This document shows positions 1 through 64,000 of a DNA stretch of 64,000 bases, piece by piece. The translations under genes and the position numbers were made by a program. Positions within the stretch are counted from its first letter, which is position 1, and every line of letters begins with the position of its first letter. This stretch comes from Gordonia sp. PDNC005. Lineage in GTDB: Bacteria > Actinomycetota > Actinomycetes > Mycobacteriales > Mycobacteriaceae. The notes beneath the pieces are model-generated. The model did no database searches, had not been told where the DNA came from, and saw only the letters and a list, made by a program, of their open reading frames with translations. The stretch is taken from assembly GCF_016919385.1 (NCBI RefSeq), contig NZ_CP070351.1:1860001-1924000 (forward strand). The letters run 5' to 3'.

Positions 1-1533
1 CGTGTCTCCCCGGCTCTCCAGGGTCTGAGCCGTGAGCCCGACCAGCGGCGTCAACGCGGCGAGGCGGACCCTCGGCTGCCGTGACGGCTGGTCTATCGCG
101 GTGAGCACATGCCACCAGTGGCGGGCGGCGTCGGTGGTGAAGATCGACGTCCCGGACGTCACGACGGACGCGACGCCGCGATCGGCGAGAGCCTGCTGCA
201 ACGGTTCGATCGTCCGGTTCGCGCGCAGGAGGACTGCGATGTCACCGGACTCCACGGGCCGGGTCACTCCATCGAAATCGATGGTGACCGACGACTTCAG
301 CAGCGCCGCGATGTCGCCCGCGACGTCGTCGATCACCCTTTCCCGGACCTGTGCCACCTTCGGGGTGGTGCCGTCCTGGGTGTGAACGGAGAAGTCGTTC
401 CTGTCGAACCGCCGAATGCGGACCGCGGGCGCACCATGGATGCGCGACCCGGCGTGGTGGGCGGTGACCGGCCGGTACACGATGTCGGGATGCCCGAAGG
501 CGGCGCCGTCGAACAGCACACTGAGGCCTTCGACGACGTTCTGATCCGAGCGGCGGTTGACGTCCAGGATCCGCCGATCCCCCGCGGCCTGCACCGCATG
601 GAGGTAACTGAGCACTTCCGCGCCGCGGAAAGCGTAGATCGACTGCTTCGGGTCGCCGACCAGAACCAGCGGAATGTGGTCGTGGAAGCAGCGTCGAACG
701 ATCTCCCACTGTTGCGGATCAGTGTCCTGGAATTCGTCGATGAGGACGACGGAGAACTGGTCGCGGATGCGTTTGCAAGCCTTGTCGCCGATGGCCGGAT
801 CGGTCACGATGTCGAACAGCGTGTTCTGAAGGTCGTCGTAGGTCCGCAGTCGCGCCAGTCGCTTCCGGATCTCCGTCTGACGGCGAACGTGTGTCGCCAT
901 CGCGACCCGCAGGTCCGCGTCGTCGTCGCGCTCGTCGGGCCGGAACGGTGCAAACGTCGCGTTGGGATTGCGGACGGCCTCCTTGGCGATCTCCAGAGTC
1001 TCGTCGAAGGCGGGCGCATCGGACGGGTCGCCGGCGAATCGTGCGATGTAGGCGTCGCGCGCCACCTCGGCCACGATCTCGTCCACGTTCTCGACGATCG
1101 GGTACTGCTGTTCGCGTTCGCCGAGGAAGCCGAGAGCGGCGAGCATCCGATTGCAGAACGTGTGGGTGGTGGCCATGGTGGCGGCGTCGAAGTCCGACAG
1201 CGCCGCGACGAGGCGTGCACGACGTACCGCGATCGTGTCGGAGGTCCCGTCGAGGAGCCATTCGACGAGGACGTCGTCGCCTGCGAAGCCCTGATCGACG
1301 GCAGTGAGACACTCGCGGAGCCGTGACCTGGTCCGGTCGCGAAGCTCCGCCGAGGCCGCGTTCGAGAACGTGGCCATCAGCAGTCTCGACACGGGAACAC
1401 CCTCTGCGACGTAGCGGACCGCAAGCGACACGATCGCGTATGTCTTGCCTGTTCCCGCGCTCGCCTCGAGCACAACTGTCCCGGTCGGCAGAGGATCGCG
1501 GAGGTTGAACCCCCGTGTGTCAAGGGTGTTCAT
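1..1533 (-). CDS. recB: RecB, exonuclease V beta subunit (partial, N-terminal 511 aa)
   Basis: This is the helicase-nuclease subunit of RecBCD, which processes double-strand DNA ends. The reading frame begins with ATG at 1533 and stays open to base 1, so the C-terminal nuclease part lies outside the window. Visible UvrD-type helicase motifs are Walker A ASAGTGKT at residues 24-31, the Walker B/DExx motif IDEFQDTDPQQW around residue 266, and motif III GDPKQSIYAFRGAE around 293-306. The start overlaps the recC stop as ATGA, so the two are translationally coupled, in the recC-recB order known from mycobacteria; recD would be expected beyond the left edge. Assignment as RecB rather than an AdnA/UvrD-like helicase rests on this pairing with RecC and on the motif spellings. 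Confidence 0.93.
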   Translation of the reverse strand, partial: MNTLDTRGFNLRDPLPTGTVVLEASAGTGKTYAIVSLAVRYVAEGVPVSRLLMATFSNAASAELRDRTRSRLRECLTAVDQGFAGDDVLVEWLLDGTSDTIAVRRARLVAALSDFDAATMATTHTFCNRMLAALGFLGEREQQYPIVENVDEIVAEVARDAYIARFAGDPSDAPAFDETLEIAKEAVRNPNATFAPFRPDERDDDADLRVAMATHVRRQTEIRKRLARLRTYDDLQNTLFDIVTDPAIGDKACKRIRDQFSVVLIDEFQDTDPQQWEIVRRCFHDHIPLVLVGDPKQSIYAFRGAEVLSYLHAVQAAGDRRILDVNRRSDQNVVEGLSVLFDGAAFGHPDIVYRPVTAHHAGSRIHGAPAVRIRRFDRNDFSVHTQDGTTPKVAQVRERVIDDVAGDIAALLKSSVTIDFDGVTRPVESGDIAVLLRANRTIEPLQQALADRGVASVVTSGTSIFTTDAARHWWHVLTAIDQPSRQPRVRLAALTPLVGLTAQTLESRGDT

Positions 1534-4500
1534 CGGTCCTCCTCGTTGGCCAGCAGCGGCGAGAAGAGGGCACACGCCAAGCGCAGGTACATCGGCGTCG
1601 ATGAATCGCCTGGCAACAGATGCTCGACGTCGCCGAGTGAGGCGAGTGCCGGGACCGCGAGGCACAGGTCGTCGAACTCCACCGACGCGTCGGGGTCGCC
1701 TCGGAACACCAGACCCGCGTAACGATTCTTGTCGCCGAACGACTTCTCGTACGTGAACTTCGCACGCTGCATGGCCTGCGGTGCCCGCCCGCGACGGTTG
1801 AACTCCGACGCCGCCGACGCCGCCGAATCGAGGGTGAGGCCGATCGGCGCTCGAAGGCCCGCGTCGCGCAGCGCGACGAGGAGTGTGAGCGTCTCCAGCG
1901 CATCGTCCGGTGCGGACAGGCGACTGATCTTGGCCGAGGGCGTGTAGCCGCCTGCTCCGCCGACGACAACGGCCTGCGGAACGCGTCGGCTCGACCCTAC
2001 GGCGATGGCGAGCAGCCGGATCCATGCTCCGACCCTGTGTTTGGCCCCGAGTCGGGAGTAACTGACCGGCACCAGCCGATCGCCGAAAACGTCGCCGACG
2101 GTCCCGTACAGACGACGGCCGCCGGGCAGATCCACTCGGACGTCGACCGCGTCAGCCGAATCGGTGCGATAGCCGTCCGCCGCGATGGCGATGGCCTGTG
2201 CCTTGCCGCGGATCGGGCCGAACGTGTCGGCGCCGAAGGCGAACGGGGGAAGCGAACCGCGCCGCAGTTCGGCGCCCGCAGCGGCCGCGGGATCACGGCC
2301 GTCCAGCAGAGCTTGCAGATATCGGTTGCCCACACTCCACTGCTCGAGGCCGTCGAGTGACACCGGCAGCTGATCGGGATGCCTCTCGGCGCTCTCCGGC
2401 AACCCGACTCCGAGCCGCTGTCGTGCGAAGCCTTCGACCGGGGCGCAGAGGAACGTGATCAGATCGTCCAGGTCGACGTCGCCGAGTTCGGGTTCGCCGA
2501 GGCGGGCGTCGGCCAGCCGCGGCAATGCGGGCGCGGGCGCACCGGAGCGGTCGATGTCGCTCAACGCCCGAGCTCCCGCGAGGAGCGACGCGTCGTAGCT
2601 GAACGGCGCGGCTCCCTCGTCCGCGACGAAGTTCCGAGTGTCGAACGCATGCAGGGTGTGCCGGTGCACGATCGGCGACGGACCGCCGGGGTGTCCGACG
2701 ATGACGTTCGCAGCATCGACCAGTTCGCTGACGACCACGGCGGGCGGCAGCGCCGTGCCGGTGACCGGATCGGCGCCGGTGTAGAAGAGGAGCAGATGCT
2801 GCCCGGCGGCGCCGACCGCGTCGAGGAACGCCTGGCGGTCCTCGTCTCGTCGGTCACGTTCACCGACCAGCGGCGCGACGGCGAGCACATCGTCGCCGTC
2901 GACCGACGACGGACGCGGGTAGGCCCCCGTGTCCAACCCGAGGACGACGATCGCGCGATGCGGCACCGACCGCATCGGAACCATCGTGCACACCGTCAAC
3001 TCGCCCGTGCAGAAGTTCGAGCGCGTCGGTCGCGCCGCCAGCAGGCCCGCCATGAGATCACGCAGGTCCGCGAGTTCGAGTCGCACGTCGTCGGCCGCGC
3101 TCAGCGCGTCACCGATCATTCCGACGGCTTGAGCACGTTGCCACTCGTCGTCGTCTGCGACGTCGGTGAGACCGTCGACGGCGCCGATGAGGATGCCGGC
3201 CCATTCGCCGGTGGTGTGCGGCCGCCCGACCGAGTCGATGAGCGTCGTCAGCCTGTCGGCGAACTCGGCGAACCTGCCGACGAGGTCGGTGTCGGTCGAG
3301 TCGACGCCCGCAAGCGGGAGCGCGGTGGCCAACCACTCGTTCTCCGACTCCTCCGCCACCACGCCGAGCAACATGCGGTCGAGGCCGGAGGCGACCGTAC
3401 CCTGCGGAAATCCGCCGAGGCCGAATCTGCCGCGCTGCGCGGAGTCGACGCCCCACCGGATTCCGGAGCGGTGGATCCACCCCGCGAGGGTGTCGACGTC
3501 GTCGTCGGTGAACCCGAAGCGCGTCCGGACGGGCGTCGACGACGCGAGGTCGATGAGTTCTCCTGCACGGACTCGGCCCGCTGCGAGGTCGAGAACTCGT
3601 GCAACGACATCGAGCACCGCATTGGATTCGCGGAGGCCGCGGTCAGCGAGCCGCACCCGCAGGGAGTACGCAGGATGATGCAGTCCGGACTGGCCGAACG
3701 CGCCGCGGATCAGCGGCGCGAATGATTCGACGTCCGGGCACATGATGAGAACGTCGCGGGGCTCGAGAGTCGGGTCGTCGTCGAAGAGCCGGAGGAGCCG
3801 GTCGCGGAGCACCTCCACTTGACGTTCCGGTCCGTGGCACGCGTGCACCTCGAGGGAGGTGTCGGCCCGCAGTCCGGGGGTCGGCTCGAGGACGTCTCGT
3901 CGCAGCCCGTCCTGGAGTGCGCTGAGCACAGTGGCCGGCGCCGAAGAATCCGATTGTCGATGGTGGACGTCCGCGCCGATGGACGGTCTCAACACCTCCT
4001 GCAGTTCTTGAACGTCCCGCGACAGCGCGGCCAGGAGTGGATGGTCCGGCACGTTCGATTCTCGCTCTGCGCGCCTGCGTCGCGGCTGCGCAGGTTCGGT
4101 GGAGATCCGCCGCCACAGCGCATCAGACGAGTGCGGCAGGTACAGGGCCACCTCACGCTCGGCACTCAACGCGTCGAGCACCACGTGCAGTGTCTGCGGA
4201 ATACGCGTGGGGCCGAACAGGGCGACCCGTTCGGGTAGATCAACAACCCCGGGCTCGTCACGAAGACGTGCCGCGAGCGCGTCGGCGTCCTCGGCCGGGT
4301 GGGGATGCCCGACCTCATCGCGGACGAGCCGCCAGAACCACGGTTGCCAGGTGAGGTGCTCGGCCAGCGGATTGCCTGCCCCGTCGGTGTCGCGTCCCAC
4401 CGCCCAGTCGGCGATCATCGTCGGTCGTTGCCAGCCGTACGCGCCGAACATTCCGGCGATCGTCGCGGCAGTCGAGAAGCGTCGGCCGCGCCGCAGGAGC

Positions 4501-4871
4501 ATTCGAGCGGTGTCGTCTCCGGTCATCCCGAGGTGCGCAGCGAGCACCGCCAGGCGAGGATCGTCGATGTTGGCGTCGAGGACGCGCAGGACCGGCCACC
4601 GCAATCGGTCGGTGTACCAACTCTCCGCTCCCTCCGGATCGGCAGACGCGGAGACCGTCACCCTGCGCAGCAGTGCAGCCGGGGAGCTGAAGTCGATGTT
4701 GGCGGCGATCCCCAGGCGCAGCGACAACTGTTGCCGGAGCCAGCGTTCCACACCGCGCTCCGGTACGGCGACCACCTCGGGCCGCATCGGGTCGGCGCCC
4801 GGCGTAGCCAGCACGTCGGCGAGCACTCCGACCAAGGTGTCGGCGTGTTCGGCGCGATGCACGGTCAGCAC
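1530..4871 (-). CDS. recC: RecC, exonuclease V gamma subunit
   Basis: This 1113-residue protein matches the size of actinobacterial RecC (about 1100 aa), the subunit that splits the duplex and scans for regulatory sequences in the RecBCD machine. It begins with the typical MLTVHRAEHADTLVGVLADV segment, and WFWRLVRDEVG and the later LTVCTMVPMRSVPHRAIVVL are RecC-like; the degenerate helicase fold has no intact Walker A, as is usual for RecC. The start is GTG at 4871, preceded by a strong GGGGGAG ribosome site. Its TGA overlaps the recB ATG. The gap to the upstream thioesterase gene is only about 40 nt, so the three genes may share a transcript. Confidence 0.93.
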   Translation of the reverse strand: MLTVHRAEHADTLVGVLADVLATPGADPMRPEVVAVPERGVERWLRQQLSLRLGIAANIDFSSPAALLRRVTVSASADPEGAESWYTDRLRWPVLRVLDANIDDPRLAVLAAHLGMTGDDTARMLLRRGRRFSTAATIAGMFGAYGWQRPTMIADWAVGRDTDGAGNPLAEHLTWQPWFWRLVRDEVGHPHPAEDADALAARLRDEPGVVDLPERVALFGPTRIPQTLHVVLDALSAEREVALYLPHSSDALWRRISTEPAQPRRRRAERESNVPDHPLLAALSRDVQELQEVLRPSIGADVHHRQSDSSAPATVLSALQDGLRRDVLEPTPGLRADTSLEVHACHGPERQVEVLRDRLLRLFDDDPTLEPRDVLIMCPDVESFAPLIRGAFGQSGLHHPAYSLRVRLADRGLRESNAVLDVVARVLDLAAGRVRAGELIDLASSTPVRTRFGFTDDDVDTLAGWIHRSGIRWGVDSAQRGRFGLGGFPQGTVASGLDRMLLGVVAEESENEWLATALPLAGVDSTDTDLVGRFAEFADRLTTLIDSVGRPHTTGEWAGILIGAVDGLTDVADDDEWQRAQAVGMIGDALSAADDVRLELADLRDLMAGLLAARPTRSNFCTGELTVCTMVPMRSVPHRAIVVLGLDTGAYPRPSSVDGDDVLAVAPLVGERDRRDEDRQAFLDAVGAAGQHLLLFYTGADPVTGTALPPAVVVSELVDAANVIVGHPGGPSPIVHRHTLHAFDTRNFVADEGAAPFSYDASLLAGARALSDIDRSGAPAPALPRLADARLGEPELGDVDLDDLITFLCAPVEGFARQRLGVGLPESAERHPDQLPVSLDGLEQWSVGNRYLQALLDGRDPAAAAGAELRRGSLPPFAFGADTFGPIRGKAQAIAIAADGYRTDSADAVDVRVDLPGGRRLYGTVGDVFGDRLVPVSYSRLGAKHRVGAWIRLLAIAVGSSRRVPQAVVVGGAGGYTPSAKISRLSAPDDALETLTLLVALRDAGLRAPIGLTLDSAASAASEFNRRGRAPQAMQRAKFTYEKSFGDKNRYAGLVFRGDPDASVEFDDLCLAVPALASLGDVEHLLPGDSSTPMYLRLACALFSPLLANEEDR

Positions 4872-4911
4872 GTCATCTCCCCCCTGTCACACGATGTCAC
4901 CGGTGTGTCGG

Positions 4912-5397
4912 TCAGCGGCGGCGACGCAGCGGGACCGGATCTCCGCTGTTCGCCCGCAGCACTGCGACGACGTTCTCGGGCATGACCACTTTCTGTCCGG
5001 TCCGCAGGTCGAGCCCCGCGAGCGTCGTCTCCGCGAGGGCGGCGAGTTGGCCGTCTGCGCCGTACAGCGCACATCCGAAGTCGAAGGACGTGGTGCCGAT
5101 CCGCGGCACCCAGACGTCCACCCGGACGGGCTCCTCGGAGTAGTGCAGGATGGACGCGAACTCGATCTCCTGACGTGCGATGACTCCCGCGTACCCGCTG
5201 CGGGCCCCGCCGAACCAGGAACTCATCGTGCGGACGCGCGCCTCTTCGAATACTCGGGCGATCTGCACGTTGTTGATGTGTCCCAGGGAGTCCTGGTCGC
5301 CCCAGCGCAGGGCGATCTCGACGCTGTGGGGCGGTGTTGGGTTCGACGAGTTCTGTATGTCCGACACGCGACTGACCATATCCCTGTCGTCCGACAT
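4912..5397 (-). CDS. acyl-CoA thioesterase, hotdog fold
   Basis: This is a 4HBT-type thioesterase of about 161 residues that should hydrolyse an acyl-CoA; the substrate is unknown. The 4HBT core is visible: LRWGDQDSLGHINNVQIARVFEEAR near the N-terminus carries the Asp-x-x-x-His-x-N pattern of the YbgC/FcbC-like group, followed by a strand-rich part (VRVDVWVPRIGTTSFDFGCALYG). I chose ATG 5397 because GTGGAG lies just upstream; ATG 5412 and ATG 5379 are alternatives. It is divergent from the GNAT gene and sits 40 nt before recC. No sequence evidence ties it functionally to RecBC. Confidence 0.75.
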   Translation of the reverse strand: MSDDRDMVSRVSDIQNSSNPTPPHSVEIALRWGDQDSLGHINNVQIARVFEEARVRTMSSWFGGARSGYAGVIARQEIEFASILHYSEEPVRVDVWVPRIGTTSFDFGCALYGADGQLAALAETTLAGLDLRTGQKVVMPENVVAVLRANSGDPVPLRRRR

Positions 5398-5415
5398 GAA
5401 CTCCACGCGCATCGA

Positions 5416-5421
5416 TAGACT
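5416..5421 (+). promoter_or_regulatory. -10 box for GNAT gene, leaderless start
   Basis: TAGACT ends exactly 7 nt before ATG 5429, the spacing expected when transcription starts at the A of the start codon. No ribosome site precedes the ATG. Confidence 0.5.
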
Positions 5422-5428
5422 GCCGTGG

Positions 5429-6034
5429 ATGGCCATCGACTCGGAACGTCTACGACTACGACCGGTGTCGCACGCCGACGCCGACCGTCTCCTCGACCTC
5501 GATTCCGACCCCGAGGTGATGCGCTTCGTGAGCGGCGGCCAGCCGTCGACCCGCGCCTCGGTGGAGGACTGGGTGATTCCACGGTCCGAGGCACAGTTCC
5601 GAAGCCACGGGACCGGACTGTGGACGCTGACTGCGCGGCGCGGCGGGGAGTTCATCGGGTGGGCCCAGCTGCGGGTGCCTCGCCACACCGGAATTCGCGA
5701 GCTTGAACTCAGTTATCGGCTGCACCGCCGTTTCTGGGGTGGAGGACTCGCTGCGGAGGCGGCCACGGCATTGATCGCGGTGAGCTTCCTGACATCGGAG
5801 ACTGAACGGATCTTTGCCAGCACCCACACCGACCACGCGGCGTCGCAGAGGGTGATGAGCAAGCTCGGCATGCGATTGTCCGCCGGTGCACTCTCGTCCG
5901 AGCAGCTGTCGCCGGATCTTGTGGGCGGCGACGTCGAGTACGAGATAATGCGCGAGCAGTGGCTGCGCACACGAGGCAGACACAGCGGTGTCGCCGCGGC
6001 GACACCGTTCGACGGGGCCGGCCGCACCGCCTGA
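5429..6034 (+). CDS. GNAT family N-acetyltransferase (RimJ-like)
   Basis: This 201-residue acetyltransferase of the RimJ/RimL-type GNAT branch transfers acetyl from acetyl-CoA to an amine; the acceptor is unknown. The N-terminal SERLRLRPVSHADADRLLDL, the acetyl-CoA loop RRFWGGGLAAEAATALI and the late element TDHAASQRVMSKLGM are characteristic. ATG 5429 is preferred over ATG 5396 because a -10-like hexamer lies 7 nt upstream and the homology begins there. It is divergent from the thioesterase gene and precedes the NADH dehydrogenase gene by 88 nt. Confidence 0.85.
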   Translation: MAIDSERLRLRPVSHADADRLLDLDSDPEVMRFVSGGQPSTRASVEDWVIPRSEAQFRSHGTGLWTLTARRGGEFIGWAQLRVPRHTGIRELELSYRLHRRFWGGGLAAEAATALIAVSFLTSETERIFASTHTDHAASQRVMSKLGMRLSAGALSSEQLSPDLVGGDVEYEIMREQWLRTRGRHSGVAAATPFDGAGRTA

Positions 6035-6122
6035 GATGCCTCGCAACCGGTCAACGACTACCGTTGGACTCCTCAGGCCACAAGCCAACGAATCAGCCAA
6101 GACAACACTGGAGAAGACACCG

Positions 6123-7556
6123 ATGAGCAACACCATTGCCACCGACCCGATGCGACGCCGACGGGTCGTCATCATCGGATCGGGCTTCGGCGGTCTGTTC
6201 GCGGCGCAGCGCCTCAAGAAGGCCGACGTCGACGTGACCCTGATCGCGAAGACCACCCACCACCTGTTCCAGCCGATGCTGTACCAAGTGGCGACCGGCA
6301 TCATCGCCGAAGGCGAGATCGCTCCGGCGACGCGTGTGATCCTCCGCGACCAGCGCAACGCCAGCGTGATCCTCGGTGAAGTCTTCGACATAGACCTTGA
6401 GAAGCAGATCGTCCGTTCGCAGCTGCTCGAGCGAACCACCGAGACCCCGTACGACGATCTGATCATCGCCGCAGGCGCCGACCAGTCGTACTTCGGCAAC
6501 GACCATTTCGCCGAGTTCGCGCCCGGTATGAAGACGATCGACAACGCTCTTGAACTCCGCGGCCGCATTCTCGGCGCGTTCGAGCAGGCGGAGCTGTCCG
6601 ACGATCCGGCCGAGCAGGAGATGCTGATGACGTTCGTCGTCGTCGGCGCGGGTCCGACCGGCGTCGAGATGGCCGGCCAGATCGCCGAGATGAGCGACAA
6701 GACGCTCAAGGGTGCGTTCCGGAACATCGATCCGACCAAGGCGAAGGTGATTCTGCTCGACGCCGCCCCGGCTGTTCTCCCGCCGTTCGGCGAGAAACTC
6801 GGCCAAAAGGCCAAGGCTCGCCTGGAGAAGATCGGCGTGGACGTCCGACTCGGTGCGATGGTCACCGACATCGACGACGACAGCCTGACTGTGAAGTACC
6901 CCGACGGCCAGATCGCCACGATCGCCAGCCAATGCAAGGTCTGGTCGGCCGGCGTGCAGGCGAGCTCGATCGGCAAGATCCTCGCCGATCAGTCGGATAC
7001 CGAACTCGACCGGGCGGGCCGAGTGAAGGTCGGACCCGATCTGACGATCCCGGGCCACTCCAACGTTTTTGTCGTCGGCGACATGATGGCCGTCGAGGGT
7101 GTCCCGGGTGTCGCCCAGGGCGCCATCCAGGGCGGACGCTACGCCGCCGACGCCATCCGCGCGTCGCTCAAGGGACACACTCCCGACGAACGCAAGCCGT
7201 TCAGCTACTTCGACAAGGGCTCGATGGCGACGATCTCCCGGTTCAGCGCCGTCATGCAGGTGCCGATTCCCGGAACCAGCAAGAAGTTCGAGACCGAGGG
7301 CTACATCGCGTGGCTCGGCTGGCTGTTCCTGCACCTGATCTACATCGTGGGCTTCCGCAACCGCGTGAACACGTTCGTGAACTGGTTCTTCGCGTTCAGT
7401 ACCCGCGGCCGCACTCAGCTCGCCGTGACCGAGCAGCAGGTGTACGCCCGGCACGCGCTCACTGAGCTGTCGTACCTCGAGCGTCTGCGGCTCGCCGACG
7501 ACGAACGCGCCAAGGCGAAGAAGGACCTCGAGGAACGCAACTCCTCGGCAGGCTGA
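6123..7556 (+). CDS. ndh: type II NADH dehydrogenase (NDH-2)
   Basis: This single-subunit, non-proton-pumping NADH:menaquinone oxidoreductase on the inner membrane face is 477 residues long. Two Rossmann motifs are present: GSGFGG at residues 19-24 for FAD and GAGPTG at about 175-180 for NADH. A C-terminal amphipathic/hydrophobic segment (WLGWLFLHLIYIVGF) provides membrane attachment. ATG 6123 is preceded by GGAGAAGA. It corresponds to M. tuberculosis Rv1854c (ndh) and ends the block colinear with that genome. A hairpin of the repeat family described at 7609 lies 52 nt after the stop and could terminate it. Confidence 0.95.
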   Translation: MSNTIATDPMRRRRVVIIGSGFGGLFAAQRLKKADVDVTLIAKTTHHLFQPMLYQVATGIIAEGEIAPATRVILRDQRNASVILGEVFDIDLEKQIVRSQLLERTTETPYDDLIIAAGADQSYFGNDHFAEFAPGMKTIDNALELRGRILGAFEQAELSDDPAEQEMLMTFVVVGAGPTGVEMAGQIAEMSDKTLKGAFRNIDPTKAKVILLDAAPAVLPPFGEKLGQKAKARLEKIGVDVRLGAMVTDIDDDSLTVKYPDGQIATIASQCKVWSAGVQASSIGKILADQSDTELDRAGRVKVGPDLTIPGHSNVFVVGDMMAVEGVPGVAQGAIQGGRYAADAIRASLKGHTPDERKPFSYFDKGSMATISRFSAVMQVPIPGTSKKFETEGYIAWLGWLFLHLIYIVGFRNRVNTFVNWFFAFSTRGRTQLAVTEQQVYARHALTELSYLERLRLADDERAKAKKDLEERNSSAG

Positions 7557-7608
7557 CCACAAAACGCGGAAACGCGGCTTTCGGCGACGCCAACCGACGC
7601 TTCGTTGG

Positions 7609-7638
7609 CAAACGCGGCCTTCACGGAGGCCGCGTTTG
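7609..7638. repeat. hairpin repeat copy A1
   Basis: Arms caaacgcggcct / aggccgcgtttg (12 bp, perfect) close on the loop tcacgg. The core is identical to copy A2 at 7817, and the arms recur at 55388 and 55605. It lies 52 nt downstream of the ndh stop; there is no clear T-run, so a terminator role is inferred from position only. Confidence 0.85.
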
Positions 7639-7816
7639 TCGTTGGGAGTCGCGGCGAAGCCGGTCCCGTTGACCTCGTCGCGTGCACGTCGTCCGGTGTG
7701 CTTGTCGCCGCAGCTTCCTCAAAGCGCCTGCGACGACGCAGCCGCGCCGGGCCAGCGTGAATCCGCCTGTACTCCCCGGCTGCGGCATCGTCTTGGGTAA
7801 CCGCGATCCTCGCCGA

Positions 7817-7846
7817 CAAACGCGGCCTTCACGGAGGCCGCGTTTG
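7817..7846. repeat. hairpin repeat copy A2
   Basis: The same 30-nt core as copy A1, 208 nt further on, and 37 nt beyond the BCCT gene stop on the minus strand. An outer cgcc/ggcg pairing extends the stem after a 2-nt internal loop. Confidence 0.85.
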
Positions 7847-7883
7847 CTGGCGAAGCGTCGATCTATGTCGAATAATGCAGCGT

Positions 7884-9650
7884 CTAGCTCGGCGCGTCCG
7901 GCTTCACCGGATCATCTTCCGTTTTGTCGCCGTTGCTGCCGTCGTCGACGTCAGACTCGGAGTCGACGCCTTCCATATGCTTCACGGGGTCTGTTCCGGT
8001 CTCGCTGTAGCGGGTAACCAGATCGAAGTTGTCACCGTAGCTGTCCTCACCGATGGCAACGGCGCGTTCGACGAGCAACGTGCTTCGATCGCTCACCGCG
8101 ACGATTCGGTCACTGCTCAGATCCTTGTACAGGGCAACACACAGCACGATCATGACCAGCACGAACGGCACCGAGGCGACGATCGTGATGTTCTGCAGGC
8201 CGGTGAGCGCCGATGCTCCGCCGTCCCCGACCACCAGCATGATCGCGGCGACGGCACCGGTGAGCGCACCCCAGAAGATGACCGTCGACTTCTGCGGTTC
8301 GTGAACTCCCCGCTCCGACAGCGAGCCCATGACGATGGATGCGGCGTCTGCACCCGACACGAAGAAGATCGCAACGAGCATCATGACGACAACAGTTGTG
8401 ATTCCAGCCCACGGCATGGTGTCGAGCAGGGAGAACAACGCTCCCGTGGAGTCGACGCTGCCGTCGGAGGCCAAGTCGCCCACTTCGTGCTGTCGGTTGA
8501 TCGCGGCGCCGCCGAAGATCGCGAACCACACGAGGCTGACGAGCATCGGGACGAACAGCACACCGCTGACGAACTGCCGGATGGTCCGGCCGCGGCTGAT
8601 GCGTGCGATGAACAGTCCGACGAAGGGCGTCCACGAGATCCACCAGGCCCAGTAGAAGATGGTCCACGACGACAGCCATTCGGCGAGCTGCGCGTCGCCG
8701 TCAGCATTGGTCCGTGTACTCATCTGGACGAAGTCCTGCGCGTAGTCGCCGAGGGCGGACGGCAGCAGGTTCAGGATCAACAGCGTCGGCCCGGCGACGA
8801 ACACGAACACCGCGAGCGCCAGGGCGAGAACCATGTTGATGTTCGACAGCCACTGGATGCCGCGAGCCACGCCGGACACGGCGGACAGAATGAAGCAGAA
8901 CGTCAGCACCGCGATGATGATCACCAGGATCGGCGTGCCCACCGTGCCGACCCACCCCGCGAACTTCAGGCCGTCGCCGATCTGCAGGGCACCGAGGCCG
9001 AGCGATGCCGCCGACCCGAACAGGGTCGCGAAGATCGCCAGGATGTCGATGATCTTGCCGCCGACGCCATTGGCTCGGTCGCCGAACAGCGACGTGAAGG
9101 CCGCGGACAACAGTTGCGAGCGACCCTTGCGGTACATGCCGTAACCGATGGCCAGGCCGACGACCGCGTAGATCGCCCACGGATGAAGTCCCCAGTGGAA
9201 CATCGTGGTGCCCATCGCCGTCTTGAATGCTTCGACGGTCTCCGGATCGACCGTTCCCGGCGGCGGTGACACGTAGTAGGTCAACGGCTCGGCGACGCCG
9301 AAGAACATGAGGCCGATACCCATACCGGCGCTGAACATCATCGCGATCCACGAGCTCGTGCGGAACTCGGGCTGGTCGTCGTCACCGCCCAGTGGAATGC
9401 GGCCGAACCTGCTCATCGCCAACCAGATGACGAAGATCACGAACCCCGTCGAGGCAATGACAAAGAGCCATCCGAGGTTGGTGATCACGCCGTTCTTGGC
9501 GTTGGCGGAAATCGTCGAAAGGCTGTCCTTGTCGACGAACCCCCAGACGACGAATGCGATCGAGAACGCGGCCGTGATCGAGAAGACGACCCAGTCGCGC
9601 TGCGATCTATTTGTAGTGCTCTCAAGCTTTGACACGACTCCCCTTCGCAT
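7884..9650 (-). CDS. BCCT family betaine/choline/carnitine-type transporter
   Basis: This 588-residue secondary carrier of the betaine-carnitine-choline family takes up quaternary ammonium solutes, usually with Na+. It has about twelve membrane segments, the glycine-rich AGMGIGLMFFG motif of BetP-type Na+-coupled members, the HWGLHPWAIYAVVGLAIGYG stretch and the family signature WTIFYWAWWISWTPFVGLF. An acidic hydrophilic tail of about 60 residues ends the protein, as in osmo-regulated carriers. ATG 9650 has GGAG close by; GTG 9635, preceded by AAGGGGAG, is an equally good start. The gene is not part of the conserved Rv1821-1854 order, so it looks like an accessory insertion. Confidence 0.93.
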   Translation of the reverse strand: MRRGVVSKLESTTNRSQRDWVVFSITAAFSIAFVVWGFVDKDSLSTISANAKNGVITNLGWLFVIASTGFVIFVIWLAMSRFGRIPLGGDDDQPEFRTSSWIAMMFSAGMGIGLMFFGVAEPLTYYVSPPPGTVDPETVEAFKTAMGTTMFHWGLHPWAIYAVVGLAIGYGMYRKGRSQLLSAAFTSLFGDRANGVGGKIIDILAIFATLFGSAASLGLGALQIGDGLKFAGWVGTVGTPILVIIIAVLTFCFILSAVSGVARGIQWLSNINMVLALALAVFVFVAGPTLLILNLLPSALGDYAQDFVQMSTRTNADGDAQLAEWLSSWTIFYWAWWISWTPFVGLFIARISRGRTIRQFVSGVLFVPMLVSLVWFAIFGGAAINRQHEVGDLASDGSVDSTGALFSLLDTMPWAGITTVVVMMLVAIFFVSGADAASIVMGSLSERGVHEPQKSTVIFWGALTGAVAAIMLVVGDGGASALTGLQNITIVASVPFVLVMIVLCVALYKDLSSDRIVAVSDRSTLLVERAVAIGEDSYGDNFDLVTRYSETGTDPVKHMEGVDSESDVDDGSNGDKTEDDPVKPDAPS

Positions 9651-9771
9651 GAGCTCCGTTGATCAGTGCCGTCTGACCGTAACAGGTTCTTCTCAGGTGG
9701 AAACGGACCGCGTCATGCGCCGACGCCGCCCCCTGTCGTTTGAACAGAGGACGGCGACGGAGGTCGCGATG

Positions 9772-10179
9772 TCAGAGATTCTGCATGCGCACCTTCGACT
9801 GTGCAAGCAATCTTCCCTGGTCATCGGTCATGTCGATGAGCCACAATTGCTGACGCTTTCCACGGTGCACAGGGGTTGCCACAACACTGATGACACCCTC
9901 GGAAACGGACCGCAGAAAATCAGTCGAATTGTTGACGCCGACGGCATGACCGCCGATGCCGCTCTCCTGAAGCCAGCAGAACGCGCTCACACTCGCGGCG
10001 GTCTCGGCGAGCGCACAATACGTGCCGCCGTGGACGATTCCGAACGGCTGGTGATGGTCAGAACGCACGGAGAGGGTGCCTCGCAGTCCTTCACCGGTGG
10101 CCTCCACGATCTCGAATCCGAGGAGTGCGTCGAGTCCGGTGGCCGTCTTCACGAGAGCTTCGTAATCTTCAGTCATCAT
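9772..10179 (-). CDS. PaaI-type hotdog thioesterase
   Basis: This 135-residue protein belongs to the PaaI/YdiI-like thioesterase family (acyl- or aroyl-CoA hydrolysis). The diagnostic segment is HHQPFGIVHGGTYCALAETAAS, with the HGG turn and the acidic residue in the following helix, and then GVNNSTDFLRSV and VHRGKRQQLWLIDMTDD. ATG 10179 (or the adjacent 10176) fits the family start; ribosome-site evidence is weak. It is divergent from blaI across about 256 nt that contain an IdeR-like palindrome. Confidence 0.85.
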   Translation of the reverse strand: MMTEDYEALVKTATGLDALLGFEIVEATGEGLRGTLSVRSDHHQPFGIVHGGTYCALAETAASVSAFCWLQESGIGGHAVGVNNSTDFLRSVSEGVISVVATPVHRGKRQQLWLIDMTDDQGRLLAQSKVRMQNL

Positions 10180-10307
10180 CTCAGCGTGCCACCGCACGTG
10201 GAAGAAAAGTCGACGGCCCCCGGAGCTCCTCATTGGAGCCCGGGGGCCGTCGCCGCGGATCGGGGGTCTCTGCAGCCCTCAGGACACTCACGCGATCGCT
10301 GAGATTG

Positions 10308-10332
10308 AATGTAGGCTAGCCTTACTTACATT
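10308..10332. promoter_or_regulatory. candidate IdeR/DtxR-like box within a dyad upstream of blaI
   Basis: The sequence contains the perfect 10-nt palindrome aggctagcct (10313-10322) inside wider arms aatgta...tacatt (10308-10313 and 10327-10332). The 19 nt at 10311-10329 agree at 13 positions with the IdeR/DtxR consensus TTAGGTTAGGCTAACCTAA. The outer TGTA/TACA arms also resemble the half-sites bound by BlaI-type repressors. Its place between the divergent thioesterase and blaI starts fits an operator; which protein binds is inference. Confidence 0.45.
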
Positions 10333-10435
10333 GTCAAGTGCGCCACGGAGAACCGGCGAGGGAACTAAACACGATCCCCTCGCGTTAACACATTCGACCG
10401 GGTGGAGAGCGGTCAACGAGAGGAGCCGAAGTAAG

Positions 10436-10828
10436 ATGAAGAAGATGAACGGATTGGGAGAGTTGGAACGTGCCGTGATGGACACGCTGTGGGCGTCGCC
10501 GACCCCGCAGACGGTTCGTCAGGTTCACGCCGAGCTGTCCAGCTCGCGGGCCCTCGCCTACACGACCGTGATGACCGTGCTGCAGCGTCTCACGAAGAAG
10601 GAACTGGTCACTCAGATCCGCGATGACCGTGCGCACCGCTACGCCGCCACCCGTCCACGTGAGGATCTCGTCGCCAGCCTGATGGTCGACGCACTCAAGG
10701 GCGCCGAGGCGCCCGGGTCGCGACACGCCGCACTCGTCTCATTCGTCGGCCAGGTTGATGCCGACGAAGTCGCCGCCCTCCGCGAAGCTCTCGACGAACT
10801 CGAGTCGTCGCGTGGCCTGAAACACTAG
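10436..10828 (+). CDS. blaI: BlaI/MecI family transcriptional repressor
   Basis: This 130-residue winged-helix repressor is homologous to M. tuberculosis BlaI (Rv1846c), which controls beta-lactamase and respiratory genes. The HTH region reads LERAVMDTLWASPTPQTVRQVHAELSS followed by the recognition part ALAYTTVMTVLQRLTKKEL, typical of the family. ATG 10436 follows AGGAG at about 12 nt; ATG 10445 is the alternative. The next gene is an M56 peptidase, the usual partner whose proteolysis relieves repression. The dyad at 10308 is a candidate autoregulatory site. Confidence 0.9.
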   Translation: MKKMNGLGELERAVMDTLWASPTPQTVRQVHAELSSSRALAYTTVMTVLQRLTKKELVTQIRDDRAHRYAATRPREDLVASLMVDALKGAEAPGSRHAALVSFVGQVDADEVAALREALDELESSRGLKH

Positions 10829-10891
10829 AGTCGACACCGTCGACACCCACCCGTCGAGCCTCGGCTCGACCGCACGATTCGAGGAAGGCCG

Positions 10892-11830
10892 ATGACCGCG
10901 CTGCTGTTCGGCATCCTCACGATCGCGTTCGTCGGACCGATCCCACAAGCTCTGTCCCGAGCTACCTGGCCGCTCTACGCACCACGGGCCGCGATGACTC
11001 TCTGGCAGTCGGTGGCCCTCGCCGCCGTCCTCTCTGCGTTCTCCACCGGACTCGCCATCGCCGCGAATCTCCTCACACCGGGACACGACGGCGCGCCGAC
11101 GACCAACCCGTTCGACGAGATCGGTCGACTCGGCTGGTTCCTCTGGACGCTGTACGTCGTGGTGTTCGCCCTCACTCTCCTCGTCGGCGCTCGCCTGATG
11201 TTCACCGTGGTGCGAGTGGGCATCCGAACGCGCGCACGCCGCACAATCCACCGGAACCTCGTTGATCTCGTCGACTGCGTCGACAAACGCCGCGGGGCCG
11301 ACCGGGACGTCCGCGTCCTCGACGTCCCGACTCCACTCGCCTACTGCCTTCCGGGACTCCGCAGCCGCATCGTGGTCAGCGAGGGTGTTCTCGACCGTCT
11401 CTCCGACGACGAGCTGACGGCGGTCATCGAACACGAACGCGCCCACCTTCGTGCACGCCACGACCTGGTCCTCGAGGCGTTCATCGCGCTGCACGAGGCG
11501 TTCCCTCGGTTCGTGCGATCTCAGTCGGCGCTTGGGGCGGTGGAACTGCTCGCCGAGGCACTCGCCGACGATCAAGCTGCCCGCGCCACCGCGCCGACGA
11601 CTGTGGGACGCGCGCTTGTGGCCTGCGCCGACGCGACCGCACCGCGCGGCGCGATGGCAGTGGGAGGGCCGACGACCCTGACCAGGGTGCGCCGCCTCGG
11701 CTACGTCCGGCCGGTCCCCCTGGTGTCCGCCACCGCGTACACGCTGGCCGCTGCGATTCTGGTGGTGCCGACCCTGGCGGTCGCGATCCCCTGGCTCACC
11801 GAACTCAACCGTCTCATCACCCACTTCTGA
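10892..11830 (+). CDS. M56 family membrane metallopeptidase (BlaR1-like)
   Basis: This 312-residue membrane protease has zinc motif HERAH at residues 181-185 and several hydrophobic segments at each end (residues about 3-20, 40-60, 83-105 and near 280-300). It matches M. tuberculosis Rv1845c. It lacks the penicillin-binding sensor domain of true BlaR1, so its trigger is unknown. GAGGAAGG precedes ATG 10892. It lies 63 nt after blaI and is expected to cleave that repressor or act on the same regulon. Confidence 0.88.
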   Translation: MTALLFGILTIAFVGPIPQALSRATWPLYAPRAAMTLWQSVALAAVLSAFSTGLAIAANLLTPGHDGAPTTNPFDEIGRLGWFLWTLYVVVFALTLLVGARLMFTVVRVGIRTRARRTIHRNLVDLVDCVDKRRGADRDVRVLDVPTPLAYCLPGLRSRIVVSEGVLDRLSDDELTAVIEHERAHLRARHDLVLEAFIALHEAFPRFVRSQSALGAVELLAEALADDQAARATAPTTVGRALVACADATAPRGAMAVGGPTTLTRVRRLGYVRPVPLVSATAYTLAAAILVVPTLAVAIPWLTELNRLITHF

Positions 11831-13312
<1,482 letters not shown>

Positions 13313-13321
13313 CCCGCCCAC

Positions 13322-14698
13322 GTGGACATAGTCGTCATCGTCGCAAGCCTCATCGGCTTCGTGGCGCTCACCCTCGGCACCGCACTCTTCGTCGCCGGAG
13401 AGTTCTCCCTCACCGCTCTTGAACGGTCGACGATCTCCGACGACCTCGCCCGAAGGGGGGATCGACGCGCCCGGTCGGTTGACCGGGCGCACCGGGAGCT
13501 GTCGTTTCAGCTGTCAGCTGCCCAGCTCGGCATCACCATCACCACGCTGATCACCGGTTACATCGCCGAACCGGTGCTCGCGCGGATCTTCGACCCGATT
13601 CTGGACGCCGTCAACGTCCCCGAGTCATGGCAGTCCGGCGTCTCATTGGCCCTCGCCCTGGTGATCGCGACGTCGTTGTCGATGGTCTTGGGCGAGTTGG
13701 TTCCGAAGAATCTGGCCATCGCCAAGCCGCTTGCCGTCGCCCGCGCCACGGCAGGACCGATGAGCGCGTTCGCGACGGTGTTCAAACATGCCATCAACGG
13801 GTTGAACGGAACTGCGAACAGGCTCGTCCGACGTCTCGGCGTGGAACCGACCGAAGAACTCCAGTCGGCCCGTTCGGCTGCCGAACTGTCGGTCCTCGTC
13901 CGCAATTCGGCGCTGCACGGCGAGATGGACGCCGACACCGCCGCGCTCGTCGACCGGTCACTGCGCTTCGGCGACCTGTCCGCCGAGGACCTCATGACAC
14001 CCCGCGTCCGCGTGGAGAGTCTCGAGCCCGGTGACTCCGTCCACGACCTGATCGAGGCGTCGTCGAGCACCGGCCACTCCCGCTTCCTGGTGGCGCCAGA
14101 CGGCGACCTGGACAACCTGATCGGCGTGGTCCACATCAAGCAGGCGTTCACCGTCCCCGCTCGAGAGCACTCCACCACTCCCCTGCGTTCCATCGCGCGA
14201 CCTGTCACTCGAGTCCCCGACAGCCTCGACGGTGATGCGCTGATGGACCGCATCTCCGCCGACGGCCTCGAAGTGTGTGTTGTCGTCGACGAATACGGCG
14301 GTACAGCAGGCATCGTGACGTCCGAGGACATCATCGAAGAGATCCTCGGCAACGTCACCGACGAGCACGACGACGAGGAGTCCGAGGTCGCCCGCGTCGG
14401 CAACGGATTCCGGTGCGCGGGACTGCTGCGGCTGGACGAAGTTCAGGACGCCGTCGGATACCGCGCCCCCGATGGCGCATACGAGACGCTCGGCGGTCTC
14501 GTGATGTTCGTTCTGCGGCGGATACCCCAGGTCGGCGACGTCGTGGACTTACCGGTTCGGGAGTCGACATCGGAAGCCGACCGCGGTGAGCCGCCACAAC
14601 GATGGCGTGCGACAGTCGTCCGGATGGATGCCCGACGCGTGGACCAGGTGTGGTTGACGATCGTCGACAACGAGACGACGGGAGACGCTCATGGGTGA
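13322..14698 (+). CDS. CNNM/CorC family protein (DUF21-CBS-CorC_HlyC)
   Basis: This 458-residue membrane protein has an N-terminal DUF21/CNNM transmembrane domain (to about residue 190), a CBS pair (about 215-345, with VVVDEYGGTAGIVTSEDIIEEIL) and a C-terminal CorC_HlyC domain. Members are linked to Mg2+/Co2+ transport; the old hemolysin label has little support. It corresponds to Rv1842c. The start is GTG 13322. Its last codons overlap the start of the next CNNM gene by 8 nt, so the pair is coupled, probably working as a heteromeric complex. Confidence 0.9.
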   Translation: MDIVVIVASLIGFVALTLGTALFVAGEFSLTALERSTISDDLARRGDRRARSVDRAHRELSFQLSAAQLGITITTLITGYIAEPVLARIFDPILDAVNVPESWQSGVSLALALVIATSLSMVLGELVPKNLAIAKPLAVARATAGPMSAFATVFKHAINGLNGTANRLVRRLGVEPTEELQSARSAAELSVLVRNSALHGEMDADTAALVDRSLRFGDLSAEDLMTPRVRVESLEPGDSVHDLIEASSSTGHSRFLVAPDGDLDNLIGVVHIKQAFTVPAREHSTTPLRSIARPVTRVPDSLDGDALMDRISADGLEVCVVVDEYGGTAGIVTSEDIIEEILGNVTDEHDDEESEVARVGNGFRCAGLLRLDEVQDAVGYRAPDGAYETLGGLVMFVLRRIPQVGDVVDLPVRESTSEADRGEPPQRWRATVVRMDARRVDQVWLTIVDNETTGDAHG

Positions 14699-15767
14699 CA
14701 TCTGGGGCATCCTCCTCGCCGTGCTCCTGCTGGCGGCGAACGCCTTCTTCGTCGGCGCCGAGTTCTCACTGATCGCGGCCCGCCGAGACCGGCTCATCGC
14801 CCTCGAGGAGTCCGGCAAGAAACGGGCGCGCACCGTGATCACGGCATCGGAGAACCTCTCGCTGATGTTGGCGGGCTGCCAGTTGGGCATCACGATCTGC
14901 TCCATTCTGCTGGGCCGGATCGCCGAACCCGCGATCGCCCATCTCATCGAGAAGCCGCTCGGCCTGATGAACATCCCCGACGGCTTCCTGCACCCGATCG
15001 CGTTCGCGATAGCTCTGGCGATCGTCGTGATCCTGCACATCCTGGTCGGCGAGATGGTGCCGAAGAACATCGCATTGGCAGGGCCGGAGAGTGCCGCGAT
15101 GCTGCTGGTGCCGGTACACCTGGCGTTCCTGCGGATCGCGAAGCCGTTCATCTGGGTGTTCAACGCCCTCGCGAACAGCGTTCTCCGATTGATGCGCGTG
15201 GAGCCGAAGGACGAGCTGGCTTCGACAGTCACCGAGACCGAACTCGCGCAGATGATCGGCGAGTCACGCGAGTCCGGCCTTCTCGACGCCGGCGAGCATG
15301 ATCGACTCACCCGTGCCCTCGAGACCGTCCAGCGGACTGTCAGCGAAGTCATGATTCCGCTGAGCGAGGTCCAGAGCGTGCGGGTGCTGCCCGATCCGGC
15401 GACCGGAGGGCTCGGACCGCGGCTGAGCGCGCTTGAGCACGCGGTCCGCGAGACGGGCTACTCCCGTTTCCCGGTGCGGGGCCTCGACGGCTCGTACATC
15501 GGATATCTGCACCTCAAGGACGTGCTCGACGACGTCTTCGACGATAACGTCGACTCCGACTCCCTCGTGGCCGTCGACAAGATCCGGCCGCTGCCGACGT
15601 TGGCGGCGACGCTGCCCCTCGACGAGGCGGCCACCGCGCTGCAGCGAGTGAGCGCGCACCTCGCCGCAGTCGTCGACGCGTCGGGCGCGGTGGTCGGCAT
15701 GGTGGCGCTGGCTGATCTCGCGGAGGCGTTCGTGGGCGCGGTACGGGACTCCACCCACCGGATCTGA
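14691..15767 (+). CDS. CNNM/CorC family protein (DUF21-CBS), second copy
   Basis: This 358-residue paralogue of the preceding protein (Rv1841c-like) has the N-terminal DUF21 domain (WGILLAVLLLAANAFFVGAE onward) and a CBS pair ending VVDASGAVVGMVALADLAEAF, but no CorC_HlyC domain, so it is about 100 residues shorter. The ATG at 14691 lies inside the previous gene's end. Its TGA overlaps the ATG of the next gene by one base (TGATG), which makes a tightly packed operon guaB1-CNNM-CNNM-15767. Likely role: divalent cation (Mg2+) homeostasis, by family. Confidence 0.9.
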   Translation: MGDIWGILLAVLLLAANAFFVGAEFSLIAARRDRLIALEESGKKRARTVITASENLSLMLAGCQLGITICSILLGRIAEPAIAHLIEKPLGLMNIPDGFLHPIAFAIALAIVVILHILVGEMVPKNIALAGPESAAMLLVPVHLAFLRIAKPFIWVFNALANSVLRLMRVEPKDELASTVTETELAQMIGESRESGLLDAGEHDRLTRALETVQRTVSEVMIPLSEVQSVRVLPDPATGGLGPRLSALEHAVRETGYSRFPVRGLDGSYIGYLHLKDVLDDVFDDNVDSDSLVAVDKIRPLPTLAATLPLDEAATALQRVSAHLAAVVDASGAVVGMVALADLAEAFVGAVRDSTHRI

Positions 15768-16669
15768 TGTCCGAAGCAGTTAGACGTCTGACGCATGCGG
15801 ATTGGTCGGCGCGGGCCGTCGCCCACCGTGACCGGATCAATGCGCTGGTCGGGCCGTACTTCGCGGAGCGAAGAGCCGGGGTCGCGCACCCCGTCGTCGA
15901 CTTCCTGTTCACGTACTACGCGGCGCGCCCGGCACAAGTCACACGATGGCATCCGGGGTTCGGTGTGTCACTCGAACGGGCGCGTCGGTACACCGGGCTC
16001 CGCGGGTACGTCGTGGACGATGAGGGCACGGCGACCGTGTCGCAGGATCACCTCGAGTCCCGAATCGATCTGCTCGACGCGACGCTGACGATCACTCGCG
16101 CGACATCCGGACGTGCGCCAAGACTCGGGTGTTTCGGCCTCCACGAATGGGCGATGGTGTACCGCTCAGACGTCAATCGGCACCCGCATCCGCTGCGCCT
16201 CGGCGCATCCGAGACGGATGCCGTCGTCGAACGGAATGGACTTCGCTGCACACATTTCGACGCGTTCCGGTTCTTCACCGAGCCCGCGCGACCGCGCAAC
16301 TCCATCGCCCTGACCAGGTCAGATGCCGTTGCGAACGAACAGCCGGGATGCCTGCACGCCACCATGGATCTCTATCGTTACTGCCTGCGCCTGTCTCCGC
16401 TGATCGGCTCGGAACTGCTCGGCGACTGCTTCGAGTTGGCGCTCACCGCGCGAGAACTCGACATGCGGGCCAGCCCTTATGACCTCACCGGTGTGCTCGA
16501 CATGACCGGCAGGCCCTATGAGCCGGTCCCGATCGAAACCGCAGAGGGGCGGGCGCAGTACGCGGCCGAGCAGACAGCCGTCGCCGAACGCGGCGCGGTC
16601 CTCCGGGAATCGGTGATCGCCAGATGCGACGACCTGCGCAAGCGGTGTCGGGGGGCGAATCCGGTGTAA
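15767..16669 (+). CDS. conserved actinobacterial protein of unknown function
   Basis: This 300-residue soluble protein has no recognisable catalytic motif. It resembles proteins that databases often label 3-methyladenine DNA glycosylase (N-terminal [39 protein letters not shown]), but I see no helix-hairpin-helix or known glycosylase signature to support that label. Conserved-looking blocks include [11 protein letters not shown] and [20 protein letters not shown]. It is coupled to the second CNNM gene by a one-base start/stop overlap. No signal peptide or membrane segment is visible. Confidence 0.7.
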
Positions 16670-16681
16670 CACCCGGGCCGG

Positions 16682-16687
16682 TAGAAT
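16682..16687 (+). promoter_or_regulatory. possible -10 box for glcB
   Basis: TAGAAT lies 59 nt before the glcB ATG in the 76-nt gap after the preceding gene. There is no convincing -35 hexamer, so this is tentative. Confidence 0.3.
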
Positions 16688-16745
16688 ATCTGTGCCGGAT
16701 GATCTCGTGCCGGCGAATTCGCGAACGCCCACCAGAAAGGTCGTC

Positions 16746-18911
16746 ATGTCTGATCGTGTCACCGTCAACGGCTTGCAGGTCGCTGAGGTCCTCTACGACT
16801 TCGTCAACAACAAGGCTCTCCCGGGTACCGGTGTAGACGCCGACGCCTTCTGGACCGGCGCCGCCGCGGTGATCAACGACCTCGCACCGCGCAACCGCGA
16901 ACTCCTCGCGGTGCGTGACGACCTCCAGGCCAAGATCGACGCCTGGCACCGTGATCATCAGACTCTCGACTTCGACGAGTACAAGGCGTTCCTCAGCGAG
17001 ATCGGTTACCTCGTGCCGGTCCCCGAGGACTTCGAGATCACCACCTCCAACGTCGACACCGAGATCACCTCGGTCCCGGGCCCGCAGCTCGTGGTCCCGA
17101 TCCTGAACGCGCGCTTCGCCCTCAACGCGTCCAACGCGCGCTGGGGCTCGCTCTACGACGCGCTGTACGGCACCGACGCCATCTCCGAGGCCGACGGCGC
17201 GGAGAAGGGCAAGTCGTACAACAAGGTTCGCGGCGACAAGGTGATCGCCTTCGCGAAGGCGTTCCTCGACAAAGCCGTGCCGCTCGAACAGTGCAGCCAC
17301 GCCGACGTCACCTCGTACACCGTCTCGGGCGACTCCGTCGTCGCCTCGTTCGGTGACGGACAGACCACTACGTTCGCCGATCCGACCGCATTCGTGGGCT
17401 ACACCGGCGAACCCGCTGCGCCGACCGGGATCCTGGTCCGCCACAACGGTCTGCACCTGGAGATCCAGATCGACGCGTCGTCGCCGATCGGTTCCACTGA
17501 CAAGGCCGGGGTCAAGGACGTCGCCGTCGAGTCGGCCGTCACCACGATCATGGACTTCGAGGACTCTGTGGCCGCGGTCGACGCGGACGACAAGGTGCTC
17601 GGCTACACCAACTGGCTCGGCCTCAACAAGGGCGACCTCGCCGAAGAAGTCAGCAAGGGCGGCAAGACGTTCACCCGCACGCTGAACCCCAACCGGACCT
17701 ACACGGCTCCGGACGGCTCGACCCTGGAACTGCACGGCCGCAGCCTGCTGTTCGTCCGCAACGTCGGGCACCTGATGACGAACCCGGCCATCCTCGACGC
17801 CGACGGCAACGAGGTCCCCGAAGGCATCATCGACGCTCTGGTCACCTCGGCGATCGGTATCCACGGAATGTCTGCAGATGGACTGCAGAACTCGCGCACC
17901 GGATCGATCTACATCGTCAAGCCGAAGATGCACGGTCCCGACGAGGTCGCCTTCACCGCAGAGCTGTTCGGCCGCGTCGAGGACGTTCTCGGCCTGGAGC
18001 GCAACACCCTCAAGGTCGGCATCATGGACGAGGAGCGCCGCACCTCGGTGAACCTGAAGGCGTCGATCAAGGCCGCGTCCGAGCGCGTCGTGTTCATCAA
18101 CACCGGCTTCCTCGACCGCACCGGCGACGAGATCCACACCTCCATGGAGGCGGGTCCGTTCGTGCGCAAGGCGGAGATCAAGGGCCAGACCTGGTTCAAC
18201 GCGTATGAGGACTCGAACGTCGACACCGGCCTCGCCGCGGGTCTCGAGCACAAGGCGCAGATCGGTAAGGGCATGTGGGCCATGCCCGACCTGATGGCCG
18301 ACATGCTCGAGCAGAAGATCGGTCACCCGAAGGCCGGCGCGAACACCGCATGGGTTCCGTCGCCCACGGCTGCGACGCTGCACGCGCTGCACTACCACGA
18401 GGTCGACGTCTTCGAACGCCAGGACGAGATCGCCAAGCGCGATCCCGCGTCGGTCGACGACATTCTCACGATCCCGCTCTCGGCGAACCCGAACTGGACC
18501 GACGAGGAGAAGCGTGAGGAGCTCGACAACAACGCGCAGTCGATTCTCGGCTACGTCGTCCGCTGGATCGATCACGGTGTCGGTTGTTCCAAGGTTCCGG
18601 ACATCCACGACGTGGCGCTCATGGAGGACCGCGCCACGCTGCGCATCTCGAGCCAGCTGCTCGCCAACTGGCTGCGTCACGGCATCGTGACCGAAGACGA
18701 CGTGGTCGCTGCGCTCAAGCGCATGGCGCCCGTCGTCGACCGTCAGAACGCAAGCGATCCGGAGTACCGTCCGCTCGCCGCCGATTTCGACTCGAACATC
18801 GCGTTCAACGCTGCGAAGTCGCTGATCCTCGAAGGCGCTGCTCAGCCGAGCGGGTACACCGAGCCGATCCTGCATCGGGCGCGCCGCGAGTACAAGGCCG
18901 CGAACGCCTGA
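16746..18911 (+). CDS. glcB: malate synthase G
   Basis: This 721-residue enzyme condenses glyoxylate with acetyl-CoA to malate in the glyoxylate bypass. The length fits class G (M. tuberculosis GlcB, Rv1837c, 741 aa). Supporting segments include [18 protein letters not shown], the active-site stretch [36 protein letters not shown] and [27 protein letters not shown] precedes ATG 16746. A strong stem-loop with a T-run follows the stop at 18930, so glcB is probably transcribed as its own unit. Confidence 0.97.
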
Positions 18912-18929
18912 TACACCTGTTGGTGTAGG

Positions 18930-18971
18930 CGCCGGGCCACGTGGTGGGAACGCCTCGTGGCCCGGCGTTTT
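18930..18971 (+). terminator. rho-independent terminator after glcB
   Basis: A 12-bp perfect stem (cgccgggccacg, 18930-18941; cgtggcccggcg, 18956-18967) with a 14-nt loop is followed by TTTT. It begins 19 nt after the glcB stop. Confidence 0.85.
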
Positions 18972-19036
18972 CAGTTCAACCGAAGAAGATAGTGGACGGG
19001 CTCGGGGGTGGGCCGAGCGCACAGGAGGGACACGCG

Positions 19037-20215
19037 TTGTCGAAGCATTCGACGGGCGAGAAGAATCGTCAGTTCATCGCACGACCGATCGTCGCCGGAG
19101 CACTGGTGGTGATCCTGATCGCGGGCGTCATCACAGCGTGGTCGAGGCTCGGCGACGATATCGAGCAGACCGCCTCAACCGACGCCTCGGCATGCGTCGA
19201 CGGGAAGGCGACAGTCCCCGTCGTGGCCGATCCCGCGATCGCCCCGGGCCTTCAACGCATCGCACAGAATTTCAACAACACGAACCCGATCGTGCGGGAC
19301 AAGTGCGTCACCGTCCAGGTTCGTCCGGCCGACGCACGCGCGACGCTGGAGGGGCTCACTGCGAAGAAGTGGGACACCAGGTCGTTCGGCCCGTACCCGG
19401 GCGCGTGGGTGCCGGAGTCCTCCGTGTGGGCTGCTGCCCTGCAGACGAAGAACGAATCGATCCTGCAGGGTCCGCCCGCATCGCTGGTCACCTCTCCGGT
19501 CCGTCTGGTGATCGAGCGTGAGCTCGCGAAAGCTGTCGACGGACGCATCGCGTGGAAGGATCTGCCGGGATTGACTCAGGCCAACTCTCTCGCCGCATAC
19601 GGGCATCGCGAGTGGGGGTCGCTGCGTATGGCGATGCCGAACGGGCCGCAGTCGGATGCATCGGCGCTCGGTGCGCAGGGTGTCGCCGCGGCGGTCGCCG
19701 ATCAGAAGGGGTCGCTCACCGCTGCTGAGGCCGAATCACCCGCCGTGAAGCGCGCTGTGGAGCAGCTGATGTCGGCGCCGCCGAAGATCGGTGACGGCTC
19801 GACCGCGGCTGCGGTGACGGCGATCGGAGCCGCGGCCGATCCGGCGAACGCCAAGGTCAGGGCTGTTCCGGCGACCGAACAGAGCGTGTTCGCGTCGACG
19901 ATTGACGACAGGACCGCAAAAGTCGCCGTCGTCTCGCCGACCGGGGCGACTCCGGTCGCGGACTATCCGGTCGTCAAATTGGCGGGCGACATGGTGCCCG
20001 CATACGCCGGTGACGCGATCTCGGAGTTCTTCACCTTCGTTCGGAAGCCTCCGCAGATGAAGATCCTGACCGGCATGGGCTTCCGCGGCGCCGGTCCGCT
20101 ACCCGCGCCGACCGCCACCGTTCCGTTCGGTCCGGTGGTCGACGCACTCCCCGCGCCCGAACCCGCGGCGGCCGTCGCCATCAACAAGATCGTCCTCCCC
20201 GCCGCCGCTCCCTGA
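19037..20215 (+). CDS. membrane-anchored substrate-binding-like protein
   Basis: This 392-residue protein has one N-terminal membrane anchor (IVAGALVVILIAGVITAW, about residues 21-38) and an extracytoplasmic part resembling periplasmic binding proteins of the type found fused to von Willebrand A domains in actinobacteria (PVVADPAIAPGLQRIAQNFN, SSVWAAALQTKNESIL, TGMGFRG near the end). No VWA domain is present here and the C-terminus is Pro/Ala-rich. The start is TTG 19037 with AGGAGGG at ideal spacing; an upstream ATG-like opening at 18941 would lie in the terminator. Function unknown; a cell-envelope role is inferred. Confidence 0.75.
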   Translation: MSKHSTGEKNRQFIARPIVAGALVVILIAGVITAWSRLGDDIEQTASTDASACVDGKATVPVVADPAIAPGLQRIAQNFNNTNPIVRDKCVTVQVRPADARATLEGLTAKKWDTRSFGPYPGAWVPESSVWAAALQTKNESILQGPPASLVTSPVRLVIERELAKAVDGRIAWKDLPGLTQANSLAAYGHREWGSLRMAMPNGPQSDASALGAQGVAAAVADQKGSLTAAEAESPAVKRAVEQLMSAPPKIGDGSTAAAVTAIGAAADPANAKVRAVPATEQSVFASTIDDRTAKVAVVSPTGATPVADYPVVKLAGDMVPAYAGDAISEFFTFVRKPPQMKILTGMGFRGAGPLPAPTATVPFGPVVDALPAPEPAAAVAINKIVLPAAAP

Positions 20216-20245
20216 ATCGCGCAGCGCTGATCTATCTCCAAGTCG

Positions 20246-20884
20246 TCAGCGGCGACGGTTCCAGAACTGGTGCGTGAGCCCGCTGCCGGTGGTGACCGAC
20301 TCGATGTCGAAACGGTCGTGCACGTCGCGCCCGCCGTCGAAGACGGAGACACCTGAGCCGAGCACGATCGGCACGGTCACCAGGTGCACAAAGTCGACGA
20401 GATCGGCGTCGAGGAACTGACGGATCGATGACGGTCCCCCGCCCAACCGAATATCGCCGCCGTCGCCGAGCTCCCGAGCCTGCAAGATCGCTTCGACGGG
20501 GGTGGCGTCGACGAAGTGGAAACTCGTGCCGTTCTCAAAAGTCAGTGTCTCGCGTTCGTGGTGGGTCAACACGATGACGGGTGTCTTGAACGGCGGTTCC
20601 GTTCCCCACCAACCGATCCACTCGTCGTCGGTCCACGGCCCGGTCTGCGGCCCGAACTTCTTGCGGCCCATGATCTCCACGCCGATTCCCTGTCCCCAGA
20701 GACTGTAGAAGGCGCGGTCGGCCGTGATCGGGTCGTCCACGGTGTGGACTCCCTCGATGACGCGTCCGTCGAAGCGGCTGAAGAGCTCTCGCGCGTGCCC
20801 GATCGGCTCGTCGACGGTGACGGTTCCGCCTGCGCTGAAGCCGTCGAGGGAGATGTTCAGATTGTGGACTCGCACTTTCGACAT
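20246..20884 (-). CDS. dihydrofolate reductase family protein (RibD C-terminal-like)
   Basis: This 212-residue NADPH-dependent reductase-like protein of the RibD_C/DHFR superfamily starts KVRVHNLNISLDGFSAGG and continues with EIMGRKKFGPQ and the nucleotide-binding region DIRLGGGPSSIRQFLDADLVD. Such standalone members are usually of unknown substrate and are not the housekeeping FolA. The ATG at 20884 matches the family N-terminus. It converges with the gene at 19037 across a 30-nt gap that shows no terminator. Confidence 0.85.
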   Translation of the reverse strand: MSKVRVHNLNISLDGFSAGGTVTVDEPIGHARELFSRFDGRVIEGVHTVDDPITADRAFYSLWGQGIGVEIMGRKKFGPQTGPWTDDEWIGWWGTEPPFKTPVIVLTHHERETLTFENGTSFHFVDATPVEAILQARELGDGGDIRLGGGPSSIRQFLDADLVDFVHLVTVPIVLGSGVSVFDGGRDVHDRFDIESVTTGSGLTHQFWNRRR

Positions 20885-20967
20885 GCCTGAACGGTACTCG
20901 CCGTTCCGTGCTGGGTGAGTCCAATTCACCTGCCCTGCACCTAATCCCGACAGTTGAATTCATCGCG

Positions 20968-20991
20968 GGCCGATCCGTCGACGGACCGGCC
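20968..20991. promoter_or_regulatory. 24-nt near-perfect palindrome upstream of the sfn/ssu cluster
   Basis: The two halves around the central TCGA (12 nt each; the core ccgtcgacgg is perfect) differ from perfect symmetry at one pair. It lies 22 nt before the short upstream ORF and 105 nt before sfnG, a suitable place for a regulator of the sulfur genes. No known consensus matched by eye. Confidence 0.45.
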
Positions 20992-21013
20992 GCGGCCGCG
21001 CACCATCGTTGTC

Positions 21014-21052
21014 ATGACCGCTGTAGAGCTCTCCCGGAACCGATGTCGCTGA
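21014..21052 (+). CDS. short upstream ORF (12 aa, MTAVELSRNRCR)
   Basis: ATG to TGA encodes 12 residues ending Arg-Asn-Arg-Cys-Arg and stops 44 nt before the sfnG start. There is no ribosome site, but CACCAT (matching the A and final T of a -10 box) lies exactly 7 nt upstream, as in a leaderless transcript. Short Cys- or Arg-rich leaders ahead of sulfur genes are known in actinobacteria, where cysteine-codon stalling controls the downstream operon. A cysteine-responsive attenuator here is inference. Confidence 0.45.
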   Translation: MTAVELSRNRCR

Positions 21053-21096
21053 GCATGCGTCCTTAAGTCCACTTCACCAGGAGAACCACCACTGTC

Positions 21097-22263
21097 ATGA
21101 CCGACATAGTTTCTGAACGGCTCGACGCCGCATCAGCACCACTCCAGTTCGCCTACTGGGTGCCGAACGTGAGCGGCGGCCTCGTCGTCTCCACCATCGA
21201 ACAACGCACCGACTGGAGTTACGACTACAACCGCAAGCTCGCCGTACTCGCCGAGAACAACGGCTTCGACTACGCGCTCTCTCAGGTCCGATACATCGCG
21301 TCGTACGGCGCGGCCTACCAGCACGAGTCGACGAGCTTCTCCCTCGCTCTGTTGCTGGCCACCGAACGACTCAAGGTGATCGCCGCCGTCCACCCCGGGT
21401 TGTGGCAGCCCGGTGTCCTCGCCAAGTTCCTCACCACGGCCGATCATCTGTCCGGTGGGCGCGCCGCGGTGAACGTCGTGTCCGGATGGTTCAAGGACGA
21501 GTTCACCAAGCTCGGCGAACCATGGCTCGAACACGATGAACGTTACCGGCGGACCGAGGAGTTCATCACCTACCTGCGGCGGATCTGGACCGACGATCAC
21601 GCAGAGCTCAAAGGCGACTTCTACCGACTTCACGACTTCGACCTGAAGCCCAAGCCCGTCGACCTGCCCGGGCGGCCGCACCCGGAGATCTTCCAAGGCG
21701 GCAACTCGACTGCCGCACGCACCCTCGCCGGCCGCGTGTCCGACTGGTACTTCAGCAACGGCAAGGACTTCGACGGGCTGACCGAGCAGGTGGTCGACGT
21801 GAACACCGAGGCCGCCCTGCACGGTCGAACAGTCAAGTTCGGGCTCAACGGATTCCTCATCGGACGTGACACCGAATCAGAGGCACGCGATGTGCTCCGG
21901 GAGATCGTCGACAAGGCCGACCGACAGGCAGTCGAGGGCTTCGGCTCCGCCGTCAAACAGGCGGGCAACTCGACGTCGGACGGAAAGGGCATGTGGCAGG
22001 ACTCCGAGTTCGCCGACCTCGTCCAGTACAACGACGGGTTCCGCACGGGTCTGGTCGGAACGCCCGAGCAGATCGCCAAGCGCATCGTCGCGTACAAGAC
22101 GCGCGGTGTGAATCTCTTCCTCCTCGGGTTCCTGCACTACCTCGAAGACGTCGAGTACTTCGGCACCCGCATTCTTCCCCTGGTCCGTGAACTCGAAGCG
22201 GACCTGACCTCCAGTGGACGGCTCGAGTCCGAACTCGCCCGCAACGGCGTCCTGAGCGCCTGA
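21097..22263 (+). CDS. sfnG: FMNH2-dependent dimethylsulfone monooxygenase SfnG
   Basis: This 388-residue luciferase-like flavin monooxygenase should convert dimethylsulfone to methanesulfinate using FMNH2 from a partner reductase. The N-terminal FAYWVPNVSGGLVVSTIEQR is characteristic of SfnG, and the LLM barrel is supported by VVSGWFKDEFTKLGEPWLEH, PEIFQGGNSTAARTLAGR and the C-terminal TRGVNLFLLGFLHYLEDVEY. AGGAG precedes ATG 21097. It is the first gene of a same-strand run of six that also holds two SfnB/DszC-type monooxygenases, ssuD and a flavin reductase, probably induced by sulfur limitation. Confidence 0.93.
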   Translation: MTDIVSERLDAASAPLQFAYWVPNVSGGLVVSTIEQRTDWSYDYNRKLAVLAENNGFDYALSQVRYIASYGAAYQHESTSFSLALLLATERLKVIAAVHPGLWQPGVLAKFLTTADHLSGGRAAVNVVSGWFKDEFTKLGEPWLEHDERYRRTEEFITYLRRIWTDDHAELKGDFYRLHDFDLKPKPVDLPGRPHPEIFQGGNSTAARTLAGRVSDWYFSNGKDFDGLTEQVVDVNTEAALHGRTVKFGLNGFLIGRDTESEARDVLREIVDKADRQAVEGFGSAVKQAGNSTSDGKGMWQDSEFADLVQYNDGFRTGLVGTPEQIAKRIVAYKTRGVNLFLLGFLHYLEDVEYFGTRILPLVRELEADLTSSGRLESELARNGVLSA

Positions 22264-22298
22264 CGCCCCACACTTCATCTGACAAGGAATCCCACACC

Positions 22299-23501
22299 AT
22301 GACCACCTCGCTCTCCCCCGACACCACCACCAGCGCCTTCGACGAGGCCCTCCACCGCGCCGACCTCGTGGCCGCCGAACTCCGCGCCACCGCCGCAGAG
22401 CGTGATCGCGCGAACGCCGCCCCCACCGCCGAGATCGAGCTGCTCCGCAGCCACGATCTGCTGCAGGTGGGCGAACCCGTCGAATTCGGCGGTTCCGGCC
22501 TGAACTATGCGCAGACGCAGCAGATCACCCGACGTATCGCCCGTGGCGACACATCTATCGCTCACCTCCTCGGATACCACTACGCACAGCAGCGGATCGC
22601 CCACCTGTTCGGGACTCCGGAGCAGGCTGAAGCGCTCTCCCGCCGCAACGCGGACGAGAAGCTGTTCTGGGGCGGAGTTCAGAATCCGCGTGGTGGCAGC
22701 GGTCTGGTGCTGACCCGCGACGGGGACGGTTTCCGGCTCAACGGCCGCCGCACGTTCGCCTCCGGCGCCGGCGTCGGTGATCAGCTGTCCGTTACCGCCA
22801 CCTTCGGCGACGCCCTGGTCTTCCTCTCACTGCCCGCAGGCAAGGAGGGTTTCACGCCGCTCGGCGACTGGGACAACATCGGCCAGCGTCTGACCGACTC
22901 GGGCGGTGTGGAATTCGTGAACACGCCGATCTCACGGGACGAGATCCTCGGCGACCCCGACTCCCCACCGACGTTCACCGCGTTCCAGCAGCTCGTCACT
23001 CCGCACTGGCAGCTCGCCTTCGTCAACTTTTACATCGGCACCGCCGAGGGCGCCTTGGACGAGGCGCTCGACTGGACTCGACTGAACGCAAGCGCGTGGG
23101 AGACGTCGGGCCTCGAGTCCGCCACCGACGACCCCTACATCCTGGAGCTCGTCGGAGAGATCCGCGCGGAGATCACCGCAGCGGTGCTCCTCGCCGACCG
23201 GGCGGGCGACGCACTGCAGCATGCACTCGACATCGGTGAAGCGCTCACGGACGAGCAACGCGCCGTGGCCGCAGTCGCGATCGCCGAGGCGAAGTACGTC
23301 ACGACCAAGGTCTCGTTGGACGCCGCTTCCCGACTTTTCGAGATTCAGGGTGCTCGCGCGACCACCACCGACTACGGCTTCGATCGGCACTGGCGGAACC
23401 TCCGCACGCACACCGTCCACGATCCGGTCGCGTACAAGGCACGTGAGGTCGGCGACTGGACCTTGAATCACCGCGCACCGCAGTTCTCGCTTTACAGCTG
23501 A
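22299..23501 (+). CDS. acyl-CoA dehydrogenase-fold flavin monooxygenase (DszC/SfnB type)
   Basis: This 400-residue protein has the acyl-CoA dehydrogenase fold but belongs to the group of flavin-dependent sulfur monooxygenases (DszC, SfnB). Visible blocks: N-terminal helical part (LRSHDLLQVGEPVEFGGSGLN), a middle beta domain (GFRLNGRRTFASGAGVGD) and the C-terminal bundle ending ARATTTDYGFDRHWRNLRTHTVHDP, where the RNLRTHTVHDP stretch is shared with these monooxygenases rather than with true dehydrogenases. It likely oxidises an organosulfur compound using FMNH2. It lies 35 nt after sfnG and 4 nt before the next paralogue. Confidence 0.85.
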   Translation: MTTSLSPDTTTSAFDEALHRADLVAAELRATAAERDRANAAPTAEIELLRSHDLLQVGEPVEFGGSGLNYAQTQQITRRIARGDTSIAHLLGYHYAQQRIAHLFGTPEQAEALSRRNADEKLFWGGVQNPRGGSGLVLTRDGDGFRLNGRRTFASGAGVGDQLSVTATFGDALVFLSLPAGKEGFTPLGDWDNIGQRLTDSGGVEFVNTPISRDEILGDPDSPPTFTAFQQLVTPHWQLAFVNFYIGTAEGALDEALDWTRLNASAWETSGLESATDDPYILELVGEIRAEITAAVLLADRAGDALQHALDIGEALTDEQRAVAAVAIAEAKYVTTKVSLDAASRLFEIQGARATTTDYGFDRHWRNLRTHTVHDPVAYKAREVGDWTLNHRAPQFSLYS

Positions 23502-23505
23502 CACT

Positions 23506-24681
23506 GTGACACTTCGAATCACCGATCACGACGCCGCGATCGACGCGGCTCGCGCACTCGCACCCGCCATCGCGGCGGGTGCGAGTGCACGTGACGCCGC
23601 CAGAGCACTGCCGTTCGACGAGGTCACTGCGCTGTCGGCGTCCGGGCTCCTGTCCATCACGGTGCCGACCGAATTCGGTGGACCGGGGCTCGGCGCTGCA
23701 ACGCTTGCGTCGGTGGTGGCGACGATCGCCTCCGCCGACCCGAACGTCGCGCAGATCCCCCAAAGCCACTTCGTGTTCGTCGACGCCGTCCACAGGGTCG
23801 GACCGGACACGCTCAAGGAGCACTTGTTTCCGCTGGTCATAGGCGGCGGACGAGTCGCGAACGCGCAGACCGAGCGCGGCGGGCGGACCGTTCTCGACGA
23901 CTCCACGGTGCTTCGCCGGACCGCGACCGGTCTGCGACTCACCGGGACGAAGCACTACAGCACCGGCGCACTGTTCGCCGATGTGCTCGCGGTGCGAGCG
24001 AACGGTCCGGACGGCGGCAGCGTGATCGCGTTCGTTCCAGCCGCCTCCGACGGTGTCGAGATCGTCGACGACTGGAACGGGTTCGGTCAGCGCACCACGG
24101 CGAGCGGCACCGTCGTGCTGAACGATGTGGTCGTCGACCCTGATCACTTGGTTGACTTCACCCGCCTGCTCGGGACACCGAGCACCTACGGGACCCGTGC
24201 CCAACTCGTGCACGCCGCCATCGACGTCGGAATCGCGCGAGGTGCTCTCGACGCGGCACCGAGCGTCGTCGGCGGCGCCCGCCCATGGTTCGAGGCCGGC
24301 GTCGACAGGGCGGCCGACGACCCGCTGCTTCTCGCCCAGGCCGGAGACCTCGAGATCGACGTGCGCGCTGCACAGGCTCTGCTCGACGTCGCGGCCCGCA
24401 GCATCGACGCCGCCGACGCCAACCCGACACGAGAGGCGATCGGCGCCGCGGCACTTGCGACCGCCGCGGCGAAGGTCAGCGCGGGTCGAGCAGCCCGCCG
24501 CGCCGGCGCGGACCTGTTCGACTTCGGCGGCACCCGCGCGGCAGGTGCGCAGGTCAACGTGTCGCGCTTCTGGCGTGACGCACGAACTCACACTCTCCAC
24601 GACCCGGAACGCTGGAAGGTCCAGCACCTAGGCCGATGGGCGCTGGACAGGCAGCTCCCGCCGAGCCACGGAACGATCTAG
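23506..24681 (+). CDS. sfnB: SfnB family sulfur acquisition oxidoreductase
   Basis: This 391-residue paralogue of the preceding protein fits the SfnB group of acyl-CoA-dehydrogenase-like oxidoreductases in sulfone and sulfonate use. Blocks include ALSASGLLSITVPTEFGGPG, the region IPQSHFVFVDAVHRVG, GLRLTGTKHYSTGALFADVL and the C-terminal RFWRDARTHTLHDPERWK. The start is GTG 23506, 4 nt after the previous stop. Two adjacent members with different N-terminal halves suggest different substrates or a heteromer; which is SfnB proper cannot be settled from sequence alone. Confidence 0.85.
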   Translation: MTLRITDHDAAIDAARALAPAIAAGASARDAARALPFDEVTALSASGLLSITVPTEFGGPGLGAATLASVVATIASADPNVAQIPQSHFVFVDAVHRVGPDTLKEHLFPLVIGGGRVANAQTERGGRTVLDDSTVLRRTATGLRLTGTKHYSTGALFADVLAVRANGPDGGSVIAFVPAASDGVEIVDDWNGFGQRTTASGTVVLNDVVVDPDHLVDFTRLLGTPSTYGTRAQLVHAAIDVGIARGALDAAPSVVGGARPWFEAGVDRAADDPLLLAQAGDLEIDVRAAQALLDVAARSIDAADANPTREAIGAAALATAAAKVSAGRAARRAGADLFDFGGTRAAGAQVNVSRFWRDARTHTLHDPERWKVQHLGRWALDRQLPPSHGTI

Positions 24682-24705
24682 ATTCAGACAAGGAAGTCAC
24701 GACTG

Positions 24706-25878
24706 ATGTCCCTCAAGCTCCATTGGTTTCTGCCGACGTACGGCGACTCGCGCTTCATCGTCGGCGGCGGTCACGGACAACCGGCCGGTATCGCACGCGG
24801 CGATCGCGATGCGTCCATCGGCTATCTGTCGTCGATCGCCAGAGCCGCCGAGGACTTCGGATTCACGGCCGCACTCACTCCGGCCGGCGCGTGGTGCGAA
24901 GACGCCTGGCTCACCACTGCGATGGTCGCTCGGGAGACCGAACGCCTCGGCTTCCTCGTCGCCTTCCGCCCGGGTCTGGTCAGTCCGACTCTCGCTGCCC
25001 AGATGGCGGCGACATTCAACAAGCACGCCCCTGGCCGTCTGCTGCTGAACGTCGTCACCGGAGGCGAGTCCGCCGAGCAACGCGCGTACGGAGATCATCT
25101 CGACAAAGCGGCACGCTATGCCCGTTCCGACGAGTTCTTGAGCGTCGTCCGACGCCTCTGGGCCGGGGAGACTGTCACTCACCACGGCGAGCACATCACC
25201 GTTGAAGAGGCGACCCTCGCCACCCTGCCCGATCCGACACCCCCGATCTACTTCGGGGGTTCGTCGCCCGAAGCCGGTGCGGTGGCCGCACGGCACAGCG
25301 ACGTGTATCTGACCTGGGGCGAACCTCCTGCGGCCGTCGCGACGAAGATCGACTGGATCCGGGGGCTCGCGGCCCAGCAGGGCCGGACGGTCACGTTCGG
25401 CGTGCGACTGCACGTCATCACCCGCGACACGTCGGAGGCCGCCTGGGCCGAAGCAGGACGGCTCCTCGAGGCTCTCGACGCCGACACCATCGCCCACGTG
25501 CAGGACGGACTCGGCCGGAGTGAGTCGACCGGGCAGGCATCGATGCGCGCCCTGCACGAGCAGAATCGCGCTGACGGATCATGGCAGAATCCGCGCGCCC
25601 TCGAGATCGTGCCGAATCTGTGGTCGGGAGTCGGCCTGGTTCGTGGTGGTGCAGGCACAGCTCTCGTCGGGTCGCACTCGGAGGTGGCCGACTTGATCGC
25701 CGAGTACGCCGCAGTCGGTGTCGACGAGTTCGTGCTGTCCGGCTACCCGCACCTCGAGGAGTTGTACTGGTTCGGCGAAGGAGTGGTGCCCGAACTGACC
25801 AGACGAGGACTGTTCGACAACCGACTGAGCCGTTCGATCACGACTACCGGGACACCGTTTGTTCCGGCCGCCCGCTGA
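24706..25878 (+). CDS. ssuD: FMNH2-dependent alkanesulfonate monooxygenase SsuD
   Basis: This 390-residue LLM-class flavin monooxygenase should cleave alkanesulfonates (R-CH2-SO3-) to an aldehyde and sulfite, or act on methanesulfonate as MsuD does. Family segments are LHWFLPTYGDSRFIVGGGHG at the start, FNKHAPGRLLLNVVTGGES, PPIYFGGSSPEAGAVAARHSD with YLTWGEPP, and VDEFVLSGYPHLEELYWFGEGV at the end. GGAAG precedes ATG 24706. It follows sfnB by 24 nt and precedes the flavin reductase that would supply FMNH2. No ssuABC importer lies next to it; the importer at 59-62 kb is a distant candidate. Confidence 0.93.
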   Translation: MSLKLHWFLPTYGDSRFIVGGGHGQPAGIARGDRDASIGYLSSIARAAEDFGFTAALTPAGAWCEDAWLTTAMVARETERLGFLVAFRPGLVSPTLAAQMAATFNKHAPGRLLLNVVTGGESAEQRAYGDHLDKAARYARSDEFLSVVRRLWAGETVTHHGEHITVEEATLATLPDPTPPIYFGGSSPEAGAVAARHSDVYLTWGEPPAAVATKIDWIRGLAAQQGRTVTFGVRLHVITRDTSEAAWAEAGRLLEALDADTIAHVQDGLGRSESTGQASMRALHEQNRADGSWQNPRALEIVPNLWSGVGLVRGGAGTALVGSHSEVADLIAEYAAVGVDEFVLSGYPHLEELYWFGEGVVPELTRRGLFDNRLSRSITTTGTPFVPAAR

Positions 25879-25919
25879 GCGGGACCGACACCCACTCAAA
25901 CCGCAGGAGTCAGGACATC

Positions 25920-26432
25920 ATGACAGCCATGCTCGCATCTTCCGTCAGCAGTGATCCCGCCGAACTGCGCCGCGTCTTCGCCCAGTTCCCCTCCGGCCTC
26001 GTTGTCGTCGCCGCGCTCGGCCCCGACGGCCCGGCAGGCATCGTCGCGTCGTCGTTCACGTCCGTGTCCCTTGATCCGCCGCTGGTCTCGGTCAACATCG
26101 CACGGACCTCGACGACTCTTCCCGTGCTCAGCGACGCCGAGCACTGGGGCGTGAGTGTGCTCTCGCACGAGCAGCACCAGGTGGCCGACCTGCTTCGACG
26201 GCCGGCCTCCGAACGATTCGACGGAGTCGACTGGGCGGCGACCGACGCAGGCGCCGTGCAGATCGACGGCGCGACCGCAGGCTTCCACACCCGCGTGCAC
26301 AGCATCCTCCCCGCCGGTGACCACGTGATCGCGCTCCTCGAGGTCCGCGGGCATTTCACGTGTCCGGACAGCGATCCACTCGTCTTCCACCGCAGCCGCT
26401 TCCGCCGCCTCGAACAGGAGAACAACTCATGA
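25920..26432 (+). CDS. flavin reductase (FMN-reductase-like, partner of SfnG/SsuD)
   Basis: This 170-residue protein of the flavin-reductase-like family (FMN-binding split barrel, related to HpaC/DszD-type reductases) reduces FMN with NAD(P)H for the two-component monooxygenases in the same run. Characteristic stretches are LRRVFAQFPSGLVVVAALG, GIVASSFTSVSLDPPLVSVN and WGVSVLSHEQHQVADLLRRP. The ATG at 25920 follows GCAGGAGT at good distance. The downstream gene starts inside its stop codon region (ATGA), implying coupled translation. Confidence 0.88.
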   Translation: MTAMLASSVSSDPAELRRVFAQFPSGLVVVAALGPDGPAGIVASSFTSVSLDPPLVSVNIARTSTTLPVLSDAEHWGVSVLSHEQHQVADLLRRPASERFDGVDWAATDAGAVQIDGATAGFHTRVHSILPAGDHVIALLEVRGHFTCPDSDPLVFHRSRFRRLEQENNS

Positions 26433-26863
26433 CCACCGCACTCCGAATCGCCGTCCAAGCCGACGACGCCGAATGGATCGAACTCACGCCGGCCGACGAC
26501 ACGCCGGTCACCCGGATCCGGACCGGGAGCCTCGGTGAGGCCGCGCACGCGACATCGCGATCCGCACGGCCGGTGTTCGTCGACCTCGACGTGCATGTCG
26601 CCGACACCGTCTCGCACGCCTACGCGGAATACGCCGCGCAGCACCCCGGCTGGACCGCGGGTACCCGGACCGGAACGATCGTCCATCCGGGCACCGCGTC
26701 GACACTCGCGAATCTGCTCAACGACGTGTCCGCCGCACACGTGGCCGACGGGGTCACGCTTCGTGGACCCGACGCATCGAGCCTCATCAGGGTCCTGCTC
26801 GACGACGTCGCTCCCCTGCTCGCGGCCCGCGGGATCGCGCTGCGCGATCCCGCTGCCGCGTAG
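26429..26863 (+). CDS. small uncharacterised protein at the end of the sulfonate gene run
   Basis: This 144-residue protein matches no family I recognise. It is acidic and soluble, without signal peptide, cysteines or membrane segments. Visible features: an N-terminal strand-like part (ALRIAVQADDAEWIELTPADD), a central FVDLDVHVADTVSHAYAEYA and a late LANLLNDVSAAHVADGVTLRG. It overlaps the flavin reductase stop by 4 nt, so it is made together with that enzyme, and a flavin-transfer or regulatory partner role is possible but unproven. It converges on gcvP with only 19 nt between. Confidence 0.65.
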   Translation: MTTALRIAVQADDAEWIELTPADDTPVTRIRTGSLGEAAHATSRSARPVFVDLDVHVADTVSHAYAEYAAQHPGWTAGTRTGTIVHPGTASTLANLLNDVSAAHVADGVTLRGPDASSLIRVLLDDVAPLLAARGIALRDPAAA

Positions 26864-26882
26864 GGTCCGCCTTCCAGCGAAA

Positions 26883-29774
26883 CTACTCGGCGAAAGCGTC
26901 GAGAGGCGGGCAGCTGCAGACGAGGTTTCGGTCGCCGAATGCGCCGTCGATGCGGCGGACCGACGGCCACACCTTCGGGCGTGCACCCGACGAAGGGAGT
27001 CCGTTCGGGTAGACGGCCGTCATCCGGTCGTAGCCGTGGTTCCACTCGTTCACCAGGCTCTCGGCGGTGTGCGGCGCGCCGGCCAGCGGGTTGTCGTCGA
27101 CGGCCCAGGTACCGTCGGCCACCTTGTCGATCTCACCGCGAATCCTGATCATCGCGTCGATGAATGCGTCGATCTCGGCGAGGTTCTCGCTCTCGGTCGG
27201 CTCGACCATCAGTGTGCCTGCGACGGGGAAGCTCATCGTCGGAGCGTGGAATCCGTAGTCGGCGAGGCGCTTCGCGACGTCGTCGACGCTGACACCGGAC
27301 TCCTTCGAGATGTCGCGGAGATCGAGGATGCACTCGTGCGCCACCCAGCCGTTCTCGCCCGTGTACAGGATCGGGTAGTAGTCGCTGAGACGGCGCGCGA
27401 TGTAGTTGGCCGACGCGATCGCCGTCAATGACGCGGCACGGAGCCCCTCGGCGCCCATCATCGCGATGTACGCGTAGGTGATCGGCAGGATCGAGGCCGA
27501 ACCGTACGGCGCCGCCGAGATGGTCACGCCCGTCTCGGGGAGTTCCGACGCCAACGGGTGGCCGGGAAGGAACGGCGCGAGATGCTCACGGACCGCGACC
27601 GGTCCGACACCCGGTCCGCCGCCGCCGTGCGGGATGCAGAACGTCTTGTGCAGATTCAGGTGCGAGACGTCGCCACCGAACTGACCGGGACGGGCGAGTC
27701 CGACCATCGCGTTGAGGTTTGCGCCGTCGACGTACACCTGGCCGCCTGCCTCGTGAACCGCGTTGCAGATGTCGGTCACCTCGTGTTCGAACACACCGTG
27801 TGTCGACGGGTAGGTGATCATGATCGCGGCGAGTTCGTCCCGGTGCTTCTCGATCTTGGCACGCAGGTCGTCGATGTCGACGTCGCCCGTGTCGCGGCTG
27901 GCGACCACAACGACGCGCATTCCGGCCATGACCGCTGATGCGGCGTTGGTACCGTGGGCACTCGATGGGATGAGACACACCTCGCGAGCGTCGTCGCCAC
28001 GCGAACGGTGGTAGTTGCGGATTGCGAGGAGACCGGCGTACTCACCCTGCGAGCCCGCGTTGGGCTGCAGGCTGACGCGGTCGTACCCGGTGACGGCGAC
28101 GAGCCAGTCCTCGAGAGTGGTGATGAGCTCGCGGATGCCTTCGGAGTCGCCGAGCGGCGCGAACGGGTGCAGTCCGCCGATCTCGGGCCAGGTGACGGGC
28201 TCCATCTCGGTGGCGGCGTTGAGCTTCATGGTGCACGAACCGAGCGGGATCATGCTGCGGTCGAGCGCGATGTCCTTGTCCGACAGCTCACGCAGGTAGC
28301 GGAGCATCGCGGTCTCGGTGCGGTACGCGTGGAACGCGATGTGCTCGAGGTAACCGCTGGCCCGGGTCTCGATGGCCTCGGCGAACGTCGCCGGGGCCGT
28401 CTCCGCGGCGCCGAACGCGTCGAGCACGGCCGCGATGTCGGTGTCCGTCGTCGTCTCGTCGCAGGCGATGCCGACACGATCGGCGTCGACCAGCCTCAAA
28501 TTGATCCCGTGAGCCTTCGCGGCTGCGACGACCTCCGCAGCGCGTCCTTCCACGAGCACCTGGACGGTGTCGAAGAAGGATGCGTGCTCAACGGTGCAGC
28601 CTGCGCCGGTCAGCCGGTCGGCCAGGTCGGCGGCGTGTCCGTGGACACGCCGCGCGATGGCCTTGAGTCCCTCGGGGCCGTGGTACGAGGCGTACATCGC
28701 CGCCATGATCGCCAGGAGAACCTGCGCAGTGCAGATGTTGCTGGTGGCCTTCTCGCGGCGGATGTGCTGTTCGCGGGTCTGCAGTGCGAGGCGGTAGGCG
28801 ATGTTGCCGTCCGCATCCTTCGACACGCCGACCAGCCGGCCGGGGAGCTGCCGGGTGACCTTGGTGGGGACGGCGAGGTAACCGGCGTGCGGACCGCCGA
28901 AGCCCATCGGGACGCCGAAACGCTGGGTGGTGCCGAAGCAGGCGTCGGCTCCGAGCTCTCCGGGCGCGGTGATGAGGGTGGCGGCGAGGAGATCAACCCC
29001 CGCGGCGACCAGGGCGCCGCGCTCGTGCGCTGCGGCGATCACCGGTCCGGCGTCGATGATCCGGCCCGATGCACCAGGCGTCTGGAAGATGACACCGAAG
29101 AAGTCGCCGTCGGGCAGACCCGCGTCCGCCGCCGTCGGGTCGAGCTGAGCCTCGACCACCTCGATGCCAAGAGGCTCGGCACGGGTCTCGATCACTGCGC
29201 GCGTCTGTGGGAACAGGTCCGCGTCGACCACCAGCCGCGGCGACTTGGACTTGCCCGCGCGGCGCAGCAGTGTCATCGCTTCGGCCGCCGCTGTCCCTTC
29301 GTCGAGCATCGAGGCGTTGGCGACCTCCATGCCGGTCAGGTCGGCGACCATCGTCTGGAAGTTGAGGAGCGCTTCGAGTCGGCCCTGGCTGATCTCCGGC
29401 TGGTACGGGGTGTACGCGGTGTACCAGGCCGGGTTCTCCAAGATGTTGCGCTTGATGACCGCGGGCGTGTGCGTGTCGTAGTAGCCCAGGCCGATCATTG
29501 ACCGTGCAACGACGTTCCGGTTCGCGAGTTCACGCATCGCAGCGGTCGCGGCCGCCTCGCTCAACGGCGCCGGAAGTGCATCGAGCCCGGTGGGAACGCC
29601 GTTCTCGTCAACGCCGTCAGCGATCGTCGCCGGCACGACGTCGGCCGCCAGTTCGTCGAGCGACGAGATTCCGAGAACATCGAGGATGGTCGCGAGCTCG
29701 GCCGAATCGGGTCCGAGGTGACGCTGGGAGAACGGCGAAGCGGGAGCCGAGTTCGGCAGGGACGTGTCCGACAC
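26883..29774 (-). CDS. gcvP: glycine dehydrogenase (decarboxylating), P-protein
   Basis: This 963-residue PLP enzyme of the glycine cleavage system (M. tuberculosis gcvB, Rv1832) decarboxylates glycine and passes the aminomethyl group to the lipoyl arm of GcvH. The PLP lysine lies in [17 protein letters not shown] (Lys about residue 710). The protein carries both halves of the homodimeric type (first half from [14 protein letters not shown], second half from [14 protein letters not shown]). The start is GTG 29774 with AGG 7-8 nt upstream. A tandem glycine riboswitch fills the 5' leader. gcvH lies 5.6 kb away; gcvT is not in the window. Confidence 0.97.
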
Positions 29775-29818
29775 GAGGGGACCTATCTTCTTCGGTCCGA
29801 ACAGCGTGCTCGGACACC

Positions 29819-30020
29819 GGTCCTCTCCCTCTGTCGTGTCGCGAGCGACGCCTGAGAGATTCGGCTGCGGTGACCGCAGCCTTTCACCGTGGGCGGACGA
29901 GCGGACCCGTCACTTTCCAGAGACGCCGGCAGTTGCCACGGTCCCGGGTGCCTGAGAGTTTGACGGAGAGGTGTTGCTCCTTCGGCGGCCGTCCGAGGTG
30001 ATCGGACGACGCTCTCCCGC
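29819..30020 (-). promoter_or_regulatory. tandem glycine riboswitch in the gcvP leader
   Basis: Read on the minus strand, the leader holds the conserved elements of two glycine aptamers: gcgggagagc, ccgaaggagcaa, actctcaggc and tctctggaaagtg for the first, and ggtgaaaggctgcgg, gccgaatctctcaggc and acagagggagagg for the second. Glycine binding to this class generally turns on glycine cleavage genes. A TATCCT -10-like hexamer at 30040-30045 would start transcription about 13 nt before the first aptamer. The gene start follows the second aptamer by about 45 nt. Confidence 0.92.
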
Positions 30021-30039
30021 GGCGTAGCGGCGCACGCAC

Positions 30040-30045
30040 AGGATA
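30040..30045 (-). promoter_or_regulatory. gcvP: possible -10 box of the riboswitch-gcvP transcript
   Basis: TATCCT on the minus strand, about 20 nt upstream of the first aptamer. No clear -35 element is seen 17 nt further upstream. Confidence 0.35.
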
Positions 30046-30090
30046 CCAAGGTGCAGCAATGAATCCGCGTTCGGCGATCGGACGCGGGCC

Positions 30091-30885
30091 TCAGGCCCAG
30101 TCCGCGTCCTCGGCAAGCGGCCCCGCGAGGAGCCCTCCGTCGACGACGAAGTCTGCCCCGGTGCAGTAACTCGACTCCGACGAGATGAGGAATCCGATCA
30201 TTCGCGCAACTTCGTGCGGTTCGCCGATCCTCCCCATGGCCACCGTCGCCCCCGAGTGTCCCTTGTTCGCCCGAATGCTCTCACGTTGGCCCGAGCCCTG
30301 GCCACCCATCATCGTGTCGATGAATCCCGGCAGCACTGTGTTGACACGGATTCCGTCGACTGCCAGCTCGGTGGCCGCTTGCCTCGAGATCCCCCGAACC
30401 GCCCATTTCGCAGCACTGTAGGCGCCGAGACAGGGCTGTCCGACAGCCCCGGACACCGACGAGACATTGACGATCGAGCCGCCGCCTGCTGTGCGCATCG
30501 GTCCGACGACAGCCTTGATTCCGAGCCAGACACCGGTCTGGTCGACTGCGATCGTCCGGTGATAGTCGTCCATCGGCGACGATTCGATGGTCCCGTCCAA
30601 TGCTATGCCCGCGCAGTTGACGAGTCCTGTCACCGGACCGAACCGGTCAGTGGCCATCGCAACCGCGCTCGACCAATCAGACGGGTCACTGACGTCAAGC
30701 TTCTGGTAGACGAGTGAACCGTCAGTGTCCAGCTCGTTCTCAGCGGCGATGTCCCCGATCACGACGCTCGCGCCGCGAGCAGCGAGCAGCCGTGCCGTCG
30801 CCCGCCCGATACCGTGGGGCGATCCGCCGCCGGTGACGATGACCACCTGACCGTGGAGCGAACCCACCTGGAGTTCATCCGACAT
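30091..30885 (-). CDS. SDR family oxidoreductase
   Basis: This 264-residue classical short-chain dehydrogenase/reductase has cofactor motif TGGGSPHGIG near residues 18-27, NCAG, catalytic Ser in IVNVSSVSG and YSAAK. The C-terminus has the usual GADFVVDGGLLAGP. An Asp after the second strand (VIGDIAAE) suggests NAD(H) preference. Its ATG overlaps the stop of the APC permease (TGATG), so the permease and this enzyme form a two-gene operon, probably import and oxidation or reduction of one compound that I cannot name. Confidence 0.9.
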   Translation of the reverse strand: MSDELQVGSLHGQVVIVTGGGSPHGIGRATARLLAARGASVVIGDIAAENELDTDGSLVYQKLDVSDPSDWSSAVAMATDRFGPVTGLVNCAGIALDGTIESSPMDDYHRTIAVDQTGVWLGIKAVVGPMRTAGGGSIVNVSSVSGAVGQPCLGAYSAAKWAVRGISRQAATELAVDGIRVNTVLPGFIDTMMGGQGSGQRESIRANKGHSGATVAMGRIGEPHEVARMIGFLISSESSYCTGADFVVDGGLLAGPLAEDADWA

Positions 30886-32378
30886 CAGATGATCTCCTTC
30901 GCATCGGTCTCGTCACTGTCCATGTCGGTGGCGATCTTCGCGTAGTCGTCTGGCCTGCCGCTCTTCATCCAGACACCGTAGACGCCGCCGATCACTGCGA
31001 CCACAACAAGGCCCCACGGAAGTGAGTTGATTACCGGCGACGACACTCCCGTGAGGAGATCGAAGTTCTTCACACTCATGACGACCAGAGCCGCGAGGCA
31101 CACGAACGCCACCGCTGTCGCAGCGAGAGTTCCGGGCAACTTCTCGCCGCGCCGCACGAAGTACGCGCCGATGGCGGCCGACGCCGCGAGCTGCAGCAGG
31201 ATCACACCGAGAGTGCCGAGACCGGTCATCGACGTGACGACGTCCAGGTACGGATCGAGACCGGCGCTGACCGCCACCGCCACGACGAGCAGACTGACGA
31301 CGGTCAGGATCAGGCTCGCGCGCGACGGAGTGCGGTACTTCGGGTGCGCCTGCCCCACCCAGCGCGGGAGCGTCCCTTCGCGTCCGCCGACGAAGACGTA
31401 GCGGTTGCCCGCGTTGTGCAGAGCGAGCATCGCGGCCAGAAGGCTCGTCGCGTAGGCGACCTGCATCACGTTGGTCAACGTGTGCGATCCATACTGGTCA
31501 CTGAGGTTGAAGAAGGTGTCGACGAGCTCGGTCGAGGCCGTCTCCTGAACCTTGTCCGGCCCGATGGCGCCGACTGCGATCCACGACGAGAAGAAATAGA
31601 ACAGCGCGATGATGGCGACCGACAGGTACGTCGCGCGCGGGACGGTCTTGCGCGGGTCTCGTGCTTCTTCTCCGTAGAGCGCAGCCGATTCGAAGCCGAT
31701 GAACGACAGCAAGGCGAACATGAGACCGATCGCGAAGTTGCCGTTGTTGAGCATCGCACTTGGGGTGAGCACCTCCAGTGGGAATGCGGCCGCGCCCTTG
31801 TGCACAACAATCGATACATCCAGGATCACGATGACAATGACCTCGACGATCATAAGGACCACCAGCACGCGCGCCGCGAGATCGATCTCCCGATAGCCCA
31901 AGAACCCGACCACGAGCACCGCGAGGACAGACAGCACGGCCCAGTTGATGTGCCAGCCGAAACTGGCTTCCAACGTCACACTGCCGAAGTAGCCGATTCC
32001 AGCGACACATGTCAACGCCACAGCGATGTACGCGACGATCGCGACGAACGACGCCGCGACCGCCGGTGGCTTGCCCAGTCCTCGGGCTATGTAGTGATAG
32101 AACCCGCCTGCGCTGCTCATACGACTGCTCATCGCAGTGAATCCAACTGAGAAGATGAGGAGTACAACTCCCGCGATCAAGTACGCCATCGGAGTGGACG
32201 CACCGCTGCCGATCGCGAAGCTCAGCGGCATGATGCCTGCGATACACGAGATCGGCGCGGCGGCGGCGGCCACCATCACCGTGATCTTCGTCGTCGTGAG
32301 TCCGCCTTTGAGCGTGTTGGCGTCCGCGTCCTGTTCAGGACTGTCGCCGACCGTCTTCTCTACTGTCAATGCACCCAC
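30885..32378 (-). CDS. APC family amino acid/polyamine permease
   Basis: This 497-residue secondary transporter has about twelve membrane segments and the APC-type N-terminal arrangement (LTTTKITVMVAAAAAPISCI then YLIAGVVLLIFSVGFTAMSS). The segment NFAIGLMFALLSFIGFESAALYGEEARDP contains the conserved GFE motif of the family. Substrate is probably an amino acid or amine. The hydrophilic tail (about 25 residues) is acidic. Coupled to the downstream SDR gene; the 206 nt upstream of it hold only a weak stem-loop at 32539. Confidence 0.88.
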   Translation of the reverse strand: MGALTVEKTVGDSPEQDADANTLKGGLTTTKITVMVAAAAAPISCIAGIMPLSFAIGSGASTPMAYLIAGVVLLIFSVGFTAMSSRMSSAGGFYHYIARGLGKPPAVAASFVAIVAYIAVALTCVAGIGYFGSVTLEASFGWHINWAVLSVLAVLVVGFLGYREIDLAARVLVVLMIVEVIVIVILDVSIVVHKGAAAFPLEVLTPSAMLNNGNFAIGLMFALLSFIGFESAALYGEEARDPRKTVPRATYLSVAIIALFYFFSSWIAVGAIGPDKVQETASTELVDTFFNLSDQYGSHTLTNVMQVAYATSLLAAMLALHNAGNRYVFVGGREGTLPRWVGQAHPKYRTPSRASLILTVVSLLVVAVAVSAGLDPYLDVVTSMTGLGTLGVILLQLAASAAIGAYFVRRGEKLPGTLAATAVAFVCLAALVVMSVKNFDLLTGVSSPVINSLPWGLVVVAVIGGVYGVWMKSGRPDDYAKIATDMDSDETDAKEII

Positions 32379-32538
32379 CTACTTCTGTCCAGGTCACCGG
32401 GCCGGGAGAGTCCCGGTGGGCCACATCACTGTGAACCACAGCATCATCCTGGTCCTGGAGTGCCATAGGCGACACTCCGAATCCGTGAAACACGGTTCAC
32501 CGTTGCGCACTATCCGCAACTCCGAACACACGAATCGA

Positions 32539-32558
32539 CCCCCGGCGGGTGCCAGGGG
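32539..32558 (-). terminator. weak stem-loop downstream of the merR gene
   Basis: An 8-bp GC-rich stem (gccagggg pairing with cccccggc, one G-U) with a 4-nt loop sits 27 nt beyond the MerR gene stop. It lacks a T-run, so it may be a weak terminator or chance. Confidence 0.3.
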
Positions 32559-32584
32559 CCGACGTATCAGTGACTGCCTTGCTG

Positions 32585-33187
32585 CTAGCCGGTCTTCGCG
32601 GTCCGGTTCTTGCGACGCGCGGCGAGCTCGTCTTCCGGCGATTCCTCGCTGAAGCCGCCGTCGGCCCGCTCGGCCGGGAAGTCGGAGATGGTGCCCGTCA
32701 GCTCACGCATGGCGCCGGAGACGGCGATACCAAACACGCCCTGACCGCCCTGGAGGAGGTCGACGACCTCTTCGGCCGACGTGCACTCGTAGACGGTGGT
32801 GCCGTCGGAGAAGAGGGTGATCCTGGCCAGATCCTCGACGCCTCGCTGGCGGAGGTGATCAACGGCCACGCGGATGTTCTGCAGTGAGATTCCGGTGTCG
32901 AGAAGTCGCTTCACGATCTTCAGGACCAGGATGTCCTTGAAGGAGTACAGGCGCTGGGTGCCCGAGCCGCCCGCACCGCGAATGGACGGGACGACGAGTT
33001 GCGTGCGCGCCCAGTAGTCGAGCTGGCGGTAGGTGATGCCGGCGATCTGGCATGCGGTCGGAACGCGGTAACCGACGAGTTCGTCGGGAACGACGTCGTT
33101 GGGGAACAGACCTGGCGCGATGTCGTCGAGACCACCCTGCACAGGCTCGGTGACGGCATCGGACCGACGATCGGACGGCATATCGCC
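32585..33187 (-). CDS. MerR family regulator (Rv1830-like)
   Basis: This 200-residue regulator has a MerR-type HTH near residues 40-90 (GYRVPTACQIAGITYRQLDYWARTQLV and RLYSFKDILVLKIVKRLL) and a conserved C-terminal part (TSAEEVVDLLQGGQGVFGIAVSGAM). It is close to M. tuberculosis Rv1830 (225 aa), a regulator linked to growth and division. I chose GTG 33187, which has GGGAG 5 nt upstream, over ATG 33181; the longer reading to 33322 includes implausible sequence. A -35/-10 pair is visible at 33298-33326. Confidence 0.9.
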   Translation of the reverse strand, partial: GDMPSDRRSDAVTEPVQGGLDDIAPGLFPNDVVPDELVGYRVPTACQIAGITYRQLDYWARTQLVVPSIRGAGGSGTQRLYSFKDILVLKIVKRLLDTGISLQNIRVAVDHLRQRGVEDLARITLFSDGTTVYECTSAEEVVDLLQGGQGVFGIAVSGAMRELTGTISDFPAERADGGFSEESPEDELAARRKNRTAKTG

Positions 33188-33297
33188 CACGGTGACTCCC
33201 TCGTGAACAGGACTGCGAACGCGAGCCCCTCTGACAAGGGTACTCCCGCAGGCAGTCTGCGTGAATCCCGAAGCGAACTGCTTCGGTGCTGGGAATG

Positions 33298-33326
33298 AAA
33301 TTAGGGGGCTTCGCGGCCGCAATCAA
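33298..33326 (-). promoter_or_regulatory. promoter of the Rv1830-like merR gene
   Basis: On the minus strand TTGATT (33326-33321) and TAATTT (33303-33298) are separated by 17 nt, a strong match to a primary sigma promoter. The leader to GTG 33187 would be about 105 nt. Confidence 0.6.
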
Positions 33327-33340
33327 CGCAACACACCGTA

Positions 33341-33357
33341 AACCTCAACTTTAGGTT
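33341..33357. promoter_or_regulatory. 17-nt imperfect palindrome upstream of the merR promoter
   Basis: aacctcaactttaggtt has arms AACCT/AGGTT with an inner AA/TT match and one mismatched pair. It lies 14 nt upstream of the -35 box, a position for an activator, possibly one of the two MerR proteins encoded nearby. Confidence 0.4.
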
Positions 33358-33438
33358 CAGCTGTGACTATTCCGTTACCAATGAGGCTGATGTTACTCGT
33401 GTGACTGGAGAGGCGACTGGATCGACTCGCGGCGACGC

Positions 33439-33954
33439 CTAGGAGTCGGATTCGGGTCCGAGAAAGTCCTCCGGCGACACCTGATCGAGGAACTCACGGA
33501 ACGCTTCAACAGCTTCGTCACTCGAATCCGACTCTTCCGCGGCAGCGGCCGAATCGTCTTCATCGGGGATCAACAGGCCTGCATCGTCGAGGACGTCGTC
33601 GGAGGCGACGATCGGCGCTTGAACCCGCATGGCGACCGCGATCGCGTCCGACGGTCGCGCCTGCACCACGACGTCGCCGTCGAAGACCATCTCCGCATAG
33701 AAGGTGCCTTCTTGCATGTCGACGATCCGGACCTGGACCAGCTCACGACCCAACGACTCCACGAGCGAGACGATCAGGTCGTGCGTGAGCGGGCGCGGGG
33801 GTTCGACGCCGCGTTGCTCCAACGCGATCGACGCCGCTTCGCTCTGCCCGATCCAGATCGGCAGGTACCGCGGGCCGGTCACCTCACGCAGCAGGAGAAC
33901 CGGCTGGTTCTGAGGGGGCTCCACTCGGATCCCCACGATGCGCATCTCGCCCAT
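33439..33954 (-). CDS. bifunctional nuclease family protein (DUF151, Rv1829-like)
   Basis: This 171-residue protein has the DUF151/bifunctional nuclease domain in its first 120 residues (EMRIVGIRVEPPQNQPVLLL, LPIWIGQSEAASIALEQRGV, RPLTHDLIVSLVESLG, ARPSDAIAVAMRVQAPI) and an acidic tail rich in Asp, Ser and Glu. It corresponds to Rv1829. Plant and archaeal relatives show RNase and DNase activity; the bacterial role is not established. GAGGAGG precedes ATG 33954. It sits between ftsR and the Rv1830-like gene, as in mycobacteria. Confidence 0.92.
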   Translation of the reverse strand: MGEMRIVGIRVEPPQNQPVLLLREVTGPRYLPIWIGQSEAASIALEQRGVEPPRPLTHDLIVSLVESLGRELVQVRIVDMQEGTFYAEMVFDGDVVVQARPSDAIAVAMRVQAPIVASDDVLDDAGLLIPDEDDSAAAAEESDSSDEAVEAFREFLDQVSPEDFLGPESDS

Positions 33955-33980
33955 GTCTCGGGCCTCCTCACAGTGACGTG

Positions 33981-34709
33981 TCAGTCGAGTGCGGTGCGGA
34001 CCGCGGCCTTGACGAGCTGGGTGTGGAGCGTGACGGACAGCGCCGCCATCTCCCGAACCAGCTCTTCGGCACGGTCGCGGGCACCGGTTCCCTTGCCCTT
34101 CGCGATGGGGCCGGCGATCTGCGCGACCAGCCCGGCCTCGCGGTCCGCGCTCACCTTGAACGCGCGGAGATGACGCGTCTCCACGCCGAAGTTCGCGAGC
34201 GCCGCAGCTGCCTCGACGAGACGCACCGCGTCCTCGTCGAAGAATCCACCGGGGCCCGACGACAACAGGCCGTTGCGCATCAGTTCGGCGATGAACGCCG
34301 AGTCGACACCGGTCCGCTCGATGAGCGATTCCCGGTCCACACGTCCGCCGCGCGACGCGAAGTCGGTGGCGGGTGCGACGGCCGTTCGAGCCGAGGTCAG
34401 CAGGCGAGCGCCGCCTGCCGCCTCGGACGTCTGGCCGTCGATGGCGTCGAGCTGCTCCCGGATCACCTTGAGCGGCAGGTAGCGGTCACGCTGCGCCGTC
34501 AGGACGAACCGCAGGCGTTCGCAGTCCGCGTTGCTGAAGCGACGGTAGCCCGACGGGGCGCGCTCCGGGGTGACGAGCCCCTCCGCTTCCAGGAAGCGGA
34601 TCTTCGAGATCGTGACGTCCGGGAAATCCTCACTGAGGATCGCCAGAACCGACCCGATCGACATCGCAGCATCGCCGCCGGCGTCCGAACGTGCAGCGGA
34701 AGCGCTCAC
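33981..34709 (-). CDS. ftsR: MerR family regulator FtsR (Rv1828-like)
   Basis: This 242-residue MerR-like activator is homologous to Corynebacterium FtsR, which controls ftsZ expression, and to M. tuberculosis Rv1828. The HTH is at the N-terminus (MSIGSVLAILSEDFPDVTISKIRFLEAEGL, then SGYRRFSNADCERLRFVL), and a long helical effector part follows. The GTG start at 34709 overlaps the garA stop (GTGA), so it is translated with garA. A 15-residue extension precedes the MSIGSV segment; an internal ATG there is an alternative start. Confidence 0.9.
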   Translation of the reverse strand: MSASAARSDAGGDAAMSIGSVLAILSEDFPDVTISKIRFLEAEGLVTPERAPSGYRRFSNADCERLRFVLTAQRDRYLPLKVIREQLDAIDGQTSEAAGGARLLTSARTAVAPATDFASRGGRVDRESLIERTGVDSAFIAELMRNGLLSSGPGGFFDEDAVRLVEAAAALANFGVETRHLRAFKVSADREAGLVAQIAGPIAKGKGTGARDRAEELVREMAALSVTLHTQLVKAAVRTALD

Positions 34710-35152
34710 GCTTCCCCTGCGCGGGGTCCAGCGAGGAACACCAGACGGAACTTGCCGATCTGGACCTCGTCGCCGTTGGCCAGGGTCGCGGTGTCGACCG
34801 GCTCGCGATTGACGTACGTGCCGTTGAGGCTGCCGACGTCGACGACCTGGAAGTCGTCTCCGTCACGACGGAACTCCGCGTGGCGACGGCTCACAGTGAC
34901 GTCGTCCAAGAAGATGTCGCTGTCGGGGTGACGGCCCGACGACGTCGCCGCCTGGTCGAGCAGGAAGCGCGAGCCCGCGTTCGGGCCGCGCTTGACCACC
35001 AGCAGCGCGGTGCCGGGCGAGAGACGCTCCACACCGGTGTCGGCGGGCTCACCCGTCGTCGCGGGAGCATCGATCTCCTTGATGAACTCCTCGCGGAAGA
35101 CCGAAGTCGTCTCCACAGGCGCCTCAAAACCGTTGTCGTTACCGGTCACCAC
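34706..35152 (-). CDS. garA: FHA-domain metabolic regulator GarA/OdhI
   Basis: This protein of about 148 residues controls the 2-oxoglutarate node: when unphosphorylated, GarA/OdhI binds 2-oxoglutarate dehydrogenase and glutamate dehydrogenase; phosphorylation by PknB or PknG releases it. The phospho-acceptor motif ETTSVFREEF is at residues 14-23, and the FHA domain (LLVVKRGPNAGSRFLL, SSGRHPDSDIFLDD, SRRHAEF, GSLNGTYVN) follows. Two GTG codons stand in tandem; the second (35149) is better spaced from AAGGAG. It overlaps ftsR by 4 nt; Rv1827 is the M. tuberculosis equivalent. Confidence 0.95.
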   Translation of the reverse strand: MVTGNDNGFEAPVETTSVFREEFIKEIDAPATTGEPADTGVERLSPGTALLVVKRGPNAGSRFLLDQAATSSGRHPDSDIFLDDVTVSRRHAEFRRDGDDFQVVDVGSLNGTYVNREPVDTATLANGDEVQIGKFRLVFLAGPRAGEA

Positions 35153-35427
35153 ATCTCCTTAACCACTGCGATCGCCTGGTCCGGGGTTCCCGAACTGTGC
35201 GACCGCTCGCCTATTCGTGTGCAACAGATCGCGTTTCGACGTTGAAACGGCTGCTAGCCGGCAGATCCGGATGGTCACATCCGAACTTACCGTTATTGTC
35301 CACTCACCACCCAGGGTCGGGCGGGAATGAACGAACACTGGTAATCATATCCGCCCCCACCGACTCGGTGAGAGTTCGTCGACGCTGACGTGACGGATCG
35401 TTAGCCAATCGTTCAGATTGCGGCCGC
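35153..35427. other. 275-nt gap between gcvH and garA
   Basis: It should hold the garA promoter and the gcvH 3' end. The only structure I see is a short dyad (cggatg/catccg) near 35268-35283 and a weak cacc/ggtg stem near 35356; neither resembles a known site. Confidence 0.5.
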
Positions 35428-35832
35428 TCAGCTGCCGATGACTGCGGCGTAGCCGGCAGCGTCGAGCAGGTCGTCGAGGACGGCGTCGAGATCGACGTCG
35501 TCGCCGACGGTGATCTCCACCAGCCAGCCGTCGTCGTAGGGCGACGAGTTGACCAGTTCCGGTGCCCCGTCGAGGGCGTCGTTCGCCGCCGAGACGGTTC
35601 CGTCGATCGGACCGTAGATGTCGGAGACGCTCTTGGTCGACTCGACCTCGGCGAACGATTCGCCGGTCTCGACTGCGCTGTCGGTGTCGGGGAGCTGGAC
35701 GAACACGACGTCGCCGAGCGCGTCCTGCGCGAAGTCGGTGATACCGATGCGGACGGTCTTGTCGCCCACCTTCGAGATCCACTCGTGCTCGGCGGTGTAC
35801 TTCAGATTCTCGGGGATCTTCGTGTCGCTCAC
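35428..35832 (-). CDS. gcvH: glycine cleavage system H protein
   Basis: This 134-residue lipoyl carrier of the glycine cleavage system has the lipoylated Lys in EVESTKSVSD at residue 67, with AEHEWIS near the N-terminus and the EITVGDDVDLDAVLDDL ending. The GTG start at 35832 follows GAGG at about 8 nt. It is separated from gcvP but next to garA, as Rv1826 is next to Rv1827 in M. tuberculosis. The 112-nt gap to pgsA2 shows no distinct feature. Confidence 0.96.
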   Translation of the reverse strand: MSDTKIPENLKYTAEHEWISKVGDKTVRIGITDFAQDALGDVVFVQLPDTDSAVETGESFAEVESTKSVSDIYGPIDGTVSAANDALDGAPELVNSSPYDDGWLVEITVGDDVDLDAVLDDLLDAAGYAAVIGS

Positions 35833-35944
35833 GACAACTGCCTCTCTGGTTCGGACGGACTACGACGCCAGGAGCACTTCCCCCGACGTGACGGAACAGA
35901 ACTCTATCGTCTGCGTTGCCGTCGATATGGCGGAGGGCGCAGAT

Positions 35945-36553
35945 TCAGGCCCGAACCGACGGCATCGTACGGACGACGTCGATCGTCTGAATCCAGTACA
36001 GGACGAGAGTCCACACGTACAGACCAACACCCCACAGCAGGAAAGCCCACCCGAACGGGTACGTGATCGTCCCGACGAGTCCGTCGATCTGACCTGCCAA
36101 CAGCCACGGAAACGAACTCATCAGCGCGAACGTCGCCGCCTTCCCCACGTAGAGAGTCGGAAGGGCACGGACGCCGCGAGACGCAAGCAACGGCGCCGTC
36201 GCGAACAACAGCACGTCTCGTCCGACGATCACCGCGATAAGCCACCACGGCACGAACTCACGTAGACCGAAACAGATCGGGATGACGATGACGTACAGGC
36301 GGTCGGCCGCCGGGTCGAGCAGCGCGCCGAGTTTGGACGACTGCCCGAGCCAACGCGCGAGCTTGCCGTCGAGCCAGTCGGTGAGACCGGACACGAACAG
36401 CACCACAAACGCCCAGCCCGCCGACTCCTCCACCATGAGGAGCCAGATGAACACCGGGATCAACGCCAGACGCAGCACACTCAGCGCGTTCGGCACCGTC
36501 CAGATCGCGTCGCTCTTTTCCGGCGCGACCCGCGGCGACGGCTCCTCGGTCAC
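35945..36553 (-). CDS. pgsA2: CDP-alcohol phosphatidyltransferase (PgsA2-like)
   Basis: This 202-residue integral membrane enzyme exchanges CMP of CDP-diacylglycerol for an alcohol such as phosphatidylglycerol or glycerol 3-phosphate. The signature D-G-x2-A-R-x8-G-x3-D-x3-D is complete ([20 protein letters not shown], then AAD). It has several membrane segments and corresponds to M. tuberculosis Rv1822; whether it makes phosphatidylglycerophosphate or cardiolipin is not decided by sequence. The GTG start overlaps the secA2 stop, which ties it to the accessory Sec gene. Confidence 0.9.
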
Positions 36554-38844
36554 CGGAAGATGCCCACGATCCCCTGGACGGCCTGTGCGCCCGCGGATGC
36601 GAAATGATTCTCGTGGACCAGGTAGGTCCAGGTCATCGTCGAGCGGTGCATGTCGGCGTCGTCGAAGTCGATGCCGTCTGCGGTGATCGTCGCGGTCGTG
36701 AAGGTCTCGCGCGCCGCCTCCATCGCCTCATCGACGAGTTTGGTGAACTCGGCGAAGATCAGCTTGTGGAACTCCTCCAGCGGACTCTGCTGACCGAGAG
36801 CGCGGAGATGGATGCTGGCCTGCACATCGGCCACGTACGCCAGATGATCGGCCCACGCGCGGTCGAGGTGGAACAGCACGATCTGCCGTGCCACGTCTTC
36901 GAGGACGTCGTCACCGATCGTCTTCGACAGTTCCCCGTAACGCTCGGCCTCGAGTTCCTTCAGGTCGGTGAGCGCCTGGTCGGTCTTGAGGATCGACATG
37001 CGTCGACGCACGATCGAATTGCGCTGCTCGTTGACCTGCGCGTTGAAGTTCCACGTGTTCGCGTGCAGCTGCAGCATCGCGCCTTCGGCGATCCGCTGCG
37101 CCTGCTGGACGATCTCCACACCGCGAGGTCCCATCGAGCCGTCGCTGTCGATCGGCTGCGACTCGCGAAGATGCGTGTGGTTCTTGGTGACGAGCGGGTC
37201 CTCTAGGCTCGAGAAGAAGACCGACCGGCCCGGGTCGCCCTGGCGGCCTGCACGTCCGCGAAGCTGATTGTCCAGGCGCTCGGTGTCGTACCGACCGGTT
37301 CCGACCACACACAGGCCGCCGAGCTCCACGACCTCGTCGCGCGCCTCGTCGTCGCCGTCCGATCCGCCGAGTCGGATGTCGGTGCCGCGGCCCGCCATCT
37401 GCGTCGACACGGTTACCGCGCCCTTGCGGCCGGCCTCGGCGATGATCGCGGCCTCTTCGGGATCGTTCTTGGCGTTCAGCACCACCGACGTGACACCTGC
37501 GCGTTCCAAGAAGTACGCGAGCTCTTCGGACTGCGCGACATCGTGCGTACCGATCAGGACCGGCTGTCCCGTCTCGTGGACGGTATGCACATAGTCGACG
37601 ACGGCCTCCATCTTGTTGGCCTTGTTGTCGTAGACGCGGTCCGGCTCGTCCTCACGAATGTTCGGCATGTTCGACGGGATCTGAGATACGCCGAGATTGT
37701 AGAACTGTCGAAGCTGTTCACCCGCCGCGATGGCCGTTCCGGTCATGCCCGCCACGCGTGGGTAGCGGCTCATCAACGCCTGAACGGTGATCGTGTCGAT
37801 CACCTCGCCCGCCGCGGTGGGCTTGAGGCCCTCCTTGTACTCGACTGCGGCCTGGACACCGTCCGGCCAGCGCTGCAGGCGCGCCACGCGACCACGTGAA
37901 GCGTTGATCAGGTGGACGCCACCGTCGCGCACGATGTAGTGCACGTCGCGTTCGAGCAGGTAGTAGGCGTAGAGCGCGACGTTCACATGGACAAGCGTCG
38001 TGCCGACGTGGTCGTCGCCGTAGAGGTCGATGCCGCCGAGCGTGTCTTCGACGAACCGCGCCCCCTCTTCCGTCAGGGAGACGTTGCGTCCGTCGGTGTC
38101 GACGTCGTAGTGCTTGCTCTTGAGGTGCGAGACGACTTCGTGAATCGCGCTGTTGGGCGTCTCGGCCTCGGTCGAGCCCGCCAGGATCAGGGGAACGAGT
38201 GCCTCGTCGACGAGCACCGAGTCGGCTTCGTCGACCAGAACCACCTCGGGAACTGGAGCGACGAGTTCGTCCTCGTGCAGCGCCAGCTGGTCGCGCAGAA
38301 CGTCGAAGCCGATCTCATTGACCGACGCGTACGTGACATCGGATTCGTATGCGGCGCGCCGCTCGTCACGAGTGGAGTGCTCGGAGATGGCTCCGACGGT
38401 CACGCCGAAGAGGTCGTACAGGGGACGCATCCACTCCGCATCGCGACCGGCGAGGTAGTCGTTCACCGAGACGACGTGCACGTGTTTTCCTTCGAGCGCG
38501 TACCCGATCGCCGCGATCGCGCCGGCAAGCGTCTTGCCTTCACCGGTCGCCATCTCCACGACATCGCCGTCGAGCATGCGGAGGGCGCCCTGCAACTGGA
38601 CGTCGAACGGCGTCATCGACACCGCACGGGAGCCGCCCTCTCGGATCAGAGCGAGGAACTTCACCCGGCCGTCGACGGTCTCGATCTCGAGTTCAGCCGC
38701 CTCGCGTGCGAATTCATCGTCTTTGAGTTCCTGAGCCCACGACTCGTGCTCGTGTGACTGCTCGATCAACGAGATGGACTGCGACTGGTTGCGCGACGCC
38801 TGAGCGCCGAGCAGGCGCCACATGGCGTTCGAGAACTTACCCAC
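36550..38844 (-). CDS. secA2: accessory Sec translocase ATPase SecA2
   Basis: This 764-residue motor ATPase exports a subset of proteins with the SecYEG channel. Walker A ATGEGKT lies at residues 99-105 and DEAD at 207-210; the sequence also has [19 protein letters not shown] and [13 protein letters not shown] in the second helicase domain. It is shorter than SecA1 (about 900 aa) and lacks the zinc-binding C-terminal tail, in line with mycobacterial SecA2 (Rv1821, 808 aa). The start is GTG 38844 with AGG upstream. Coupled to pgsA2 by overlap; divergent from the META lipoprotein gene. Confidence 0.95.
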
Positions 38845-38930
38845 TAGCTACCTGTTCCTCACGTGATGGTGGTGTCCGATCGTGATCTACCGTACGCGGC
38901 GCGGCGCATGATCGACCGGTGCGGCTGCAC

Positions 38931-38936
38931 TACCGT
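38931..38936 (+). promoter_or_regulatory. -10 box for META lipoprotein gene, leaderless start
   Basis: TACCGT is followed by exactly 7 nt and then ATG 38944; no ribosome site is visible. Confidence 0.5.
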
Positions 38937-38943
38937 TGCCGTC

Positions 38944-39795
38944 ATGGAACACCGACACGATCGTGGCCCCATCCGCCGGACCCGGCTCCTCCCCGTGATC
39001 GCCGCCATCGGCGCATTGACACTCGGGGTCGCCTCGTGCGGTTCAGACTCGTCGTCCACGGCGTCGTCGACATCGGATCCCGCGGTGCTCGACGGCAAGA
39101 CCTTCGTGTCGGACGACGCCACGAACAAGGTTGTGCCCGGCAACGGACCGCTCACTGTGTCGTTCGGCGCCAAAGGCCAGATCAGCGTGAACGGCGGCTG
39201 CAACGGACACGGCGGAACGGCGGCGTTCGAGGGCGAGACGATCACCGTCAGCGGCCTCGTCGGCACGATGATGGCCTGCCCGCCACCCCGCGACAAGGTC
39301 GACGGCTGGATCAACACGCTGTTCGAATCCCCTGTCACGTGGCGCCTGGACGGCCGAACACTTACGCTGACGGGCGACGACGTCACCCTCACCCTCAACG
39401 AACGCGTGACGCGTGCCGTCGCAGGGACCACGTGGACGGTCAAGGCGTTGGTCCGGAACGAAGCCGTTGAGAGCTCGGCGGTCATCGAGAGAGTCAAGCC
39501 GACCGTGCGGATCGGAGCCGACGGATCCTTCACCGGTTTCGCGGGCTGCAACCAGATGCACGGCGATGCGACGGTCGTCGGCTCCGGAAGCGAGCAGAAG
39601 GTCACCTTCGGCCCGATCGCGACGACCCGCAAGATGTGCCCACCGGAGGTGATGGACGTCGAGCAGGCTGTCACAGCGGCGCTCGACGGTGAGGTCACCG
39701 CATTGGTGGACGGCGACGAACTCCGCCTGACGAACGTCAAGAACCCGACGATCGGACTTCGACTCACCGCAGCACCGGCGACTGCGGGCAACTGA
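38944..39795 (+). CDS. lipoprotein with two META/HslJ-like domains
   Basis: This 283-residue secreted lipoprotein starts with a basic region, a hydrophobic core (LLPVIAAIGALTLGVAS) and lipobox VASC with Cys at residue 32. Two META-type repeats follow: the first around VSFGAKGQISVNGGCNGHGG and the second around VRIGADGSFTGFAGCNQMHG, each followed by the usual MxxCPP element (MMACPPPRDKV, KMCPPEVMDVEQ). META proteins such as HslJ are linked to heat or antibiotic stress; the role here is unknown. ATG 38944 is supported by the -10 box 7 nt upstream. Confidence 0.85.
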   Translation: MEHRHDRGPIRRTRLLPVIAAIGALTLGVASCGSDSSSTASSTSDPAVLDGKTFVSDDATNKVVPGNGPLTVSFGAKGQISVNGGCNGHGGTAAFEGETITVSGLVGTMMACPPPRDKVDGWINTLFESPVTWRLDGRTLTLTGDDVTLTLNERVTRAVAGTTWTVKALVRNEAVESSAVIERVKPTVRIGADGSFTGFAGCNQMHGDATVVGSGSEQKVTFGPIATTRKMCPPEVMDVEQAVTAALDGEVTALVDGDELRLTNVKNPTIGLRLTAAPATAGN

Positions 39796-39809
39796 CGGCG
39801 GCGGACCTC

Positions 39810-39815
39810 TAAGAT
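39810..39815 (+). promoter_or_regulatory. -10 box for ppk2, leaderless start
   Basis: TAAGAT is followed by 7 nt and then ATG 39823. It lies in the 27 nt after the META lipoprotein stop. Confidence 0.5.
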
Positions 39816-39822
39816 CGTCCGC

Positions 39823-40659
39823 ATGGCGAAGAATCCGGCACCTGCCGCGGAAACCAAACTCCCCAAGGACGTGTACGAAGCCGAGCTGTTCCGGCTGCAG
39901 ACCGAGCTCGTCGCGTTGCAGGAGTGGGTGCGAGCAACCGGAGCCCGCGTCGTCGTGATCTTCGAAGGCCGAGACGCCGCGGGCAAGGGCGGCGCCATCA
40001 AGCGCATCACCGAGTACCTCAGTCCCCGCATCTGCCGTGTCGAAGCACTGCCTGCACCGACCGACCGTGAGCGCGGTCAGTGGTACTACCAGCGGTACGT
40101 CGAGAAACTCCCCACGAAGGGTGAGATCGTTCTGCTCGACCGCTCCTGGTACAACCGGGCAGGTGTCGAGAAGGTCATGGGCTTCTGCACACCTGAAGAG
40201 CACACCCGATTCCTCCGTCAGACTCCGATCTTCGAGCAGATGCTGATCGACGACGGCATTCTGCTGCGAAAGTACTGGTTCTCGGTTTCCGACGACGAGC
40301 AGCTCCGTCGATTCCGCGCACGCCGCGACGACCCGGTCCGCCAGTGGAAGCTCAGCCCGATGGACCTCGAGTCGGTGTACCGCTGGGAGGAGTACTCCCG
40401 CGCCAAGGACGAGATGATGGTCCACACCGACACGTTGACCAGCCCGTGGTTCGTCGTCGAGTCGGACCATAAGAAGAACGCCAGGATCAACATGATCTCG
40501 CACCTGCTGTCCACGATCCCGTTCACTCATGTCGAGCAGGAACGGGTGAAACTGCCCAAGAAGCCGATCGCCACCGGAAACTATCACCGTCCGCCTCGTT
40601 CGCTGTCGAAGTTCGTTCCCGACCACGTCGCGACTCTGCTCGGCGACCGCGAGAACTGA
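39823..40659 (+). CDS. ppk2: polyphosphate kinase 2
   Basis: This 278-residue class I PPK2 uses polyphosphate to phosphorylate nucleoside diphosphates. Walker A GRDAAGKG is at residues 49-56, and Walker B with the lid follows as LLDRSWYNRAGVEKVMGF (Asp at 106). The stretches ICRVEALPAPTDRERGQWYYQRYV and DPVRQWKLSPMDLESVYRW complete the family pattern. One PPK2 domain only. The next gene starts 5 nt after the stop. Confidence 0.95.
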   Translation: MAKNPAPAAETKLPKDVYEAELFRLQTELVALQEWVRATGARVVVIFEGRDAAGKGGAIKRITEYLSPRICRVEALPAPTDRERGQWYYQRYVEKLPTKGEIVLLDRSWYNRAGVEKVMGFCTPEEHTRFLRQTPIFEQMLIDDGILLRKYWFSVSDDEQLRRFRARRDDPVRQWKLSPMDLESVYRWEEYSRAKDEMMVHTDTLTSPWFVVESDHKKNARINMISHLLSTIPFTHVEQERVKLPKKPIATGNYHRPPRSLSKFVPDHVATLLGDREN

Positions 40660-40663
40660 CACG

Positions 40664-41917
40664 ATGGCGCTTCCCTCCGTAACCGAGGTCGCCCAGCGGA
40701 CCCGGTCGGTGCGTGCCAAGGTCCGCTCACGTCTCGATTCGGCAGACTTGATCTATCTGGTCACCACGGCAGGCTTCCCGAACTTCGGTGACGAATTGAT
40801 CACCGAGGCGTGGCTCCGGCACATCGCACTCCGCAGGCCGATGGCACGGGTCGTCGTCGACTCCCCTCGCCCCGGTCAGGCGTCGTTGCTGCTCCGCCAC
40901 GCGAATCGGCGCGCAGTGTTCGTGGACACCCTGTGGGAACTGGTTCATCACTCGGTGTCCCCGAACGCTGAGGACGTCGATCCCGACGTCCCGTGGGAGT
41001 GGGTCGCCGATACGGCGAGCAGGCTCGGCGCGTCACCCCGCAACGACGCGGGGATCGACATGCTGCTCCGAGCGGGAACGATCCATCTCGTCGGCGGCGG
41101 ATATGTCAACGCCGTGTGGCCGCACCACGCGGCTCTGCTCTCCGCGATGGCCTCCGTCGCCGAGAAGACCGGGGCGCGGACCGTTGCGACCGGTGCCGGT
41201 TTCACCCCCGCCGTCGACGGTGCAGCGGGTGTCGCGATGCTCCGCGCCGCCTCCCGATTCGACGTCGTCGACGTCCGTGACGCTCCGACAGAGACGCTGC
41301 TCGCAGGCGCCCCCGGGCTGTCACGTACCGGAGACGACGCCTGGCTCTCCCCCATCCTCGCTCGACCTCGCACCCCTGCCGGCACCGGAGTCGTGCTGTG
41401 CGCTCAGAGCGATCTCACCGACACGTTCTCCTGGGACGGGCGGACCGGAACCGATGCGCTCGCGTCGTTCATCCGGGCCACCCTGGACGCCTGGGATGTG
41501 CCCGGTCGGGACGTGACCGTCGTCGAATGCATCCCGGGCCACGACTACACCGTCCCGACGATGCTGGCCGATCGCCTCGACGGTGCGGCGGTGATCCCGT
41601 TCCGGAATCTGTGGCGCGACGGACTTCCCGTCAACCGCGGCACCTGGCTGTCGACTCGGTATCACCCGCACATGATCGCTGCCGCGGCAGGCGACTCGGG
41701 GGTCGCGATCTCGGCGAGCACCGACTACTACGCCACCAAGCATCAAGCATTGATCGACGCCGGGTCGGCGTGGACCGTGGTGTCCGGTGGTGACCGCCTG
41801 CAGACTCCGGCCCGACCCACCGCGGGCGGCTACACGCCCGAAGCGGTGCAGGAGAACGTCAGGCGGAAGAAGTCGCTCGCCGACAGCCTCTATCCGATCG
41901 GTGTCCGAATCAGGTAG
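40664..41917 (+). CDS. polysaccharide pyruvyl transferase family protein
   Basis: This 417-residue protein belongs to the polysaccharide pyruvyl transferase (CsaB/WcaK) superfamily, which adds pyruvate ketals to cell-wall or exopolysaccharide sugars. Supporting segments: NFGDELITEAWLRHI near the start, the central LVGGGYVNAVWPHHAALLSA, DVVDVRDAPTETLL and the C-terminal STRYHPHMIAAAAGDSGVAIS, where the R-x-H pattern is typical. No glycosyltransferase lies next to it, so the acceptor is unknown. It probably shares a transcript with ppk2. Confidence 0.85.
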   Translation: MALPSVTEVAQRTRSVRAKVRSRLDSADLIYLVTTAGFPNFGDELITEAWLRHIALRRPMARVVVDSPRPGQASLLLRHANRRAVFVDTLWELVHHSVSPNAEDVDPDVPWEWVADTASRLGASPRNDAGIDMLLRAGTIHLVGGGYVNAVWPHHAALLSAMASVAEKTGARTVATGAGFTPAVDGAAGVAMLRAASRFDVVDVRDAPTETLLAGAPGLSRTGDDAWLSPILARPRTPAGTGVVLCAQSDLTDTFSWDGRTGTDALASFIRATLDAWDVPGRDVTVVECIPGHDYTVPTMLADRLDGAAVIPFRNLWRDGLPVNRGTWLSTRYHPHMIAAAAGDSGVAISASTDYYATKHQALIDAGSAWTVVSGGDRLQTPARPTAGGYTPEAVQENVRRKKSLADSLYPIGVRIR

Positions 41918-41930
41918 AGTCGGCGCTTCT

Positions 41931-42227
41931 ATGTGGATCGGTACTCTTGAATTCGACTTCCTTCTCGGCGACGTCCACTCCCTCAAGGAGAAACGTTCGG
42001 TCATCCGCCCGATCGTCGCCGAGATCCGCCGCAAGTATTCAGTCTCCGTCGCGGAGACGGACCATCTCGACCTTCACCGCCGCGCGGGTGTCGGCGTCGC
42101 CGTGGTCAGCGCCGACATCGCACACGTCGCCGACGTGCTCGACACGCTTGAACGGCACGGGGCGTCTCGACCCGACGTGACACTCCTGTCTGTCCGTCGA
42201 CGCGTCGTCGACACCGGCGAGCTGTAA
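41931..42227 (+). CDS. DUF503 family protein
   Basis: This small protein of 98 residues has the DUF503 pattern: LEFDFLLGDVHSLKEKRSVIRPIVAEIRRKYSVS at the start and a later VAVVSADIAHVADVLDTLERH. The family is widespread next to translation genes (infB, rbfA) in other bacteria, function unknown. ATG 41931 is 13 nt after the previous stop; TAGAGT ends 10 nt before the ATG. It converges with the MFS gene at 42238. Confidence 0.85.
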   Translation: MWIGTLEFDFLLGDVHSLKEKRSVIRPIVAEIRRKYSVSVAETDHLDLHRRAGVGVAVVSADIAHVADVLDTLERHGASRPDVTLLSVRRRVVDTGEL

Positions 42228-42237
42228 GAAGCACAAC

Positions 42238-43605
42238 TCAGACGCGAGCGGGGTCGTCGGCCTCCTCCGCGACGTCGTCGGCTGTGGAGGCGTACTCGGC
42301 CGACACGCTGCGATACACGGGAGTCGCGAAAGCGATCGCCGCGGCGAGCACCGTCAGCGCGCCCGCGATCAGGAAGACCAGGGCGATGCCACGTCCCGGC
42401 CCGGTGCCCAGCAAAGGTTCGAGAGTGGTGGCGCCGTCACCATCCGCCCACGGGATCACGAAGGCTTCGGCTATCGGCGCGATGAGGAACGCCGTCACCG
42501 GAGCAGCCGCTGCCTCGAATGCGCCAGCGAATCCGAACACGCGTCCCTGCTGCTGCAGTGGCACCACGCGTTGGATCACCGTCTGCTCGGCGGCCTCCAC
42601 CGCGGGCATCGTCGCCATGAAGAACCAGGCGGCGATGATGCAGAGAACAGGCGACGCCCGGAACGAGATGGCGGCGCCGATCACTCCGGTGACCATCACA
42701 GCGATCAACATCGTCCGCATCGGGTTGGCCCCGAGGCCGAAGCGTCCGATGAGGGCTCCTCCGACCATGAACCCGGTGGCGCTGATCGCGAAGACCACAC
42801 CCCACATCTGAACGGAGAACAGTTCAAGTCCGTACGGGTCGAACAACGCCATGTGGACGCCGCCGACGAAGTTGTTGAACGTCGAGAAGATGATCAGCGC
42901 GAACAGCCCCGGAACGGCGTGCACCGCTCGAAGGGAGCCTCGCAGGTCGAACGCGCCGACTGCGTCGGAGGCGACGACCTCTTCCTCCTCGGGCATCGTC
43001 AGGAACAACAGGTGGACATAGCCGACCGCGACGAACACGATCGAGATGACAATCGTCGGACCCATGCCGAGGAACCCGACGGCGAGCCCGGAGAACACGC
43101 TGGTCACCATGAACGAGAGACCCTGAACTGTGCCGACCCAGCCGTTGGCCTTATCGCGGCGGTCGGCGTCCACGAGGATCGTGACCGTCGTCGACAGCGC
43201 TACCGACCTCATATTCTCGATCACGGCGCCCACGAGGACCAGGAGCGCGAACACCCACAGCCACGGCGAGGTGAGCGACACGTCCGACGAGTCGGGCATC
43301 GCCACATACGCGGCTCCTGCGAGCAGGAACATGACCAGTGTGAAGAGCGCGGACCCGCGCATCACGACGAGTTTTCGGAATCGATCAACAATGGTGCCGA
43401 ATCCGATGCTCGCCATCGCGATGATCAGCATGTACCCGCCACCGATCACACCCGTGGCGATCACGTTGCGGGTCTCGAGATACAGCCAGAAGGTCAGGGC
43501 GAACCACAGGAAGCTGGTGGTCACATTGGCGATCGCAGTGTTCAGCATAATGTTGGCGAACGTGCGATCGCGCTCCTTCACCGAGCGCACGACTGAGTTA
43601 CTCAT
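42238..43605 (-). CDS. MFS transporter
   Basis: This 455-residue carrier of the major facilitator superfamily has about twelve membrane segments and a loop-2 like motif (GTIVDRFRKLVVMRG). The family is that of MFS_1/MFS_3-like efflux carriers; I cannot name a substrate. A long acidic C-terminal tail ends the protein. GGAGC precedes ATG 43605. It converges with the DUF503 gene across 10 nt, and the VOC gene lies 68 nt upstream. Confidence 0.85.
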   Translation of the reverse strand: MSNSVVRSVKERDRTFANIMLNTAIANVTTSFLWFALTFWLYLETRNVIATGVIGGGYMLIIAMASIGFGTIVDRFRKLVVMRGSALFTLVMFLLAGAAYVAMPDSSDVSLTSPWLWVFALLVLVGAVIENMRSVALSTTVTILVDADRRDKANGWVGTVQGLSFMVTSVFSGLAVGFLGMGPTIVISIVFVAVGYVHLLFLTMPEEEEVVASDAVGAFDLRGSLRAVHAVPGLFALIIFSTFNNFVGGVHMALFDPYGLELFSVQMWGVVFAISATGFMVGGALIGRFGLGANPMRTMLIAVMVTGVIGAAISFRASPVLCIIAAWFFMATMPAVEAAEQTVIQRVVPLQQQGRVFGFAGAFEAAAAPVTAFLIAPIAEAFVIPWADGDGATTLEPLLGTGPGRGIALVFLIAGALTVLAAAIAFATPVYRSVSAEYASTADDVAEEADDPARV

Positions 43606-43673
43606 AGCTGCTCCAGGCTAGTTCGCGACATATCCGCCGAACAACCGAATTTCCACAGCCCAACCTTCGGCGG

Positions 43674-44021
43674 TCAGCCGTGTTCGGCGATGCAGAACTC
43701 GTTGCCCTCCGGGTCGGCGAGTGTGGTCCATGTGAAGCCGGGCATCGACCGCTCCCCGACAACGGTCGCGCCCGTCGACACGAGTCCGGCGACGGCAGCG
43801 GCCATGTCGTCAACCCCGAAGTCGAGATGTAGACGATTTCCGCCTGCCGGGGCGTCGACCTTCTGGAACGCCAACCCCGGCCGACTCTCGCCGAGCGAGA
43901 CGAAGACGAACCAGCCGTCGTTCTCGTCGACGATTCGACCGTCGAACGCGGTCGCCCACCACTGTGCGAGACCGAGTGCGTCCGTCGTGTTGAACGTGAT
44001 GTTGAGGAGAGAGTTCTTCAT
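43674..44021 (-). CDS. VOC family protein (glyoxalase/bleomycin-resistance fold)
   Basis: This 115-residue vicinal-oxygen-chelate protein has a beta-alpha-beta pattern with NITFNTTDALGLAQWWATAF at the N-terminus, RLHLDFGVDDMAAAVAGLVS in the second module and the usual ending FTWTTLADPEGNEFCI. It may bind or modify a small molecule; the substrate is unknown. ATG 44021 fits the family; the longer frame would use TTG 44051. It lies 37 nt downstream of tex on the same strand, so it may be its transcript tail. Confidence 0.85.
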   Translation of the reverse strand: MKNSLLNITFNTTDALGLAQWWATAFDGRIVDENDGWFVFVSLGESRPGLAFQKVDAPAGGNRLHLDFGVDDMAAAVAGLVSTGATVVGERSMPGFTWTTLADPEGNEFCIAEHG

Positions 44022-44057
44022 GGCCTGGACGCTACCGCCGGGGTCCGACAATTCCGC

Positions 44058-46457
44058 TCAGCGACCGAAACCCGCGTCTCGCAGCGCCTGCGCCATCGAG
44101 CCGCTCGCGTCACGCTGGCCACCTCCGCGCTGACCGCCGTTCCGCTGCCCGCCGCCCTTCTGACCGCCACCGCTTCGCTGACCTCGATTCTGTCCGCCGC
44201 GACCGGCGCCGGAGTTGTTCTGCTCAGCGCGAGGCCGGCCTCCGCGGCCCTCCTGTCGGGCGCCCTTGTCCCCCGGCTCGTCGTTGAGACGCAACGACAG
44301 GCCGATGCGCTGCCGATCGACGTCTACCTCCATGACCTTCACCCGGACCACCTGGCCGGATCGGACGACGTCGTGCGGATCGGAGACGAACTTGTCCGAC
44401 ATGGCCGACACGTGGACCAGGCCGTCCTGGTGAACGCCGACGTCGATGAACGCGCCGAATGCGGCGACATTGGTGACGACGCCTTCCAGGACCATGCCCG
44501 GTCGCAGGTCCGACACCTTCTCCACGCCGCTCGCGAACGTGGCGGTCTCGAATGCCGGGCGCGGGTCGCGGCCCGGCTTCTCCAGTTCGGCGATGATGTC
44601 GGTGACGGTCGGGACACCGAACCGCTCGTCGGCGAACGACTCCGGCTTGAGAGCACGAAGCGTGCGGGTGTCGCCGATGATCTCACCGAGCGGCCGCCCC
44701 GCACCGTCCAGGATCTTGCGGACCACCGGGTACGACTCCGGGTGCACGCCCGACGCGTCGAGCGGATCGACGCCGCCGCGGATGCGCAGGAAGCCGGCGC
44801 ACTGTTCGAACGCCTTCGGTCCGAGTCGCGGAACGTCGAGCAGCGACTTCCGGCTCGCGAACGCGCCCACCTGGTCACGATGAGCGACGATCGCGGTCGC
44901 CAGACCGGGCGTGACACCCGACACCCGCGACAGGAGCGGCGCCGAGGCTGTGTTCAGGTCGACGCCGACTGCGTTCACCGCGTCTTCGACCACTGCGTCG
45001 AGGCTGCGGGCGAGCGTGGCCGGCGCGACGTCGTGCTGGTACTGCCCGACGCCGATGGATTTGGGATCGATCTTCACGAGCTCGGCGAGCGGGTCCTGCA
45101 GACGGCGAGCGATGGAGACCGCGCCGCGGATCGCGACGTCCAGCTGGGGCAGTTCCTGCGATGCGTATTCCGACGCCGAGTACACCGATGCACCGGCTTC
45201 GCTGACCACGGCCTTCGCCGGAGCCTTGCCGCCGCCCGCGGTGATCTCGGCGATGAGTTCGGCGGCGAGCGCGTCGGTCTCGCGAGACGCGGTGCCGTTG
45301 CCGATGGCGATCAACTCGACCTCGTGCCGGAGGACGAGCGCCGCAAGTTCGGCCTTCGCGCGGTCCCATTGCTTCTGCGGCTGATGAGGGAACACCGCTG
45401 TGGTGTCGACGACCTTGCCGGTGGCGTCGACGACGGCGACCTTGACTCCGGTCCGGAAACCCGGGTCGAGGCCGAGAGTGGCACGGGTGCCCGCAGGAGC
45501 CGCGAGCAGCAGATCCTTCAGGTTCGTCGCGAAGACCGCAACGGCCTCCTCTTCGGCACGCTGCCGCAGACGCATCCGCGCTTCGATGGTCGCGGTGATC
45601 ATCAGCTTTGTGCGCCATGCCCATCGCACGGTGCCCGTCAGCCACGTGGTGGCTCCACCCGGTGTCGAGAGGTCGACACCGAGGGTCTGAGCGACGAGGG
45701 CCTGGTACGCCTCGTCCTCGCCGCCGTCGAACGTCAACGACAGCGCCTCCTCCTTCTCACCGCGCAGCACGGCGAGCACACGGTGCGACGGCATGTTGTC
45801 GAGTGATTCGGAGAAGTCGAAGTAGTCGCGGAACTTCTGCGCGGCGGGCGTCGCTTCCGCACCAGTGCGGACCTCGGTCCGCAGGCGGCCCTCCGACCAG
45901 AATCTGGTGCGGATCGCGCCGACGAGTTCGGCGTCCTCGGAGGCTCGCTCTATGAGGATGTGCCGCGCGCCGTCGAGCGCTGCAGCGACATCGGCGACGT
46001 CGTCGGTGAGGTACGCCGCAGCCGCCTCTTCCGGCGTGCGCGAGGGGTCGGCGAGCAGTGCATCGGCGAGCGGTTCGAGCCCCGCCTCGCGAGCGATCTG
46101 TGCCTTGGTCCGTCGCTTCTGCTTGTACGGCAGGTAGATGTCCTCAACACGCGCCTTCGTGTCGGCCGCGAGCAGCTGTGCACGAAGGACGTCGGTCATC
46201 TTGCCCTGCTCCTCGATCGAGGAGATGACGGCCGAGCGCCGTTCGTCGAGTTCACGCAGGTAACGGAGGCGTTCATCGAGCAGGCGGAGCTGAGCGTCGT
46301 CGAGGCTCCCGGTCACTTCCTTGCGGTAGCGGGCGATGAAGGGAACGGTCGAACCGTCGTCCAACAACGCGACGGCGGCCGCCACGCGCCCCTCGGCTAC
46401 GCCGAGTTCACGGGCGATTCGGGCGTTCACGGACTCGACGGGCACAGTGTTGCTCAC
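44058..46457 (-). CDS. tex: RNA-binding transcription accessory protein Tex
   Basis: This 799-residue Tex homologue has the N-terminal HTH/Tex region (ARIARELGVAEGRVAAAVALLDDG), the YqgF-like nuclease fold (ATLGLDPGFRTGVKVAVVDATG), the helix-hairpin-helix part (NTASAPLLSRVSGVTPGLAT) and a single S1 domain near residues 650-725 (LRPGMVLEGVVTNVAAFGAF). The last ~70 residues form a Gly/Arg/Gln-rich tail, longer than in many relatives and suited to RNA binding. GTG 46457 was chosen since MSNTVPVESVNARI matches the family; the longer frame to 46523 looks spurious. Function: nucleic-acid binding factor influencing transcription. Confidence 0.94.
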   Translation of the reverse strand: MSNTVPVESVNARIARELGVAEGRVAAAVALLDDGSTVPFIARYRKEVTGSLDDAQLRLLDERLRYLRELDERRSAVISSIEEQGKMTDVLRAQLLAADTKARVEDIYLPYKQKRRTKAQIAREAGLEPLADALLADPSRTPEEAAAAYLTDDVADVAAALDGARHILIERASEDAELVGAIRTRFWSEGRLRTEVRTGAEATPAAQKFRDYFDFSESLDNMPSHRVLAVLRGEKEEALSLTFDGGEDEAYQALVAQTLGVDLSTPGGATTWLTGTVRWAWRTKLMITATIEARMRLRQRAEEEAVAVFATNLKDLLLAAPAGTRATLGLDPGFRTGVKVAVVDATGKVVDTTAVFPHQPQKQWDRAKAELAALVLRHEVELIAIGNGTASRETDALAAELIAEITAGGGKAPAKAVVSEAGASVYSASEYASQELPQLDVAIRGAVSIARRLQDPLAELVKIDPKSIGVGQYQHDVAPATLARSLDAVVEDAVNAVGVDLNTASAPLLSRVSGVTPGLATAIVAHRDQVGAFASRKSLLDVPRLGPKAFEQCAGFLRIRGGVDPLDASGVHPESYPVVRKILDGAGRPLGEIIGDTRTLRALKPESFADERFGVPTVTDIIAELEKPGRDPRPAFETATFASGVEKVSDLRPGMVLEGVVTNVAAFGAFIDVGVHQDGLVHVSAMSDKFVSDPHDVVRSGQVVRVKVMEVDVDRQRIGLSLRLNDEPGDKGARQEGRGGRPRAEQNNSGAGRGGQNRGQRSGGGQKGGGQRNGGQRGGGQRDASGSMAQALRDAGFGR

Positions 46458-46527
46458 CCGGAGCAGGCTACCGAAGCCGTCCTCAGCCCGACGAACCCGC
46501 AGGAGCCACCAGGTCCGAGACATGGCC

Positions 46528-46533
46528 TAACGT
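46528..46533 (+). promoter_or_regulatory. -10 box for the CoA-transferase gene, leaderless start
   Basis: TAACGT ends 7 nt before ATG 46541, supporting this start over GTG 46532, which lies inside the promoter. Confidence 0.5.
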
Positions 46534-46540
46534 GGGCGGC

Positions 46541-47728
46541 ATGTCGGAACTCCCTCTTGTGGGCATCACCGTGGTCTCCCTGGAGCAGGCGGTGGCCGCT
46601 CCCCTCGCAACGCGTCATCTCGCCGATCTCGGCGCCCGCGTGATCAAGATCGAACGTGTCGGTGAGGGCGACTTCGCGCGCAACTACGACACGGCTGTCG
46701 ACGGTATGGCGAGTCACTTCGTGTGGCTCAATCGAGGCAAGGAGTCGATCGCCCTCGACCTCAAGTCGGCAGAGGGCCTGACGATCGCCAGGGAACTCGT
46801 GACCCGCGCCGACGTCTTCGTGCAGAACTCGGCCCCAGGAGCGGCCGCGCGGCTCGGGCTCGACCCCGCCGAGCTCGCGACTGCCGATCCCGCCCTGATC
46901 ACCGCGAGCATCAGCGGCTACGGCACGTCCGGTCCATACCGCGACCGGAAGGCGTACGACCTGCTGATCCAGGCCGAGACCGGATTGGTCTCGCTGACCG
47001 GCAGTCCAACCGAACCCGCCAAGACCGGAGTGCCTGCGTCCGACATAGCAGCAGGCCTCTACCTCGCGCAGTCGATCCTCGCTGCCTTGTTCCGGCGGTC
47101 CCGAACCGGCCGCGGCGGTGTTGTCGACGTTTCGATGTTCGATGCGACAGCCGAGTGGATCGGCCACCCCATGTACATCCAGATGCACACCGGGCGACAG
47201 ACTCAGCGGCACGGACTCGGGCACGCGGCGATCGTCCCCTACGACTCGTTCCCGACGGCAGACGGTCGTCTCCTGATCGGGGTGCAGAACGACCGCGGAT
47301 GGCAGGCGTTGATGAGCGGCGTGTTCGGCCGTCCTGATGTCGCCGACGATCCCCGGTTCGTCACCAACACCGACCGCGTGGCTCACCGGGTAGAGTGCGA
47401 CTCCGCGGTGGCCGCCGAGACCATTCGGTTCACGGGGACCGACCTCACGACACGACTCGACGCCGCAGGCATACCGTCAGCCGTCGTCAACGATGTCGCA
47501 GGGCTGGTGAATCACCCGCAGCTGGCCGAACGCGAGCGCTGGCGCACGATCGGCACTCCCGTCGGGCCGGTTCGGGCGCTACTGCCTCCGATGGGCTTTG
47601 CCGACGTTGAACTCGCCATGGGCGACGTCCCGGCTCTTGGACAGCACACGCGTGCCCTGCTGGACGAACTCGGCTATCCCGCCGCGGTGTCCGCCGAGTG
47701 GATCTCCTCCGGCGTCGTCGGCGTCTGA
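46541..47728 (+). CDS. CaiB/BaiF family (type III) CoA-transferase
   Basis: This 395-residue class III CoA-transferase moves CoA between carboxylic acids. The catalytic Asp is at about residue 140 in RKAYDLLIQAETGL; other family segments are VSLEQAVAAPLATRHLADLG, ARVIKIERVGEGDFAR, NRGKESIALDLKS and SGYGTSGPYRDR. Substrate unknown. It is divergent from tex, and its last 55 nt overlap the 3' end of the MFS gene on the other strand. Confidence 0.93.
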   Translation: MSELPLVGITVVSLEQAVAAPLATRHLADLGARVIKIERVGEGDFARNYDTAVDGMASHFVWLNRGKESIALDLKSAEGLTIARELVTRADVFVQNSAPGAAARLGLDPAELATADPALITASISGYGTSGPYRDRKAYDLLIQAETGLVSLTGSPTEPAKTGVPASDIAAGLYLAQSILAALFRRSRTGRGGVVDVSMFDATAEWIGHPMYIQMHTGRQTQRHGLGHAAIVPYDSFPTADGRLLIGVQNDRGWQALMSGVFGRPDVADDPRFVTNTDRVAHRVECDSAVAAETIRFTGTDLTTRLDAAGIPSAVVNDVAGLVNHPQLAERERWRTIGTPVGPVRALLPPMGFADVELAMGDVPALGQHTRALLDELGYPAAVSAEWISSGVVGV

Positions 47729-48933
47729 TCGGTACTCGCCGCCGCGCCGAACCGCCGTACCAGAACGACAACGACGACGATCATGCTCGCCTGTACCAGC
47801 GCGCCGCCGATCAGGGGCGCACGAGGGCCGAGCCATTCAGCGAGCAACCCGAGAAGCGGTGAACCGATCGGTGTACCGCCCATCAGGACCGTGATGTACA
47901 AGGCCATCACGCGCCCGCGGACCTGCGGATCCACACTGGTCTGCACGTACATGTTGGTCGACGTGAGGGTGATCAGTGCGGACAGTCCGACCAGCGGCAG
48001 GGTGATCGCGTACAGGAGGTAGGTGGGCGCCGCACCGGAGACTCCGATGAGCACGGCGAACACCAGCGACGAGCCGACGACGAACTTCAGACTCGGGGCA
48101 GCCTTCCGACGGGCCGCGAGAAGCGCTCCGAGCAGCGATCCGATGCCTAGCACGGAACCGAGGACACCGTAGGTCTGGGCTCCCAGTCCGAACTCGTTGC
48201 GAACCATCAGAGCGTTTGTCATCTGAAAGTTCATGCCGAAGGTGCCGACAGCAAAACCGACCCCGAGCGCGATCAGGAGGTCGGCGCGCCGTGCGACGTA
48301 TCTGAAGCCCTCCCTCACTTGGCCTTTGGCCCGTGGGAGCGGCTCGCTTCGAACAAGTTTCGACTCGTCGAGGAGGACGAGCGCCAGCAGGAACGCGACA
48401 TAGCTGACGCCGTTGGTGAGGATCGCCCACCCGCTGCCGAAGGCGGCGATGACGAGTCCCGCAACGCCTGGTCCGATGAGCCGGGCCGCGTTGAACGCGG
48501 AACTGTTGAGGCCGATCGCGTTGGTGAGCCGGTCCGCGCCGACCATCTCCGAGACGAACGCCTGCCGGGCCGGAACGTCGAGCGCGGAGCCGATGCCGAA
48601 CACGAACGCCAACACGTACACGTGCATCGTGGTCGCGTCCCCCGCGACCGCCAATGCGCCAAGGATCAGCGCGGACACCGCCATCCACGACTGAGTGGCC
48701 ATGAGCAGCCTGCGCTTGTCGAAGCGGTCGGCGAGAAGACCTCCAACCGGCGACAGCAGCAGTGCCGGAAGGAACTGGAGCGCCGTTGTGATGCCGACAG
48801 CGACCGCTGAGCCGTTCGAGAGTTGAAGGACCAACCAGTCCTGAGCGACGCGCTGAACCCACGTCCCGATGTTGGACACGAACGCCCCGGTGACGTAGGT
48901 ACGGAAATTGGGTACGGAGAGGGAGGCGAACAT
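47674..48933 (-). CDS. MFS transporter (EntS/MFS_3-like)
   Basis: This 419-residue MFS carrier resembles the MFS_3/EntS group (NFRTYVTGAFVSNIGTWVQRVAQDWLV at the start, LLADRFDKRRLLMATQSWM in loop 2-3), often involved in efflux of siderophores or drugs. About twelve membrane segments. I chose ATG 48933, which has GGGAG 7 nt upstream, over GTG 48954. Its 3' end overlaps the CoA-transferase gene by 55 nt on the opposite strand. It is divergent from the zinc dehydrogenase. Confidence 0.88.
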   Translation of the reverse strand: MFASLSVPNFRTYVTGAFVSNIGTWVQRVAQDWLVLQLSNGSAVAVGITTALQFLPALLLSPVGGLLADRFDKRRLLMATQSWMAVSALILGALAVAGDATTMHVYVLAFVFGIGSALDVPARQAFVSEMVGADRLTNAIGLNSSAFNAARLIGPGVAGLVIAAFGSGWAILTNGVSYVAFLLALVLLDESKLVRSEPLPRAKGQVREGFRYVARRADLLIALGVGFAVGTFGMNFQMTNALMVRNEFGLGAQTYGVLGSVLGIGSLLGALLAARRKAAPSLKFVVGSSLVFAVLIGVSGAAPTYLLYAITLPLVGLSALITLTSTNMYVQTSVDPQVRGRVMALYITVLMGGTPIGSPLLGLLAEWLGPRAPLIGGALVQASMIVVVVVLVRRFGAAASTDQTPTTPEEIHSADTAAG

Positions 48934-49038
48934 CGTCGAACTCCCGCGTCTCACGCCTGCACTCTCCTCATCGTCCAGCGTTGTGCAACACCGCCCCGTA
49001 GCGATCTATTCCCCCGGGCGGCGGCACCGTGAAGTCAC

Positions 49039-49044
49039 TAGTGT
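49039..49044 (+). promoter_or_regulatory. -10 box for the zinc dehydrogenase gene, leaderless start
   Basis: TAGTGT is followed by 7 nt and then ATG 49052. No ribosome site precedes the ATG. Confidence 0.5.
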
Positions 49045-49051
49045 GGACTGC

Positions 49052-50071
49052 ATGCGCGGAGTGATCATGAATGCCCCAGGCCAGGTGTCCGTCGTCGACC
49101 GGCCCGACCCGGTGATCGTCGAACCGACGGACGCGATCATCAAAGTCGCGGCCACGTGCATCTGCGGGTCGGACCTGTGGCCGTATCGCGGTGCCAACGA
49201 CGTCCACGACGCACCGATGGGTCACGAGTACGTCGGCTACGTCGAGGAGGTCGGCTCAGCGGTCACAACCGTGAAACCGGGTGACTTCGTAGTCGGCTCC
49301 TTCATGGCGTCGGACAACACTTGCGAGATCTGCCAGGCCGGGTATCAGTCCAGGTGTGTGCAGGTCCACGGCATGGGCGGCATCGGGACACAGTCCGAGT
49401 ACGCGCGGATCCCGCTCGCCGACGGCACGCTCGTCGCCACCGCCGAGGCGCCGGACGCGGACCTCGTCCCGGCGTACCTCGCAGCGTCCGACGTGCTCGG
49501 CACCGGGTGGTTCGCAGCCGTCGCGGCCGATGTGAAACCCGGATCGACCGTGGCCGTGGTCGGCGACGGCGCCGTCGGCCTCCTCGGCGTGCTCGCAGCA
49601 CGAGAGCTAGGTGCCGAACGGATCATCGCGATGAGCCGCCACGCCGATCGTCAGGAGCTCGCGCGCCAGTTCGGCGCAACAGACATCGTCGCCGAACGAG
49701 GACGGGACGGAGTCTCGGCGATCAAGGAACTCACCCACGGCCTCGGCGCGCATTCGGTGATCGAGGCGGTCGGCACTCAGGAGTCGATGATGCAGGCGAT
49801 CCGATCGACCCGACCGGGAGGCCACGTCGGCTACGTGGGTGTCTCGCACGGCGTGGAGCTGCCCGGAGACAAACTGTTCTATTCCACCGTCCATCTGCAC
49901 GGCGGCCCGGCTCCGGTCCGCCGTTTCCTGCCCGACCTGTTGGACCGCATCGCACGACGCACCATCGATCCAGGCAAGGTGTTCGACCTGACGCTTCCGC
50001 TGGAGCAGGCGGCCGACGGGTACCGTGCGATGGATCAGCGCACCGCGATCAAGGTGCTTCTCGAGCCCTGA
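49052..50071 (+). CDS. zinc-dependent alcohol dehydrogenase family protein
   Basis: This 339-residue medium-chain dehydrogenase has the catalytic zinc site (CICGSD with Cys38, and GHEY with His58-Glu59) and an NAD(P) Rossmann motif VVGDGAVGLLG. The structural zinc loop has three cysteines only (CEICQAGYQSRC, residues 91-102), so one usual ligand is replaced, a pattern seen in some threonine-dehydrogenase-like members. Substrate unknown. Its last 23 nt overlap the convergent ABC ATPase gene. Confidence 0.88.
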   Translation: MRGVIMNAPGQVSVVDRPDPVIVEPTDAIIKVAATCICGSDLWPYRGANDVHDAPMGHEYVGYVEEVGSAVTTVKPGDFVVGSFMASDNTCEICQAGYQSRCVQVHGMGGIGTQSEYARIPLADGTLVATAEAPDADLVPAYLAASDVLGTGWFAAVAADVKPGSTVAVVGDGAVGLLGVLAARELGAERIIAMSRHADRQELARQFGATDIVAERGRDGVSAIKELTHGLGAHSVIEAVGTQESMMQAIRSTRPGGHVGYVGVSHGVELPGDKLFYSTVHLHGGPAPVRRFLPDLLDRIARRTIDPGKVFDLTLPLEQAADGYRAMDQRTAIKVLLEP

Positions 50072-50882
50072 CCGCACGCGCGGACCAGCGGCCGGCGTCG
50101 TGGCCGACCGTGATCGGGTGCTCGAAAGCCCGACTGATGATCTCACTTGTCACGACGTCGCCGACACGGCCGGAGGCCACCTGAGCGCCGTGCGCGATCA
50201 CGAGTGCATGGCTCGTCGATTCTGGCAACTCCTCCAAATGATGAGTGACCAGAATGGATGCGACGTCGGGCGCGGTGACGGCCAACCCGTCTATCGTCTC
50301 GAGGAGCTGTTCGCGCGCGGCGACGTCGAGGCCGGTTGTGGGCTCGTCCAGCAGCAGCAGCTCCGGATCGCCTGCAAGCGCCCGAGCCACCAGCGCCCTG
50401 CCTCGTTCCCCCTGCGACATCGTCGGCCACGTGCTCGCGCGCCGTTCACCGAGTCCGACGTCGTCGATCAGCGCGTGCGCGCGGTCGATCTGCTCAGTGG
50501 TGGGCGTCCACCTCATCGGCGTGTCGATGGTTCCGGTGATACCGGTGAGGACCACATCGACGACGCTCAGCGGCGACCGCAACGGATGACGCGGATTCAC
50601 GTGGCCGATGTGTCGGCGGAGTTCCTGCATGTCGACACGGCCCAGCCGCTTACCGAGGACGTCGACAGTCCCGGTCGTCGGGTGGGTCTGCGCCGCACAG
50701 AACCCGACGATCGTCGTTTTACCCGCACCGTTCGGCCCGAGGAGCGCCCAGTGCTCACCCGCGCGGACTGTGAGGTCGATGCCGTGCAGGATCTCTCTGC
50801 CGTCCCGCCGGAACGTCACCTGCGAGAGCACCAGAACATCGCCTGCCTCGGTACCGGAGGCGATTTCAGGGTCAGCGGTCAT
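50049..50882 (-). CDS. ABC transporter ATP-binding protein without a permease partner
   Basis: This 277-residue ABC ATPase has Walker A GPNGAGKTT (residues 49-57), signature SQGERGRALVARAL from residue 156, Walker B LLLLDE (175-180) and an H-loop in LVTHHLEEL. The usual LSGGQ is SQGER, as in YlmA-type ATPases of uncertain role. No permease or binding protein is nearby. Its start overlaps the stop of the GntR regulator gene (ATGA), so both are expressed together from the promoter facing leuA. Confidence 0.88.
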   Translation of the reverse strand: MTADPEIASGTEAGDVLVLSQVTFRRDGREILHGIDLTVRAGEHWALLGPNGAGKTTIVGFCAAQTHPTTGTVDVLGKRLGRVDMQELRRHIGHVNPRHPLRSPLSVVDVVLTGITGTIDTPMRWTPTTEQIDRAHALIDDVGLGERRASTWPTMSQGERGRALVARALAGDPELLLLDEPTTGLDVAAREQLLETIDGLAVTAPDVASILVTHHLEELPESTSHALVIAHGAQVASGRVGDVVTSEIISRAFEHPITVGHDAGRWSARAVRAREAP

Positions 50883-51550
50883 GACAGGGCCTCCTTCAAG
50901 GCGGTCAGGTGTTCACGGCTGGCGCGGGCGGCGTCCTTCACCCGGCGCTCGGCGACGGCGTCGGCGAGGACGACGTGAGCGGCATGGTCTGCGTCGGAAC
51001 CGAAATGCCCGGCGATCGCCAGCATGTCGATCATCGACTCCCTCATGCGCGGCGTGGACAGGTCGTACAGGTCGGTCAGAACGGGGTTCCCGGCCGCAGC
51101 GACAACGGCGCGGTGGAACGCGAGGTCGGCGTCGATGTGCGCGGCCGCGTCGTGAACGGCCTCGGCGCGTGCTGCCAGGGTCCGGCGGATCTCCCGCATC
51201 TGTGCCGGGGTCCGACGACCCGCGGCGAGGGCGGCGGCTTCCGCCTCGATGGCCACTCGCGCCTCGATCACCGCGACGATCGATGCACGGCGTAGGACTT
51301 CGGCTCGGTCCTCGGCGGCGTCGAGTGCCGCAACGAACACTCCGGCCCCCTGCCTGCTGGTGAGGACACCACGACCCGCGAGTTGCCTGATCGCCTCTCG
51401 AACAGTGGATCGCCCGACCCCCAGTTGCGCGGCGAGAGTGGTTTCACCTGGGAGTTTCGCTCCGAGTGCCCACTCTCCACCACGGACTCGATCAAGAAGG
51501 AGCGCGGCGGCCTGGTCGGCCAACGGCATTCTCGTCACCCTTTGAGTCAC
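50879..51550 (-). CDS. GntR family (FadR/FCD subgroup) regulator
   Basis: This 223-residue repressor has a GntR winged helix (LLLDRVRGGEWALGAKLPGE, LAAQLGVGRSTVREAIRQLAGRG) and an all-helical FCD ligand domain (DADLAFHRAVVAAAGNPVL). FCD regulators bind organic acids through metal-binding histidines, of which several are present. The start is GTG 51550 with AGAGG 7 nt upstream; GTG 51538 is an alternative. A TNGTNNNACNA-type operator lies 15 nt upstream, and the promoter overlaps that of leuL-leuA. It is coupled to the ABC ATPase gene. Confidence 0.9.
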   Translation of the reverse strand: MTQRVTRMPLADQAAALLLDRVRGGEWALGAKLPGETTLAAQLGVGRSTVREAIRQLAGRGVLTSRQGAGVFVAALDAAEDRAEVLRRASIVAVIEARVAIEAEAAALAAGRRTPAQMREIRRTLAARAEAVHDAAAHIDADLAFHRAVVAAAGNPVLTDLYDLSTPRMRESMIDMLAIAGHFGSDADHAAHVVLADAVAERRVKDAARASREHLTALKEALS

Positions 51551-51564
51551 TGGGACACCTCTAC

Positions 51565-51575
51565 TTGTCTGACAA
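51565..51575. promoter_or_regulatory. GntR-type operator between gntR and leuA
   Basis: ttgtctgacaa matches the FCD-GntR consensus TNGTNNNACNA completely and has TTGT/ACAA arms. It is 15 nt upstream of the gntR start and 7 nt before the leuL -10 region, so one bound protein could repress both directions. Confidence 0.6.
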
Positions 51576-51581
51576 CTTCTG

Positions 51582-51592
51582 TTACATTGTAG
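51582..51592. promoter_or_regulatory. overlapping divergent -10 boxes of gntR and leuL-leuA
   Basis: On the plus strand TTACAT (51582-51587) ends 7 nt before the leuL ATG, giving a leaderless leader peptide. On the minus strand TACAAT (51592-51587) is a good -10 for gntR. The two promoters share bases. Confidence 0.5.
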
Positions 51593-51594
51593 CC

Positions 51595-51639
51595 ATGCGT
51601 TCGAGCCTTCTCCTCCTTCTCCGCCACGGCGAGTCCTGA
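51595..51639 (+). CDS. leuL: leu leader peptide (14 aa, five consecutive Leu)
   Basis: ATG to TGA encodes MRSSLLLLLRHGES. Five consecutive Leu codons (CTT CTC CTC CTT CTC) let ribosome pausing report leucine or charged tRNA-Leu supply. The ORF stops 4 nt before a hairpin and 69 nt before leuA. Leaders of this kind are known for leuA in mycolic-acid actinobacteria. Confidence 0.85.
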   Translation: MRSSLLLLLRHGES

Positions 51640-51642
51640 TCC

Positions 51643-51681
51643 CAGACCGGCGACTCTCCGTGGGGTTCACGCGCCGGTCTG
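51643..51681 (+). promoter_or_regulatory. attenuator-like hairpin between leuL and leuA
   Basis: A 10-bp perfect stem (cagaccggcg, 51643-51652; cgccggtctg, 51672-51681) encloses a 19-nt loop. There is no T-run after it, so control may act through the ribosome site or an alternative structure rather than as a simple terminator. Confidence 0.7.
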
Positions 51682-51708
51682 AAGGTCTCGCAGAAGAAGG
51701 CTCACCCA

Positions 51709-53298
51709 ATGAATCGCCAGCAACCGTCCCCGATGCCGTCCCACCGCTACCGCGACGTGTTCGATCGCGTCGACGTTCCCCTCGTCGACCGGACGTGGCC
51801 GTCCAATAGGATCACCGAGGCGCCCCTCTGGGTACCGGTCGACCTCCGCGACGGCAACCAAGCACTGCCCGAACCGATGGACCCCTCACGCAAGCGGGAG
51901 TTCTTCGAGTTGATGATCTCCATCGGCTACAAGGAGATCGAGGTCGGGTACCCGTCGGCGTCCGCCACAGACTTCGACTTCGTCCGGCTGCTCGCCGAGC
52001 AGCGGCTGATTCCCGACGATGTGACGATCGTCGTCTTCACACCCGCGCGCCGCGACTTGATCGAGCGAACGGTGCAGTCCGTCGCGGGCATCACGAGTGA
52101 CGTTGCGATCCACATGTACACCGCTACCGCCCCGGTCTGGCGCGATGTGGTCCTGCAGCGCGACGTGGAAGACCTGAAGCGGTTGATCGTGCGAGGCGGC
52201 GAGGACGTGCTCGAGTTCGCGGGCCACGCAGACAACATCCGTTTCGAGTTCTCGCCCGAAGTGTTCAACCTGACCGAACCCGACGTGGTGCTCGACATCT
52301 GCGACACGATGACCACCTTGTGGGATGCGACCCCGGACCGTCCCGTGATCCTGAACCTCCCGGCGACCGTCGAGATCGCCACTCCGAACGTGTACGCCGA
52401 CCAGATCGAATACATGCACCACAATCTGGCCCGGCGCGACTCGGTGATCCTCTCCGTGCACCCGCACAACGACCGAGGCACCGGCGTCGCATGCGCCGAA
52501 CTCGCCGTTCTCGCCGGTGCCCAGCGAGTGGAGGGCTGCATCTTCGGCAACGGCGAACGGACCGGCAACGTCGACATAGCCACTCTGGCACTCAACCTGC
52601 ACGCGCAGGGCGTCGACCCGAAGATCGACTTCTCCGACATCGACCGGATTCGGCGAGTAGTCGAGCGCGCGAACGGAATCGAGATCCATCCGCGCCACCC
52701 GTATGTCGGCGACCTGGTGCACACGGCCTTCAGCGGCACTCACCAGGACGCGATCAGGAAGGGCTTCGCGGCGCACAGCCGTGACGCCGCCGACCGGGGC
52801 GTCGCCGAATCCGACGCCCCGTGGGCGGTGCCGTATCTGCCCATCGACCCCGCAGACATCGGTCGCTCATACGACGCGGTGATCCGCGTGAACTCGCAGT
52901 CCGGCAAGGGCGGGATCGGATATCTCATCGAGTCGGCCGCAGGCCTGACCTTGCCGCGTCGCCTCGAGATCGATTTCGCCGCCGCCGTGCAGCGGCATAC
53001 CGACGGGTCGGGCGCGGAAGTGACCGCCACCGAACTGTGGACGCTGTTCCTCTCGACCTACACGCGGACGTCCGACGGCGACGGCGTACCCGTCGGTGTC
53101 GTCGATCGGCATGCCAGGAGTGCAACCGTCGACGGCCTGACCGTGACCGTCGTCCTCGTCGAGTGGACGGCAGGCACCGGCACTCGATGGGCTGCGGGTG
53201 TCGGACACACCGCCGAGTCGGCGGAGGCGTCAGCCATCTCCGCGGCCGCGGTGATGGCGTGCGAGCATCAGCCGTCGGATGCGAGTGTGCGGTCGTAG
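51709..53298 (+). CDS. leuA: 2-isopropylmalate synthase, short regulatory domain
   Basis: This 529-residue enzyme condenses 2-ketoisovalerate with acetyl-CoA in the first step of leucine synthesis. The catalytic barrel is clear: [55 protein letters not shown]. After the linker ([19 protein letters not shown]) only about 110 residues remain, and the C-terminal LeuA dimer domain is compact, whereas actinobacterial LeuA usually has 560-644 residues with a complete leucine-binding domain. Reduced leucine feedback is possible. Preceded by leuL and a hairpin; its 3' end overlaps the MarR gene by 31 nt on the other strand. Confidence 0.94.
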
Positions 53299-53747
53299 GC
53301 GTCGTTGAACGCCTTCAACTGGGCGAGCAGGCCTTCGGGTGTTCCCGGCGCGAGATCGGAGAACACTCGGTCGAGCCGCTGCGCGCGGAGGAGGCCGTCG
53401 TGCGCGAATGCACGACGTCCCTCCTCCGTGGGCCGGTGCAATCGGCTGACCTGACCTTCCACCTCATACCGTTCGACGTAGCCGCGCTTGATCGCGGCGT
53501 TCACCTGCCGGTTGACCGTCGATTGTTCGAGTTCGAGCGCGTCCGTCAGTTCACGGAGGGTTCGACCACGACCGTCGTTCAGCTGCCAGAGAATGCTGAA
53601 TGCAGAGCCGTCGAGAATCGCACCGTTGTGTTCGTCGGACCTTCGCTTGCGCATGCGCAGAAGCTCTTCCACCAGACCGCGGTACACCGGCGACGACCAG
53701 ATCGAGTCGTCATCCTCCGACAACACGCATACTCCCTCTTCAGCCAT
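53268..53747 (-). CDS. MarR family transcriptional regulator
   Basis: This 159-residue winged-helix regulator has the MarR core ([42 protein letters not shown], split over residues 48-90, followed by the wing [17 protein letters not shown]). It is divergent from the drug-exporter-like MFS gene, the usual arrangement for a ligand-released repressor of efflux. ATG 53747 has GTGGAG directly upstream; the longer frame to 53831 would cross the operator region. Confidence 0.88.
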
Positions 53748-53805
53748 CTCCACCCCGCTCTCCGCGAATGTCGCAGCCGAGTATGCCACATGCCCGATTT
53801 TGAAT

Positions 53806-53831
53806 GTGCATCGTGCATATGTACCGTGCAT
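53806..53831. promoter_or_regulatory. three GTGCAT repeats between marR and MFS genes
   Basis: GTGCAT occurs at 53806, 53813 and 53826 in the divergent promoter gap. This clustered motif is a candidate operator for the MarR protein. Confidence 0.4.
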
Positions 53832-53874
53832 AGTCTAATCGAAGTACCCCTCAGATCCACGGAGAAGGACACCC

Positions 53875-55326
53875 ATGTCACTCGACACCGCACCTGACGA
53901 GTCGCCTGAGCAGAACCGCTCGGCACTCCTCGTCGTCGCAGTGCTCTGCTTCGGCGGGCTCGTGGCGTCACTCATGCAGACCCTGATCATCCCGATCCAG
54001 CCCGAGCTGCCGACCCTGCTGAGCACCAGCATCGGCAACGCCTCATGGATCATCACGGCGACACTGCTGGCCGCAGCCGTAGCGATGCCGATCGCGGGCC
54101 GCCTCGGCGACATGTTCGGCAAGCAGCGAGTGCTCCTCGCGAGCGCCGTCCTCCTGGTCGTCGGCTCACTGATCTGTGCGCTGTCGACATCACTGATCCC
54201 GATGATCGCAGGCCGCGCCGTACAGGGCCTCGCAATGGGCTTCGTCCCCGTCGGCATCAGCCTGATGCGTGAGGTCACTCCCCCACGGCTGACCGCCGTC
54301 GCGGTCTCCGCGATGAGCGCAACCCTCGGCGTCGGCGGCGCGATCGGATTGCCGCTGTCGGCCTGGATCGCGCAAGATCTCGACTGGCATGCCCTGTTCT
54401 GGGTGGCCGCAGGGCTCGCCGTGGTCGTCGCACTGCTCGTCCAGTTCGCCGTCCCGCACATCGACGACGCCGTCGGCGGCCGCTTCGACGGCATCGGAGC
54501 CATCGGCCTGACAATCGGCCTCTCGAGCGCTCTCATCGCCATCACCAAGGGCAACGACTGGGGCTGGGGCTCGGGCGCCACCCTCGGATTCCTGCTCGGC
54601 GGCATCGCCGTCCTGCTCGTCTGGGGCGCCTTCGAACTGCGTCAGTCCAGCCCGCTCGTCGACCTTCGGACCACTGCCCGTCCGGCCGTGCTCCTGACGA
54701 ACCTGGCCGCGATCGCCGTCGGCTTCGGCATGATGGCGCAGGCCGTTGTGATGCCGATGCTGATGGAGCTCCCTGAGGCCGCAGGCGGCATGGGGCAGTC
54801 GATCCTGCACGCCGGCCTGTGGATGGCGCCCGGCGGACTGATGATGCTGGTGTTCGCACCCGTGTCGGCGTCGATGATGAACAAGTTCGGCGCAAAAGTG
54901 ACCCTCGCGGTCGGCGCGACCATCCTTGGTGTCGGCTACCTGTGCGCCTACTTCCTGATGAACGCGCCGTGGCAGTTGGCTCTCGCCTCGGTGATCGGTT
55001 CGGCGGGTGTCGGTATCGGCTACGCCGCCATGCCTACTCTGATCATGGGCGCCGTCCCGATGACCGAGATGGGCGCGGCCGTCGGCCTCAACGGACTGAT
55101 GCGTTCCATCGGCACCACCCTGTCGTCCGCCGTCATGGCCGTGATCCTGACCAGTTCCACATTCACGCTGGGCGTCAAGGAGGTCCCGACGAACGACGCG
55201 TTCAAGTGGTGCTTCCTGATCGGTGCGATCGCCGCATTCGTCGGCGTCGCCATCACCCTCGCCATTCCCGCCGTCAAGAAGCTGAAGCAGGACGACGTTC
55301 CGGTCAAGGACGAAGCGCTCGTCTGA
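53875..55326 (+). CDS. MFS drug exporter (DHA2-type, 14 segments)
   Basis: This 483-residue transporter is of the EmrB/QacA-type (DHA2) size and pattern: LMQTLIIPIQPELPTLL in segment 1, PIAGRLGDMFGKQRVLL for the conserved loop, motif C-like VGGAIGLPLSAWIAQDLDWHALFW, and a late LNGLMRSIGTTLSSAVMAV. Likely proton-driven export of drugs or other hydrophobic compounds. ATG 53875 follows GGAGAAGGA. A repeat-family hairpin lies 52 nt after the stop. Confidence 0.9.
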   Translation: MSLDTAPDESPEQNRSALLVVAVLCFGGLVASLMQTLIIPIQPELPTLLSTSIGNASWIITATLLAAAVAMPIAGRLGDMFGKQRVLLASAVLLVVGSLICALSTSLIPMIAGRAVQGLAMGFVPVGISLMREVTPPRLTAVAVSAMSATLGVGGAIGLPLSAWIAQDLDWHALFWVAAGLAVVVALLVQFAVPHIDDAVGGRFDGIGAIGLTIGLSSALIAITKGNDWGWGSGATLGFLLGGIAVLLVWGAFELRQSSPLVDLRTTARPAVLLTNLAAIAVGFGMMAQAVVMPMLMELPEAAGGMGQSILHAGLWMAPGGLMMLVFAPVSASMMNKFGAKVTLAVGATILGVGYLCAYFLMNAPWQLALASVIGSAGVGIGYAAMPTLIMGAVPMTEMGAAVGLNGLMRSIGTTLSSAVMAVILTSSTFTLGVKEVPTNDAFKWCFLIGAIAAFVGVAITLAIPAVKKLKQDDVPVKDEALV

Positions 55327-55378
55327 CGCCTTCGCGGCCCTCACTGACGAACGCTGCGCTCCTCGACACAGATCGACA

Positions 55379-55426
55379 CTTCATTGACAAACGCGGCCTC
55401 TATGGAGGCCGCGTTTGTCAATGAAG
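55379..55426. repeat. hairpin repeat copy B1
   Basis: A perfect 21-bp stem (55379-55399 with 55406-55426) and 6-nt loop ctatgg. The inner arms caaacgcggcct / aggccgcgtttg are the same as in copies A1 and A2 48 kb away. It starts 53 nt after the MFS stop. Confidence 0.85.
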
Positions 55427-55599
55427 GTCGCGACGGTGTTGAGCCGGTCTTCTGTGTGACACGTCAACTCCCTTCGGGAGCGTTGCCAAATGCGCTAAGA
55501 CGACGGCACGCGCCACAGCAAGCACAAATCCGCACGTCCCCTCTGGTCACGGCATCTCTTGAGCCGCTCAAAGCACGCCTTTTCGCCGCCGCGACCCTC

Positions 55600-55639
55600 A
55601 ACGACAAACGCGGCCTTCAGGAAGGCCGCGTTTGTCGTT
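55600..55639. repeat. hairpin repeat copy B2
   Basis: A perfect 19-bp inverted repeat (55600-55618 with 55621-55639) around ag; the loop is probably tcag with unpaired flanks. Inner arms are again the aaacgcggcct/aggccgcgttt pair. It lies 217 nt from B1, close to the A1-A2 spacing of 208 nt. Confidence 0.85.
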
Positions 55640-55700
55640 TGAGCGTCGGTTTGCATCAAAGAGTGCAGCGTTGGTCTGCAAGCCTGATGGCAGACCTGCC

Positions 55701-55873
55701 CCTTGAGCGAACCTGCCAACCTGCTCCTTGAGCGAGCTCTCATTCCTGCTCCTTGAGCGAGCTTGCGAGTCGAAAGGTGTTGCTGCAAAGGACCTTTCGA
55801 CTCGCTCCGCTCGCTCAAGGAGCAGGGGAACGATCCGCTCGCTCAAGGAGCAGGGGGACGATCCGCTCAAGGA
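55701..55873. repeat. nested inverted array of a ccttgagcga unit
   Basis: Three forward copies of (t)ccttgagcga (55701, 55725, 55750) face three inverted copies tcgctcaagga or near (55811, 55839, 55863). The centre is a 13-bp stem cgagtcgaaaggt / acctttcgactcg (55766-55778 and 55792-55804). The whole can fold as one long hairpin just beyond the GST-family stop. Confidence 0.8.
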
Positions 55874-55883
55874 GCAGGAGAGG

Positions 55884-56864
55884 CTAGACCAGCGGGGCCG
55901 GAGCGGTGCCGCGGCCGAAGGGCGAACCGCCGAGCGCTTCGCGGCCGTGCGGATCGGCCCAGTTCGCGAGGTCGGGGCCCTTCGGGACGATTCCCGACGG
56001 GTTGATGTCGCGATGCACCTCGTAGTAGTGCGATTTGATGTGGTCGAAGTTCGTCGAATCTCCGAAGCCCGGCGTCTGGAACAAGTCGCGAGCGTACGCC
56101 CACAGCACCGGCATCTCCGACAGCTTCGCTCGGTTGCATTTGAAGTGGCCGTGGTACACCGGATCGAACCGGGCGAGCGTGGTGAAGAGACGGATGTCGG
56201 CCTCGGTGATCGTGTCGCCGACGAGGTAACGCTGGGTCTTCAGCCGATCGCTGAGCCAGTCCAGGCGAGAGAACAGTTGATCATAGGCGGCGTCGTACGA
56301 CTCCTGCGAGCCTGCGAATCCGCACCGGTAGACGCCGTTGTTGACGTCGCGATACACGAGTTTGTTCACCTCGTCGATCTCGGTCCGGAGATCTTCCGGG
56401 TACAGGTCCGGCGCCCCCTCGCGGTGGAAGTCGGTCCACTCGAGCGAGAAGTCGATGGTCATCTGCGGGAAGTTGTTCGTGACGACGGCTCCCGTCGGAA
56501 CGTCGACGATCGCCGGCACCGTGATCCCCTTCTCGTAGCCGGGGACTCGGGCGAAGTAGGCGTCCTGCAGCCGCGGGATCTGCAGCACCGGATCGAGGTG
56601 TCCCGGATCGAGGTCGAACGTCCACGACCGACTGTCGTGCGTCGGTCCGCACACGCCCATGCTGATCGCGTTCTCCAGGCCGAGGAGACGCCGGACGATG
56701 ATCGTCCGGTTCGCCCACGGACATGCGTAGGAGACGACGAGGCGATACCGGCCGGCCTCCACCGGGTAGCCGTCTGCCCCGTCACGCGTGATCCGCGTCT
56801 CGATGTAGCGCGTGTCCCGCTCGTACGGCTGGTTCGCCTCGACGTACGTGCCCTGCTCTGCCAT
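55884..56864 (-). CDS. glutathione S-transferase family, hydroquinone-reductase (ECM4/YqjG) type
   Basis: This 326-residue protein has the xi-class GST layout: active-site motif ACPWANR with Cys48, conserved WTFDLDPGHLDPV and an all-helical C-terminal domain ending DINPSGIVPKGPD. Xi-class enzymes reduce thiolated hydroquinones. Actinobacteria of this type make mycothiol rather than glutathione, so the thiol partner is probably mycothiol (inference). It lies 2 nt downstream of the unknown gene at 56867, on the same strand, so the two are likely co-transcribed. Confidence 0.9.
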   Translation of the reverse strand: MAEQGTYVEANQPYERDTRYIETRITRDGADGYPVEAGRYRLVVSYACPWANRTIIVRRLLGLENAISMGVCGPTHDSRSWTFDLDPGHLDPVLQIPRLQDAYFARVPGYEKGITVPAIVDVPTGAVVTNNFPQMTIDFSLEWTDFHREGAPDLYPEDLRTEIDEVNKLVYRDVNNGVYRCGFAGSQESYDAAYDQLFSRLDWLSDRLKTQRYLVGDTITEADIRLFTTLARFDPVYHGHFKCNRAKLSEMPVLWAYARDLFQTPGFGDSTNFDHIKSHYYEVHRDINPSGIVPKGPDLANWADPHGREALGGSPFGRGTAPAPLV

Positions 56865-56866
56865 TC

Positions 56867-57532
56867 CTATGCCATCCCTTCGAATGCTCGGCCGAGTTCC
56901 ACGTCGACATCGATGAGTCGTGCCTTCTTGACCTCGGGCTTGTCGACCTCGTCGGCGACGAAGCGCGCGATCACGCGCCGGATCTCGTCGTCGACCTGCG
57001 CGAGGTAGCGGATTATCGATCCGCGGATGTTGTGGGAAGCGACGTCGACGAAGACGTCGCGCGGCCTAGGCGTCTCGACCTCGATACGCAGTTGGAGCGG
57101 TTCGGCGCACCGGACGGCGAGCGGCAACGTGACCAGACCGTCGACGTCGTAACGGATGCGGTCGACCTTGAGGTCGACGACCAGACCGATCGACAGCGGA
57201 AGCTTCACCGTGAACGTGATCGTGTCCGCGACTTGCCGGGTGATCTCCGGCTCGTCGATCTTGACGTTGGCCTGGACCTTGACCACACCACCGGGCCCGG
57301 CGGCGATCGGGCCCACCTGGAACTCCTCACCGGCGATCGCCGTGAAAGCGGCACCGATACGAGCCTCGGTCACTGCGACCTCGAAGAAGCGCCTGCCGAA
57401 CTGCTCGTACGTCAGGTACGCACGGCCGTCATCGGTGGACTCGACCGGGGCACTCACCTGGACGACCTCACTGACTTCGCCTGTCACTTCTTCGGAAACC
57501 ACGTTCTCGGGCACCATTACATCGTGCCGCAT
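56867..57532 (-). CDS. conserved actinobacterial protein of unknown function
   Basis: This 221-residue soluble protein has no motif I can assign. It is largely beta-strand in look (VKVQANVKIDEPEITRQV, TFTVKLPLSIGLVVDLKVDR, DVDGLVTLPLAVRCAEPLQL), with a helical end (RYLAQVDDEIRRVIARFVADEVDKPEVKKA), a build that resembles lipid-binding beta-rich domains, though this is only impression. No signal peptide, cysteine count is one. ATG 57532 gives the longest product, ATG 57517 is equally possible. It is 2 nt from the GST-like gene. Confidence 0.65.
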   Translation of the reverse strand: MRHDVMVPENVVSEEVTGEVSEVVQVSAPVESTDDGRAYLTYEQFGRRFFEVAVTEARIGAAFTAIAGEEFQVGPIAAGPGGVVKVQANVKIDEPEITRQVADTITFTVKLPLSIGLVVDLKVDRIRYDVDGLVTLPLAVRCAEPLQLRIEVETPRPRDVFVDVASHNIRGSIIRYLAQVDDEIRRVIARFVADEVDKPEVKKARLIDVDVELGRAFEGMA

Positions 57533-57587
57533 CTGCGAGGGAATCGCCTACCTCGCTATGCCACCCTCAGCGGCGGCGCGCACTCAC

Positions 57588-58082
57588 CTAGCGCTTACTC
57601 GCGTCCGGGACGCGAGGTCCGCACCGGACGCCGGGCACCGTGGTGAACTCGAAATGCCACCACTCATTGTCGAAGGTCCGACACAGTCCGTATCGAAACC
57701 CGTGCCGTTCGAGCCACGCGGCTCCCTGCCGCGGTCCCACGTCGATCGCACGGCCTGTCACATGGGTCGACCTCGACGGAGGAAGCACCCACCTACTCGC
57801 GGCGGCGGCACTGCCGTAGCGGCGGACGCCCTCGCGCCACATCCGGTCCTGTTCGCCCCACGAGCGCTTGCCCGACGTGATGTGCATGGGTGTCCCGGCC
57901 CGCTGCGCGTCCGAGCGCGCCACCGTGTAGGCGATCGCGAGCTGCGGCGTCAATCCGGCAGTGCCCGGCGCGAGCCGTACTCCCAGCACGTTCGCGGCCG
58001 GTTCGGCCGCTGCCGATCCGGCGTGGGCCGTGAAGAGCAGTCCGACCGCCGCCATCACCGCACATGTTCCAGCACGCTTCAT
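57588..58082 (-). CDS. secreted VanY/M15-type D,D-carboxypeptidase-like protein
   Basis: This 164-residue protein has a signal peptide (cleavage probably after AHAGSAAA, near residue 26) and the M15 zinc site: STHVTGRAIDVG (His107, Asp114) and EWWHFEF (Glu140, His143). It should trim peptidoglycan stem peptides outside the membrane. It contains no cell-wall binding repeat. The gene stands alone, divergent from the regulator at 58296; 213 nt separate them without other visible genes. Confidence 0.9.
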   Translation of the reverse strand: MKRAGTCAVMAAVGLLFTAHAGSAAAEPAANVLGVRLAPGTAGLTPQLAIAYTVARSDAQRAGTPMHITSGKRSWGEQDRMWREGVRRYGSAAAASRWVLPPSRSTHVTGRAIDVGPRQGAAWLERHGFRYGLCRTFDNEWWHFEFTTVPGVRCGPRVPDASKR

Positions 58083-58282
58083 GGGGTCGACGTTACCGAG
58101 ACCGACGGACTTTCGCGCGCACTGACTTCAATTCGCGCCCACCTCGGCCGGGTGGCGCAATCACCCTGACCGATCCGGATAACCGCAGTTCATGCGGTGT
58201 CCGGCCGGCTCACGGCATGGCGGGTTCGGCGGGGCGCGAGCGACGTGCCCGCCGTCCATCAGGACCTCTGTCGAAACGCCCA

Positions 58283-58288
58283 TAGGCT
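58283..58288 (+). promoter_or_regulatory. -10 box for the gntR-UTRA gene, leaderless start
   Basis: TAGGCT is followed by 7 nt and then ATG 58296, with no ribosome site. It would drive the whole 58.3-64 kb gene run. Confidence 0.5.
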
Positions 58289-58295
58289 CCCTCCC

Positions 58296-59063
58296 ATGCC
58301 GATCACGACTGACCCCCGCCGACGCCGGGCCGACGACGCACGCGTTGTCGCCGACGTGTTGCGGCGCGAGATCGACCGAGGCGACCGGACCGGTGCACTC
58401 GACGAGAACGCGTTGGCCGCGGAGTTCGACGTGTCCCGCAACGCCGTTCGTGACGCACTCGGTCTGCTCTCCGCTCAAGGCCAGATCGATCGGGCACCAC
58501 GGGTCGGAACTCACGTCGTGCGCCGAAAAGTCGAGCACGGCATCGATGAACTCCGTGGACTCAAAGAGACCCTGCTCGGACACGGCGACGTCCGCAACGA
58601 GATCCGCGTCGCGACGGTGCTCCGCGCTCCGGTCGCAGTCGCTCATCGCCTGCACCTCACGCCGGGAGACGACGTGGTGTACATCGAACGACTCCGCTAC
58701 CTCGACGACGAACCCGTCAGCCTCGACCTCACGTATCTGACGCCCGACGTCGGGATACCCCTCCTCGATCACGACATCGAGAACACAGACGTCTTCGTCC
58801 TGCTCGAAGTGGTGTCCGGCGAGCGCCTCCATTCGGCCGAGCAGAGTGTCGAGGCAGCCAACGCCGATCCGCACTCTGCGGCCAACCTCGACGTCCCGCC
58901 CGGTACCGCCGTCCTCCTCATGGAACGGCTCACTCGCCTCGGGCAGAACGCTCGCCCCGTCGATCTCGAGTACCTGCGGATACGAAGTGACCGGATCAGT
59001 CTGCACGCCACCGCATTCCGCGACACACCAACGACCATCCCTTTGATCGGAGATTCCCGATGA
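58296..59063 (+). CDS. GntR family regulator with UTRA domain (HutC type)
   Basis: This 255-residue regulator has an N-terminal GntR winged helix (VVADVLRREIDRGDRTGALD, LAAEFDVSRNAVRDALGLLS) and a C-terminal UTRA ligand domain (VVYIERLRYLDDEPVSLDLTYL, AVLLMERLTRLGQNARPVDLEYLR). It is the first gene of the ferredoxin-ABC-flavoprotein operon: the ferredoxin gene starts within its stop codon (ATGA). By position it should sense the imported compound or its product and control the operon. Confidence 0.9.
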   Translation: MPITTDPRRRRADDARVVADVLRREIDRGDRTGALDENALAAEFDVSRNAVRDALGLLSAQGQIDRAPRVGTHVVRRKVEHGIDELRGLKETLLGHGDVRNEIRVATVLRAPVAVAHRLHLTPGDDVVYIERLRYLDDEPVSLDLTYLTPDVGIPLLDHDIENTDVFVLLEVVSGERLHSAEQSVEAANADPHSAANLDVPPGTAVLLMERLTRLGQNARPVDLEYLRIRSDRISLHATAFRDTPTTIPLIGDSR

Positions 59064-59287
59064 GCCTTGTCAACAACCGCACTGATGTGCCGGTGACGAT
59101 CGACGAGTCGCTGTGCATCGACGGCTGCACCCTCTGCGTCGAGGTCTGTCCCCTCGACTCCCTCGCCATCAATCCCGAGTCCGGCAAGGCCTTCATGCAC
59201 GTCGACGAATGCTGGTACTGCGGCCCGTGCGCCATCCGGTGCCCCACCGGCGCAGTCACCGTCAACATGCCCTATCTGCTGCGCTGA
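59060..59287 (+). CDS. 2[4Fe-4S] ferredoxin (AprB-like)
   Basis: This 75-residue ferredoxin has two complete cluster motifs: Cys19, 23, 26, 30 (CIDGCTLCVEVCP) and Cys51, 54, 57, 61 (CWYCGPCAIRCP). The first motif has a three-residue gap, CxxxCxxCxxxCP, as in AprB-type beta subunits. It lies upstream of an AprA/SdhA-like flavoprotein in the same gene run, so the two probably form an electron-transfer pair. Start and stop overlaps link it to the regulator gene. Confidence 0.92.
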   Translation: MSLVNNRTDVPVTIDESLCIDGCTLCVEVCPLDSLAINPESGKAFMHVDECWYCGPCAIRCPTGAVTVNMPYLLR

Positions 59288-59337
59288 CGCGCACCGTACG
59301 TTCTCCAACCGCTCCCCTCACAGCCCCGAGGTCTCCC

Positions 59338-60717
59338 ATGCCAAGATTTCGTCCTGCCGTCGCGGCCGCCGTCGCCGCCTTGATCGCCGCGTCCACGGCT
59401 GCCTGCTCACTCTCTCCCGAAGCCGACGGCGATTCGACGGTCGTGGTCGTCGGCTATCAGTCGAAGACGATCAACACAGTCACCGCGGGCACGCTGCTTC
59501 GTTCGCGCGGAGACTTCGAACGCAGGCTCGACGACGTCACGAAGCGAACCGGCACGAAGTACACCGTGCGGTGGGAGGACTACGACACGGGCGCGCCGAT
59601 CACCACGGGCATGATCGCGGGCAAGATCGACCTCGGCTCGATGGGTGATTACCCGTTGCTCATCAACGGCTCACGCGCCAACGGCAACCCGGCGACTGCC
59701 ACATCGATCCTGTCGGTGACCGGGTCATCGCCGAAGGGATCACTGAACATGGTGGTCACCGCACCCGATTCACCGATCTCGTCGATCCGCGACCTCGGCG
59801 GCAAGCGGGTGTCGGCGAGTGTCGGGTCCGCAGGTCACGGCACTCTGCTGGCCGGCTTGTCGAATGCCCACATCCCCGTCGACGACGTCGAGGTCAGCAA
59901 CCAGCAGCCGCAAGTCGGCGCATCGGCCCTGGAGAGCGGAAAGGTCGACGCCCTCGCCCAGTTCGTCGCATGGCCCGGTCTCCTCGTCTTCCAGAACAAG
60001 GCCAAGCTGATCTACGACGGCGCGCAGTCCGGCCGTCCCACCCTCCACGGCACCATCACACGCAACGCTTTCGCCAAGGACAATCCCGACGTGGTCGAGG
60101 CGTTCCTTCAAGCACAGTTGGACGCGACGAAGGCTCTGGTCAGAGATCCCCTCGAGGCAGCGCGTGAGGTCGCCGAAGCGAGTGGCCTCCCCGCCGAGGT
60201 GGTGTACCTCTACAACGGCCCCGGAGGCACCGACTTCAACCCGGCGCTCAAGCCGAACCTGGTCGACGCGCTGACTGCCGACACGCCGTATCTCGAGTCG
60301 ATCGGCAAGTTCCCGAACCCCGTCGACCTCGGAACCTTCGTCGACGACAAGCCGCTGCGCGCAGCGGCCGGCGCGACGGGCACTGACTACCCGGCGCTCC
60401 TGGCCCGCACCGGCAACGATTCCACGGCGGTCGGCGAAGTGTGGTACTCGGGTTCGACGACGACCAAGGTCGACGACGCGACCGCAGTCCTGCGCCTGGT
60501 CCGAGCAGCGCGCGTTGCTAAGAAGACCGTGACGGCCGCGTACATCACCGACGCCCTCGTCGGCACCCGGTGGTTCGCGGACCACGCTGTCTGGCTCAAG
60601 GACGGCGGCGTGTTCCACGCATTCACCACCGCAGACAACGCAGCCGCCTGGAGGTCCACCCACCCGACCGCCACGCCTGTGACGTACGCCGAGGCTCTCG
60701 CACAGGTTCAGTCGTGA
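59338..60717 (+). CDS. ABC substrate-binding lipoprotein fused to a NosL-like domain
   Basis: This 459-residue lipoprotein (lipobox TAAC, Cys23) has an SsuA/NrtA/TauA-like binding domain up to about residue 335 (VVGYQSKTINTVTAG, IAGKIDLGSMGDYPLLINGS, RDLGGKRVSASVGSAGHG, SALESGKVDALAQFVAWPG). An extra ~110 residues follow; they resemble NosL (DDATAVLRLV, VTAAYITDALVGTRWFADHA, FHAFTTADNAAAWRSTHP) without its Cys-His-Gly-Met copper site. The usual family length is about 320-350 aa. Ligand unknown; a sulfonate, taurine-like or other anion is likely. Its stop overlaps the permease GTG. Confidence 0.82.
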   Translation: MPRFRPAVAAAVAALIAASTAACSLSPEADGDSTVVVVGYQSKTINTVTAGTLLRSRGDFERRLDDVTKRTGTKYTVRWEDYDTGAPITTGMIAGKIDLGSMGDYPLLINGSRANGNPATATSILSVTGSSPKGSLNMVVTAPDSPISSIRDLGGKRVSASVGSAGHGTLLAGLSNAHIPVDDVEVSNQQPQVGASALESGKVDALAQFVAWPGLLVFQNKAKLIYDGAQSGRPTLHGTITRNAFAKDNPDVVEAFLQAQLDATKALVRDPLEAAREVAEASGLPAEVVYLYNGPGGTDFNPALKPNLVDALTADTPYLESIGKFPNPVDLGTFVDDKPLRAAAGATGTDYPALLARTGNDSTAVGEVWYSGSTTTKVDDATAVLRLVRAARVAKKTVTAAYITDALVGTRWFADHAVWLKDGGVFHAFTTADNAAAWRSTHPTATPVTYAEALAQVQS

Positions 60718-61541
60718 CTGCCTCGGCCGTCTCCGCCCGGCGGACGGCGACCGCGGTGGGCCTGCGCGACGCGGGACGCTGGGCGCTGCGGATCTCGGCA
60801 GTCCTGGTCGCCGTGAGCGTCTGGCAGCTCCTGGCGGCCAACAACGTCGTTCTCTGGTTGCACTTCGACACCGTCCCGTCGCCGATCGAGGTCCTCGACG
60901 CGTGGGGCGACCGCCTCGGAACACGCGCCTACTACCTCGACATCGGGCAGTCACTCGTCCGGATCGGTACGGGCTTCATCCTCGCCGGCGGCGTCGGTGT
61001 ACCGCTCGGAATCGCGCTCGGCAGGTCCAGGCTCGCGGGTGACACCCTCGGCACCCTGACCGAGTTGGCGCGACCGATCCCGGCGATCGCCCTGGTACCG
61101 ATAGCGATCCTGGTGTTCCCGAGCGATGAGGCGGGAATGGTGTTCATCACCTTCGTCGCCGCCCTGTTCCCGATCGTCGTGTCGACGCGGCACGCGGTCA
61201 GAGCACTCCCGACGATCTGGGAGGAGTCGGTGCTGACCATGGGCGGGACACGACGTGACGTTGTGCTCCGAGTGATCCTGCCCGGCATAACGCCAGGGGT
61301 GTTCGGCGGTCTGTCCGTCGGAATCGGCGTCGCCTGGATCTGCCTGATCTCGGCGGAGATGATCTCCGGCCGTCTCGGAATCGGGTACCAGACCTGGCAG
61401 AGCTACACGGTGGTCGACTACCCGGGTGTCTTCGTCGGAATGTTCACGATCGCCGCCCTCGGCGCCTTCACATCGGGCGCCATCGAACTGATCGGCCGCC
61501 GGGTCACCGGCTGGCTTCCTCGAGGAGAGAGGCCCTCATGA
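60714..61541 (+). CDS. ABC transporter permease (SsuC/TauC type)
   Basis: This 275-residue inner-membrane permease has about six segments and the EAA loop (RALPTIWEESVLTMGGTRRDVVLRVILPG). It belongs to the nitrate/sulfonate/taurine importer family. GTG 60714 overlaps the stop of the binding-protein gene (GTGA) and its own stop overlaps the ATPase start (ATGA). Confidence 0.9.
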   Translation: MTASAVSARRTATAVGLRDAGRWALRISAVLVAVSVWQLLAANNVVLWLHFDTVPSPIEVLDAWGDRLGTRAYYLDIGQSLVRIGTGFILAGGVGVPLGIALGRSRLAGDTLGTLTELARPIPAIALVPIAILVFPSDEAGMVFITFVAALFPIVVSTRHAVRALPTIWEESVLTMGGTRRDVVLRVILPGITPGVFGGLSVGIGVAWICLISAEMISGRLGIGYQTWQSYTVVDYPGVFVGMFTIAALGAFTSGAIELIGRRVTGWLPRGERPS

Positions 61542-62292
61542 GCACGGCAATCGACATCAACGGCCTCACGTTGCGCCACGGCGACCGGATCGTCGTCGAT
61601 CGACTCTCACTGGCGATCCGGCAGGTCAGATCCTGGTCGTCACCGGCCCGTCCGGCTGCGGAAAGTCGACATTGTTGCGCGCTGTCGCAGGACTGCGCCC
61701 CATCGACGGCGGCGCCATCACAGCGGACGGCGAGCCCGTTGTGGGAACGTCGAGGGACCGCGCGATGGTCTTCCAGGACGACGCGCTGCATCCCTGGCGG
61801 ACAGTCCGCCGGAACATCACGCTCGCACTGGGCCTGCGCGGAGTGCCACGGGCCGAGCGCTCCGCAGAGGCGAATCGGTGGATCGACGAGATCGGTCTCG
61901 ACGAGTTCGCGGATCATCTGCCGCGCGAACTGTCCGGAGGGATGCGGCAGCGTGTCCAACTGGCACGCGGCCTGGCCGGCGCACCGCGCACGGTTCTCAT
62001 GGACGAACCCTTCGGCGCCCTCGACGCGCAGACCCGGCAGTCGATGCAGCAACTGTTGATCCGCACACTGCGCGCGCATCCGGCGACCATCATATTCGTC
62101 ACTCACGACATCGACGAAGCCGTGCTGCTCGGCGACCGGATCGTCGTGCTCGATCACGCGGGCCGCGGGATCCGCCGGATCGTCGACGTGCCGCACCCCC
62201 GCTCGGCGTCCGTCGCCAACCAGTCCGCTCGCGACGAGGCGGCCGACGCCCTCGCCAGCGGTGCACTTCTGAGAGAAAGGGTCGTCGCATGA
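61538..62292 (+). pseudogene. ABC transporter ATP-binding gene (SsuB/TauB type) with an apparent frameshift
   Basis: The N-terminus (ATG 61538, STAIDINGLTLRHGDRIVVDRLSLAIR) reads in one frame, and from about 61622 the protein continues in another: GQILVVTGPSGCGKSTLLRA with Walker A, then LSGGMRQRVQLARGL, TVLMDEPFGALD and the H-loop FVTHDIDEAV, ending 62292. One missing C in the run at 61622 (expected CGG-CCA-GGT) would restore one frame; no start codon exists in the second frame upstream of Walker A. The rest is intact, so it is a recent mutation or a base-call error. The flavoprotein ATG overlaps the stop. Confidence 0.85.
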
Positions 62293-64000
62293 CCACCCCG
62301 ACCACTGCCGAGGCGTTCAGCGCCCCCGACATCACCGACGCGATCCGACTCGACTGCGATGTGCTCGTGGTCGGTGGCGGCACGGCGGGTTCGATGGCGG
62401 CGCTCACTGCGGCGGAGAACGGCGCACAAGTCCTGCTGCTGGAGAAGGCGCACGTCCGTCACTCGGGAGCACTCGCCATGGGCATGGACGGCGTCAACAA
62501 CGCGGTGATCCCGGGCAAGGCCACACCCGAGGACTACGTCGCCGAGATCACCCGCGCCAACGACGGGATCGTGGATCAGAAGACTGTCTATCAGACGGCG
62601 ACGCGGGGCTTCGGCATGATCTCGCGGCTCGAACGGTACGGCGTGAAGTTCGAGAAGGACGAGTACGGCGAGTATGCGGTGCGCCGAGTGCACAGGTCCG
62701 GGTCATACGTGCTGCCCATGCCGGAAGGACGCGACGTCAAGAAGGTTCTCTACCGGGTGCTCCGACGACGAGACATGCGCGAGAAGATCACCATCGAGAA
62801 TCGCCTGATGCCTGTACGAGTCCTCACCGAGAACGGACGCGCCATCGGCGCCGTGGCTCTGCACACGCGGACCGGTGAGTTCTACGTGATCGCCGCGAAG
62901 TCGGTGATCCTTGCAACCGGCCCGTGCGGTCGGCTCGGCCTCCCCGCATCGGGATACCTGTACGGGACCTACGAGAACCCGACAAACGCAGGCGACGGCT
63001 ACTCGATGGCGTACCACGCGGGCGCCGAACTCAGCGGGATCGAGTGCTTCCAGATCAATCCCCTGATCAAGGACTACAACGGGCCGGCCTGCGCCTATGT
63101 CGCCAACCCGTTCGGCGGCTACCAGGTGAACGCTGACGGTGATCGGTTCGTCGACTCCGACTACTGGTCGGGCGACATGATGACCGAGGTGGTCCGTGAG
63201 ATCGACTCCGCGCGCGGACCGATCTATCTCAAGGTGTCTCATCTGCCCACGGAGACGATCAACACGCTCGAATCGATTCTGCACACCACCGAACGGCCGA
63301 CTCGCGGCACGTTCCACGCCAACCGCGGTCACAGCTATCACACGCATGACATCGAGATGCACGTCTCCGAGATCGGGTTGTGCAGCGGACACTCGGCGTC
63401 TGGTGTGTGGGTCGATGAGAACGGTGCGACCTCGGTCGACGGGCTCTACGCGGCGGGCGACCTCGCATGCGTCCCGCACAACTATATGATCGGCGCCTTC
63501 GTGTTCGGCGAGCTCACCGGCCGCCACGCCAGTGAGCGGGCCAAGGACGTCGAGGCGCCCGCCGAACTTCCTGCAGGGCAGATCGCGGACGCTCACGAAC
63601 TGATCTACCGGCCGCTGCGGAATCCGGACGGTCCCCCGCAGCCGCAGGTGGAGTACAAGCTTCGCCGGTTCGTCAACGACTACGTCGCTCCGCCCAAGAC
63701 GTCGAACAAGCTCGGAATCGCCATCGAGACGTTCGAACGCATGAAGAGCGAGATCGCGGAGATGGGGGCTCGGACACCCCATGAGTTGATGCGCTGCGCG
63801 GAGGTCACGTTCATCCGCGACTGCGCCGAGTTCGCGGCCCGGAGTTCGCTGACGCGCACCGAGAGCCGGTGGGGCCTCTATCACCAGCGCGACGACCTGA
63901 CGGAACGTGACGACGCCGCGTGGGGCTACCACTTGAACCTGCGGAAGTCTCCGACGGGTGAGATGGAGTTCCTCGGGCGTCCCGTCGCCCCGTATCTGGT
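62289..64000 (+). CDS. AprA/SdhA-like FAD-dependent flavoprotein (partial)
   Basis: The visible 570 residues form the N-terminal part of a fumarate reductase/succinate dehydrogenase/APS-reductase-like flavoprotein; the end lies outside the window. FAD site: DVLVVGGGTAGSMAALTAAE and the acidic residue LLLEKAHVRHSGA; second FAD segment DGLYAAGDLACVPHNYM. With the 2[4Fe-4S] ferredoxin gene in the same gene run this resembles an AprAB pair. The substrate may be linked to the imported anion. ATG 62289 overlaps the ATPase stop. The exact reaction is not determined by what is visible. Confidence 0.88.
   Translation, partial: MTTPTTAEAFSAPDITDAIRLDCDVLVVGGGTAGSMAALTAAENGAQVLLLEKAHVRHSGALAMGMDGVNNAVIPGKATPEDYVAEITRANDGIVDQKTVYQTATRGFGMISRLERYGVKFEKDEYGEYAVRRVHRSGSYVLPMPEGRDVKKVLYRVLRRRDMREKITIENRLMPVRVLTENGRAIGAVALHTRTGEFYVIAAKSVILATGPCGRLGLPASGYLYGTYENPTNAGDGYSMAYHAGAELSGIECFQINPLIKDYNGPACAYVANPFGGYQVNADGDRFVDSDYWSGDMMTEVVREIDSARGPIYLKVSHLPTETINTLESILHTTERPTRGTFHANRGHSYHTHDIEMHVSEIGLCSGHSASGVWVDENGATSVDGLYAAGDLACVPHNYMIGAFVFGELTGRHASERAKDVEAPAELPAGQIADAHELIYRPLRNPDGPPQPQVEYKLRRFVNDYVAPPKTSNKLGIAIETFERMKSEIAEMGARTPHELMRCAEVTFIRDCAEFAARSSLTRTESRWGLYHQRDDLTERDDAAWGYHLNLRKSPTGEMEFLGRPVAPYL

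Follow-up and report, generated by a model that had tools for sequence, protein, structure and literature searches.

Closest described systems and the six-gene operon

Two described enzymes, the PAPS reductase of M. thermolithotrophicus (8a8o) and AprAB (1jnr, 2fja), pair an FAD-containing subunit from the fumarate reductase family with a dicluster, ferredoxin-like subunit that carries an electron-transfer tryptophan. The closest described analogue in gene content is the asfRABC arylsulfonate cluster, which comprises a flavoprotein reductase, a ferredoxin, a binding protein, an ABC importer, and a regulator. According to the available text of PMC4267179, sulfonates are a main form of soil sulfur, the assimilation routes reviewed use monooxygenases, AsfA and AsfB of Pseudomonas putida S-313 are proposed to supply electrons to a sulfonate-cleaving monooxygenase, and asfA mutants are unable to use arylsulfonates. 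The SsuABC and TauABC sulfonate importers belong to the same superfamily as the importer described here, for the binding protein, permease, and ATPase alike, and they supply the nearest solved binding proteins. The flavoprotein described here belongs to the same family as the name-bearing models NF010374 (PRK13800) and NF006131 (PRK08275, named fumarate reductase/succinate dehydrogenase flavoprotein subunit). In the literature searched, we found no description of the function, operon, or active site of the NF010374/PRK13800 family; in the available texts, PRK13800 was printed once, as the domain label of a fungal PP2A (phosphatase) subunit, and an M. paratuberculosis array study names transport genes only. 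Thus, the original prediction of an undescribed operon agrees with this literature, but its flavoprotein is a member of a named family with a generic product name.

We analyzed a stretch of 64,000 nucleotides from Gordonia sp. PDNC005 (contig NZ_CP070351.1, positions 1,860,001 to 1,924,000), referred to here as the window. Our data confirm a real six-gene operon at positions 58296-64000, with all genes on the + strand. It begins with a GntR-family regulator with a UTRA domain (58296..59063; 255 aa; PF07702 E 1.6e-30, PF00392 E 4e-10), which reached no NCBIfam cut-off, followed by an AprB-like 2[4Fe-4S] ferredoxin (59060..59287; 75 aa), an NMT1/SsuA-like periplasmic binding protein (59338..60717; 459 aa; PF09084 E 6e-16), an ABC permease (60714..61541; 275 aa; PF00528), an ABC ATPase gene (61538..62292), and an AprA-like FAD flavoprotein, whose first 1712 nt lie in the window (62289..64000; NF010374, FAD_binding_2, Succ_DH_flav_C, HEAT_2). 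Four of the joins are 4-nt overlaps and one, 5' of the binding-protein gene, is a 50-nt gap; the coordinates and domain assignments behind this arrangement, as first described, hold.

Mapped across genomes, as had been suggested, the run proved to be conserved beyond chance, contrary to what would have refuted the original prediction. The full order was found in 72 of the 80 relatives retained by a genome scan and in all seven actinobacterial genomes opened from a separate sample. Eight loci fell short of it. Five end at a contig edge (L061, L078, L080, L083, and L091). L020 is rearranged, its ferredoxin match lying 4.8 kb 5' of the binding-protein gene and GntR being absent from the stretch. 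The remaining two, L081 and L085, keep the ferredoxin and flavoprotein with no ABC genes between them. Many soil bacteria share the operon, and its kin extend through mycobacteria, nocardiae, and other actinobacteria to rhizobia, Burkholderiales, Acinetobacter, and cyanobacteria. Where plasmids of proteobacteria or cyanobacteria carry them, the flavoprotein, the ferredoxin, and a HEAT protein are encoded by separate genes that lie close together. The regulator is GntR-UTRA in the window and Crp/Fnr or LysR in other lineages; LysR adjoins the module in three of the 19 plasmid loci opened, all of them cyanobacterial (L106, L107, and L122). No viral carriage of the operon was confirmed, with close-relative patterns as the sole probe. 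The idea of a redox-import operon, in which an AprAB-like pair is joined to an importer of the SsuA/TauA kind, is therefore borne out. With a probability of roughly 0.48, we interpret the operon as a dedicated route for the uptake and reduction of one anionic substrate, likeliest an oxyanion of organic sulfur, for example a sulfonate.

Kinship and active site of the flavoprotein

The flavoprotein gene extends 1012 nt past the window, to contig position 1925012 (window-equivalent 65012), and encodes 907 aa in total with a HEAT-repeat domain at the C-terminus. The FAD and HEAT parts share one open frame at all 80 loci. The kinship with AprA had been recognized at the outset, while the HEAT domain, which lies outside the window, had not. 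We found that the protein matches NF010374 over residues 12-907 with 1576.7 bits (cut-off 1196) and NF006131 with 854 bits (cut-off 587), and that it does not reach the cut-off of the curated aprA model TIGR02061 (132.5 of 641.75 bits). Its best PDB match by sequence is the PAPS reductase alpha subunit 8a8o_A (E 8.7e-59; profile 1.1e-78). The predicted structure of a family member from A. caldus (pTM 0.86, with confidence below 50 in parts of the active-site region) has 8a8o and 1jnr/2fja (AprA) as top fold matches; a first predicted structure (P0001) has a good HEAT part and pLDDT below 50 in much of the substrate region. In a tree without FrdA rows, without the long-branch reference L135, and without one protein of the own genome, two AprA-type proteins group with the family (94/86) and a separate clade holds the two SdhA rows (100/100). 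By sequence, fold, and, with moderate support, the tree, APS/PAPS reductase alpha subunits are the closest relatives of the flavoprotein. The grouping with succinate dehydrogenase that would have spoken against the original prediction did not occur, and succinate dehydrogenase proper was rejected on the separate SdhA clade.

Despite this kinship, the flavoprotein differs from 8a8o and AprAB at the substrate site. In a low-identity sequence alignment, with A. fulgidus numbers counted on a pairwise alignment, all 249 family rows have Leu, Val, and Tyr at the positions of R265, Q145, and W234, respectively, and Ser, Leu, Met, or Val at that of E141. We take E141, W234, and R265 of A. fulgidus AprA to be APS-site residues. 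The N74 position is kept in 248 of 249 rows, and a histidine aligns in every row with the histidine of AprA-type rows that is presumably H398. Q145 is named as an APS-site residue in the available text of PMC10322725. Since the APS-site residues are replaced, the protein is not an APS reductase and AprA chemistry cannot be assumed; the search for AprA active-site residues that accompanied the original prediction fails at R265, Q145, and W234 in every row. As far as can be judged from the alignment, the flavoprotein is neither AprA nor SDH and possesses a near-invariant active site of its own family.

These residues make it highly improbable that the operon encodes a reserve APS or PAPS reductase that serves sulfate assimilation. 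A PAPS reductase is the closest relative of solved structure, and R136-S137 of the window flavoprotein fall on R121-S122 of 8a8o in a pairwise alignment, which are two of the three residues of the K120/R121/S122 loop linked to PAPS in the available text of PMC10322725. However, the loop serine is kept in only 120 of 249 rows, which, together with Leu at the R265 position, led us to reject a PAPS reductase of the M. thermolithotrophicus type. An importer for an intracellular nucleotide would also make little sense. PF01507 proteins already occur in 57 of the 61 genomes searched, and the own genome has three, two of which are encoded next to each other. The PF01507 family holds CysD as well as CysH. 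Replacement of CysH was rejected on these PF01507 counts, with CysD-type members included in them.

The same alignment bears on whether the substrate might be an imported organic acid, unsaturated or otherwise, that is reduced in the manner of fumarate reductase at a C=C bond, with sulfur incidental, which we regard as quite doubtful. Consistent with such a reaction are the fumarate reductase superfamily fold, an arginine that all 249 rows share and that aligns with SdhA R286, which we take to be the SDH/FRD proton-shuttle arginine, and the conservation of H318 (249/249) and H358 (247/249). However, the flavoprotein joins AprA-type proteins rather than SdhA in the tree (built without FrdA), its partner is an AprB-like dicluster ferredoxin, the run contains no membrane-anchor gene, and the importer's kin are mostly sulfonate binders. 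Moreover, the position of SdhA H242, presumably a functional residue of SdhA, is Asn in all 249 rows. The invariant arginine also fits C=C reduction, and we count it against reduction of a sulfur oxyanion.

Importer, electron supply, and genomic context

Three of the four solved relatives of the binding protein carry taurine- or sulfonate-binding names (TauA and two SsuA proteins), and the fourth is named a nitrate transport protein. The binding protein is longer than these relatives (459 aa versus 298-348 aa) and scores 135 bits against TIGR01728, the SsuA-family model, below its cut-off of 163.5; we count this shortfall against a sulfur substrate. The permease falls under the cut-offs of the NtrB, SaoP, SsuC, and TauC models. 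ATPases of three Gordonia relatives align near 61618 in two frames, such that their first 27-31 codons fit one frame and the remainder another, with the break preceding the Walker A region. The initial gene list was correct in including the ATPase but overlooked this break. An open ATPase frame of at least 246 aa is present in all 78 relatives with an ATPase match; the broken frame of the gene in the window, as assembled, also counts against the preferred reading.

Eight cysteines and W52, the tryptophan of a CW-x-C motif, are conserved in 94 of 94 aligned ferredoxin rows. PDB matches of the ferredoxin include AprB (3gyx_B, 1jnr_B) and the PAPS reductase beta subunit (8a8o_C), while polyferredoxins and others score higher. 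By aligned ranges, rather than a residue-level alignment, W52 falls at Trp42 of the PAPS reductase beta subunit, a residue proposed for electron transfer in the available text of PMC10322725. The AprB-like CW-x-C motif is also present beside AprA-type reference proteins. Thus, the ferredoxin has the features of an AprAB-type dicluster beta subunit with an electron-transfer tryptophan, the latter placed by aligned ranges, though its length is 75-81 aa, compared with 104-166 aa for the solved beta subunits. Compared with 8a8o and AprAB, the operon further adds the HEAT domain, its own ABC importer, and a regulator. FdxA adjoins the copies in A. caldus and M. radiotolerans, together with a GltD-like protein and a ferredoxin-NADP reductase, respectively.

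Sulfur-related genes lie within 8-10 kb in 10 of the 19 plasmid loci opened (9 are without) and in none of five control stretches, each from a different one of these plasmids (Fisher p 0.047; 0.07 without the TSUP locus), a weak test because the loci were hand-picked and mutually related, product names were judged unblinded, and there were five controls only. The genes counted were TauE/SafE or TSUP, YeiH or 'putative sulfate exporter', SsuD, TauA/TauD, SsuA-type binding proteins, 3-mercaptopropionate dioxygenase, and rhodanese; the 'sulfonate' genes of a Nostoc locus are binding proteins and possibly part of the module itself. No sat or qmo partners were annotated in the 19 loci. The main texts, as available, of sulfur-source studies in R. 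qingshengii and G. terrae do not contain the word flavoprotein, and these strains may lack the operon. We count the weakness of the neighbor test and the silence of these texts against a role in sulfur metabolism.

Genes for LLM/SsuD/DmoA-type monooxygenases lie near some copies, and the own genome contains two SsuD-like genes (window 24718-25797 and 21151-22182; 418.7 and 144.7 bits, against a cut-off of 518.2 that neither reaches). By analogy with Asf, the flavoprotein and ferredoxin, rather than acting on the sulfur themselves, might pass electrons to a separate Ssu/LLM-type monooxygenase that cleaves the sulfonate, a rather unlikely reading that is favored by these genes and by the parts shared with asfRABC (reductase, ferredoxin, binding protein, ABC transporter, and a role under sulfate limitation). 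However, there is no monooxygenase gene within the six-gene run, and the C. metallidurans AsfA candidate belongs to another family: it scores 56 bits to NF006131, has 29% identity over 234 residues, and lies in its own clade (100/100), whereas the window family lies with AprA-type rows (94/86). Identity with AsfA is ruled out for this candidate alone (putative Rmet_4334); AsfA of S-313 may still match. The asfRABC regulator is a LysR protein active under sulfate limitation, whereas the window run has a GntR-UTRA regulator and a HEAT protein.

The GntR-UTRA protein may regulate the operon, and the element GGTGGCGCAAT at 58151..58161 (+ strand), 5' of gntR, is a probable regulatory site. It is conserved in Gordonia, Mycobacterium, Nocardia, Tsukamurella, and more actinobacterial genomes. 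With at most one mismatch, we found 71 sites in 25.2 kb 5' of gntR compared to 28 in 1.237 Mb elsewhere (72 loci); when up to two mismatches are allowed on the + strand, 65 of 72 loci have one site or more and 29 of 72 have at least two, with a spacing of 53-54 bp in 23 cases (counts exclude locus L090). The own genome has four exact copies of GGTGGCGCAAT (control 0): one 5' of the operon, one within a coding frame, one that precedes a LysE-like gene by 278 bp, and one without an assignment. These four copies show no sulfur regulon, which we also count against the preferred reading. No riboswitch was matched by Rfam at gathering scores in five loci.

A proposed reduction route and its meaning

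Under the preferred reading of uptake and reduction of a sulfur oxyanion, the binding protein, permease, and ATPase would import the anion, while low-potential electrons would enter the small ferredoxin at its two [4Fe-4S] clusters and reach the FAD of the AprA-like flavoprotein by way of the conserved tryptophan. The reduced flavin might then attack the sulfur of the substrate or deliver a hydride, and sulfite would probably be released for assimilation. Overall, the pair would carry out a two-electron reduction, fed by ferredoxin, of a sulfur anion taken up from outside. The probable role of the HEAT domain is that of a scaffold, either for the complex or for its maturation. In favor of this reading we count the AprA/PAPS-reductase kinship of the flavoprotein, the conserved cysteines and tryptophan of the ferredoxin, the FdxA and reductase genes that adjoin two copies, the names of the binding protein's solved relatives, the sulfur-related neighbors, and the ferredoxin-flavoprotein core kept at L081 and L085.

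The flavoprotein and ferredoxin might themselves constitute a new ferredoxin-driven, O2-independent reductive desulfonase that cleaves C-S (or other S-X) bonds and derives from the APS/PAPS reductase fold, a possibility that we put forward only tentatively. Such an enzyme, accompanied by a HEAT partner and a dedicated importer, would have spread through the Actinomycetota, Pseudomonadota, and Cyanobacteriota and, if real, may be the actual catalyst of some activities credited to oxygenase helpers. Since the residues are near-invariant and the gene set is small and separable, these proposals are directly testable.

Most likely, the operon helps the cell gain sulfur from imported organic sulfur compounds. 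An AprAB-like reductase with its own importer would add an unassigned step to sulfur acquisition and would show that the APS-reductase fold has been reused for another substrate.

The operon in Gordonia and its conservation among actinobacteria

The genome of Gordonia sp. PDNC005 is one contig of 4.26 Mb, with the window at G000:C1:1860001-1924000 (G000 being this genome), and the nearest named relatives of its proteins are from Gordonia. We found the genes for a GntR-UTRA regulator, ferredoxin, binding protein (SBP), permease, ATPase and AprA-like flavoprotein at 58296-64000, where the original prediction had placed them, joined by four 4-nt overlaps and one 50-nt gap; it had overlooked that the flavoprotein gene extends past the end of the window and that the ATPase frame is broken. 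Fetched from the genome beyond the window end, the flavoprotein is 907 aa in full, with a FAD_binding_2/Succ_DH_flav_C part followed by HEAT repeats. The frame of the importer ATPase gene (61538-62292) changes at about 61618, before the Walker A region, and two frames are needed to align it with the ATPases of three Gordonia relatives; among the best 80 of at least 496 stretches, the frame is open over at least 246 aa in all 78 relatives with an ATPase match. Either a genuine lesion or an error of assembly could account for the break; in the former case, the importer may be dead in Gordonia sp. PDNC005.

Genome contigs were scanned with the family alignment, which gave at least 496 stretches encoding a relative, and the best 80, from Gordonia, Nocardia, Rhodococcus, Mycobacterium and their kin, were retained. 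Within these best 80 of at least 496, the full order GntR-ferredoxin-SBP-permease-ATPase-flavoprotein-HEAT is present in 72, and the remaining eight include five truncated at contig ends and a rearranged locus (L020). Among the same 80, 4-nt overlaps join GntR/ferredoxin in 44 of 73 loci, SBP/permease in 71 of 76, permease/ATPase in 71 of 77 and ATPase/flavoprotein in 55 of 78. Two loci, from M. terramassiliense (L081) and a 4.3-kb MAG contig (L085), have ferredoxin and flavoprotein genes with no ABC genes in between. Another sample, of 296 genomes from the phylum, yielded eight above the PRK08275 cut-off, including this genome, and the other seven all have the full gene order; three of these are from the window's own family, possibly repeating species of the 80, and four are from another family. 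Both samples bear out the conservation of the gene run, which had been named earlier as a check. The cut-off of NF010374, the NCBIfam model of the flavoprotein family, was passed in 8 of 61 genomes of a relatives search (own genome included), and in another Gordonia (L011, G004:C1:762227-765985) the flavoprotein gene is present only as fragments in differing frames, which indicates a patchy presence of the operon in the genus and its ongoing loss in places.

The element GGTGGCGCAAT lies at 58151-58161, upstream of gntR. In the 72 full-order loci (among the best 80 of at least 496), the 25.2 kb that precede gntR hold 71 sites with at most one mismatch, compared to 28 in 1.237 Mb elsewhere, a 124-fold enrichment; when two mismatches are allowed, the + strand carries at least one site in 65 of the 72 loci and at least two in 29, and 23 spacings are 53-54 bp. 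The exact element is found upstream of gntR in Tsukamurella, and five of seven further actinobacterial loci contain it with at most one mismatch. No match with at most two mismatches was found within 400 bp in five of six proteobacterial GntR loci, and the sixth (L114) has two imperfect matches. By eye, a CTTGT-AT-ACAAG-like palindrome lies close to the gntR start in four of these six, which would fit GntR autoregulation there.

Kinship of the flavoprotein, ferredoxin and binding protein

The window flavoprotein scores 1576.7 against NF010374 (cut-off 1196). By sequence, the M. thermolithotrophicus PAPS reductase alpha subunit is its closest solved protein (E 8.7e-59; 1.1e-78 in a profile search), followed by AprA, and the top PDB folds for a modelled A. 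caldus family member (pTM 0.86) are PAPS reductase (8a8o) and AprA (1jnr/2fja), above FrdA/SdhA. In a maximum-likelihood tree of 30 rows, the family (91/96) lies beside two AprA-type proteins (94/86), both supports being moderate; the AprA-type rows passed PRK06854 and not TIGR02061. SdhA and the AsfA candidate, from C. metallidurans megaplasmid locus L119, form separate clades (each 100/100), so that the grouping with succinate dehydrogenase named as a possible refutation was not seen.

The proposed check of AprA active-site residues went against AprA: in 249 of 249 family rows, Leu, Val and Tyr stand where A. fulgidus has R265, Q145 and W234, which rules out an identity as APS reductase. The E141 position is S, L, M or V across these rows, and the N74 position is kept, likewise a His common to AprA-type rows. 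Y228, C253, N257, L259, K261, R286, H318, H368 and H397 are the family's own and invariant in all 249 rows, and E86 is present in 248. Since the APS-site positions are replaced and the family has its own residue set, the flavoprotein is, judged from its sequence, a branch of the AprA family whose pocket differs. A distant AprA-like flavoprotein with an adjoining CW-x-C ferredoxin, in another actinobacterial family (L135, 5804-7558), is possibly a further separate branch.

All 94 aligned rows of the ferredoxin, 75 aa long in the window, retain eight Cys and Trp52. Judged by aligned ranges, Trp52 is at the place of Trp42 of PAPS reductase beta, which has been proposed for electron transfer (PMC10322725); other dicluster proteins outscore PAPS reductase beta in the same search. 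The solved relatives of the 459-aa SBP (n = 4) are TauA, two SsuA and one named nitrate transport protein, and its score is under the SsuA-family cut-off.

Plasmid loci outside actinobacteria

Plasmids searched in translation gave 208 records with a match, of which we chose and opened 19 annotated loci, and one further record without annotation. In 18 of the 19, the flavoprotein, the ferredoxin and the HEAT protein each have a gene of their own, close to one another, and the Tsukamurella plasmid locus has a flavoprotein-HEAT fusion. The Leptolyngbya HEAT gene aligns with the C-terminal region of NF010374 at 99.5 bits, which makes the actinobacterial flavoprotein-HEAT chain look like the product of a gene fusion. 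An annotated SBP-permease-ATPase set adjoins the module in 16 of 19 loci; in the other three, the set is 7 kb away, or there are permease and ATPase only, or SBPs only. A GBBH-like/DUF971 protein or Mrp/ApbC-type iron-sulfur carrier is present in 14 of 19. The A. caldus pTcM1 locus also holds FdxA and a GltD-like oxidoreductase, and that of M. radiotolerans FdxA and ferredoxin-NADP reductase.

Burkholderiales, Acinetobacter and A. caldus loci carry a GntR regulator, those of rhizobia and Methylobacterium a Crp/Fnr one, and three cyanobacterial loci a LysR one. These LysR regulators are approximately 670 aa (L106, 5646-7661; L107, 7388-9424; L122, 6661-8661), and the one scanned (L106) has a second NMT1-like match, weak and below cut-off, as if a binding protein had turned sensor. 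Adjoining the pTcM1 module (L109, 10574-14035) is a 1153-aa fusion, kin of glutamate synthase beta and FAD/NAD electron-transfer proteins and a candidate electron donor. In Nostoc pNe_5 (L121, 8983-15138), two HAD hydrolases, a methyltransferase, a GNAT and a VOC protein are encoded between the flavoprotein and ferredoxin genes, possibly a hint of a different substrate at this locus.

Relation to asfRABC and a possible sulfur function

The arylsulfonate cluster asfRABC of P. putida S-313 comprises a reductase, ferredoxin, SBP, ABC transporter and LysR regulator, a parts list strikingly similar to that of the window operon, and asfA mutants of this strain cannot use aromatic sulfonates (PMC4267179). 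AsfA/AsfB have been named in C. metallidurans (PMC2864759). In the megaplasmid pair of this species (L119, locus tag unconfirmed), the flavoprotein shares only 29% identity across 234 residues and belongs to a different clade. R. opacus carries the window flavoprotein family (P0079), and its type strain is reportedly without asfA. The operon would thus appear to resemble Asf in outline, as at most a candidate member.

A sulfur gene lies within the 8-10 kb flanks of 10 of the 19 plasmid loci compared to none of five control stretches taken from five of the same plasmids (p 0.047, or 0.07 without counting the TSUP locus), a weak test given author-picked loci, unblinded labels and mutual relatedness of the loci. 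Among the neighbours, genes of the TauE/SafE and YeiH types suggest that sulfite may be the product. Published sulfur-source work lends no backing from expression: the texts of PMC8557817 and PMC3868597, whose strains are not necessarily operon carriers, mention no flavoprotein. Elsewhere in the window (21097-25797), two SsuD/LLM-type monooxygenase-like genes with two acyl-CoA-dehydrogenase-like frames between them (approximately 390-400 aa, the likeness judged by eye) are perhaps a separate sulfur-scavenging cluster.

The AprAB-like reductase system with its own importer is real and widely conserved, and the idea of an undescribed redox-import operon holds in a softened form. Sulfur is its best-supported functional theme, on the basis of importer type, fold kinship and neighbours.
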